A DNA stretch of 38,412 bases, from NCBI GenBank assembly GCA_022826585.1, contig JAJDUR010000013.1, forward strand, positions 1 to 38,412, given 5' to 3'. Made by a program: the position numbers and the translations under genes. Shown piece after piece: positions 1-38,412 of this stretch. The notes under the pieces were generated by a model that saw only the letters and a program-made list of their open reading frames with translations, was not told the DNA's origin and made no database searches. How positions within the stretch are numbered: position 1 is the stretch's first letter; each line of letters opens with the position of its first letter. This DNA is from Dehalococcoidia bacterium (GTDB taxonomy: Bacteria > Chloroflexota > Dehalococcoidia > Tepidiformales > Tepidiformaceae).

Positions 1-1
1 G

Positions 2-505
2 CAGTGGGAGCTCCTCCCCCGCCCCCCCGACAGCCGCCCCCCCGAGACGCCCTGGCCCACCTGGCCGAACATCTTCCGCACCTCGGGCGCCCACCAGGAG
101 GGCGGCGATCGCGACTACAGCATCCTCACGAAGGAGTTCACGGGCGAAGACGGTCGCCTCACCGCCCTCCATGGTGTCCGCCTCGAGTGGGCCCCCGGCG
201 AGGACGGCCGCATGCAGATGACCGAGGTTCCGGGCACCGAGTTCGTCGAGTCCGTCGACCTCGTGCTGCTCGCTCTCGGTTTCCTGGGCCCCGAGCGCCC
301 GGGCATGCTCGAGCAGCTCGGCGTCGAGCTGACCGAGCGCGGCAACGTCGCCGCCGACGAGAACAAGATGACCAGCGTCCCCGGCATCTTCACCGCCGGC
401 GACATGACCCGCGGCCAGTCCCTCATCGTCTGGGCCATCGCCGAAGGCCGCGACGCCGCCCGCGGCATCGACCGCTACCTCATGGGCGAAACGTCCCTGC
501 CGTAG
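2..505 (+). CDS. gltD: Glutamate synthase small subunit, C-terminal part (5' end outside window)
   Basis: The frame is open from base 2 to a TAG at 503-505, so about 167 C-terminal residues are visible. The protein ends in a FAD/NAD(P)-binding fold: a VDLVLLALGFLGPE segment, then GIFTAGDMTRGQSLIVWAIAEGR. That last block is the FAD-contacting motif of GltD, where the activated disulfide-reductase-like fold closes over the flavin. The family passes electrons from NADPH to the large subunit GltB, which makes glutamate from glutamine and 2-oxoglutarate in the cytoplasm. The GD...RG(Q/A)SL..WAI signature is strong for GltD and its homologues. A related NADPH-dependent oxidoreductase subunit cannot be excluded because the N-terminal Fe-S region is missing. 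Its stop lies 9 bp from the convergent prenyl transferase gene. Confidence 0.85.
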   Translation, partial: QWELLPRPPDSRPPETPWPTWPNIFRTSGAHQEGGDRDYSILTKEFTGEDGRLTALHGVRLEWAPGEDGRMQMTEVPGTEFVESVDLVLLALGFLGPERPGMLEQLGVELTERGNVAADENKMTSVPGIFTAGDMTRGQSLIVWAIAEGRDAARGIDRYLMGETSLP

Positions 506-514
506 ACCTCTGGG

Positions 515-1537
515 TTACCCCGCCCGCTCGATGAGGTAGCGCGCCACCGTCGCCAGCAGGACGCGCTCGTCCTCGCGCAGCCCGAGGCTGTCGAGCAGGC
601 TGCTCGCCTCGTCGACGTAGCGCCTCGCGTGCTCCTCCGCCACCGCCTTCACCCCGTCTGCCTCCATCTGCGCCGAGATCGCCTCGATCTCCGCCGCCGG
701 CGGCTCGTCGTGCGCGTACAGGCGCTCGATCGCCGCGCGCGTGCGCGGCTCCGACAGCGCCGCGATGACCGGCAGCGTCTTCTTGTGGCGGGCCATGTCG
801 TTCTGGTTCGACTTCCCCGTGACCTCGGGGTCGCCCCAGATGCCGAGGATGTCGTCCCGCACCTGAAAGGCAAGGCCGACCTTGCGCCCCCAGTCGCGGA
901 TGCCGTCGCTCTGCTCCGTCGGCGCCCCGCTCAGGATGGCGCCCATCTGCAGCGGCGCCCCGATGAGCGCCCCCGTCTTCCCCTCCACCATCCCCAGGTA
1001 GTCCTCGATGGACACGTCCCCGCGCGGCTCGAAGCTGAGGTCGTTCCACTGCCCGCCGATCATGTCGTCGGTGGCCGTCAGCAGGGCGTCCAGCGCGGCC
1101 ACGCGACGCTCGCTGGGCGCGTCCGACTGAGAGAGCGCCCGCAGCGCGCGCGTCAGGAGGTAGTCGCCCACGTTGATCGCCTGCGCCTCGCCCACGATCC
1201 GCCAGATCGTCGGCCGGTGGTGGCGTTCCGCGTCGCGGTCCTGGATCTCGTCGTGGACGAGGGAGAAGTTGTGCACCAACTCCACCGCCACCGCGCCGGG
1301 CATCGCGTCGGCGGCCGAGCCGCCGAGCGCCTCCGCTGCCAGCAGGCAGAGCGCCGGGCGGATGCGCTTGCCCCCCGTGGTCGCGGGCCGCCCCTCCTCG
1401 TCCTCCCAGCCCATGACATAACGAGCCGCAGCCGCCAGGCCGCCCTCGTCCGTGCCCACGGCTGCGCGCAACGCGGCCTCGAGCGCGTCCAGGTGCGCGG
1501 TCAGCGCCGAAGGAGGCGATGCTGCAGCGGTCGTCAT
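515..1537 (-). CDS. Polyprenyl diphosphate synthase (GGPP/FPP synthase type)
   Basis: This 340-residue trans-prenyltransferase condenses IPP with allylic diphosphates. Visible motifs are GGKRIRP (55-61, IPP binding), a first Asp-rich motif DEIQD (96-100), GQWNDL (162-167) and a second Asp-rich region DDILGIWGD (228-236). The second motif reads DDxxG rather than DDxxD, a form I recall from actinobacterial-type GGPP synthases. The ATG at 1537 is preceded by a G-rich Shine-Dalgarno (AAGGGGGGAG). It starts 27 bp after the dxs stop on the same strand, so the two probably form one operon, with Dxs supplying precursor flux and this enzyme elongating the chain. Product length (C15, C20 or longer) cannot be read from the sequence, so no symbol is given. 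Confidence 0.88.
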   Translation of the reverse strand: MTTAAASPPSALTAHLDALEAALRAAVGTDEGGLAAAARYVMGWEDEEGRPATTGGKRIRPALCLLAAEALGGSAADAMPGAVAVELVHNFSLVHDEIQDRDAERHHRPTIWRIVGEAQAINVGDYLLTRALRALSQSDAPSERRVAALDALLTATDDMIGGQWNDLSFEPRGDVSIEDYLGMVEGKTGALIGAPLQMGAILSGAPTEQSDGIRDWGRKVGLAFQVRDDILGIWGDPEVTGKSNQNDMARHKKTLPVIAALSEPRTRAAIERLYAHDEPPAAEIEAISAQMEADGVKAVAEEHARRYVDEASSLLDSLGLREDERVLLATVARYLIERAG

Positions 1538-1564
1538 GCGGCTTGCTCCCCCCTTCCCTGCGGT

Positions 1565-3505
1565 TCAGGCGGTCGCAAGGCTCTCCTTGCGCTCGGAGCG
1601 GCGGTCCTTCAGGACCTCCATCGCCCGACGGGCGATGCCGTCGCCGTCGAGGTCGTACACGCCGCGGTACACCTTCTGCGGCCCGTGGTCCACGATGTCG
1701 TCCGGCATCGTCAGGTTCAGGAGCAGCGTTTCGGGCACGCCGTTGTCGGCAAGCAGGGCCAGCACGGCCTCGCCGAAGCCGCCCGCCCGCACGTTCTCCT
1801 CGGCCGTGACGATGCCGCCCGTCTCGCGGGCGGCTGCCAGGATGGCGTCCTCGTCCAGCGGCTTGGCGAACCGCGAATTGATGACCCGCGCCTCGATGCC
1901 CTCCAGCGCCAGCAGGTCGCCCGCCTTCACGCACTCGATCACGGACGCGCCGTAGCCGATGAGCGTGATGTCGCGCCCTTCCCGCAGGACTTCGGACTGG
2001 CCGATCGGGATCTTCTTCATCGGCTGGTCGGTCGGCGCTCCGGGACCGGCGCCCCGCGGGTACCGCACCGAGAACGGCGCGTCGTGCGCGACGGCCGTGT
2101 AGAGCAGGTCGCGAAGCTCGGCCTCGTCCTTGGGCGCGCTCACCACCATGTTCGGCAGGCAGCGCATGTAGGAGGTGTCGATGAAGCCCTGGTGCGTCTT
2201 GCCGTCGTCCCCGACGAACCCGGCGCGGTCCAGCGCAAAGATGACCGGCAGCTTCTGCACCACGATGTCGTGCACGATCGAGTCGAAGCCGCGCTGCAGG
2301 AACGTCGAGTAGATGGCGGCGATGGGCCGCATCCCCTGCGTCGCCAGCCCCGCCGCGAATGTCACCCCGTGCTGTTCGGCGATGCCGACGTCGAAGACGC
2401 GCTCGGGGTGCGCCTTCTGCGTAGCCGCGAGTCCGGTGCCCTCCAGCATCGCTGCCGTGATGGCGACCACGCGCGGGTCCTGCTCGATCAGCTCGTCCAC
2501 GGCCTGCGCGAACACCTGGCTGTAGGTGGGCGGCGCCTTGGGGGCGTCGGGCGCGGCCGGCTTCTTCAGCCAGAACGTGCCGCTGTGGCTCTTCACCGGG
2601 TCGGCCGCCGCCTCCGGAATACCGTGGCCCTTGTTCGTCAGGATGTGGAGCAGCACGGGCTTGCCCTGCACCTGCTTTACCGCCGAAAGCGTCGCCTCCA
2701 GCTCGCCCAGGTTGTGGCCGTCGATGGGCCCGTAGTAGTCGAAGCCGAACTGCTCCCAGAAGCTTGCCGGCACGATCAGGTCGCGCATGCTCGATTGCAC
2801 GCGCTGGGCGCCCTGCCACACGTCTCTCGCCAGGTTCCGCCCTATGGGGAACTGCTCCACCAGGCCGTCGATGCGGCCTTCGATCTCCTGCTTCACGCGC
2901 CGGTAGTGCGGCTCGATGCGCAGCTTGTTCACGTTGCGGCTGAGCGCCCCCACGTTCGGAGAGATCGACATCGAGTTGTCGTTCAGGATCACGATCAGGT
3001 TCGTGCCCAGGTGCCCGGCATGGTTCAGACCCTCGAAGGCCATGCCCGCCGTCATGGCGCCGTCGCCGATGACCGCGATCACGTGATGGTCCTCGCCGCG
3101 CAGGTCGCGTGCCGCCGCCATGCCCGTCGCCGCCGAGATGGAGGTGCCGGCATGGCCCGCCCCGAAGAGGTCGTGCGGGCTCTCGTTCCGATCGGCGAAC
3201 CCCGAGAGGCCCTCGTACTGCCGGATCGAGGCCATCTGCTCCCGGCGGCCCGTCACCATCTTGTGGACGTACACCTGGTGACTCACGTCCCAGAGGATCC
3301 GATCCTTCGGTGAGTCGAATTGCCGGTGCAGCGCGAGCGTCAACTCGACAACGCCCAGGTTCGAGGCGAGGTGACCACCTCCGCCGATCCCCTGGATGGT
3401 GTCGACCAGCTCATTGCGGATTTCCGTGGCGAGCTGCTCCAGCTCCTCGGGCGTGAGATCACGCAGGTCCGCGGGGGAGTTGATAGTTTCAAGTAAAGGT
3501 CCCAC
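1565..3505 (-). CDS. dxs: 1-deoxy-D-xylulose-5-phosphate synthase
   Basis: Dxs makes DXP from pyruvate and glyceraldehyde 3-phosphate, the first step of the MEP isoprenoid pathway. At 646 residues it has the usual length. The N-terminal domain has GGHLASNLG (43-51), GAGHAG (116-120) and the thiamine diphosphate/Mg motif GDGAMTAG...NDN (147-177). The middle domain has FDVGIAEQHGVT, containing the catalytic Glu. I chose the GTG at 3505 because a perfect AAGGAGG sits 6 nt upstream and the protein then begins at the usual LLETINSPADLR region. The frame stays open 40 codons further upstream, but that stretch has no family similarity and covers the promoter. The prenyl diphosphate synthase gene follows in the same operon, and ispG elsewhere in the window confirms the MEP route. 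Confidence 0.96.
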   Translation of the reverse strand: MGPLLETINSPADLRDLTPEELEQLATEIRNELVDTIQGIGGGGHLASNLGVVELTLALHRQFDSPKDRILWDVSHQVYVHKMVTGRREQMASIRQYEGLSGFADRNESPHDLFGAGHAGTSISAATGMAAARDLRGEDHHVIAVIGDGAMTAGMAFEGLNHAGHLGTNLIVILNDNSMSISPNVGALSRNVNKLRIEPHYRRVKQEIEGRIDGLVEQFPIGRNLARDVWQGAQRVQSSMRDLIVPASFWEQFGFDYYGPIDGHNLGELEATLSAVKQVQGKPVLLHILTNKGHGIPEAAADPVKSHSGTFWLKKPAAPDAPKAPPTYSQVFAQAVDELIEQDPRVVAITAAMLEGTGLAATQKAHPERVFDVGIAEQHGVTFAAGLATQGMRPIAAIYSTFLQRGFDSIVHDIVVQKLPVIFALDRAGFVGDDGKTHQGFIDTSYMRCLPNMVVSAPKDEAELRDLLYTAVAHDAPFSVRYPRGAGPGAPTDQPMKKIPIGQSEVLREGRDITLIGYGASVIECVKAGDLLALEGIEARVINSRFAKPLDEDAILAAARETGGIVTAEENVRAGGFGEAVLALLADNGVPETLLLNLTMPDDIVDHGPQKVYRGVYDLDGDGIARRAMEVLKDRRSERKESLATA

Positions 3506-3542
3506 AGGAAGCCTCCTTGGGGTCCTCGTACAGCGTCGTATC

Positions 3543-3562
3543 ACTGCGGGTCGTACCGCAGT
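3543..3562. repeat. Inverted repeat in the dxs leader (7-bp stem, 6-nt loop)
   Basis: ACTGCGG and CCGCAGT flank a 6-nt spacer, a perfect 7-bp dyad. It lies about 40 bp upstream of the dxs Shine-Dalgarno and downstream of the predicted transcription start, so it would be a hairpin in the 5' UTR or a protein operator. Its geometry equals that of the dyad at 3586-3605. Confidence 0.45.
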
Positions 3563-3585
3563 CAGGGCGCTTACGGGCGCGCCCC

Positions 3586-3605
3586 TGTCGGGTCCGTGCC
3601 CGACA
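3586..3605. repeat. Inverted repeat overlapping the dxs promoter start region
   Basis: TGTCGGG and CCCGACA flank a 6-nt spacer, a perfect 7-bp dyad touching the predicted -10 element and start site of dxs. The position fits an operator. It has the same 7-6-7 layout as the dyad at 3543-3562, with centres 43 bp apart, but a different arm sequence. Confidence 0.45.
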
Positions 3606-3633
3606 TATAAGCGAGCCGGGACCAAAAGGTCAA
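3604..3633 (-). promoter_or_regulatory. Predicted sigma70-type promoter of the dxs operon
   Basis: On the minus strand TTGACC (3633-3628) is followed after 18 nt by TATATG (3609-3604), or after 17 nt by TTATAT. It lies in the 135-bp gap between the kinase gene and dxs, about 100 bp before the dxs GTG, leaving a leader with a clear Shine-Dalgarno. Confidence 0.5.
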
Positions 3634-3640
3634 GGAAAGG

Positions 3641-4858
3641 TTAAGGGGCCGAGATTCCCTGTCGATGTGGTCCGGCGCCGTTGTCGGCCTGCGCCTGCGG
3701 CAGGCGCAGCGTGAACGTCGCCCCCTGCCCGGGTGGCGACTCCACCTCCACCGATCCGCCCATCGAGTCCATCAGCTCCCGCACGATCGCGAGCCCCAGC
3801 CCCGACCCACCCCGGCCCCGCACACGGCTGCGATCCACCCGGTAGAACCGCTCGAACACGTGCGCCAGGTCTTCGGGCGGGATGCCCGGCCCGGTGTCCT
3901 TCACCCCGATCGACACCCTGTCGCCCTCGCACCCCACCTCCACCGTCACCGCCGTCCCCTCGCCGGTGTGCTTCACGGCGTTATCGACCAGGTTGAGCAC
4001 GCAGCGGTAGAGCAGGTCCGTGCTCGCCACCGCCTCGCACGAGCCCTGCGTGTTGGCCGTGAGGACCACGTCCGCGCGCTCCGCCAGCGGCGCCAGCTCC
4101 TCGAGCGCCATCGCCACGAGCTCCCCCGGGTTGACGGTCTCCAGGGGAAGTGCCACCTGGGGGGCCGTTAGCAGCAGGAGGTCCTCGGAGAGCCGCGTCA
4201 ACCGCTCGGTCTGCCCCTTCACCGTTTCCAGCAGAGCCCGCTGCTCCTCCTGCTCCGTCTCGCTCGCCATCTCCGCCACCTCGATGTTCGTGCGGATGGC
4301 GGCGAGCGGTGTGCGTAGCTCGTGCGAGGCGTCCTGCACGAAGCGCCGTTGCGCTTCGAAGCCCCGCTCGATGCGGTCGATCATCGAGTCGAACGTGTCC
4401 GCCAGCTGCTTCAGCTCGTCGTCCGGGCCCTGGTGGTTGATGCGTTGCGAGAGGTTCGTGGCGCTGATCTCGGACGCCACCTCCGTGATGTCCCGCATCG
4501 GCCGCAGGATGATGCCCGAAAGGGCGAACCCCCCGAATCCGGAGATGATCGCCAGCCCGAAGCCCGCCACGATCGACCACGTCCGCAGCCGGTCCAGGTT
4601 CTCCGACTGGAACTCATGCCCCGCCTCCTCCACGAGCTGGGCGGGGGTCATGTCGTTCACGGCCGCGGCCGGCTCGCTGGTGTTGATGCCGTCCTGCTGC
4701 CACTCGGCCCGGTCCAGCCCCATCTCTTCCATGACCGCCTGGTCGTCCGGTTCATCGAGACGAGCGGCGACGTTCAGGAAGAGGATGAAGGCGAGCCCCA
4801 GGATGAGCAGGAGCGTGGAATACCAGACCGTCAGCCGGAAGCGGACGGTCCGGACCAC
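3641..4858 (-). CDS. Sensor histidine kinase, HAMP/HisKA/HATPase
   Basis: This 405-residue membrane kinase partners the upstream response regulator. Visible parts are a transmembrane helix at about 10-30, a short external segment of about 60 residues, a second helix at about 94-117 and a HAMP domain at about 118-170. The dimerisation/H-box ASHELRTP carries the phosphorylated His179. The ATP-binding domain has NLVDNAVKH (N box), DTGPGIP (G1) and GRGGSGLGLAI (G2). The sensing loop is acidic and has no recognisable sensory fold, so the stimulus is unknown. The start is a GTG 16 bp after the regulator stop, without a strong Shine-Dalgarno, which suggests translational coupling. The C-terminal tail after the G2 region is short and hydrophilic. 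Confidence 0.93.
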   Translation of the reverse strand: MVRTVRFRLTVWYSTLLLILGLAFILFLNVAARLDEPDDQAVMEEMGLDRAEWQQDGINTSEPAAAVNDMTPAQLVEEAGHEFQSENLDRLRTWSIVAGFGLAIISGFGGFALSGIILRPMRDITEVASEISATNLSQRINHQGPDDELKQLADTFDSMIDRIERGFEAQRRFVQDASHELRTPLAAIRTNIEVAEMASETEQEEQRALLETVKGQTERLTRLSEDLLLLTAPQVALPLETVNPGELVAMALEELAPLAERADVVLTANTQGSCEAVASTDLLYRCVLNLVDNAVKHTGEGTAVTVEVGCEGDRVSIGVKDTGPGIPPEDLAHVFERFYRVDRSRVRGRGGSGLGLAIVRELMDSMGGSVEVESPPGQGATFTLRLPQAQADNGAGPHRQGISAP

Positions 4859-4874
4859 CGGCGGCAGTTGCGGC

Positions 4875-5537
4875 CTAAAGGACGTAGCCCTTCCCCCGGA
4901 TGGTGGTGATCATGGCCTCCTCGAAGCCCTCGTTCAGCTTGCGGCGGAGGTTGTTCATGTGGACCTTCACGGTCTGCGTGAACGGGTTCATGCGCTCATC
5001 CCAGATGCGCTCGATGAGCTCTTCCTGGGGAATCGCCCGGCCCTCGTTCCTGGCCAGGTAGTAGAGCAGCTCGAACTCCTTCGGCGTCAGGTGGATGGAG
5101 ACCCCCTCCCGCCGCACCATGTTCGTGTTCGGGTCGAGCTCCAGGCCCCGCGTCGAAAGCACCGGATCGAGCGGCGTCCCCTCCCGCCGCGTGACGGCGC
5201 GAATGCGGGCCGCCAGCTCGCTGAAGGCGAACGGCTTCACCAGGTAGTCGTCGGCGCCCTCGTCCAGCCCTTCCACCCGCTCCTTGATGCCGCTGCGCGC
5301 GGTCAACATAATGATGCCGCCGTTGAAGCGGTCCGCCCGCAGCCGCCGGCACACCTCCACCCCGTCGACGCGGGGCAGGTTCAGGTCCAGGCACACCACG
5401 TCGTAGGGCGTGCCCCCAGCCTTGTCGAGCGCTTCCGCCCCGTCGTAGGCCACGTCGACGGCGTACCCCAGTTTCGAAAGGCCGCGGTCGAGCGCCGAAG
5501 CCAGGGACTGTTCGTCTTCAACTACCAGGACTCGCAT
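4875..5537 (-). CDS. OmpR/PhoB-family response regulator
   Basis: This 220-residue transcription factor has a receiver domain (1-120) with acidic pocket E7-D8, phospho-acceptor Asp51 in VCLDLNLPRVDG and the conserved Lys in DDYLVKPFAF. A C-terminal winged helix follows (about 125-220), ending in the usual TIRGKGYVL. The ATG at 5537 has a GGGGAG Shine-Dalgarno 5 nt upstream. It is the first gene of a two-gene operon with the histidine kinase and is divergent from vapBC. The regulon is unknown. The operon may regulate itself, as is usual for the family, but I see no clear tandem repeat to support that. Confidence 0.95.
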   Translation of the reverse strand: MRVLVVEDEQSLASALDRGLSKLGYAVDVAYDGAEALDKAGGTPYDVVCLDLNLPRVDGVEVCRRLRADRFNGGIIMLTARSGIKERVEGLDEGADDYLVKPFAFSELAARIRAVTRREGTPLDPVLSTRGLELDPNTNMVRREGVSIHLTPKEFELLYYLARNEGRAIPQEELIERIWDERMNPFTQTVKVHMNNLRRKLNEGFEEAMITTIRGKGYVL

Positions 5538-5685
5538 GGCATCTCCCCTGCGATGGTCTGTGATCCTAGCCTAGGTCAAGAAGCGAGGCTCGAAGGTAAA
5601 GGTTCGGGGAGAGTGGTGCACTGTGTCAGGAACGTCCGCCTCCGTCCCGAGTGAGGAGCCGTGGCGCCTGCGGGACGACTCAGGA

Positions 5686-5724
5686 ATATGGGTAGCCCGT
5701 CTTAGAGGATATGGGTAATATGGG
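5686..5724 (+). promoter_or_regulatory. vapBC promoter/operator with three ATATGGG repeats
   Basis: The heptamer ATATGGG occurs at 5686-5692, 5709-5715 and 5718-5724. The last two are 9 bp apart and stand just before the vapB ATG (5728). A good -10 hexamer TAATAT (5716-5721) overlaps the third copy and ends 6 nt before the ATG. Short repeats over the -10 of a toxin-antitoxin operon are typical binding sites for the antitoxin, so autoregulation is likely. No convincing -35 is visible. Confidence 0.5.
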
Positions 5725-5727
5725 ACC

Positions 5728-5976
5728 ATGAAGACGACGCTCGATATCCAGGACGAACTACTGGCTCGGGCGAAGAGGCACGCGCGGACCACCGGCCGCT
5801 CTCTGCGGTCCGTGGTCGAGGAAGGCCTCCGGCAGGTCCTCTCCGCCCCTTCCCGTGATGCTCCCTACCGCCTGCCTGACCACAGCGTTGGAGACCCTGA
5901 TGCTGTGGGGCCGCTTGAAACCTACTCCTGGCAGGAATTGCGCAACATAATCTATGGCGAGGACGAGCCACGGTGA
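5728..5976 (+). CDS. vapB: VapB-type antitoxin
   Basis: This 82-residue protein has an N-terminal ribbon-helix-helix region: MKTTLDIQDELLARAKRHARTT is a beta strand plus helix and GRSLRSVVEEGLRQVL is the second helix. A flexible C-terminal tail contains an acidic/aromatic stretch (YSWQELRNIIYGEDEPR) expected to occupy the toxin active-site groove. It overlaps the VapC start by 4 bp (GTGA), the standard translational coupling of these modules. The antitoxin is expected to neutralise VapC and repress the operon through the upstream repeats. The ATG lies only 6 nt after a -10 hexamer, so the mRNA may be leaderless. Assignment rests on fold pattern plus the partner gene. Confidence 0.88.
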   Translation: MKTTLDIQDELLARAKRHARTTGRSLRSVVEEGLRQVLSAPSRDAPYRLPDHSVGDPDAVGPLETYSWQELRNIIYGEDEPR

Positions 5977-6413
5977 TCGCCGTGGACACGAACATCCTCG
6001 TGTACGCCCATCGTCGCGACTCCCGGGAGCATGCTGTCGCAGCTTCCCTCCTTCGCGCGCTCGCCGAAGGAGAGACGCCCTGGGCCATCCCCTGGCCGTG
6101 CTGCTACGAGTTCCTGAGCGTCGCCACCAACCGGCGCCTCTGGGAGGGCAACCAGTCCAGCCCCGACCAGGCGTGGGAGCAACTCGCTTCCTGGACCGCT
6201 TCTCCGTCTGCCCGCGTGATTGGGGAGACCGATGGGTTCCTGGAGACCCTTGAGCGCTTTGTGCGGCGACCCCGCGTGATGGGAGGAGTGGTGCACGACG
6301 CGCGAGTCGCAGCCATCTGCGTGGCTCACGGCATGGAGGCGTTACTGACGCGAGACCGCGACTTCTCCCTGTTCCCCGAGTTACGCACGCGCGATCCCTT
6401 TCAGGAGGCATAA
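5973..6413 (+). CDS. vapC: VapC-type PIN-domain ribonuclease toxin
   Basis: This 146-residue PIN domain has acidic active-site residues at the expected places: Asp5 in IAVDTNILVYA, Glu46 in CCYEFLSVAT, Asp109 in VHDARVAAIC and Asp128/Asp130 in TRDRDFSLF. The family cleaves RNA, often tRNA or rRNA loops, when freed from its antitoxin. The GTG start overlaps the vapB TGA. All catalytic residues are present, so the toxin looks intact. The reading frame remains open beyond the TAA only in the sense that the next gene uses the same frame. No terminator is evident after the stop. Confidence 0.92.
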   Translation: MIAVDTNILVYAHRRDSREHAVAASLLRALAEGETPWAIPWPCCYEFLSVATNRRLWEGNQSSPDQAWEQLASWTASPSARVIGETDGFLETLERFVRRPRVMGGVVHDARVAAICVAHGMEALLTRDRDFSLFPELRTRDPFQEA

Positions 6414-6538
6414 CGGCCGCTCGGGGGGCGGCTTGAGGGTCATATCGGCCCCTTCCCCGCACATAACTGGAATAGTGCGAAGTTCACATCCGATCCCCTG
6501 ACACCCGCTCCCGGGCCTGCCCGGGACGCCCCATCCCC

Positions 6539-6544
6539 TACAAT
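6539..6544 (+). promoter_or_regulatory. Predicted -10 element (TACAAT) before the beta-propeller gene
   Basis: TACAAT matches the -10 consensus well, with a weak CTGCCC 16 nt upstream. It sits in the 240-bp gap between vapC and the first standard start codon of the propeller gene (6654). Otherwise the gap holds only sequence open in the propeller frame. Confidence 0.4.
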
Positions 6545-6653
6545 CCCCGACCGAGGCATCCCCATCCTGTCCGCTCCCATCATCACCGCCGAGCCGGGAA
6601 AGGCCATCACCCTCCTCCGTCCTAACGAGGACGGGTGGCGCGTCTCGCCCGTC

Positions 6654-7742
6654 GTGCCAGCCGGCTTCTGGCCGACCTGGCGACCCGGGCACGAGGCCAT
6701 CGCCCTCTCCGTGGTCGTCCGTGAGGGCAAGGAGCAGCGCAGCGCCATCGAGATGCTCGACCTCGAGGGGAACCACCTCCGCTCGCTCTACGAGAGCCCC
6801 CTGGGCGGAGAAGCCGTCATCGCGCCCAACGTGCCCCACTACGCCCTCTGGTCGCCCACAGGCGATCGGCTGGCTCTCGTCGCCCAGGGTCGCGCCGGGC
6901 TCACCCTCTTCCTGAGCGAAGCCGACGGCCCCCTCATCGCCGACCCCATCCAGACGGGCGCGCCCCTCTTCCTCGCCTGGTCCCCCGATGGTGGACGGCT
7001 GGCTGTCCATTCCGGCGTCAACCTCTCCGTGCTCGAGCTCGCCGAGGCCCGCGCCTCCCGTCCCATCTCCGCCGACGCCCGCGGCTTCCGCACCCCCGCC
7101 TTCAGCGACGACGGCCACCTCCTCGCCTTCGCCACGCCCGATGGTGGCGGCGACGGCGTCATCGTGCGCGTTGCCACGGGTTCGGGAGACGTGACCGACG
7201 AGGTGGGCGAGTTCCCGGGCGGCGTCGCCCTCGCCTTCCGCCCCGGCACGCGAACCCTCTCCGCCGCGGTCACCACCCGCCCCGCGTCTGGCGCCTTCGA
7301 CGAGCTCTGGGCCGTCGACCTCGGCGCCGGCGGCCGCCCCGAGCTGCTGATGCGCCGCCCCTTTTCCAGCGTCCTCTGGGACCCGATGGGCGAGAAGCTC
7401 GCCTTCATCGTGCCCTCCGCCACCGGCGACGGTTCCGTCTCGCTGCACGCGCGGCTGGCGTCGGGAGCGTTCCTGGGCGCGAGCGCTCCCTTCATGCCTT
7501 CCCCCGACTACCAGACGATCGCCGGCTTCTTCGATCAGTACGGCCGCTCCCACTGCCTCTGGGCGCCCGACGGATCCGCCTTCCTCGGCGGAGGGCGCCT
7601 CCTTACCGACTCTCCCGCCGCCGCCTTCGGCGACGGCTCGCGCGATGTGCTGCTCCACTGGCGCCCCGGGCGAGGTGCTCCCATCGAGCGGATCGGCGAG
7701 GGCGGTATCGGGTTCTTCCCCCCGCCCGCAGCCACCGGTTAG
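6654..7742 (+). CDS. TolB/WD40-like beta-propeller protein
   Basis: A 362-residue protein from this GTG, built of repeated blades of the PD40/TolB kind: ALWSPTGDRLALVA, LAWSPDGGRLAVHS, PAFSDDGHLLAFAT, VLWDPMGEKLAFIV and CLWAPDGSAFLGGG. Such propellers usually act as scaffolds or bind periplasmic or cell-wall partners. No signal peptide or membrane helix is visible from this start. The true start is doubtful. The frame upstream reads naturally back to about 6558 (ILSAPIITAEPGKAITLL and on, with coding-type GC3) and would complete the first blade. That stretch has no ATG, GTG or TTG, only CTG at 6501 and 6567. The function is not predictable. Confidence 0.75.
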   Translation: MPAGFWPTWRPGHEAIALSVVVREGKEQRSAIEMLDLEGNHLRSLYESPLGGEAVIAPNVPHYALWSPTGDRLALVAQGRAGLTLFLSEADGPLIADPIQTGAPLFLAWSPDGGRLAVHSGVNLSVLELAEARASRPISADARGFRTPAFSDDGHLLAFATPDGGGDGVIVRVATGSGDVTDEVGEFPGGVALAFRPGTRTLSAAVTTRPASGAFDELWAVDLGAGGRPELLMRRPFSSVLWDPMGEKLAFIVPSATGDGSVSLHARLASGAFLGASAPFMPSPDYQTIAGFFDQYGRSHCLWAPDGSAFLGGGRLLTDSPAAAFGDGSRDVLLHWRPGRGAPIERIGEGGIGFFPPPAATG

Positions 7743-7770
7743 TTCCGAAAAGGGACGGTCATGCTCCGCG

Positions 7771-7799
7771 TTGCCGCCCGCGACACCCCCACCTACACT
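7771..7799 (+). promoter_or_regulatory. Predicted promoter of the S41 protease gene
   Basis: TTGCCG (7771-7776), a 17-nt spacer and TACACT (7794-7799), followed by about 35 nt of leader with a GGAGA site before the ATG at 7835. The spacing is ideal for a sigma70-type factor. Confidence 0.6.
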
Positions 7800-7834
7800 C
7801 GAACCCAGGCTCAACAGCCCCCTCGGAGAACCTG

Positions 7835-9310
7835 ATGGAGATCGCTCCAGAACCTCCTGCAACCTCATCGCGCGGCTCGGGAGCCGTCCGCGGTGTCGCG
7901 TTCGCCCTGCTCGCCCTCGCCGGCCTCCTGCTTATGTTCGGTCTTGGCTACGGGGTGAGCGACCTCACGAGTGACGATGCACCGCAGGTCGTTGCCCCGG
8001 CGAGCGCACCCGCTGCCGCTCAGGACGAGCGCACCGACGCCACCGATACAGGTCAGGCCTCCTCCGAGCTCGCCATCGGCGGCTCCATCCTCGAGGAGAC
8101 GTTCGAGATTCTCCAGGAGGAGTTCGTCGACAAGGAAATCCTCGTCGAGCGCGATTTCCTCGACGCCGCCATCCGCGGCGCCATCGACTCCCTCAACGAC
8201 CCCTACACCGAGTACCTCAGCCCCGGCGACGTCGCCCTCGGCGTCGGCGGCATCGAGTCCACCTACCAGGGCATCGGGGCCAGCGTGACCGACCGCGATG
8301 GCTTCATCCAGATCGTTGCGCCCTTCCGAGGCTCGCCCGCGGAGGCCGCCGGCATCCGCGCCGGCGATATCGTCCTCGCCGTCGACGGCGAGTCCACCGA
8401 GGGCTGGACGAGCTCGCAGGCCGTACAGCGCATCCGCGGCCCGCGCGGCACCGAGGTAACGCTCACCGTCCAGCACACCGACCTCGCCACCGGCGGCCAG
8501 GGCCCCGAGGTCGAGGACATCACCATCGTTCGCGACGAGATCCTCATCCAGAGCGTCTTCACCGAGCCGCGGATCGAGATCATCCCCGGCGAGACAGGCA
8601 CCGACCTGGTCGACCGTGACGGGAACCTCGTGACCGACATCCTCTATGTCAACATCGCCCAGTTTCACTCGGAGACGCCCGGCGAGCTTGTGTCCGCCCT
8701 CGCCGAGGCCGACAGCGGCCGCTACATGGGCATGATCGTCGACGTCCGCGGGAACCCCGGCGGCCTGCTCCGCCAGACCGTCCAGGTCACGGACGAGTTC
8801 CTCGACGACGGCGTCATCCTCATCGAGATCGACGCCGACGGGGAGACCATCACCTTCGGCGCCACCCCCGGTGGCGTCGCCATCTCCGTTCCCATCGTCA
8901 TCATCCAGGACGAGGCCAGCGCCAGCGGCTCCGAGGTCCTCTCCGCCGCCCTCGCCGATAACGGCCGCGCTTCCATCGTGGGCACGCGCTCCTTCGGCAA
9001 GGGCACCGTCAACCAGCTCCACCCGCTCCGCAAGTGCGGCGCGCCCGAGGGCTGTGGCGCCCTGTATGTCACGGTCGGGCGCTGGCTGCGCCCCAACGGC
9101 CAGGTCATCGAGGGGCTCGGGATCGCCCCCGACTACGAGGTGCCGCTCACCGGCGACGACTACATCGACTTCGGCGACCTCCAGGTGTTCGCCGCCATCG
9201 ATGTCCTCCGCGGCATCGACCCCCCGCCCCCGCCCGAGCGCATCGACGAGGCGGACGGGGAAGACGAGGCGGACGATCCCCCCGCCCAGCAGTCCGGGGA
9301 CGAGGAGTAG
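7835..9310 (+). CDS. S41-family C-terminal processing peptidase (PDZ protease)
   Basis: This 491-residue secreted or membrane-anchored serine protease has a short cytoplasmic N terminus, a transmembrane/signal-anchor helix at 18-40 and a low-complexity Ala/Asp linker (about 45-80). A PDZ domain follows at about 140-215 (GIGASV...AGIRAGDIVLAVDG), then the S41 protease domain at about 265-430. The catalytic Ser364 lies in DEASASGSE and the Lys389 general base in RSFGKGTVN, the 25-residue spacing typical of CtpA. The C-terminal 30 residues are Pro/Asp/Glu-rich and probably disordered. An unusual Cys pair (KCGAPEGCG, 401-407) sits between the catalytic Lys and the closing strand and could form an extracytoplasmic disulfide. 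The family trims C termini of exported proteins. Substrates are unknown. Confidence 0.93.
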   Translation: MEIAPEPPATSSRGSGAVRGVAFALLALAGLLLMFGLGYGVSDLTSDDAPQVVAPASAPAAAQDERTDATDTGQASSELAIGGSILEETFEILQEEFVDKEILVERDFLDAAIRGAIDSLNDPYTEYLSPGDVALGVGGIESTYQGIGASVTDRDGFIQIVAPFRGSPAEAAGIRAGDIVLAVDGESTEGWTSSQAVQRIRGPRGTEVTLTVQHTDLATGGQGPEVEDITIVRDEILIQSVFTEPRIEIIPGETGTDLVDRDGNLVTDILYVNIAQFHSETPGELVSALAEADSGRYMGMIVDVRGNPGGLLRQTVQVTDEFLDDGVILIEIDADGETITFGATPGGVAISVPIVIIQDEASASGSEVLSAALADNGRASIVGTRSFGKGTVNQLHPLRKCGAPEGCGALYVTVGRWLRPNGQVIEGLGIAPDYEVPLTGDDYIDFGDLQVFAAIDVLRGIDPPPPPERIDEADGEDEADDPPAQQSGDEE

Positions 9311-9324
9311 CTCCCGCCCCCGGT

Positions 9325-9353
9325 TTGGGTCCCGCCCCGGCGCGTGCGAGACT
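9325..9353 (+). promoter_or_regulatory. Predicted promoter of smpB
   Basis: TTGGGT (9325-9330), 17-nt spacer, GAGACT (9348-9353). The hexamer ends 6 nt before the smpB ATG, so transcription would start at or near the start codon. Confidence 0.45.
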
Positions 9354-9359
9354 GGAGCC

Positions 9360-9818
9360 ATGCCCGCTGGACAGGCGATCGTCGCCAGGAACCGCCGCGC
9401 GAGTCGCGATTACGAGATCCTCGAGACCTACGAGGCCGGCCTCGCCCTGACCGGCTCCGAGATCAAGTCCATCCGCCTGGGCAAGGTCGACATCCAGGGC
9501 GCCTACGGACGCATCCGCGACAACGAGGCCTGGCTCCTCGACGCCTACATTGCCCCCTACCACAACGCCGGCTACGCCCCCCACGAGGCGCGCCGCGACC
9601 GCAAGCTCCTGCTCCACCGAAAGGAGCTGCGCCGCATTCGCACCGCCCTCGATGAGCGCGGGCTCACGCTCGTGCCCCTCAACATGCACCTCAAGCGGGG
9701 CATGGCCAAGGTCGAGCTGGGGGTGGCCCGCGGTATCAAGCGTTATGACAAGAGGCGCAAGATCCGCGAGCGCGAGGAAGGCCGCCAGGTCGCCCGCGCC
9801 CTCCGCCATTCCGTCTAG
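9360..9818 (+). CDS. smpB: SsrA-binding protein SmpB
   Basis: This 152-residue OB-fold protein binds the tRNA-like domain of tmRNA and brings it to stalled ribosomes for trans-translation. Family signatures are RNRRASRDYEILETYEAGLALTGSE near the N terminus, IKSIRLGKVDIQGAY, ARRDRKLLLHRKEL in the middle and the basic tail GIKRYDKRRKIREREE that folds in the mRNA channel. Its partner RNA gene ssrA begins 64 bp downstream, a common pairing. The ATG at 9360 follows a -10-like hexamer by 6 nt and has no separate leader, so it may be leaderless. The length is normal. Confidence 0.97.
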   Translation: MPAGQAIVARNRRASRDYEILETYEAGLALTGSEIKSIRLGKVDIQGAYGRIRDNEAWLLDAYIAPYHNAGYAPHEARRDRKLLLHRKELRRIRTALDERGLTLVPLNMHLKRGMAKVELGVARGIKRYDKRRKIREREEGRQVARALRHSV

Positions 9819-9840
9819 CCCTCGCGCGACACACCCCCGC

Positions 9841-9868
9841 TTGTGCGGCGATACGCCTGTGCTACGCT
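9841..9868 (+). promoter_or_regulatory. Predicted promoter of ssrA
   Basis: TTGTGC (9841-9846), 16-nt spacer, TACGCT (9863-9868), ending 14 nt before the mature tmRNA 5' end. This allows a short 5' extension for RNase P removal. Confidence 0.5.
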
Positions 9869-9882
9869 GGATGACAGCAATT

Positions 9883-10248
9883 GGGGACGAAAGGTATCGA
9901 CAGGAGGGAACGTAACCGGGTAGCAGGCCGAGGTTGGCTGTCACCCTCGTTAAACAGGCGGCCATCTGAGTAAGCGCCGAAGATCGCGAACTCGCTCTCG
10001 CGGCTTAGCCCGTGAGACGTTTCACCGGTGGCTCCCTCCCCAGCGGAGCGCGGTGAGGCGCCATAGAAGTTGGGGCGCTGTGAGTTGACGCCGATACGGC
10101 TCACCTAAGATTCATCGGCTGGTTCCACCGTCCTCGGCCCCCACCTGCGGAGCGGCGGAACGAGACCCCAACTGGTGGGAAAGCCTGTAGGACAATCCGG
10201 AGCAGACCCTGGCTGGACCGGGAGTTCGACTCTCCCGCGTCTCCACCA
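9883..10248 (+). ncRNA. ssrA: Transfer-messenger RNA (tmRNA)
   Basis: The 5' end GGGGACG pairs with CGTCTCC at 10238-10244 to form the acceptor stem. The encoded ACCA ends at 10248. The 3' T-arm reads CCGGGAGTTCGACTCTCCCG, and the 5' part has the GGTATCGACAGG D-loop-like block. The tag frame is at 9976-10008: resume codon GCC, then GAA GAT CGC GAA CTC GCT CTC GCG GCT and TAG. This gives AEDRELALAA, ending in the LALAA degron recognised by ClpXP-type proteases. The 366-nt length is normal for a one-piece tmRNA with pseudoknots. The segment after the tag is rich in pairing GC blocks, as expected. smpB lies immediately upstream. Confidence 0.97.
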
Positions 10249-10261
10249 ACGCCAACGAACG

Positions 10262-10283
10262 GGGCCCCGCAAGCGCGGGGCCC
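10262..10283 (+). terminator. Hairpin after tmRNA
   Basis: A perfect 9-bp GC stem, GGGCCCCGC with GCGGGGCCC around an AAGC loop, starts 14 bp after the tmRNA 3' end. There is no T run after it, so it may be a weak or factor-dependent terminator or a 3'-processing barrier. Confidence 0.6.
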
Positions 10284-10317
10284 TGTCGGTATCCTGAGGC
10301 ACACCGGGAGGGTCGCC

Positions 10318-10509
10318 ATGCCGAAGTCATGCAAGCACGTCTGGCCCATCATGAAGGAGCCCGTCACCTGCCTTATGTGCAGGCGATGCGGCGAAGAGCG
10401 CGAGATCACCCGACAGAACGCCGACCTCATGTTCCAGGACATGGACTTCACCCCCTTCAAGTGGGCCTTCAGGACCTACGTCGAAGGCATCCTCGCGGGG
10501 AGCAGGTAG
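10318..10509 (+). CDS. Small zinc-ribbon-like protein, unknown function
   Basis: This 63-residue protein starts at an ATG with GGGAGG 6 nt upstream. It contains Cys5, His7 and Cys18-x2-Cys21-x2-Cys24 (CLMCRRCGEE), a pattern able to bind one zinc ion. The rest is a hydrophilic helix ending in an aromatic stretch (FKWAFRTYVEGIL). I do not recognise the family. It is followed after 4 bp by a DinB-fold gene, so the two are probably co-transcribed. A TATCCT hexamer at 10290-10295, just after the tmRNA hairpin, could serve as a -10 element. The Shine-Dalgarno and coding-type base use make it a likely real gene. Confidence 0.6.
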   Translation: MPKSCKHVWPIMKEPVTCLMCRRCGEEREITRQNADLMFQDMDFTPFKWAFRTYVEGILAGSR

Positions 10510-10513
10510 CGCC

Positions 10514-11023
10514 ATGGACGCCCGTGACCTCCTCCGTGGACAGCTCACCTGGGTGCACCAGCTCCTCGGCGACTCGTTGAGCGACTGCTCGCAGGAAACC
10601 GCCGACTTCCAGGGCGAGGGCTGGGTCGTTAGCCCCATCTCCGCCATCTACGCCCACATCGCCATGACCCAGGACGGCATCGTCCACGGCCTCGTCCAGG
10701 GGCGTCCCACCCTGCTCGAGGCCGGCGGCTGGGCCGAGCGCCTGGGTGTCGAAGCGGCCGGCCCCCGGGACGACTCGTCCTGGGCCGGGAAGCGCTTCGA
10801 CCTGGCCACGGTCCGCGACTACGCCGCGGCCGTGCAGGCAGCCACCGACGCCTTCCTCGCCGAGGCGGCCGACGACGTGCTGGAGCGCTCCATGGAGACG
10901 CCCATGGGACAGCAGCGCGCCATCGACGTGCTCGCCAACGTGGGCGTCACCCACGTCGCCAGCCACTGGGGCGAGATCGCCGCCCTCAGGGGCGTCCAGG
11001 GCGAGAAGGGCCTGCCGTTCTAG
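10514..11023 (+). CDS. DinB-fold (DinB_2/DUF664-like) putative metal-dependent protein
   Basis: A 169-residue protein with the four-helix DinB pattern. Three histidines sit where the family binds a divalent metal: His48 (IYAHIAM), and His147 and His151 in THVASHWGEIAALRG. The closing H-x3-H-x-G-E-I is the most diagnostic piece. Members include thiol-S-transferases that use bacillithiol or mycothiol as cofactor, as well as many proteins of unknown role. No substrate can be named here. The ATG is 4 bp after the zinc-ribbon gene stop, with GGGAGCAGG upstream. It is convergent with ispG, with 15 bp between stops. Confidence 0.75.
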   Translation: MDARDLLRGQLTWVHQLLGDSLSDCSQETADFQGEGWVVSPISAIYAHIAMTQDGIVHGLVQGRPTLLEAGGWAERLGVEAAGPRDDSSWAGKRFDLATVRDYAAAVQAATDAFLAEAADDVLERSMETPMGQQRAIDVLANVGVTHVASHWGEIAALRGVQGEKGLPF

Positions 11024-11038
11024 GGCGCTGCGCCGTCG

Positions 11039-12190
11039 CTAGCCGCTCTTCTCCGCGATCAGCGCGTCCAGCTCCACCTTGAGCCGGCCCAGCACCTCGT
11101 CGTACGGGTAGGCGCCCAGCTCTTCCTCGCCCCGCTTCAGGTTCACGAAGGTGGGCGCGCACCAGAGGCCCAGGTCCGCGTCGTCCGTCTCCCCGGGCCC
11201 GTTCACCCGGCACCCCATGACCGCAATCGTTATGTCGTGCTCCTGCGCGTAGGTCGTCATCTCCTTGACGTCCTGCGCCAGTTCGATGAACGCCTCGTTC
11301 TCCACCCGGCTGCAGCTCGGGCAGCTGATGATGTTCAGTCCCCCGTCGAGGAACTCCGGCACCGAGCGGAACCGCCCCGCCTCGATGTCGTCCAGGATCG
11401 CCTTGCCCGCCTCCACCTCGCGCCACTTCTCCGCGAACGGCAGCGTCAGGGAGACGCGAATCGTGTCGCCCACGCCCTGGCTCAGGAGCTGCTCGAAGGC
11501 GATGCGCGTCTTGATGATGCCCTCCGGCGGCATGCCCGCCTCGGTCACCCCCAGGTGCAGGGGAATCTCCGGACGCAGCTCCGCGAACCGCTTGTTCCCC
11601 GCGATCACCTTGCGCGGGTCGCTGTCCTTCATCGACACCACGTACCGGGTGAACCCGAGGTCGTCGAGCATCTGCGTGTGCTCCAGCGCGCTCTCGACCA
11701 TCGCCGTCACGCCCTCGAGACCGGGCTCGTCCGCCCCCTCGAATTTCTCGTCCATCGCCGGGTCCACCGAGCCGCAGTTCACGCCCACGCGCAGGGCGCA
11801 GTCGTGTTCGCCCGCCGTCTCCGCGATGAACGCCACCTTCTCCTGGACCGGCTTCGACTTCTCGTGGTGGTACAGGTGGCCCGGGTTGTAGCGCACCTTG
11901 TCGACATGCGGCGCGACCTGCGTCACGAGGCGGTAGCTCTCCTGCAGGTCGACCACGAAATTCGCCTCGGGAACCGCCTCGCGCACCTGTCCCAGGCACT
12001 CCACGTCCTTGCGGCTGTCGACGGCCACGCGCACGAGGCCGGCGCCGGCCTCGTGGATCATCCGTACCTGGTCGATCGTCGCCTCGACGTTCTGTGTCTT
12101 CGTCGCCGCCATCGACTGCACGACGACCGGCGCCCCGCCGCCGATGGTGACCGAACCGGCCTTCACCGCACGCGTTTCTGCTCGCTTCAT
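11039..12190 (-). CDS. ispG: 4-hydroxy-3-methylbut-2-en-1-yl diphosphate synthase (MEP pathway)
   Basis: IspG (GcpE) reduces MEcPP to HMBPP using a 4Fe-4S cluster in the penultimate MEP step. At 383 residues it is the compact bacterial form. It has a TIM-barrel half with [15 protein letters not shown] near the start, then [10 protein letters not shown] and VNCGSVD. The C-terminal cluster domain carries CPSCSR and GCRVNGPGE, which provide the three Cys ligands and the Glu ligand. The ATG at 12190 lies 7 nt after a TACACT hexamer with no Shine-Dalgarno, suggesting a leaderless message. It is not clustered with dxs, 7.5 kb away, although both are on the minus strand. Confidence 0.97.
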
Positions 12191-12197
12191 GCTGCGG

Positions 12198-12203
12198 AGT
12201 GTA
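12198..12203 (-). promoter_or_regulatory. Predicted -10 element of ispG (TACACT)
   Basis: TACACT on the minus strand ends 7 nt before the ispG ATG, the same hexamer and distance as at nfo. No convincing -35 hexamer is visible. The site lies in the 46-bp gap after copA. Confidence 0.5.
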
Positions 12204-12236
12204 GCCCGACTCCCGTGAACGGCGATAGGAGGCGGC

Positions 12237-14564
12237 TTACCCCCACCACGACCGGTCGATGCCCGTGAACGCGACGAACGGCGCCAGCAGCACGATGACG
12301 ATCGACGCCAGCGCCAGCAACGGACCGCGGTTCATCGACGCGAACTGCTCGCGCGGGCCCTCGTAGGTGTTCCCGCTCGCCTCGACGATGCGGCGCCGCT
12401 GCGTGCGCAAGCGCAGGCTGTTCGCCATCACGCTCACCGAGCTCAGCGCCATCGCCCCGCCCGCCACGATCGGGTTCAGCAGCCCCGCCATCGCGATGGG
12501 GATGGCGATCACGTTGTAACCGAACGCCCAGCCTAGGTTCTGCCGGATCGTCCGCAGCGTGGCGCGGCTCAGCAGGATCGCCTCCGCGATCTTCGCGACG
12601 TCGCCGTGCAGGAGCGTCACGTCGCTCGCCTCGATGGCCGCGTCGGCGCCCGTGCTCATGGCGACGCTGACGTCGGCCTGCGCGAGCGCGGCCGCGTCGT
12701 TGATGCCGTCGCCCGCCACCGCCACCCGCAGACCCTCCGCTTGCAGCTCGCGCACGAGCGCCAGCTTCTCCTCCGGACGCAGCCCCGCGTGCACCTCGCC
12801 AATGCCAAGCGTCTGCGCCGCCGCGTGCGCACTCCGCTCGTTGTCGCCCGTCGCCATGATCGTCCGCACCCCCAGCGACCGCAGCGTCGCGACTGCCTGC
12901 GTCGCGTTCGCCTTGAGGGGGTCGGCGAACGCAAGGATCCCCGCGTACGCCCCGTCGACGGCGATCAGCGCCACCGTCCGCCCCTCCCCCTCCAGCCGCG
13001 CGAGCGTGGCCTCCGCATCTTCGAGCGCCACCCCCCGTTCCTCGAACAGTCGCCGCGTCCCGATGAGCACGGTCCGACCAGCCACCTCGGCGCTCAGCCC
13101 TGCCCCCGGCAGCGCCTCGAACCCCTCCGCGTTCCCGCGCGCGATTCCCCGCGCCTCCGCCGCCTCCACCACGGCCGCGCTCAGCGGATGCTCGCTCAGT
13201 GACTCGACCGCTGCCGCCAGCGCCAGCACCTCCTCCTCCCCCATCCCCTCCGCCGGCGCGACCTCGACCAGCTCCGGCCGCCCTTCCGTCAGTGTGCCCG
13301 TCTTGTCGAGCACGACCGCGTCGATACGCGCCGCCGTCTCCAGCGCTTCCGCGTTGCGGATGAGGATGCCCCGCTCCGCCCCCATCCCCGTCCCCGCGAT
13401 GATCGCCGTCGGCGTCGCCAGCCCGAGCGCACACGGACAGGCGATCACCAGCACCGCGACGGAGAACACCATCGCCCGGACGAACGAGTCATCGAGGAAG
13501 CCCCAGCCGAGGAACGTGCCCAGCGCCAGCACGAGCACGACCGGCACGAACACCGCCGCCACCGCGTCCACCACCCGCTCGACCGGCGCCCGCGAGCCCT
13601 GCGCCTCCGCCACCAGCGCGGCCATGCGCTGCAGGACCGTGTCTTCTCCCACCGCCGTCGCCTCCACCTCGAGGACGCCCTGCTGGTTCAGTGCGCCTCC
13701 CACAACCGCCTCCCCCGGCCCCCGCTCGACCGGCATCGACTCGCCCGTCAGCAGCGACTCGTCCAGCGCACTGCGCCCCGCCCGGATCACGCCGTCGAGC
13801 GCCACCCGCTCGCCCGGGCGCACCCGGAACACGTCCCCCACCGCCACTGCCTCGACCGGCACCGCCTCCTCGGCGTCGCCTCGCACCACGTTCACGGACT
13901 TCGCCGTAAGCCCCAGCAGCGCGCGGATGGCCCCGCCCGCGCTCGCCCGCGCCCGGTCCTCGAAGAACCGCCCGAGGCTCACGAACAGCAGCACCGCCGC
14001 GCTCACGTCGAAGAACATCGACTCGCTCCGGTCGGCCGCCACCACCCAGGCGCTGAACACGAACGCCACCGTCGTCCCCAGCGCCACCAGTACGTCCATG
14101 TTCGGTGTCAGCGCCCGCAGGGCCGGCCACGAGGCCCGGTAGAAGCGCCACCCCAGCAGCGCCTGCACGATCGCCGCGCCGCCCAGCAGCAGCCACCCCG
14201 TTGCCGTGTGGCTCCCGAACAGGGGCAGGTCGGCAATGTCCATCGCCATGCTCGCGATGATCACCGGCACCGCGACTGCTCCGCCCGCGATCAGCGCCGC
14301 GAGGCGCCCTCGCGCGTCCTCGACAGTCGCATCGGCGCTCGCATCGAGCTCCGATGCGTCGTAGCCGGCCCGCTCGACCGCCTCCACGAGGTCCTCCGCC
14401 CCGATCCCCTCTCCAAGCGAGACCCGCGCCGTGGCGGAGGCGAAGTTCACGCTCGCCTCATCGACGCCCTCGACGCGGTTGAGCGCCCGCTCGACGCGCC
14501 GCACGCACGAAGCGCACGTCATCCCCCCGATTCGGAGGGTGACCGCGCGGTCGGGGCTCGTCAC
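12237..14564 (-). CDS. copA: Copper-translocating P1B-type ATPase
   Basis: This 775-residue inner-membrane pump exports Cu(I). It has one N-terminal heavy-metal-associated domain with GMTCASC (Cys17, Cys20). Membrane helices begin at about 90, and the actuator loop TGES is at 273-276. The transmembrane metal site is CPC (376-378), the phosphorylation motif is DKTGTLT (Asp420), followed by the SEHPLS nucleotide-binding motif, [10 protein letters not shown] hinge and the final helices with [11 protein letters not shown] and [18 protein letters not shown] plus N and MxxSS-type residues in the last helices mark it as the Cu(I) subgroup P1B-1. The GTG start overlaps the copZ stop by 4 bp. Third gene of csoR-copZ-copA, probably derepressed by copper. 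Confidence 0.95.
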
Positions 14565-14779
14565 GAAGCTGCTTGCGGCGCGGCCTCGTATCCCTCTTCC
14601 ACGATGGCCGCCACCACGGCCTCCAGGTCGACGCTCTCGCCCGTGACGGTCGCCGCCCCGGCGTCGAGATCGACGCTCGCGTCCGCCACGCCCTTCACGC
14701 CGCTGATCGCGTCGGTCACCGCGCGCACGCAGTGGTCGCAGGTCATCCCGTCGACTTTCAGTTCAATGGTTTCCGGCAT
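14561..14779 (-). CDS. copZ: CopZ-like copper chaperone (HMA domain)
   Basis: This 72-residue single-domain protein follows the ferredoxin-like HMA pattern. The metal loop DGMTCDHC (Cys14, Cys17) comes after strand 1, and GVKGVADASVDLDAGAATVTG and the C-terminal VAAIVEEGYEA form the remaining strands and helix. Such chaperones carry Cu(I) in the cytoplasm to CopA or to the CsoR repressor. The ATG at 14779 lies inside csoR (17-bp overlap) and its stop overlaps the copA GTG by 4 bp, so the three genes are translationally coupled. Confidence 0.93.
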   Translation of the reverse strand: MPETIELKVDGMTCDHCVRAVTDAISGVKGVADASVDLDAGAATVTGESVDLEAVVAAIVEEGYEAAPQAAS

Positions 14780-15083
14780 CGTGTCCTCCGTGCCCCGTGG
14801 TGGCGGCGCCCGTCTCGGCGGGCCCCTGGATCTTGTACACGCGCAGGAGCTCGCGCACCGCGCGCTCCGACTCGCCGTTCGTCACCTGCTCGATGACGTG
14901 CGTGCGCAGGTGCCCTTCGAGCACGAGCGCGTCGAGACTGCGCAGGGCTCGCTGCACCGACAGCGAAAGGTCGAGCAGGTCCACGCAGTAGCGGTCCTCC
15001 TCGACCTGCTTCTGCAACGCCTCGACCTGCCCCGCGATGATCTTGAGCCGGCGGCTCGCCTGCTGCTGCGTTTCGGGGAGCAT
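14763..15083 (-). CDS. csoR: CsoR-family copper-sensing repressor, atypical ligand set
   Basis: A 106-residue all-helical repressor of the CsoR/RcnR family: RRLKIIAGQVEALQKQVEEDRYCVDLL, then a second helix and EGHLRTHVIEQV. In classic CsoR the Cu(I) ligands are Cys-His-Cys. Here Cys33 and His58 are present, but the third position is His62 (GHLRTHV rather than GHLRTCV), and there is no N-terminal His of the RcnR type. A His-rich tail (GHGGHDAGNH) ends the protein. Genomic context (copZ, copA) argues for copper. GGGAGG lies 5 nt before the ATG. The operator-like dyad at 15097-15113 stands immediately upstream, implying autoregulation of the whole operon. The altered site could shift metal affinity or selectivity. 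Confidence 0.9.
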   Translation of the reverse strand: MLPETQQQASRRLKIIAGQVEALQKQVEEDRYCVDLLDLSLSVQRALRSLDALVLEGHLRTHVIEQVTNGESERAVRELLRVYKIQGPAETGAATTGHGGHDAGNH

Positions 15084-15096
15084 GCGGTCCTCCCGA

Positions 15097-15113
15097 ATAG
15101 GGTACCCCCCTAT
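15097..15113. promoter_or_regulatory. CsoR operator-like inverted repeat
   Basis: ATAGGG-TACCC-CCCTAT is a perfect 6-bp dyad with a GC-rich centre, resembling CsoR boxes of the TACCC...GGGTA type. It is 14 bp upstream of the csoR start and abuts a minus-strand TAGGAT (15117-15112) that could be the -10 element. Binding there would block transcription of csoR-copZ-copA. It is about 33 bp from the divergent nfo -10. Confidence 0.7.
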
Positions 15114-15145
15114 CCTATCATCCTGCGCCGGGCACCGCCCCCGCG

Positions 15146-15151
15146 TACACT
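15146..15151 (+). promoter_or_regulatory. Predicted -10 element of nfo (TACACT)
   Basis: TACACT ends 7 nt before the nfo ATG with no Shine-Dalgarno between, identical in hexamer and distance to ispG. The -35 region (15123-15128, CTGCGC) is weak. Confidence 0.5.
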
Positions 15152-15158
15152 CGCCGCC

Positions 15159-16028
15159 ATGCGAGTCGGCGCCCACGTCTCCTCCGCCGGAGGCCCCCAG
15201 AACGTCTTTGCCCGCGCTGAGGCGATCGGCGCCGAGGCCATCCAGCTCTTCATCTCCGCCCCCCAGCAGTGGCGCCCTCCGAACGTCGGCGATGAGGCCG
15301 TCGCCGCCTTCCACCAGGAGCACGAGCGCCTCCCGGTGCCCGTCTTCTTCCACGGCATCTACCTGGTCAACCTCGGAACGCAGGACGAGCAGCTCCTGAA
15401 CCGCTCCGCCGGCTCCCTCAAGCAGTACGTGCAATGGGCGGGAACGCTCGGCGTCGAGGGCACCATCTTTCACGTCGGCAGCCACAAGGGCGCCGGTTTC
15501 GATGCCGTGAAGGACCAGATCTGCCGCGTCATGCTCGAAGTGCTCGAAGCCGCCGATAACGACTCGATGCTCCTCATCGAGAACAACGCCGGCCAGGGGA
15601 ACGGCATCGGCTCCACTTTCACGGAGGTCGGCGAGATCATTCGCGGCTGCGACGGCCACCCCCGCATCGGCGTCTGCATCGACACCTGCCACGCCTTCGC
15701 CATGGGCTACGAGATCACGACGCGCGAAGGCTGCGAGATCGCCATGGAGGAGTTCGAACGCGAGATCGGCTTCGATCGCCTCCACGCCGTCCACGCCAAC
15801 GACAGCAAGATGCCCCTCGGCGGCGTCCGCGACCGCCACGAGAACATCGGCGACGGGCACATGGGCCTCGACGGCTTCCGAACCATCCTCGCCCATCCCG
15901 GCTTCCGCGACGCCCCCCTCCTCCTCGAGGTGCCCGGCATCGAGGGTGGCGGCCCCGACGAGGAGAACGTCAACCGCCTCAAGCGCATCCGCGAGGAAGT
16001 CGGCGCCCCCGGACCGGACGCCTCGTGA
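15159..16028 (+). CDS. nfo: Deoxyribonuclease IV (AP endonuclease IV)
   Basis: This 289-residue TIM-barrel enzyme cuts the backbone 5' of abasic sites in base-excision repair, using three zinc ions. Family blocks are MRVGAHVSSAGG at the start, QLFISAPQQW, FFHGIYLVNL (zinc His), IFHVGSHKG, LLIENNAGQG (zinc Glu), CIDTCHAFAMGYE (Asp and His ligands), VHANDSK, DRHENIGDGHMG (Asp-x-His) and LLLEVPG (final Glu). I chose the ATG at 15159 because the protein then begins exactly at the family N terminus and a -10 hexamer lies 7 nt upstream. The long upstream open frame runs antisense to csoR and is noise. A small gene overlaps its stop by 4 bp. Confidence 0.96.
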   Translation: MRVGAHVSSAGGPQNVFARAEAIGAEAIQLFISAPQQWRPPNVGDEAVAAFHQEHERLPVPVFFHGIYLVNLGTQDEQLLNRSAGSLKQYVQWAGTLGVEGTIFHVGSHKGAGFDAVKDQICRVMLEVLEAADNDSMLLIENNAGQGNGIGSTFTEVGEIIRGCDGHPRIGVCIDTCHAFAMGYEITTREGCEIAMEEFEREIGFDRLHAVHANDSKMPLGGVRDRHENIGDGHMGLDGFRTILAHPGFRDAPLLLEVPGIEGGGPDEENVNRLKRIREEVGAPGPDAS

Positions 16029-16330
16029 GCGAGGGCGCCGGCCGCAAGCTCCAAGGCGCGCTCCTCGAGGAGTGCGCCGAGTGGATATGGGAGCAGATCC
16101 AGGAAGAGGGCCTCTTCGTCCCCGGCGAGCTCATCGAGCTCATCCTCACCACCGAGCGCGAGCTCGGCCTCCAGGCCGGCCCCCTCCCCGAGACCGCCGC
16201 CGGCGTCGCTGCCGCCTTCCGCGAGCAGAGCCACCTCCTCTCCCCCACCGACGAGCGGGCCATCGAGGCCGTCCTCGGCTGGGAGGACGAGTTCCTCGGC
16301 CTCGCCGGCATCCCCCGCGAATCCAGCTGA
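16025..16330 (+). CDS. Small acidic hypothetical protein coupled to nfo
   Basis: This 101-residue hydrophilic, mostly helical protein starts at a GTG overlapping the nfo TGA. It has no Cys cluster, signal peptide or membrane segment. Visible features are an acidic helix (GALLEECAEWIWEQIQEEGLF), a phrase PGELIELILTTERELGL and a C-terminal acidic stretch. I do not recognise the family. The 4-bp overlap, coding-type third-position GC and intact frame support a real gene co-transcribed with nfo. Any link to DNA repair is only by position. Confidence 0.65.
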   Translation: MSEGAGRKLQGALLEECAEWIWEQIQEEGLFVPGELIELILTTERELGLQAGPLPETAAGVAAAFREQSHLLSPTDERAIEAVLGWEDEFLGLAGIPRESS

Positions 16331-16348
16331 TCCTTCGGCCCGGAGGCG

Positions 16349-16377
16349 TTGACGCCGCTCCCCCGCCGCCCGACACT
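16349..16377 (+). promoter_or_regulatory. Predicted promoter of glmS
   Basis: TTGACG (16349-16354), 17-nt spacer, GACACT (16372-16377). A start near 16384 would give a leader of about 290 nt that holds the ribozyme at 16442-16575. The 341 bp between the small nfo partner gene and glmS contain no gene, only this promoter and the leader. Confidence 0.6.
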
Positions 16378-16441
16378 CAGGACAGCACGACCGAGGAGGT
16401 GAACGCGCCCCTACTGCATCGACCACAGGTGGGATCGGTCA

Positions 16442-16575
16442 AGCGCCAGGTCCGCGCACCGCGCGGATGACGAGGCGGAGGCAGAATCGAACCATTCGGC
16501 GGGTGGCCTCCCGGCGGCACGGTCGTAAGGCTGGAAACAAACCACGGCGGGTAACCGCCTGACAAAGCACCAGCC
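16442..16575 (+). promoter_or_regulatory. glmS self-cleaving ribozyme/riboswitch
   Basis: The conserved core is present in order: AAGCGCC with the cleavage site between A16442 and G16443; a P1 hairpin TCCGCGC/GCGCGGA; GACGAGG (16469-16475); GGAGGC (16477-16482) pairing with GCCTCC (16506-16511); ATCGA (16486-16490); TTCGGCGGGTG (16495-16505); then GGCTGG AAACAAACCAC, the hairpin GGCGG-GTAA-CCGCC, GACAAAG and CCAGCC closing the P4 domain at 16575. In this class glucosamine 6-phosphate acts as the cofactor for cleavage, and the cleaved mRNA is degraded, giving feedback control of GlmS. It lies directly in the leader of glmS, as required. Confidence 0.93.
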
Positions 16576-16671
16576 ACGTGCAGGGGGCTCGCGGCCCTCT
16601 CCCCCACCAGGCACACCGAGCATCGACCGGAGACGGCCCTGCGCGTCTCCCGAGTGCCACGGGGAAGCTGT

Positions 16672-18522
16672 ATGTGCGGGATCATCGCCTACACCGGCTC
16701 GCGTGAGGCCGCGCCCATCTTGATGGGCGGCCTGCGCGACCTCGAGTATCGCGGCTACGACTCGGCCGGCGTCGCTCTTCTGCCCGAAGGCGGCGGCGCG
16801 CCTGTTGTCGCCAAGCGCCGAGGCAAGATCGCCGAGCTCGACGCCGCCATCGCCGCCCACCCTCTCCCCCCCGCTCGCACGGGCATCGGTCACACCCGCT
16901 GGGCCACCCACGGCGCCCCCAGCGACGCGAACGCCCATCCCCACACCGGCTACGGGAACAACGTCGTCGTCGTTCACAACGGCATCGTCGAGAATTACGC
17001 CGCCCTCCGCGCCGAGCTGAGCGAGCGCGGCCACGCCTTCGAGAGCGAGACCGACAGCGAGACCATCGCCCACCTGCTCGAAGAGAGCCTCGACGCCGGC
17101 CGCGACCTCCTCGCGGCCATGCGCGAGGCCTGCGCCCGCCTGACCGGTTCGCAGGCCATCGTCGCCATGTCCCCGCGCGAGCCCGGCGTCGCCGTCGGCG
17201 CGCGCATCGGCAACGCGGGCGCCATCGTCGTCGGCTACGGCGAGGGCGAGATGCTGCTCTCCAGCGACCTCGCCGCCCTCCTCCCCCACACCCGCGACGT
17301 CGCCTTCCTGGCCGACCGCCAGGTCGTCCGTATCGACGAGCAGGGCGCCACCTACGCGACCCTCGACGGGTCCGCCGCCGCCGTCGAGCCTCGCACCGTC
17401 TCCCTCGACCCCGAGAGCGCCCTCAAGGGCGCCTACGAGACCTACATGCTCAAGGAGATCATGGAGCAGCCGGCCGCGCTCGCCGACACCATCGGCGGCC
17501 TCATGACGGTCGAACCCGCGCGTCTCTCCCTCGACGACCTCGCCGAGGCCCGCCCCTGGCTGGAGCGGGTCGAGCGCGTCCTGCTCGTGGGGATGGGCAC
17601 CAGCCTCCACGCCGCCATGGTCGGGCGCTGGTATTTCGAGCAGATCGCCCGCCTTCCCGCCGACATCGACAACGCCAGCGAGTTCCGCTACCGCGAGCCC
17701 GTCCTTGGTCCCGAGACGCTCGTCATCTCCGTCAGCCAGTCCGGCGAGACCGTGGACGTCCTCGAGGCGATGACCGTCGCGCGTGCCCGGGGCGCGCCCC
17801 AGATCACCATCTGCAACACCCCCGGCAGCCAGACCACCCGCGTCGCCGACGGCGCCGTCCACACCTACGCCGGCCTCGAACGCGGCGTGGCCAGCACCAA
17901 GACGTTCACGACCTCGATCGCAGCCCTCTTCGCGCTCGCCCTCGAGACCGCCCGCGCCCGCGGTCGGCTTGACGACGACGCCCTCGCCCGTCACGTGCGG
18001 GACCTCGCCGCCATGCCCGAGATCGTCGGGCGCCAGCTCGACTCCTTCGACCGGATCGCCAGGGCGGCGGACCGCTTCCGGACCACCGAGCACATCCTCT
18101 TCCTCGGCCGCGGCCCCGCCCTCCCCATCGCCCTCGAAGGCGCCCTCAAGATGAAGGAGCTCTCCTACGTCCACGCCGAGGGCTATGCCGCCGGTGAGAT
18201 GAAGCATGGCCCCCTCGCCCTCATCGACCCCGCCTTCCCCACCGTCGCGCTCGCGGGGCAGCACGCCCTGCGCAGCAAGATCGTCTCCAACATCGAGCAG
18301 ATCCGCGCCCGCGACGGCGAGGTGCTCGCCATCGTTACGGAGGGCGACGACGAGCTCATCGCCCTCGCCAACGAGGCCCTCACGGTGCCCTCCGTCCCCG
18401 CCCTGCTGGAGCCCCTCGCCGCGATCGTGCCCCTCCAGGTGCTCGCCTACGCCACCGCCGATGCGCGAGGCTGCGATATAGACCAGCCCCGCAACCTCGC
18501 CAAGACCGTCACCGTCGAGTAA
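16672..18522 (+). CDS. glmS: Glutamine-fructose-6-phosphate aminotransferase (isomerizing)
   Basis: This 616-residue enzyme makes glucosamine 6-phosphate for peptidoglycan and other amino sugars. The start is the ATG at 16672, which places the catalytic Cys directly after Met (MCGIIAYTG), as the N-terminal nucleophile amidotransferase requires. An in-frame ATG 18 bp upstream would bury it. GATase motifs are EYRGYDSAGV, TRWATHG and PHT. Two SIS sugar-isomerase domains follow, with MGTSLHAA, SQSGETVDVL, the second domain's LGRGPALPIALEGALKMKE and AEGYAAGEMKHGPLALID, and the C-terminal DIDQPRNLAKTVTVE. Expression is predicted to be controlled by the upstream glmS ribozyme. It is followed by ppdK after 117 bp. 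A TAACGC/GCGTTA dyad at the stop is a possible weak terminator. Confidence 0.98.
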   Translation: MCGIIAYTGSREAAPILMGGLRDLEYRGYDSAGVALLPEGGGAPVVAKRRGKIAELDAAIAAHPLPPARTGIGHTRWATHGAPSDANAHPHTGYGNNVVVVHNGIVENYAALRAELSERGHAFESETDSETIAHLLEESLDAGRDLLAAMREACARLTGSQAIVAMSPREPGVAVGARIGNAGAIVVGYGEGEMLLSSDLAALLPHTRDVAFLADRQVVRIDEQGATYATLDGSAAAVEPRTVSLDPESALKGAYETYMLKEIMEQPAALADTIGGLMTVEPARLSLDDLAEARPWLERVERVLLVGMGTSLHAAMVGRWYFEQIARLPADIDNASEFRYREPVLGPETLVISVSQSGETVDVLEAMTVARARGAPQITICNTPGSQTTRVADGAVHTYAGLERGVASTKTFTTSIAALFALALETARARGRLDDDALARHVRDLAAMPEIVGRQLDSFDRIARAADRFRTTEHILFLGRGPALPIALEGALKMKELSYVHAEGYAAGEMKHGPLALIDPAFPTVALAGQHALRSKIVSNIEQIRARDGEVLAIVTEGDDELIALANEALTVPSVPALLEPLAAIVPLQVLAYATADARGCDIDQPRNLAKTVTVE

Positions 18523-18586
18523 CGCCCCGGCGTTAACGTTCGACGAAATCCGGGCGTTTCCGCTGGTCTGGGTCCCCCTGCCGGGA

Positions 18587-18592
18587 TACGCT
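18587..18592 (+). promoter_or_regulatory. Possible -10 element of ppdK (TACGCT)
   Basis: TACGCT, the same hexamer as at ssrA, lies 47 nt before the ppdK ATG in the glmS-ppdK gap. The -35 region (TGGTCT at 17 nt) is poor. Confidence 0.35.
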
Positions 18593-18639
18593 CGGGACGC
18601 CGCCTGGAGCCGCGGTTCGCACACACCCGGAGGACCCCC

Positions 18640-21369
<2,730 letters not shown>

Positions 21370-21392
21370 ACCGCACGCCGGAAGGAGCGACG

Positions 21393-22457
21393 GTGGACCT
21401 GCACCGTGTGCGTCACCGCATCGAGCAGGACGAGGAGCGCCTGAGCCCCTTCGCCGCGCGCTCCGTGAACGCCACCCGCTCCCGCCCCGAGGAGCCCTCC
21501 TCCGTGCGCGCCGCCTTCCAGCGCGACCGCGACCGCATCATCCACACCAAGGCCTTCCGCCGTCTCAAGCACAAGACCCAGGTCTTCATCGCCCCCCAGC
21601 AGGACCACTTCGTCACGCGCCTCACGCACACGTTCGAGGTGGCCCAGGTTGGCCGCACGATCGCCCGCGCCCTGCGCCTCAACGAGGACCTCGCCGAGGC
21701 CATCGCCCTCGGGCACGACATCGGCCACGGCCCCTTCGGCCACGCCGGCGAGGAGGCCCTCGCCGAGTGCCTCCCCGAGGGCTTCCGCCACAACTACCAG
21801 TCCGAGCGAGTCCTCGACAAGCTCGAGCACGACGGCCGTGGCCTCAACCTCACGCACGAGGTCCTCGACGGGGTGCGCAAGTCCAGCAAGGTTCGCGAGG
21901 ACGTGCTCGCCGAGGGCTGGGGCATCCCCGAGACCCTCGAGGGACAGGCCGTCAAGCTCGCCGACGCCCTCGCCTACCTCAACCACGACGTCCAGGACGC
22001 CATCCGCGCCGGCCTCATCGGCGAGGACGACCTGCCCGCCGTCTCCCAGCGCGTCCTCGGGCGCTCCCACGGTGAGCGCCTCGAGGTGCTCGTGACCGAC
22101 GTCGTCGAGTCGAGCTGGGCCGCCACCGGGGACGGATGCGAGGAGGGGGCCCAGCCGCCCGCCATCACCATGAGCCCGACCGTGCACGGCGCCGTCAACG
22201 AGCTCAGGGAGTACATGTTCCAGAACATCTACCTGCTGGCCGAGCGCCGCGCCGAGGTGGAGCACGCCAGGAACATCGTGCGCTTCCTTTTCCGGCACGC
22301 CATCGACCACCCCGAGACCATCTCCTCGGGCTACTCCCTTCCGGAAGACCCCCTCCCCCGCCGCGCCGCCGACTTCGTCAGCGGAATGACCGACCGTTAC
22401 GCCATCCGGCTCGCCGCCGACCTCGGTTGCGAGGACGCTCTTGGATGGCCCCTCTAG
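21393..22457 (+). CDS. dgt: Deoxyguanosinetriphosphate triphosphohydrolase-like protein
   Basis: This 354-residue HD-domain protein belongs to the Dgt/SAMHD1-like dNTPase family, which hydrolyses dNTPs to nucleoside and tripolyphosphate. Visible motifs are FRRLKHKTQVF, RLTHTFEVAQ (first metal His), ALGHDIGHGPFGHAGEE (HD pair) and KLADALAYLNHD (final Asp). I chose the GTG at 21393 because AAGGAG lies 5 nt upstream and translation then begins VDLHRVRHRIEQDE, typical of the family. The open frame further upstream overlaps ppdK. The ppdK-dgt-x-dnaG order recalls the frequent dgt-dnaG-rpoD clustering, but rpoD is absent here. Confidence 0.93.
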   Translation: MDLHRVRHRIEQDEERLSPFAARSVNATRSRPEEPSSVRAAFQRDRDRIIHTKAFRRLKHKTQVFIAPQQDHFVTRLTHTFEVAQVGRTIARALRLNEDLAEAIALGHDIGHGPFGHAGEEALAECLPEGFRHNYQSERVLDKLEHDGRGLNLTHEVLDGVRKSSKVREDVLAEGWGIPETLEGQAVKLADALAYLNHDVQDAIRAGLIGEDDLPAVSQRVLGRSHGERLEVLVTDVVESSWAATGDGCEEGAQPPAITMSPTVHGAVNELREYMFQNIYLLAERRAEVEHARNIVRFLFRHAIDHPETISSGYSLPEDPLPRRAADFVSGMTDRYAIRLAADLGCEDALGWPL

Positions 22458-22467
22458 AGCCTTCGGA

Positions 22468-22495
22468 TTGCCTTCTGGCAGCGGGATGGGATACT
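22468..22495 (+). promoter_or_regulatory. Predicted promoter of the SH3b/CARDB-like protein gene
   Basis: TTGCCT (22468-22473), 16-nt spacer, GATACT (22490-22495), about 30 nt before the GTG at 22525. A (GGT)4 run at 22499-22510 follows the -10. Confidence 0.5.
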
Positions 22496-22524
22496 GAGGT
22501 GGTGGTGGTGAAGGCGCATCGCTT

Positions 22525-24276
22525 GTGAGTGAGCAGGATCGTCCAGGCCCTCCCGACGACGAACCCCTGATCGGAGGGACGTCTTCGGAGCCCCCGCCTC
22601 CGGCGGGCAGCCCCCCCTCCCCACCGTCCCGCGATCGCGGTGAGGGCGGCCAGGTCATCGGCGTGCCGCCCGAATCGGCGCCCCGGACCGTCGACCCCTG
22701 GGAGTCCCAGCACCTGCGTCGCAGCGCGCCCGACCCGCGCAGCTACGGCCGCGATGGCCCGCGCGCGGGCTACTACGGCGCCACCCGCCGCTCGTTGGGG
22801 CGCACGGCAGCTACCTACTTCTTCACCCTCGCCGCCCTCGTCATCGGCGGCATCCTGATCTTTCTGCTCTTCCAGGTGCTCAACGACAACGGAGACGACC
22901 CGCCACCGCCGCCGACCCCCGTCGAAGTCGCCCCCGAGGCTCGCATCGAGGCGCCCTCGCCCGGCCAGCGGCTTGCCGTCGACGAGGAGCTCACGGTCAT
23001 CGTCTCGGTGGTCTCGGACGAGGATATCGTGCGGTTCGAGCTGCTGGTCACCGGCATCATCGCGGACGAGGTCTTCACCAGCAGGGTCACCGGGGAGAAC
23101 ACCTACGCCGCCGTCCTCACCGCCCGCTTCGATGCTGCGGGGGTCTACAACCTCGTCGTCCGCGCCTCAACCGCCAGCGGTACCGAGATCCAGTCCGACC
23201 CCATCCAGGTCGTCGTGACGCCGCCCCCCTCGGAGACGCCGGTGCCGACGACGATCGCCCTGGTCGTGGGGCTCACCGAGCTGCGCACCGGTCCCAGCAA
23301 CGAATACAACCAGGCGGGAACCCTGGAGCCGGGGCAGGTTGTCACCGTGACCGGCCGGACGAGGGATCAGCAGTGGCTCCAGCTCGAGAACCGCCTCTGG
23401 GTTCGCCTCAGCGCCCTGGACATCGATCCCCAGGACCTGGCCGGCCTTCCCGAGGTGGCGCCGCCGCGTCCGCCCACGCCCACCCCCACACCGCCTCCCA
23501 CCCCGGTGGACTCCGGCGAGACCAATGGTGAGGGCGAGCCCGACCTGCCAACCACCGCCACGCCCACCCCAACCTCCACGGCTCCGCTCAACGCCCCCGA
23601 CTTCCTCCCCACCAACGCGGTGCTCATCGATCGGGGAGCCACCCTGCGGGTCACGATCACCAACACGTCGACGAACCCCTTCTCCGGCGCCATCGTCGTT
23701 CGCGTCGAGGAAGTCCCCGACGACCCGGACGAGGAGGTCACGCCGATCGAGCTGGCCGACAACGTCACTATCGAGCCCAACGACACCGCCGCCCTCAACT
23801 TCACTATGACGCCGGCGGTGACTGAGCAGATCACCATCAGGGTGACCGTTGATCCCGACGACGCCATAGCCGAGTCCAGCGAAGACAACAACCAGGTCGA
23901 CTTCATCGTCGTGCCTCCGCCCGTCGGTCCCGCGCTCTCGCTCACGGCGTCCGCTTCCGCCGGCGTCCTCACGATCACGATCGAGAACGCCGGCGACCCC
24001 CTAGCCACCAACGACGCCCGCCTTGTCGTGAGCGTCCCCGGCGAGACGACGACCAGGACTATCTCCCCGCTTTCCATCGGCGAGGGCGAGTCGGTCGAGA
24101 TCGACGGCATTGCCCTGCCCCAGACCGGCGAAGTCATCCGCATCACGCTCTTCATCGACGGCGTCAACGAGGGCACCGCCAGTGTGCCCAACCCGAACGT
24201 GGTCGACGTCCCGGCCGAGACCCAACCTCCCGACGACGAGGGCCCGGATGAACCCGACCTGGGCGACGGGCCCTAG
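22525..24276 (+). CDS. Membrane-anchored protein with SH3b-like and CARDB-like domains
   Basis: This 583-residue protein has a Pro-rich, charged cytoplasmic N terminus (1-90) and a single membrane helix at about 97-119, then a Pro linker into a large extracytoplasmic part. An Ig-like domain spans about 135-230 (PEARIEAPSPGQRLAV...VYNLVVRAS). An SH3b-like domain (about 243-300) has LTELRTGPSNEYNQAGTLEPGQVVTVTGR. A Pro/Thr linker (PTPTPTPPPTP) precedes two CARDB-like domains ending in EDNNQVDFIV and the ITLFIDGVN region. The tail is acidic. The layout suggests binding to the cell wall or surface polymers. No enzymatic motif is visible. The start is a GTG. It lies between dgt and dnaG but probably has its own promoter. 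Confidence 0.8.
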   Translation: MSEQDRPGPPDDEPLIGGTSSEPPPPAGSPPSPPSRDRGEGGQVIGVPPESAPRTVDPWESQHLRRSAPDPRSYGRDGPRAGYYGATRRSLGRTAATYFFTLAALVIGGILIFLLFQVLNDNGDDPPPPPTPVEVAPEARIEAPSPGQRLAVDEELTVIVSVVSDEDIVRFELLVTGIIADEVFTSRVTGENTYAAVLTARFDAAGVYNLVVRASTASGTEIQSDPIQVVVTPPPSETPVPTTIALVVGLTELRTGPSNEYNQAGTLEPGQVVTVTGRTRDQQWLQLENRLWVRLSALDIDPQDLAGLPEVAPPRPPTPTPTPPPTPVDSGETNGEGEPDLPTTATPTPTSTAPLNAPDFLPTNAVLIDRGATLRVTITNTSTNPFSGAIVVRVEEVPDDPDEEVTPIELADNVTIEPNDTAALNFTMTPAVTEQITIRVTVDPDDAIAESSEDNNQVDFIVVPPPVGPALSLTASASAGVLTITIENAGDPLATNDARLVVSVPGETTTRTISPLSIGEGESVEIDGIALPQTGEVIRITLFIDGVNEGTASVPNPNVVDVPAETQPPDDEGPDEPDLGDGP

Positions 24277-24292
24277 CAGCCCCCGGGAGGAG

Positions 24293-24298
24293 TAGGAT
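24293..24298 (+). promoter_or_regulatory. Possible -10 element of dnaG (TAGGAT)
   Basis: TAGGAT ends 6 nt before the dnaG GTG. No -35 is evident. A GGGAGGAG just upstream could be a distant Shine-Dalgarno instead, so both leaderless and leadered models are open. Confidence 0.35.
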
Positions 24299-24304
24299 TC
24301 GGGC

Positions 24305-26155
24305 GTGGACGCCGTCACGGAGATCAAGCGGCGAATTGAGCCGGCGGAGTACATCGGCCGGTCCGTCAAGCTTCAGAAGGCAGGCCGCAACTTTCGCGGG
24401 CTCTGCCCTTTCCACACCGAGAAAACGCCGTCCTTCTACGTCTTCACCGATCGCGGCTCCTGGCGCTGCTTCGGCAGCTGCGGCGAGGGCGGCGACATCT
24501 TCTCCTTCGTCCAGAAGCGGGAGAACGTCGACTTCCGCGAGTCGCTGCGCATCCTCGCCGAGGAGGCCGGCGTCGAGCTCTCCGCCCGCGCCGCGGAGCA
24601 GCGCACCCGTGCCGAGCGCCTCAGCGCCATCGTCTCCGCCTCGGTCGACTTCTATGAGCAGCAGCTCGCGGGCGAGCGGGGCGGGGAGGCCCGCGCCTAC
24701 CTCACCGAGACTCGCGGCCTGAACGCCGAGACCGTCCAGCGCTTCCGCCTCGGCTGGGCCCCCGACGAGTGGCGCCTGCTGCGCGACTATCTGCTCGGAC
24801 GCGGCTACAGCGACGAGGATGCCCTCGCCGCGGGTGTCCTCCACGAGAGCGACTCGGGAGGCGCGCCCTACGACCGCTTCCGCGGGCGCGTCACCATCCC
24901 CATCGCCGACGACCGCGGCGTTTACGTCGGCCTGGGAGGACGCATCCTCGGAGACGGCGAGCCGAAGTACCTCAACTCCCCCCAGAGCGAAATCTTCGAC
25001 AAGGGCCGCATCCTCTACGCCCTCGATGTCGCCGGCGAGCAGGCCCGCGAGAGTGGCACGGTCGTCGTCGTCGAAGGCTACCTCGACGTCATCGGGCCGT
25101 GGCAGGCCGGTTTCCGCAACCTCGTCGCCACCATGGGCACCTCCCTCACGGAGCGCCACGCCGCCAGGCTCACGCGCTTCGCCTCCCGCGTCGTCCTCGC
25201 CATGGACCCCGACAGCGCCGGTATGGCCGCTGCGGAACGCGCCGGCTCCCTCCTCCTCGACTTCGGCTCGCCCGAGGCGATGGGCGCTGCCCAGCGCAGC
25301 GCCGAGGCCATTTCCGCCGATGTCGACCTCGACCTCCGCGTCGCCCCCCTGCCCGCGGGCCAGGACCCTGACGACCTCACCCGCGAGGACCCCGAGGCCT
25401 GGCGCGCCGCCATCGAGAACGCCGCCCCCTTCGCGCGCTTCCTCCTTGAACGGCTCATCGCCGGAAGCCGAGTCGACTCGCCCCTCGAAACCGGCCGCAT
25501 TGTCGACCGGCTCCGGCCCGTGCTCCTCGCCGTCCGCAACCCCGTCGAGCGTTCCGCCCACATCCAGGGCATTGCCCGCCGCCTTGGCATCGCCGAGCGC
25601 GCCATCGCCGACCGCCTCCGGGTCCAGGCCCGTGGCCCGCAGCCCCGCCCGGAGGCCGAGGTCGTTGCCGCCCGCGCTCCGGCCGAGGAGGCGCTGCTCG
25701 CGACGCTCCTGCACAACCCCGGCCTGCGCGCCGACCTGCGCCACCTGCCCCCGGACCTCTTTCTTGATGCGCTCGACCGCGAGATCGTGCAGCGCTGGCG
25801 CCACGACGAGCTCGACGCCCTCGCCAAGGACGATGACGACCCCGTTGCCGCCCGCCTGGCGCGCCTCCGTGCCCGCCGGGAGCCGGCGCTCACGGCCGCC
25901 GACGCCCGCGAGCGCGCCTCCGACCTCATCCGTCACATCGTGCGCGAGCGCCTCATCCAGCGGCAGTCCGCCGTCACGGAGGAACTGGCCGAGGCCGAGC
26001 GCGAGCTGGGCGCCGCCCGCGTCACGGAGGTCGCGCACCGCGCCTGGCTTGGCGCCCTCCCCTCCGAGGAGACGCTGGAGCTCGCCCAGATCGCCATCGA
26101 GGAGCTTGAGCTCGGCCTCAGCATTCACCGCCGCGAGGAGCGCGACGCGTCCTAG
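24305..26155 (+). CDS. dnaG: DNA primase
   Basis: This 616-residue primase makes RNA primers for replication. The N-terminal CHC2-type zinc site has Cys34 and His37 (GLCPFHTEKTPSF) and Cys55/Cys59 in WRCFGSCGEGGD. The last two are separated by three residues instead of the commoner two. A DnaG catalytic core follows, with FRGRVTIPI, YLNSPQSEIFDKG, TOPRIM EGYLDVI and the DPDSAGMAA metal-binding motif. The C-terminal part (about 450-616) is helical, charged and suited to helicase binding. The start is GTG. The gene ends 15 bp from the convergent cysS. A sigma factor gene, often next to dnaG, is not present. Confidence 0.97.
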   Translation: MDAVTEIKRRIEPAEYIGRSVKLQKAGRNFRGLCPFHTEKTPSFYVFTDRGSWRCFGSCGEGGDIFSFVQKRENVDFRESLRILAEEAGVELSARAAEQRTRAERLSAIVSASVDFYEQQLAGERGGEARAYLTETRGLNAETVQRFRLGWAPDEWRLLRDYLLGRGYSDEDALAAGVLHESDSGGAPYDRFRGRVTIPIADDRGVYVGLGGRILGDGEPKYLNSPQSEIFDKGRILYALDVAGEQARESGTVVVVEGYLDVIGPWQAGFRNLVATMGTSLTERHAARLTRFASRVVLAMDPDSAGMAAAERAGSLLLDFGSPEAMGAAQRSAEAISADVDLDLRVAPLPAGQDPDDLTREDPEAWRAAIENAAPFARFLLERLIAGSRVDSPLETGRIVDRLRPVLLAVRNPVERSAHIQGIARRLGIAERAIADRLRVQARGPQPRPEAEVVAARAPAEEALLATLLHNPGLRADLRHLPPDLFLDALDREIVQRWRHDELDALAKDDDDPVAARLARLRARREPALTAADARERASDLIRHIVRERLIQRQSAVTEELAEAERELGAARVTEVAHRAWLGALPSEETLELAQIAIEELELGLSIHRREERDAS

Positions 26156-26170
26156 GCCTTTCCGCTTCGG

Positions 26171-27370
<1,200 letters not shown>

Positions 27371-27528
27371 GGGCCGCTCCCGGGCGTCCTCTGGAGGGGG
27401 AAGCGTACCAGAGCGCCTCTCTGCGAGCCGCCGGTTGGGGCTTGTGTCGCCAGGTAGCCAATCGTGGCGGCGCGAGGTTCATTCCTACGTCGTTGGTTGT
27501 GTCAAGATGATTGTGGGGAGGGCACCAC

Positions 27529-27849
27529 ATGGCACGGAGCGTTCAGGGAGAGGGTGTGCAGCTCCCGGTCCGTCGACTCGGCGTGTTCGTGCTGGCCACC
27601 CTGCTCGTGAGTTGGATGGCGTTCATCACTGCCGATCACTACTGGTTCGTCAACCGGTTCGACCAGAGCGACGCCGTGTTGTCATGCCTCGCGATCGCCG
27701 CATGCTGGGCGGTTGCCGTGGGAGGGCTCTTCTGGCTGCTGCTGCCACTGGGCAAGTCCCGCCTGACCTGGCGGCTCTCGATGTTCGCGCTCGTGGCTGC
27801 GGTCCTCACCCTGCTCGTACTAGCGACTCTCCCGGGCTTCAGCGGCTGA
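27529..27849 (+). CDS. Small multi-pass membrane protein, unknown function
   Basis: A 106-residue protein from the ATG at 27529, which has GGGGAGGG 6 nt upstream. A TTG 18 bp earlier in frame is less likely. Three hydrophobic segments are visible, at about 18-36 (LGVFVLATLLVSWMAFI), 52-75 (VLSCLAIAACWAVAVGGLFWLLL) and 84-103 (LSMFALVAAVLTLLVLATL), separated by short polar loops with DHYWFVNRFDQSD. I do not recognise the family. It stands alone, divergent from cysS and convergent with the CoA-transferase gene. Membrane composition and a strong ribosome site support a real gene. Confidence 0.65.
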   Translation: MARSVQGEGVQLPVRRLGVFVLATLLVSWMAFITADHYWFVNRFDQSDAVLSCLAIAACWAVAVGGLFWLLLPLGKSRLTWRLSMFALVAAVLTLLVLATLPGFSG

Positions 27850-27863
27850 AACGTTCCGCAACT

Positions 27864-27921
27864 CGGCCAGCCTGGCCGGCATTCAGGGCCTCGGCATCGG
27901 GGGCGAAGTGCCAACAGGCAC
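27864..27921. repeat. Two small hairpins in the gap between convergent genes
   Basis: CGGCCA-GCC-TGGCCG (27864-27878) and GTGCC-AACA-GGCAC (27908-27921) lie in the 91-bp gap between the small membrane protein and the CoA-transferase. Neither is followed by a T run. They could form a bidirectional, factor-dependent end of transcription, but this is weak. Confidence 0.3.
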
Positions 27922-27940
27922 CGTGCGGCTCAAGCCCCTG

Positions 27941-30298
27941 CTAGCTCAGAATGCCATCTCCCACGAGGGCGCCGATCTCCTCCGGCCCCATCCCCAGCAG
28001 CTCCGTGAGCACGTCGAACGTGTCCGCTCCCAGGGATCGAGCCGCGTACGCGGTCGTCGGCCGCTGGCCGTCGATGAAGGCGGGGAAGCGCTCCGCTCCC
28101 TGCTCGCCCTCGTCTTCCGTGGGAATGGTCCCGATGAACGAGCGTGCGGCCAGGTGCGGGTCGACCGTCGCGATATCGCCGCCGTCCTGCACCGCGCCCG
28201 CGGCGATGCCCCGCGCCTGGCACGCTTCCATGACCTCGTAGCGGTCCTGCCCGGCCGTCCAGGCGGCCACTCGGTCGTCGAGCGCGTCCTGGTTGGCGAT
28301 GCGCGCCTCGTGCGTGAAGAAGCGCGGGTCGTCGGCCAGCTCGGGGGCGCCCATCACCTCGCAGAGCGCCCGCCACTGCTCGTCCCCCCGCACCGCGATC
28401 GCCACCCAGCGGTCCTCGCCCCGTGCGGGATAGATGCCGTGCGGCGCCCAGGCGTCGAACGGATGCCGGTTCGCCACCGGCTGCGGGTCGACCCCGTTCG
28501 CGAAGTAGTCGAGGAAGGCGGGGCCCATCAGTCCCAACCCCAGCTCGTACTGGGCCACGTCGACGTCCAGCCCCTGCCCCGTACGGCGCCGGTGCTCCAC
28601 CCCCTCGAGGATGCCCAGCGCCGCCGCCACCCCGCTCAGGTGGTCCGTGAGCGAGTAGCCGAAGCCGATGTCCTGCCGTCCCGGCACGTTCGTCAGGTAG
28701 GTCAGCCCCGTGATCGCGTGGATCGTCGGCGCGAAGGTCACGAAGTCGCGCCACGGCCCCGAATTCCCCATGCCCCCCATCGCCACCACCGTCACGCCCG
28801 GCGCCGTCTCCACCAGACCCTTCCGGCTGAGCCCCCAGCGCGCGAGCACGCCCGCGCTGAAGTTGTCGATGATGGCGTCGCATTCGCCCGCGAGGCGGCG
28901 CGCCAGTTCCTGCGCCTCCTCCCGCCGCATGTCGAGGGCGAGGTTCCGCTTGTTCCGGTTCCACGAGAGGTAGTACGGGTGGTTGAGCGTGTTCGCCCCG
29001 GCGTTGCGCGCCGCCGTCCCCACCTTGATCACGTCCGCCCCGAGGTCCGCGAGCACGCGCGTCCCGAACGGTCCCGCCAGCACGTGCGTGAAGTCGAGCA
29101 CTCGCAGCCCCGCCAGCGGCTTCCCGGCCGAGGGCTCGCCGGGAATCGCCTCCAGGTCCGGCCGAGCGCTCCATGCCACCTCCTCGACCCGAGCCGGCGG
29201 CCCGGGTGCGGGCCCGTCGGCGTCGGTCGTCAGCAGCCGCCCGGGGAAGGGCACGCTGCCGAACTCGTCCACCTCCCGCTCCTGGAAATACCCGCGCGCC
29301 TCGATCTGGGGCGTCGCCACCACCTTGCTCACGGGCCACACCGCCCCGAACGGCAGCCGGCGCCGCTGCGCCTCCATGAACAGGTCATCCGCGTTGTTCT
29401 TCGCCGTCCACTCCCGCAGGACGCTCATCACGTGCGGCATCTGCTTCACGAGCGCGATCAGGTCCGGGAACTCCTCGCGATCGTTCAGGTCCGCCGCCGA
29501 GTCGCTCTCCTCCAGCCACGGGATGAGCTTGTCGATGAGACCGAGCGAGGGCGTCACCATCAGCCCGTTGCCGTCCCTATCCGGGTAGAGCTCGTAGCCG
29601 CCGCTCCAGTGCAGGCTCCCCTGGCGCTGCGCGATCTGCGTCGTCCAGCGGCCCCCGTCTGGCCAGAACCACTGCATCAGCATCTGCTCGGTGTTCGCCG
29701 TCAGCGTCTCGTGACTCGAGAGGTCGATGTGGCAGCCCTTCCCGCTGGAATCGCGCAGCCGCACGCCGGCGAGCGCGCAGCAGGCCGCGTACAGCCCGAC
29801 CGTGTGCGCCGTCTGGTTGCCGTACCCGGTCAGCGGAGGCGTCTCGGGCGTCCCCGTGATCGATGCCGCCCCGCAGAGCGCCGTCGCCACCAGGTCGTTG
29901 ACCGCCAGCCCCGCCCAGGGCCCCTCGTGCCCCATGGGCGTCACCGAGAGCCGCACCAGCGACGGAAACGCCTCCCGGAGCGCGTCTCCGTCGAAGGGAG
30001 CGTCGCCGGCCTTCCAGTCCTCGATGAGCAGGTCCGCCCCGGCGAGCAGGTCACGGCCTTCGTCGCCCGCGAGGTCGAAGTGCACGACGCGCTTGCCCGC
30101 GTTGTACCAGGTCGCCTGGATTGAGACGCCGCTCTCGCCGAAGAACGGCGGCTCCCGCTCCAGCTCGTCCCCGCCCGGCGGGACCACCCGCACCACGTCG
30201 GCCCCGCCGTCGGCGAGCAGCCGTCCGGCGAAGGCGCCCGCCCAGCCCGCCTGCTCGACTACGCGGAGCCCTGCCAGCGGTGTGCTCGTGCGCTCCAT
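27941..30298 (-). CDS. Tandem-fused CaiB/BaiF (class III) CoA-transferase
   Basis: At 785 residues this is two family III CoA-transferase units in one chain. Half one (about 8-390) begins PLAGLRVVEQAGWAGAFAGRLLADGGADVVRV and half two (about 395-780) begins KPLAGLRVLDFTHVLAGPFGTRVLADLGADVIKV. Half two keeps the CoA-binding NRNKRNLALDM block, and half one has a degraded version (YNAGKRVVHFDLA). The position of the covalent Asp of formyl-CoA transferase appears to be Glu in both halves (DVAQYELG and DLSSHETL, by eye). Family members move CoA between carboxylic acids, often in carnitine, bile acid or aromatic catabolism. The substrate is unknown. The ATG is 8 nt after TACGAT. It is divergent from the DUF1538 operon. 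Confidence 0.9.
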   Translation of the reverse strand: MERTSTPLAGLRVVEQAGWAGAFAGRLLADGGADVVRVVPPGGDELEREPPFFGESGVSIQATWYNAGKRVVHFDLAGDEGRDLLAGADLLIEDWKAGDAPFDGDALREAFPSLVRLSVTPMGHEGPWAGLAVNDLVATALCGAASITGTPETPPLTGYGNQTAHTVGLYAACCALAGVRLRDSSGKGCHIDLSSHETLTANTEQMLMQWFWPDGGRWTTQIAQRQGSLHWSGGYELYPDRDGNGLMVTPSLGLIDKLIPWLEESDSAADLNDREEFPDLIALVKQMPHVMSVLREWTAKNNADDLFMEAQRRRLPFGAVWPVSKVVATPQIEARGYFQEREVDEFGSVPFPGRLLTTDADGPAPGPPARVEEVAWSARPDLEAIPGEPSAGKPLAGLRVLDFTHVLAGPFGTRVLADLGADVIKVGTAARNAGANTLNHPYYLSWNRNKRNLALDMRREEAQELARRLAGECDAIIDNFSAGVLARWGLSRKGLVETAPGVTVVAMGGMGNSGPWRDFVTFAPTIHAITGLTYLTNVPGRQDIGFGYSLTDHLSGVAAALGILEGVEHRRRTGQGLDVDVAQYELGLGLMGPAFLDYFANGVDPQPVANRHPFDAWAPHGIYPARGEDRWVAIAVRGDEQWRALCEVMGAPELADDPRFFTHEARIANQDALDDRVAAWTAGQDRYEVMEACQARGIAAGAVQDGGDIATVDPHLAARSFIGTIPTEDEGEQGAERFPAFIDGQRPTTAYAARSLGADTFDVLTELLGMGPEEIGALVGDGILS

Positions 30299-30306
30299 CG
30301 CGCGAA

Positions 30307-30312
30307 ATCGTA
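30307..30312 (-). promoter_or_regulatory. Predicted -10 element of the CoA-transferase gene (TACGAT)
   Basis: TACGAT on the minus strand ends 8 nt before the ATG at 30298, without a Shine-Dalgarno, so the message may be leaderless. No good -35 is seen. Confidence 0.45.
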
Positions 30313-30388
30313 CGGAGCCATCCCCCAGTACGCGAGGAGGCCGCTCCTGCGGTCTGAGGCAAGGCCCGCGCCGCCCTCCCGGTTTTCG

Positions 30389-30417
30389 TTGACCTGCTTC
30401 GCGCCGCTTCGTACGGT
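30389..30417 (+). promoter_or_regulatory. Predicted promoter of the DUF1538-PII-CBS operon
   Basis: TTGACC (30389-30394), exactly 17 nt, TACGGT (30412-30417). This is one of the best-formed promoters in the window. It predicts a start near 30424 and a leader of about 25 nt before the ATG at 30448. Confidence 0.65.
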
Positions 30418-30447
30418 GTAGCCGCGCCGCGCAGGCCCACCGAACCC

Positions 30448-31209
30448 ATGCAGCACACGCGCGAGGAGCCTGGTTTGCCGCGATTCGCGTTGGCCATGGC
30501 GAAGCAGATTCTGGGCGCGCTTCGGGATCTGGCGCCCATCTTCGCCGTCATCGCCTTCTTCCAGGTCGTCGTGCTGCAACAGCCCTTCCCCGATGTCGCC
30601 GACGTCGTGGTCGGGCTGGTCTGCGTCGTCCTCGGGCTGGCGCTCTTCATCCAGGGGCTGGAGAGCGGGCTCTTCCCGCTGGGCGAGGCGTTGGCCCAGG
30701 GGATGGCGCGCAAGGGAAGCGCAACGGCGCTGCTGGCGCTGGCCTTCTGTCTCGGCTTCGGCACCACCGTGGCCGAGCCCGCCCTGATCGCCGTGGCCGC
30801 CAAGGGCGCCGAGGTTGCGGCCGAGGCGCAGTTCATCGGCGAGAGCCAGGCCGCCCAGGACCGCTACGCCTTCGAGCTGCGCATGGTCGTGGCCGTCGCC
30901 GTCGGCCTCGCCATCGTCCTGGGCGTGCTGCGCATCCTCAAGGGCTGGCCCATCCACCGCTTCATCATCGGCGGCTACGTGCTGGTCATGGCCATGACGG
31001 TGTTCGCACCCGAGGAGATCGTGGGCGTCGCCTACGACTCCGGCGGGGTCACGACCAGCACCATCACAGTGCCACTGATCACCGCCCTGGGCGTGGGCCT
31101 CGCCTCCACCATCCGGGGCCGCAGCCCGATGCTCGACGGCTTCGGGCTGATCGCCTTCGCCAGCCTCACGCCCATGATCTGCGTGCTGGGCTACGGGATG
31201 GTGGTGTGA
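30448..31209 (+). CDS. DUF1538 integral membrane protein, first copy
   Basis: A 253-residue membrane protein with about seven hydrophobic helices. The DUF1538 signatures are [16 protein letters not shown] in helix 3 and [16 protein letters not shown] before helix 6, followed by [20 protein letters not shown]. The polar motifs inside membrane segments ([16 protein letters not shown]) look like a substrate or ion path. Established function: none that I know. It is first in a four-gene operon with a second DUF1538 protein, a PII-like protein and a CBS protein, all overlapping by 1-4 bp, which suggests a regulated transport complex. The loop at about 110-135 ([25 protein letters not shown]) is longer than the equivalent in the second copy. 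An internal ATG at 30496 is an alternative start. Confidence 0.88.
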
Positions 31210-31997
31210 TGCTGGACTTCCTCGCCCGCTTCGGCGAAACCCTCCTCTACACCCTGCGGGACGTGACCCCCATCGTCGTCATCCTCGTGCTGTTCCAGGT
31301 CGGTTTGCTGCGGCGCAAGCTGCCCAACATCAGGGGCATCGCCACCGGGTCGGTCATGGTGCTCCTGGGGCTGGCCCTCTTCCTCATCGGGCTGGAGCAG
31401 GCGCTCTTCCCCATCGGCGAGACGATGGCGCGGCAGCTCGCCGAAACCGCCGGCGAGGTCGCGCGCGATGGCGTCGTGCGCTGGCAGGACTACTGGGTCG
31501 TGTACCTCTTCGCCGCCGCCGTCGGTTTTGCGACGACCGTCGCCGAGCCGGCCCTCATCGCCGTTTCGCTCAAGGCCAAAGAGGTTTCGGGCGGCGCCGT
31601 GAACCCCTGGGGCCTGCGCATCGCCGTGGCCGTGGGCGTCGCCATCGGCGTGTCGCTGGGGTGCTTCCGCATCGTGACGGGCACGGCCCTGCCGTGGTAC
31701 ATCGTGGCCGCCTACGTCGTCGTCATCGTGCAGACCTACCTGAGCGGCCGCACCATCATCCCGCTCGCCTACGACAGCGGCGGCGTCACCACCTCGACCG
31801 TCACCGTGCCGGTGGTGGCGGCCCTGGGGCTGGGCCTCGCCGCCAACGTCCCCGGCCGCAGCCCGCTCATCGACGGCTTCGGCCTCATCGCCTTCGCCAG
31901 TGTATTCCCCATCATGTCGGTATTAGGCTATGCCATCACCGCCGAGCAGGTGGCGCGCTGGCGCAATCGGAACGAACGCAAGGAGGGTGAGTCATGA
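31209..31997 (+). CDS. DUF1538 integral membrane protein, second copy
   Basis: A 262-residue paralogue of the preceding gene, with the same motifs in the same order: [33 protein letters not shown] and [21 protein letters not shown]. About seven membrane helices are seen, with a short basic C-terminal tail (RWRNRNERKEGES). Differences include a hydrophilic loop around 73-95 (MARQLAETAGEVARDGVVRWQDYW). The ATG at 31209 shares one base with the previous stop (TGATG). A GTG at 31206 in frame is an alternative. Paired copies fused end to end as separate genes suggest a heterodimer with pseudo-twofold symmetry. The PII-like gene begins within its stop codon region. Confidence 0.88.
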   Translation: MLDFLARFGETLLYTLRDVTPIVVILVLFQVGLLRRKLPNIRGIATGSVMVLLGLALFLIGLEQALFPIGETMARQLAETAGEVARDGVVRWQDYWVVYLFAAAVGFATTVAEPALIAVSLKAKEVSGGAVNPWGLRIAVAVGVAIGVSLGCFRIVTGTALPWYIVAAYVVVIVQTYLSGRTIIPLAYDSGGVTTSTVTVPVVAALGLGLAANVPGRSPLIDGFGLIAFASVFPIMSVLGYAITAEQVARWRNRNERKEGES

Positions 31998-32344
31998 AGA
32001 TGGCGCTGGTCGTCGCCATGGTGAGCGACGAGAAGACGAACCGCATCATCGAAGCGGCCCGCGAAGGCGGCGCCACCGGCGACACCATCATCAGCAGCGT
32101 GCGCGGCGAAGGACTGAAGCCCGGCAAGACCTTCCTCGGCCTGGATCTGGCGGCGAAACGCGACGTGGTGCTGTTCCTGGTGGCGGAGCCGAGGGCGCGG
32201 GACATCCTCGAGCGCATCGCCGTCGCCGGCGACATGGACGGCGAGAGCGGCGCCGGCATCGCCTTCCAGATCACCATCGAGGACGCCGTCGGCCTCTCCA
32301 CCCAGTTGCCCACCCTCATGGAAGAGTTGGAAGGCGCGCTATGA
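31994..32344 (+). CDS. Divergent PII-like signalling protein
   Basis: This 116-residue protein is aligned by eye with GlnB/GlnK: MKMALVVAMVSDEKTNRIIEAAREGGATGDTIISSVRGEG matches the first beta-alpha-beta unit and the V-(K/R)-G-x-G turn. The T-loop region (41-57, LKPGKTFLGLDLAAKRD) is short and lacks the Tyr51 that is uridylylated in classic PII. The B-loop is replaced by DMDGESGAGIAF without the Lys90-type phosphate contact. A nucleotide may bind in another way, or the protein may sense something else. AGGAGGG lies 7 nt before the ATG, which overlaps the DUF1538 stop (ATGA). By position it likely docks on the DUF1538 membrane pair, as GlnK does on AmtB or SbtB on SbtA. Confidence 0.82.
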   Translation: MKMALVVAMVSDEKTNRIIEAAREGGATGDTIISSVRGEGLKPGKTFLGLDLAAKRDVVLFLVAEPRARDILERIAVAGDMDGESGAGIAFQITIEDAVGLSTQLPTLMEELEGAL

Positions 32345-32751
32345 ACGATCAGGGCGACACCAGGGCGGTACGCGTGGCCGACGTCATGGGGTCGGAGGTG
32401 CACACGATCGACGGGCTGGCCACGGTGGCCGAGGCCGTGGCCACGATGAAGCGCCTGCACATCAGCTCGCTGGTGGTCAACCGGCGCCACGACGACGACG
32501 AGCTGGGGCTGATCACGGTCAGCGACCTGGCCCGCGAGGTCATCGCGCCCGACCGCGCGCCTGATCGCGTCAACGTCTACGAGATCATGTCGAAGCCGGC
32601 GCTGGCGGTGCGCTCGGGCATGCTGGCCCGCTACGCGGTGCGGCTGCTCGTGCGGTTCGGCGTTTCCCGCGCACTGGTCGTTGACGACGACGGCGCGCCC
32701 CTGGGCCTGGTCACGCTGCGCGACCTCGTGCTGGAGCAGGCCCCGGAGTAG
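32341..32751 (+). CDS. CBS-domain pair protein
   Basis: This 136-residue protein consists of two CBS motifs. The first runs about 10-70 (VADVMGSEVHTIDGLATVAEAVATMKRLHISSLVVN...GLITVSDLARE). The second runs about 78-134 (VYEIMSKPALAVRSGMLARYAVRLLVRFGVSRALVVDDDGAPLGLVTLRDLVLE). Such Bateman modules usually bind AMP, ATP or S-adenosyl ligands and gate enzymes, channels or transporters. The ATG overlaps the PII-like stop (ATGA). It is the last gene of the operon, convergent with the SDR pair, with 10 bp between stops. The combination with PII and DUF1538 implies energy or nucleotide control of the membrane proteins. Confidence 0.9.
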   Translation: MNDQGDTRAVRVADVMGSEVHTIDGLATVAEAVATMKRLHISSLVVNRRHDDDELGLITVSDLAREVIAPDRAPDRVNVYEIMSKPALAVRSGMLARYAVRLLVRFGVSRALVVDDDGAPLGLVTLRDLVLEQAPE

Positions 32752-32761
32752 CCGCCGGCCC

Positions 32762-33547
32762 CTACAGGTGGGCGGAGACGCCCCCGTCGACCCGGAACAC
32801 CTGCCCGCTCAGGAATCCCGCCGCGTCGCTCGCCAGCAGGACCGACAGCGCGCCGAGGCTCTCGGCCCCGCCGAAGCTCCGCATGGGGATGAAGCGCAGC
32901 AGCAGGTTCTCCGCGGGATCGTGGGCTCCGCGCCCGGGCGTCCAGTCCATCCAGCCCGTCGCGATGCTGTTCACCGTCACCGCCGGCGCCAGCTCCTGGC
33001 TCAGCGACGCCGCCAGCCCGAACACCCCTGCCTTCGCCGCCGCGTAGGCGCTCAGGTTGTTCACCCCCCGCTCCCCGAAGATGCTGTTGACGAAGATCAG
33101 CCGTCCCGTCTCCCCCTCGCCCAGCTCCCGCACCCACGCCCGCGCCGCGTAGAACGCCCCGCTCAGGTTCACCGCCTGCACGTTCGCGAACTCCGCGTCG
33201 CCCGTCTTCTCGATCGGCTTCGCCAGCGGCAGGTCGGCGTTGTAGACGAGCACCGAAGGAACGCCGAACTCCTTCACCAGCTGCCGCAGCCCCACCCGCA
33301 CGTTCGTCGGCAGGGTCACGTCCCAGCCCTGGCTGAAGGTCTCGCGTCCGAGCTGCCCGACCGCCCGGCTCGCGCGCTTCGCCGCCATCACCTCGTCGCC
33401 GTCCATCGTCGCCGAGGCCACGGCCACGTCCGCGCCAGCCTCCGCCAGCGCCTCCGTGATCACGCGTCCCGCGGGATTCGCGAACCCCACCACGAGCGCC
33501 CGCTTCCCGGTCAGGTCGTATCCCTCCTGCCGCTCCCAGTCAGCCAC
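32762..33547 (-). CDS. SDR-family protein with altered cofactor motifs
   Basis: This 261-residue short-chain dehydrogenase/reductase-like protein keeps the catalytic set Ser155 (IFVNSIF), Tyr168 and Lys172 (SAYAAAKAG) and the C-terminal FLSGQVFRVDGG. The usual TGxxxGxG turn is VGFANPAGR (20-28), and NNAG is YNAD (102-105), so cofactor binding is unusual. The GTG at 33547 overlaps the stop of the upstream SDR gene by 8 bp, which I take as the start. A longer in-frame extension of 17 basic residues lies inside the neighbour. The two SDRs form an operon. The substrate is unknown. Confidence 0.85.
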   Translation of the reverse strand: MADWERQEGYDLTGKRALVVGFANPAGRVITEALAEAGADVAVASATMDGDEVMAAKRASRAVGQLGRETFSQGWDVTLPTNVRVGLRQLVKEFGVPSVLVYNADLPLAKPIEKTGDAEFANVQAVNLSGAFYAARAWVRELGEGETGRLIFVNSIFGERGVNNLSAYAAAKAGVFGLAASLSQELAPAVTVNSIATGWMDWTPGRGAHDPAENLLLRFIPMRSFGGAESLGALSVLLASDAAGFLSGQVFRVDGGVSAHL

Positions 33548-34376
33548 GGGACCGCGCCTCCACCTCGTCCGGAGCGTACCCCGTGGGCGCGATGCCACCC
33601 ACCAAGCCGCCGCCGTCGATGGGATAGTTCGCCCCCGTCACGTAGCTGGAGGCGTCGCTGCAAAGGAAGAGCGCCAGCGGTCCCAGCTCCCACGCCTGCC
33701 CCAGCCGTCGCGCCGTGATGTAGCTCCCCCGCTTCCGGATCACCTCCGCTTCCTCCTCCGTCTCCGTCGGGCGCTGCTCGACGAGCCCGGGCGTGATGCA
33801 GTTCACCCGGATGCCGTCCCGCGCGACCGCGCTCGCCACCGTCTGCGTGAAGTTGATGACGCCCGCCTTCGCCGCGGCGTAAGTCGGGCTCTGCGGCGTC
33901 GCGCGCATGCCCATCCCGCTCGCGATGTTGAGGATGACCCCGCTCCCCTGCGGCCGCATGTGCCGCAGCGCTGCCCGTGTGCAGTAGAACGTCCCGTTCA
34001 GGTTCACCGCGATCCCGCCGAGCCACTCTGCGTCCTCGATCTCCCACACCGCCTTGCCCCGCCCCGGCGAATCCCCGATGCCCGCGTTGTTCACCATGAT
34101 GTCGAGCCTGCCGAACCGCTCGACCGTCGCGTCGATGAGCCGGTCGCACTCCGCGCTCGACGTGACGTCCGTCGCGACTGTCAGGGGCTCGCGCCCGCCC
34201 TGCTCCGCCAGGAACGCGGCCGTCTCCTCGAGCTGCCCCGCCGTTCGCGCCGCGATGCACACCTCCGCCCCCGCCCGCATGAGCGACCGCGCCATCTCCC
34301 GCCCCAGCCCCCGGCTCCCCCCGGTGACGATCGCCACCCGCCGCGGCGGCCCATCCAGACGCAACGCTTCCAGCAC
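33540..34376 (-). CDS. Short-chain dehydrogenase/reductase (SDR), classical type
   Basis: This 278-residue Rossmann-fold oxidoreductase has TGGSRGLG (18-25), NNAG (96-99), the catalytic Ser153, Tyr166 and Lys170 (YAAAK) and a C-terminal YVTGANYPIDGGGLVG. Arg44 after strand 2 (CIAARTAG) hints at NADP preference. The GTG at 34376 has a GGAGGAGGGG site upstream and is favoured over an in-frame ATG 105 bp further up, which would add a tail without family similarity. It overlaps the next SDR gene by 8 bp, so they are translated together. A TATAGT -10 lies 28 nt upstream. The substrate is unknown; the nearby CoA-transferase allows a role in acyl or small-molecule catabolism. Confidence 0.9.
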   Translation of the reverse strand: MLEALRLDGPPRRVAIVTGGSRGLGREMARSLMRAGAEVCIAARTAGQLEETAAFLAEQGGREPLTVATDVTSSAECDRLIDATVERFGRLDIMVNNAGIGDSPGRGKAVWEIEDAEWLGGIAVNLNGTFYCTRAALRHMRPQGSGVILNIASGMGMRATPQSPTYAAAKAGVINFTQTVASAVARDGIRVNCITPGLVEQRPTETEEEAEVIRKRGSYITARRLGQAWELGPLALFLCSDASSYVTGANYPIDGGGLVGGIAPTGYAPDEVEARSRG

Positions 34377-34404
34377 GTACCCCTCCTCCTGGTCGGTCGC
34401 TGGG

Positions 34405-34410
34405 ACTATA
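34405..34410 (-). promoter_or_regulatory. Predicted -10 element of the SDR pair (TATAGT)
   Basis: TATAGT on the minus strand matches 5 of 6 consensus bases and is 28 nt before the SDR GTG. The -35 position is not convincing. It lies in the 38-bp gap after the CoiA-like gene. Confidence 0.45.
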
Positions 34411-34414
34411 CGTC

Positions 34415-35269
34415 CTAGCTCGCAGCCTGCTGGGGCGTCGGCCATAGCCATGGCATGCGGTCCAAACGCTGGGAGTCGCACCCCAAGGTGCTGTCGTGAG
34501 CGAACAGGTAGTGGCCACGACGCGGACTCGGCATTCCGAGCAGAGAGAGAACTCCCTCCGAGTCGTCGTCGTTGTAGTCAAGGAACGCATCTACGAGGTC
34601 GCCGTTCGAGTCGTGGAACGGCTCGAAGACCGTGGCAGGAAAGTCCTCGACCAGACGGGCCATCTGCCTCGACTCTTCGTCGAACTCGGGGATGTCGTCG
34701 TACCACCGTCGCTGTCTGTTGTGGAGGGTGGCTTGCTCGCTCTCTCCATCGAGCACATCGACTACGAACAGAGGGATGTCAGCATCTCGGGCGTGCCTCC
34801 ACATCTTGCTGCTCAGGTTGGACTTTCTGAACTCGATGAACGCGATCGGCTGGCCATCTGCTCCCACGATCGTCAGATCGGGCCTGAGACCGTTACCCAA
34901 CCGCTGTTCGACGACCACGGACGTGACCCCATGGAGCAGGTCGTACGTGTGGGGCCTCGAACACTGTCGACAGTTCCAGACGATCTCCCTGAAGAAGGGC
35001 AGGGTACGCAGATATGCGAACCAGGCCTCCTTCACCTTGCGATGCTCAACTGACTCCCCGGGGGGCCTGCAGTCCTTCTGCCTTGGCATGTGGGCAAAGG
35101 ATGAGCGACGGCCGGACCGATGGACCGGGTAGAGGCGGCACTGCTCATGGTGGGCGATGCCTATGTATCTCTCCCCACTCTTCGCCGCCTCGATGGGGGT
35201 GGGGGAGCCATCTTTCGCAACAGCTGTAGTGATTATGTCGGGGACCACTGTGGGTGCCTCCTTCTTCAC
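34415..35269 (-). CDS. CoiA-like / PD-(D/E)XK nuclease-like protein, lower GC
   Basis: A 284-residue protein of uncertain family. The N-terminal part has a CoiA-like tone (SGERYIGIAHHEQCRLYPVHRSG...FAH) and His76/Lys78 (EHRKVKEAW). A CxxC pair follows (Cys100, Cys103 in WNCRQCSRPH). The central block resembles a PD-(D/E)XK core: Glu121, RPDL with Asp131, then IEFRKS (Glu146, Arg148 in place of Lys), then a strand PLFVVDV. The C-terminal part is acidic. I chose the GTG at 35269 because TAAGGG lies 5 nt upstream. GC content and third-position GC are visibly lower than in its neighbours, suggesting acquisition. It is divergent from the sbcD-sbcC genes. Function unproven: a DNA-processing nuclease is plausible. 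Confidence 0.6.
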   Translation of the reverse strand: MKKEAPTVVPDIITTAVAKDGSPTPIEAAKSGERYIGIAHHEQCRLYPVHRSGRRSSFAHMPRQKDCRPPGESVEHRKVKEAWFAYLRTLPFFREIVWNCRQCSRPHTYDLLHGVTSVVVEQRLGNGLRPDLTIVGADGQPIAFIEFRKSNLSSKMWRHARDADIPLFVVDVLDGESEQATLHNRQRRWYDDIPEFDEESRQMARLVEDFPATVFEPFHDSNGDLVDAFLDYNDDDSEGVLSLLGMPSPRRGHYLFAHDSTLGCDSQRLDRMPWLWPTPQQAAS

Positions 35270-35312
35270 AGATACCCTTATTCCACAGGCGTCTTTTCGG
35301 TGTTGGGCAGAG

Positions 35313-35318
35313 TAGCAT
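35313..35318 (+). promoter_or_regulatory. Predicted -10 element of the sbcD-sbcC operon (TAGCAT)
   Basis: TAGCAT ends 8 nt before the ATG at 35327. On the opposite strand the overlapping TATGCT (35319-35314) could be the -10 of the divergent CoiA-like gene, so the two promoters may be face to face. Confidence 0.45.
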
Positions 35319-35326
35319 AGGTGCTG

Positions 35327-36613
35327 ATGCGCGTACTCCATTTCGCTGATCTCCACATCGGTGTCGAGCTGTACGGAGAGCCCCTCCCCGGGAAGCCCTG
35401 GTCGACGCGCATGCAGGACTTCCTCGACGCCTTCGACTACCTCATCGGCTACGCCCTCGAGGAGCGTGTCGACGCCGTCATCTTCGCCGGCGACGCCTAC
35501 AAGGCCCGCGAGCCCAGCCAGACGCACCAGCGCGAGTTCGCCCGGCGCATCCGCCGCCTGAGCGAGGCCGGTATCGCGACGTTCCTCCTCGTCGGCAACC
35601 ACGACCTCCCCAACGCCGAATCCCGCGCCCACGCCCTCGAGATCTTCCGCACCCTCGACGTGCCCAACGTCACCGTCGGCGATGCGGCCTGGTTCCAGCG
35701 CGAGGGCCACGTCCCCCAGGTCCTCGAGACCCGCGCGGGGCCGCTGCAGGTCGCATTCGTGCCCTGGCCCCAGGTCTCCCACCTGCTCGCGAACAGCGAG
35801 GAGGCGGAGAGCGCGTCCATCGAGCAGCTCTACAAGCTCATCGAACGCGCCATCTCCGACCTCGTGGCCGCGCAGGCCGAGCACATCGACCCTGAGATCC
35901 CGTCCATCCTCACCTGTCACCTGCCCCTCAGCGACCAGCTCGTCGCCGAGAACAGCGGCAGCGAGCTCTGGATGCAGAGCGGCACGGTCCCCCGTGTCCC
36001 CCTGAGCGCCCTCCACATGGACCAATTCGATTATGTCGCGCTTGGCCACCACCACAACGCCATGCAGCTGAACGCCCACCCGCCCTGCTGGTACTCCGGC
36101 GCCGTCCAGGAGGTCGACTTCGGCGACGCCCGCATACCCAAGGGCTTTCTGACCCTGGAGTTCGACACTTCGAAGCCCCGTGGCGAGCGCCTCTCCGGAG
36201 ATGGCGCGCCCCGGATGCAGGCGGCTCCCAACAGCCGGCCCTTCGTCAGCATCGCCGTCAAACCCCGCGAGGCCGACCCCAACGAGGAGGTGTTCGCCGC
36301 CATCGGCAAGCACGACCTCGCCGACGCCATCGTGCGCGTCGAGATCCACGTCGATCGCGATCAGGAAGCGCTGCTCAGGCTTTCCGAAGCGCGAAGAGCA
36401 CTCGCAGACGCCCACGTCATCGCCGGCATCCGCACCATCCTGCCCGAGGACAGCCGCTCGCCGCTGCCGCCCAACATCCAGCCCGACGCCTCCTCCCCCA
36501 TCGAGACGCTTGACACGTACCTCAAGCTGCGGGATGTCGCCGACGAGCGCCGCGCCCGCCTGCTCGCCGCCGCCACCGAGATCATCGAGGAGAGCGAAGC
36601 CGTTGGCGCCTGA
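35327..36613 (+). CDS. sbcD: SbcD/Mre11-family nuclease subunit, first copy
   Basis: This 428-residue calcineurin-like metallophosphoesterase has all two-metal motifs: Asp8 and His10 (HFADLHIG), Asp56 (FAGDAYKAR), GNHD (90-93), His198 (LTCHLPLS) and GHHH (240-243). A C-terminal capping part includes PCWYSGAVQEVDFGDARIPKGF and the sequence that in SbcD/Mre11 contacts the Rad50 coiled coil. SbcD cuts DNA ends and hairpins together with SbcC. The ATG at 35327 follows the -10 by 8 nt; a GTG 6 bp earlier is also in frame. A second phosphoesterase gene overlaps its end by 11 bp, then sbcC follows. This copy has the complete catalytic site and the typical SbcD length. Confidence 0.93.
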   Translation: MRVLHFADLHIGVELYGEPLPGKPWSTRMQDFLDAFDYLIGYALEERVDAVIFAGDAYKAREPSQTHQREFARRIRRLSEAGIATFLLVGNHDLPNAESRAHALEIFRTLDVPNVTVGDAAWFQREGHVPQVLETRAGPLQVAFVPWPQVSHLLANSEEAESASIEQLYKLIERAISDLVAAQAEHIDPEIPSILTCHLPLSDQLVAENSGSELWMQSGTVPRVPLSALHMDQFDYVALGHHHNAMQLNAHPPCWYSGAVQEVDFGDARIPKGFLTLEFDTSKPRGERLSGDGAPRMQAAPNSRPFVSIAVKPREADPNEEVFAAIGKHDLADAIVRVEIHVDRDQEALLRLSEARRALADAHVIAGIRTILPEDSRSPLPPNIQPDASSPIETLDTYLKLRDVADERRARLLAAATEIIEESEAVGA

Positions 36614-37370
36614 TCCCCGTCCCCTGCGGCTCGTGCACACCTCCGACGTGCACCTCGGCGCCTACTCGTCCAGCCCGCGCGGCCGCGAGGAGCCCCGCGG
36701 CCGCCGCCTCGAGGCCGGCTTCGAAGCCGTCATCGACCTCGCCGTGGGCTCCCATGCCGACGCGCTCCTGATCGCCGGGGACTTCTTCGACCACGCCCGT
36801 ATCGACGAGGGTGTCGTCGCCTTCGCCACCGACCAGATCAACCGCTTCCCCGGCGAGACCGTCCTCCTCCCCGGCAACCACGATCCCATCGGGCGCCACG
36901 GCCCCCACGAGCGGCACGACCTCGAGGCCCTCTCGCCGCGCCTCCGCATCGTTCGCAACCCCGAGGGCGAGTTCCTCGACTTCCCCGCCCTCGACCTCGC
37001 CGTCTGGGGCCGCGCCATCACCGTCGACGTGCTCGAACGTCCCCTCGCCGCCCCTCCACCCCGCCGCGAGGAGCGCGCCTGGAACGTCGCCATCGCCCAC
37101 GGACACTCGGTCGCCGAGGACGCCCAGCTGGAGCGCTCCCTGCGCATCACACCGGACCACCTCGCCGAGAGCGCCCAGTGGGAGTACATCGCCCTCGGCC
37201 ACTGGGACGTCCACAGCGACGTGAGCGAGGGCGGCGCCACCGCCGTCTACTCCGGATCGCCCGCCTCCCTCGGTGATGTCGGCTACGGCGTCGCCGTCGT
37301 CGTCGACCTGGACGCCTCGGGCGTGCGCTGGCACGCCCACCGCCTCGATCCCGCGGAGACCTCCCCGTGA
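36603..37370 (+). CDS. Second Mre11-type metallophosphoesterase, short
   Basis: This 255-residue calcineurin-like phosphoesterase has Asp15/His17 (VHTSDVHLG), Asp60 (IAGDFFDH), GNHD (91-94) and AHGH (165-168). The last motif reads GHWD (199-202) where the family has GHxH, so one expected metal-binding His is Asp or is shifted by two residues to His204 (GHWDVH). It lacks the C-terminal capping domain of the first copy. The TTG start at 36603 overlaps the first sbcD stop by 11 bp, and its own stop overlaps the sbcC GTG by 4 bp. It may be a second nuclease subunit of the SbcC complex or a regulatory partner. Confidence 0.85.
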   Translation: MAPDPRPLRLVHTSDVHLGAYSSSPRGREEPRGRRLEAGFEAVIDLAVGSHADALLIAGDFFDHARIDEGVVAFATDQINRFPGETVLLPGNHDPIGRHGPHERHDLEALSPRLRIVRNPEGEFLDFPALDLAVWGRAITVDVLERPLAAPPPRREERAWNVAIAHGHSVAEDAQLERSLRITPDHLAESAQWEYIALGHWDVHSDVSEGGATAVYSGSPASLGDVGYGVAVVVDLDASGVRWHAHRLDPAETSP

Positions 37371-38412
37371 TCCCCCGCCGCCTCCGCCTCCGAAACTTCA
37401 TCTCCTACCGCGACTGCGAGCTCGACTTCTCCCCCCTCCACCTCGCCACCCTCGCCGGCAAGAACGGTGACGGGAAGTCCGCCCTCCTCGACGCCATCAC
37501 GTGGGCCCTCTGGGGTGAGGCCCGCGGGCGCGTCGAGGACGACCGCATCCGCCACGGGGCCGACGACATGCGCGTCGAGCTTGACTTCGACGTCGACAGC
37601 GACCGCTACCGCGTCATCCGCAAGCGCACCCGCGAAAGGCGCGACGTTTCAGGTAAGCGCATCCGGGGAGGCGTCGGTTCGGTCGAGTTCTTCCAGATCG
37701 ATGGCCAGGGCGGCCTCCGCCCCATCACCGGCGGCACCTCGCGCGAGACCCAGGCCGAGCTGAACCGCCGCGTCCACATGGACCACCAGACCTTCATCAA
37801 CAGCGTCTTCCTCGTCCAGGGCCGCTCCAACGAATTCACCGTGCAGACCCCGTCGAGGCGCAAGGAGGTCCTCCGCAAGGTCCTCGGCCTTGAACGCTAC
37901 GAGGAGCTCTCCCGGCACGCCCACGAGCGCCGCCGCACGGCCGAGGCCGACGCCGCCATCGAGGAGCGCTTCATCGGCGACGACGAGGAGCGCCTCGCCG
38001 AAGTCCCCGCCGTCGAGGAGGCCCTGGAACAGGTGTCCGCCGCGCGCAAGGCTGTCCGCCTGCAACTGGAGGGCGAGGAGAAAGAGCTCGCCGAGCTCCG
38101 CCTCGCCGCCACCGAGCGCGAACGCCGCGAGCGGGCCGTCGTCGAGGCGCGCGACCGCCTCGACGATCGGGAAGCGGCGGTCGCCCGCCGGACCGAGGCC
38201 ATCGCCGGCCTCGAACGTGACCTCGCCACCGTGCGTGAGACCCTCGACCATGCCCCGGAGATCGAGGAGCGCTACGAGCAGCTGGGCCTCGCCCGCGACG
38301 ACGAACGCGACCTCGCCGCCCTCGCCCTCCGCGCCGGCGAGGTCGAGAGCGCCGTCACGGCCGCCGACAGCGAGATCGCGCAGGAGCGCAGGGCCATCGA
38401 GACCGCTATCGC
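37367..38412 (+). CDS. sbcC: SbcC/Rad50-like ATPase, N-terminal part (runs off window)
   Basis: The first 348 residues of an SMC-like ATPase are visible, to the end of the window. It begins RRLRLRNFISYRDCELDF, the usual Rad50/SbcC strand, then Walker A GKNGDGKS (31-38) and SALLDAITWALWGEARG. A Q-loop-like region follows with FINSVFLVQGRSNEFTVQTPSRRKEVLRKVLGLERYEEL, the signature of the SbcC N-terminal lobe, then a long charged coiled coil. With SbcD it clamps and resects DNA ends. The GTG start overlaps the preceding TGA. The zinc hook, Walker B and C-terminal lobe lie beyond the window. Confidence 0.94.
   Translation, partial: MIPRRLRLRNFISYRDCELDFSPLHLATLAGKNGDGKSALLDAITWALWGEARGRVEDDRIRHGADDMRVELDFDVDSDRYRVIRKRTRERRDVSGKRIRGGVGSVEFFQIDGQGGLRPITGGTSRETQAELNRRVHMDHQTFINSVFLVQGRSNEFTVQTPSRRKEVLRKVLGLERYEELSRHAHERRRTAEADAAIEERFIGDDEERLAEVPAVEEALEQVSAARKAVRLQLEGEEKELAELRLAATERERRERAVVEARDRLDDREAAVARRTEAIAGLERDLATVRETLDHAPEIEERYEQLGLARDDERDLAALALRAGEVESAVTAADSEIAQERRAIETAI

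Follow-up and report, generated by a model that had tools for sequence, protein, structure and literature searches.

Four genes that lie end to end in the genome of a Dehalococcoidia bacterium, coding for two DUF1538 membrane proteins, a PII-like protein and a pair of CBS domains, raise the question of what the membrane proteins carry and what the soluble proteins do beside them. The genes are in a stretch of 38,412 nucleotides (hereafter the window; contig JAJDUR010000013.1, positions 1 to 38,412) of a 2.7-Mb draft genome in 127 contigs. An earlier note made from the letters of this DNA had proposed a DUF1538 carrier or channel of two chains, to which PII and CBS report nucleotide or energy state.

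An operon built on a UmpAB-like pair

ORF and Pfam analysis of the window placed all four genes, in that order, at the positions given for them on the forward strand: a UmpA-like DUF1538 membrane protein of 244 aa (30475..31209; PF07556, 4.5e-66), a UmpB-like DUF1538 membrane protein of 262 aa (31209..31997; PF07556, 1e-63), a UmpAB-associated PII protein of 116 aa (31994..32344; PF00543, 3.9e-9), and a CBS-pair protein of 136 aa (32341..32751; two PF00571 stretches, 6.5e-20). The two DUF1538 genes overlap by 1 bp (TGATG), and both the second DUF1538 gene and PII, and PII and CBS, overlap by 4 bp (ATGA), just as the claim of 1-4 bp overlaps had it. Upstream lies a probable promoter, TTGACC-17-TACGGT (30389..30417, +), whose position and spacing of 17 stand as first described. 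The pattern TTGNC[CT]-17-TANNNT recurs upstream in 14 of 27 sequences (the window and 26 near relatives, which are not independent), with a mean of 0.04 and a maximum of 1 in shuffles, and the promoter is for this reason probably real; the description of it as strong had to be given up, since it has 8 of 12 consensus letters by our own count and no site passes a generic sigma-70 scan. A Shine-Dalgarno sequence, GAGGAG (30463..30468, +), precedes a TTG codon at 30475 in the sequence and in the upstream-region alignment. The umpA-like gene probably starts at this TTG and not at the ATG at 30448, which would give a protein of 253 aa, because relatives L014 and L020 have in-frame stops right before the aligned TTG.

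Divergent from the operon, and starting about 90 bp from the umpA promoter, is a gene (27941-30298, −) for a protein of 785 aa in which two stretches belong to CoA-transferase family III. On the other side, two overlapping short-chain dehydrogenase genes (32762-33598, − and 33540-34481, −) face the operon.

The two membrane proteins score 222.6 and 214.9 bits against PF07556 (gathering score, 22.6), and their best NCBIfam matches are the models for UmpA and UmpB (the NF041627/NF041628 pair), at 363.2 and 314.4 bits, respectively. Both scores are under the curated equivalog cut-offs of 490 and 500, so we describe the window pair as a UmpAB homologue, not as an equivalog, and its cation substrate is assigned by homology. 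UmpAB of Halomonas zhaodongensis is likewise encoded by a pair of homologous DUF1538 genes whose stop and start codons overlap by 1 base, and according to the available text of its description it is a Na+(Li+,K+)/H+ antiporter of two different subunits: co-immunoprecipitation showed UmpA and UmpB to form a heterodimer, antiport was recorded at pH 6.5-9.5, everted-vesicle assays gave antiport of Na+, Li+, and K+, and UmpAB alone gives antiport in E. coli (PMC5484666). The statement in the earlier note that DUF1538 has no assigned substrate was therefore wrong, and an undescribed transporter is rejected, as the DUF1538 pairs are homologues of a described one (PMC5484666, NCBIfam); the proposal of a heterodimeric carrier was right as to the family, whose one studied member is such a carrier. 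By these sequence relationships, the window pair would be a two-subunit cation/proton antiporter. In the parts of the wider literature available to us, a machine-learning study counts DUF1538 among the key pH-adaptation domains (PMC13255231), and brackish and marine cable bacteria have UmpAB homologues, read there as salt adaptation (PMC10030654, PMC12093952).

The Halomonas and window loci differ in what follows umpB. The 4.2-kb clone consisted of ORF1-4, with umpAB as ORF3-4 and no ORF 3′ of umpB (PMC5484666, available text), whereas the window operon continues with PII and CBS; a term search of the main text of that paper, as available, found none of 'PII', 'P-II', and 'CBS'. No genome searched yielded a UmpB that exceeds the equivalog cut-off (0 of 50, then 0 of 394), and we therefore let locus L235 (genome G1529) stand in for the Halomonas locus. 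Its UmpB is the closest found to the characterised UmpB model, at 475 bits, the next best seen having 379; a search of a plasmid collection gave no UmpB relative. In L235, PII and CBS genes lie directly downstream of UmpB, which suggests, short of proof, that the Halomonas umpAB operon is similar and also has PII and CBS.

The two polar motifs of the membrane proteins had been described as lying inside helices. They do hold invariant residues (alignments of 44 and 42 sequences), but the structure predicted for the second protein places them across helix breaks and not within continuous helices. In this AF2 model of UmpB (44 sequences; pLDDT 85.8, pTM 0.76), the helix breaks fall at the conserved AEP and YDSGGVTTS motifs, and may hold ion sites. 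Comparison of the model with solved structures using Foldseek found no resemblance (best E 0.48), and an inverted repeat in UmpB is not supported, because sequence profiles of its halves fail to align with each other.

A divergent PII protein tied to DUF1538

The 116-aa protein scores 37.2 bits against PF00543 (gathering score, 25). Its AF2 model has a ferredoxin-like fold (pLDDT 91.3), and the top PDB fold matches include TTHA0516, CPII, SbtB, and GlnK (E 1e-6 to 2e-6), of which CPII and SbtB are called PII-like in their PDB titles and described there as bound to bicarbonate or as regulating carbon. Residues that do not vary across 37 sequences include T15, GATG 26-29, T31, R37-G38, G40, F47, and G49, and further along G88, A90, G100, and Q104. 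The T-loop stretch 37-50 (RGEGL...KTFxGL) is conserved above average, although not uniquely so, as 7 of 103 14-residue segments, itself included, are at least as conserved. We take R38, K90, R101, and R103 to be the canonical phosphate-binding residues of PII proteins, and Tyr51 of the T-loop to be a canonical feature of GlnB/GlnK. In an alignment with canonical PII proteins, the window PII has L41, I89, G100, and S102 at the positions of these four residues, with position 100 being Gly in 37/37 sequences and the position aligned to R103 being variable; it contains no tyrosine, and thus has neither the phosphate residues nor the Tyr51 of a canonical GlnB/GlnK. As these phosphate ligands are replaced, nucleotide sensing by the classical PII site appears doubtful. 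The window's genome has two further PII genes, both better-scoring and one of them beside an ammonium transporter (L004), so the operon PII is a third, divergent one.

Among known systems, GlnK-AmtB serves as a works-like model, in that there too the PII gene adjoins its membrane client; the window differs in that the client is of an antiporter family, the T-loop is short, and the canonical phosphate ligands are replaced. SbtB is likewise the PII-like partner of an ion transporter, SbtA (PMC10710835, available text), and is among the top fold matches along with CPII, but neither is named among the 34 solved sequences from the PII profile search, and the client family in the window has no solved-structure relative.

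We examined 215 loci with profile models for DUF1538, PII, and CBS; 80 of these are the best 80 of 371 public relatives, and the others come from group samples. We excluded eleven loci with <600 nt downstream, of which six have PII and five lack it. PII adjoins DUF1538 in 203 of the remaining 204 loci, which all have ≥600 nt downstream, or 195 of 196 after removal of duplicates, by a PII model that was trained on the same loci; Pfam was used as an independent check, and P-II was confirmed in 31/31 and 22/23 members of two samples (E up to 0.01). In these 203 loci, PII is within 356 nt of the DUF1538 match, and downstream of it except in L220, where the PII gene is upstream. The sole exception among the 204 is L211, a lone DUF1538 gene. 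L211 has no partner subunit, PII, or CBS, and another contig of the same genome, L212, carries DUF1538-PII-CBS.

The gene order, by whose persistence beyond close relatives the earlier note had proposed to judge its case, is kept in several phyla. The nearest public relatives, among the best 80 of 371, are metagenome bins titled Chloroflexi or Dehalococcoidia with up to 92% UmpB identity, and bins with DUF1538-PII are titled Chloroflexi, Proteobacteria, Bacteroidales, Gemmatimonadetes, and Latescibacterota, the group names being those in the record titles. The gammaproteobacterial sample consists of 60 stretches from 57 of the 89 genomes with a match, picked by their place in the score lists and not by their neighbours, and of one more from G311. 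The Bacteroidota-type sample covers 8 of 11 genomes with a match (G303 being L082; two matches below the cut-off were left out), and the alphaproteobacterial sample 19 of 20 genomes, the remaining one being L056. Twelve stretches represent 11 of 14 genomes in the phylum of G309 (the other three are L034, L037, and L042), and 15 stretches represent 14 of 95 genomes in the order of G301, several of them picked for a high score or a fused look. For Chloroflexota, 20 of 26 genomes were fetched; one of those remaining is the window's own genome, and the other five have short loci, all with PII. None of 14 control genomes, by which alone Firmicutes, Actinobacteria, and Archaea were sampled, has DUF1538.

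The association also holds at the level of whole genomes. A profile search found DUF1538 in 26 of 301 Chloroflexota genomes, and the PII subfamily (profile A2, E up to 1e-6) in 25 of these 26 and in 0 of the 275 without DUF1538 (Fisher 1.2e-35; related genomes are not independent); at most 16 PII candidates per genome were scored, and a missed copy in a DUF1538-less genome is possible. Counted by genus, the subfamily is present in 13/13 with DUF1538 and 0/166 without. The one miss is G181 (L229), in which the contig ends 116 nt past the DUF1538 match. PII thus accompanies DUF1538 more often than by chance, and is genetically linked to the transporter (195/196 distinct loci; 25/26 versus 0/275 genomes). 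Gene order and co-occurrence argue, with more force than the earlier note could claim, that PII is very probably a dedicated regulator of the DUF1538 pair, as surmised from this one operon; the CBS gene, which had been given the same standing, is less constant than PII.

Replaceable CBS pairs, fusions, and multi-PII chains

The CBS-pair protein matches PF00571 in two stretches (71.6 bits), and has two CBS domains accordingly. Its best solved relative is CBS-CP12 (5nmu, 4.2e-17), which we take to bind AMP. CBS-CP12, MpfA, and MgtE likewise contain a CBS pair, and nucleotides control MpfA and MgtE through their CBS domains (PMC10710835, available text); unlike in MpfA and MgtE, the pair in the window is not a domain of the transporter but stands alone beside a PII gene.

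Of the 197 loci whose sequence extends for 1300 nt or more downstream, 151 have CBS, 32 have at least two PII matches, 1 has both, and 15 have neither, so that by our own model CBS is missing in 46 of the 197. In two of the 32, L175 and L223, the matches are two parts of one PII; L175 is the one locus with both, and L223 belongs with the loci that have neither. The 15 include L216, which has a CBS pair by Pfam, L217, which looks like L216 by eye, the fusion L239 described below, and the lone gene L211. In the others of the 15, PII apparently stands alone: L044, L048, L051, L062, L063, L074, L079, L176, L218, L219, and L248. The CBS pair of L216 (5832-6305, +) is a divergent one that follows PII in a relative of the window's class, and is missed by our CBS model and found by Pfam. 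CBS is therefore frequent but can be replaced, in most such cases by a further PII domain. This suggests that many of these systems need a second sensor, which may be of either kind.

Fusions join the parts of the operon in several ways. UmpA-UmpB-PII is a single ORF with long linkers in L222 (Chloroflexota sample, 745 aa) and in L239 (gammaproteobacterial order sample, 650 aa), and these are the two clean fusions; in L239, Pfam sees two DUF1538 stretches and P-II, and in L222, the fused PII part has no Pfam P-II match at E 0.1. L172, with UmpB and PII in one frame, was dropped as a clean fusion, as a one-base change or an assembly error could explain it, given that the usual overlap at the UmpB/PII junction is an out-of-frame one. 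The hydrophilic C-terminus of UmpB, which may matter according to its authors (PMC5484666, available text), is also the end to which the natural fusions join PII.

In 42 of the 215 loci, a single frame contains two DUF1538 matches, and such a fused UmpA-UmpB is accompanied by one PII and CBS in L121, L147, L154, L214, L236, and L240-L244. Three PII-like domains share one frame in eight loci (L162 and L186-L192), all adjoining a fused UmpA-UmpB, and two in seven loci; from its length, we guess at a third PII domain in L198-L200. With hhalign, the middle domain of the multi-PII chains aligns to the PII profile at E 3.4e-10, and the chains in L187 and L191 have no Pfam P-II match at E 0.1, so that the PII calls in L187, L191, and L222 come from our own models and, for the chains, from the profile-profile match as well. 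It is possible that the triple-PII chains are single-chain PII trimers. Genome G311 (loci L069 and L193), titled Thiobacillus, has a split UmpAB-PII-CBS operon together with a fused UmpAB with two PII genes.

A proposed PII-regulated antiporter and its alternatives

We favor the reading, with a probability of about 0.65, that the operon codes for a PII-regulated UmpAB cation (Na+/Li+/K+)/proton antiporter together with soluble proteins that control it, the CBS protein being a second sensor. PII control is proposed because of the conserved operon, the co-occurrence of a dedicated PII subfamily, and the natural UmpA-UmpB-PII fusions. UmpA and UmpB would form the two-subunit antiporter, with heterodimer and antiport as reported for the Halomonas member of the family (PMC5484666, available text), and PII and CBS would be its control unit. 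We predict that PII forms a trimer, which uses its short T-loop to bind the cytoplasmic side of UmpAB close to the UmpB C-terminus, and that the docked PII holds or releases the antiporter, with either direction of control being conceivable. The fusions L222 and L239 would speak indirectly for such physical binding. The CBS pair, or elsewhere a further PII domain, would give a second signal, probably the adenine nucleotide state. A more elaborate version, to which we give somewhat less than even odds, is that the PII subfamily is the dedicated gate of this antiporter family, acting through a rebuilt ligand site that is not the classical ATP/2-oxoglutarate one, with input from CBS or a further PII, and in some lineages as an asymmetric trimer of three fused PII domains on a fused UmpA-UmpB.

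An alternative, unlikely but the strongest of those we considered, is that the DUF1538 pair is indeed under the control of PII and CBS, but that its natural job is a different one, concerning for example another ion or bicarbonate, and that the antiport in E. coli is the behavior of an unregulated pair without its partners. The lack of an ORF after umpB in the tested clone (PMC5484666, available text), the presence of CPII and SbtB among the top fold relatives of PII, and window scores below the equivalog cut-offs are all consistent with this; against it are the Na+, Li+, and K+ antiport of the everted vesicles (PMC5484666) and the salt-adaptation reading of the cable bacterial homologues (PMC10030654, PMC12093952), insofar as their available texts describe them. 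Less probable still, and to our minds quite unlikely, PII and perhaps CBS could be structural or assembly subunits of UmpAB without a sensing role. A PII that has lost canonical phosphate ligands and retained a conserved loop, and that is near-constant and sometimes fused, could be so explained; but UmpAB is active without PII and CBS in E. coli (PMC5484666, available text), so that its own PII is not needed for antiport, though E. coli does have PII-family proteins (control list). Moreover, the second partner varies between a CBS pair, PII, and multi-PII chains, which fits sensors better than fixed parts. Canonical PII proteins have many soluble targets, and PII and CBS might merely share the operon while acting on another target, an enzyme or transcription, but the whole-genome co-occurrence and the natural fusions make this very improbable. 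We therefore return to the PII-regulated antiporter.

The antiporter family was already known, and its near-constant PII pairing across phyla was not found in the literature searched. A search of the open literature, with subscription papers mostly outside its coverage, found no link of PII or CBS to DUF1538 or UmpAB; the available texts of open DUF1538/UmpAB papers mention neither PII nor CBS, bar 'PII' in a sequence motif of PMC7221264. GlnK-AmtB and SbtB-SbtA are both discussed in a review of how transporters are modulated, in whose available text a term search found neither 'UmpAB' nor 'DUF1538' (PMC10710835). If the favored reading is true, the regulator was absent from the only functional study of DUF1538 that we found (PMC5484666, available text).

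In the Chloroflexota sample, the PII subfamily was found in nearly all genomes with the antiporter family and in no others. Control of nitrogen and carbon uptake is the best-known role of PII proteins, and the pairing described here suggests that salt and pH balance are under PII control as well. If the three-PII chains are what they seem, they would lend themselves to the study of how PII trimers become asymmetric. If the PII-regulated antiporter is correct, PII control would extend to ion and pH homeostasis in many bacteria, and, should PII be the gate itself, PII signalling would directly control Na+/K+ and pH homeostasis.
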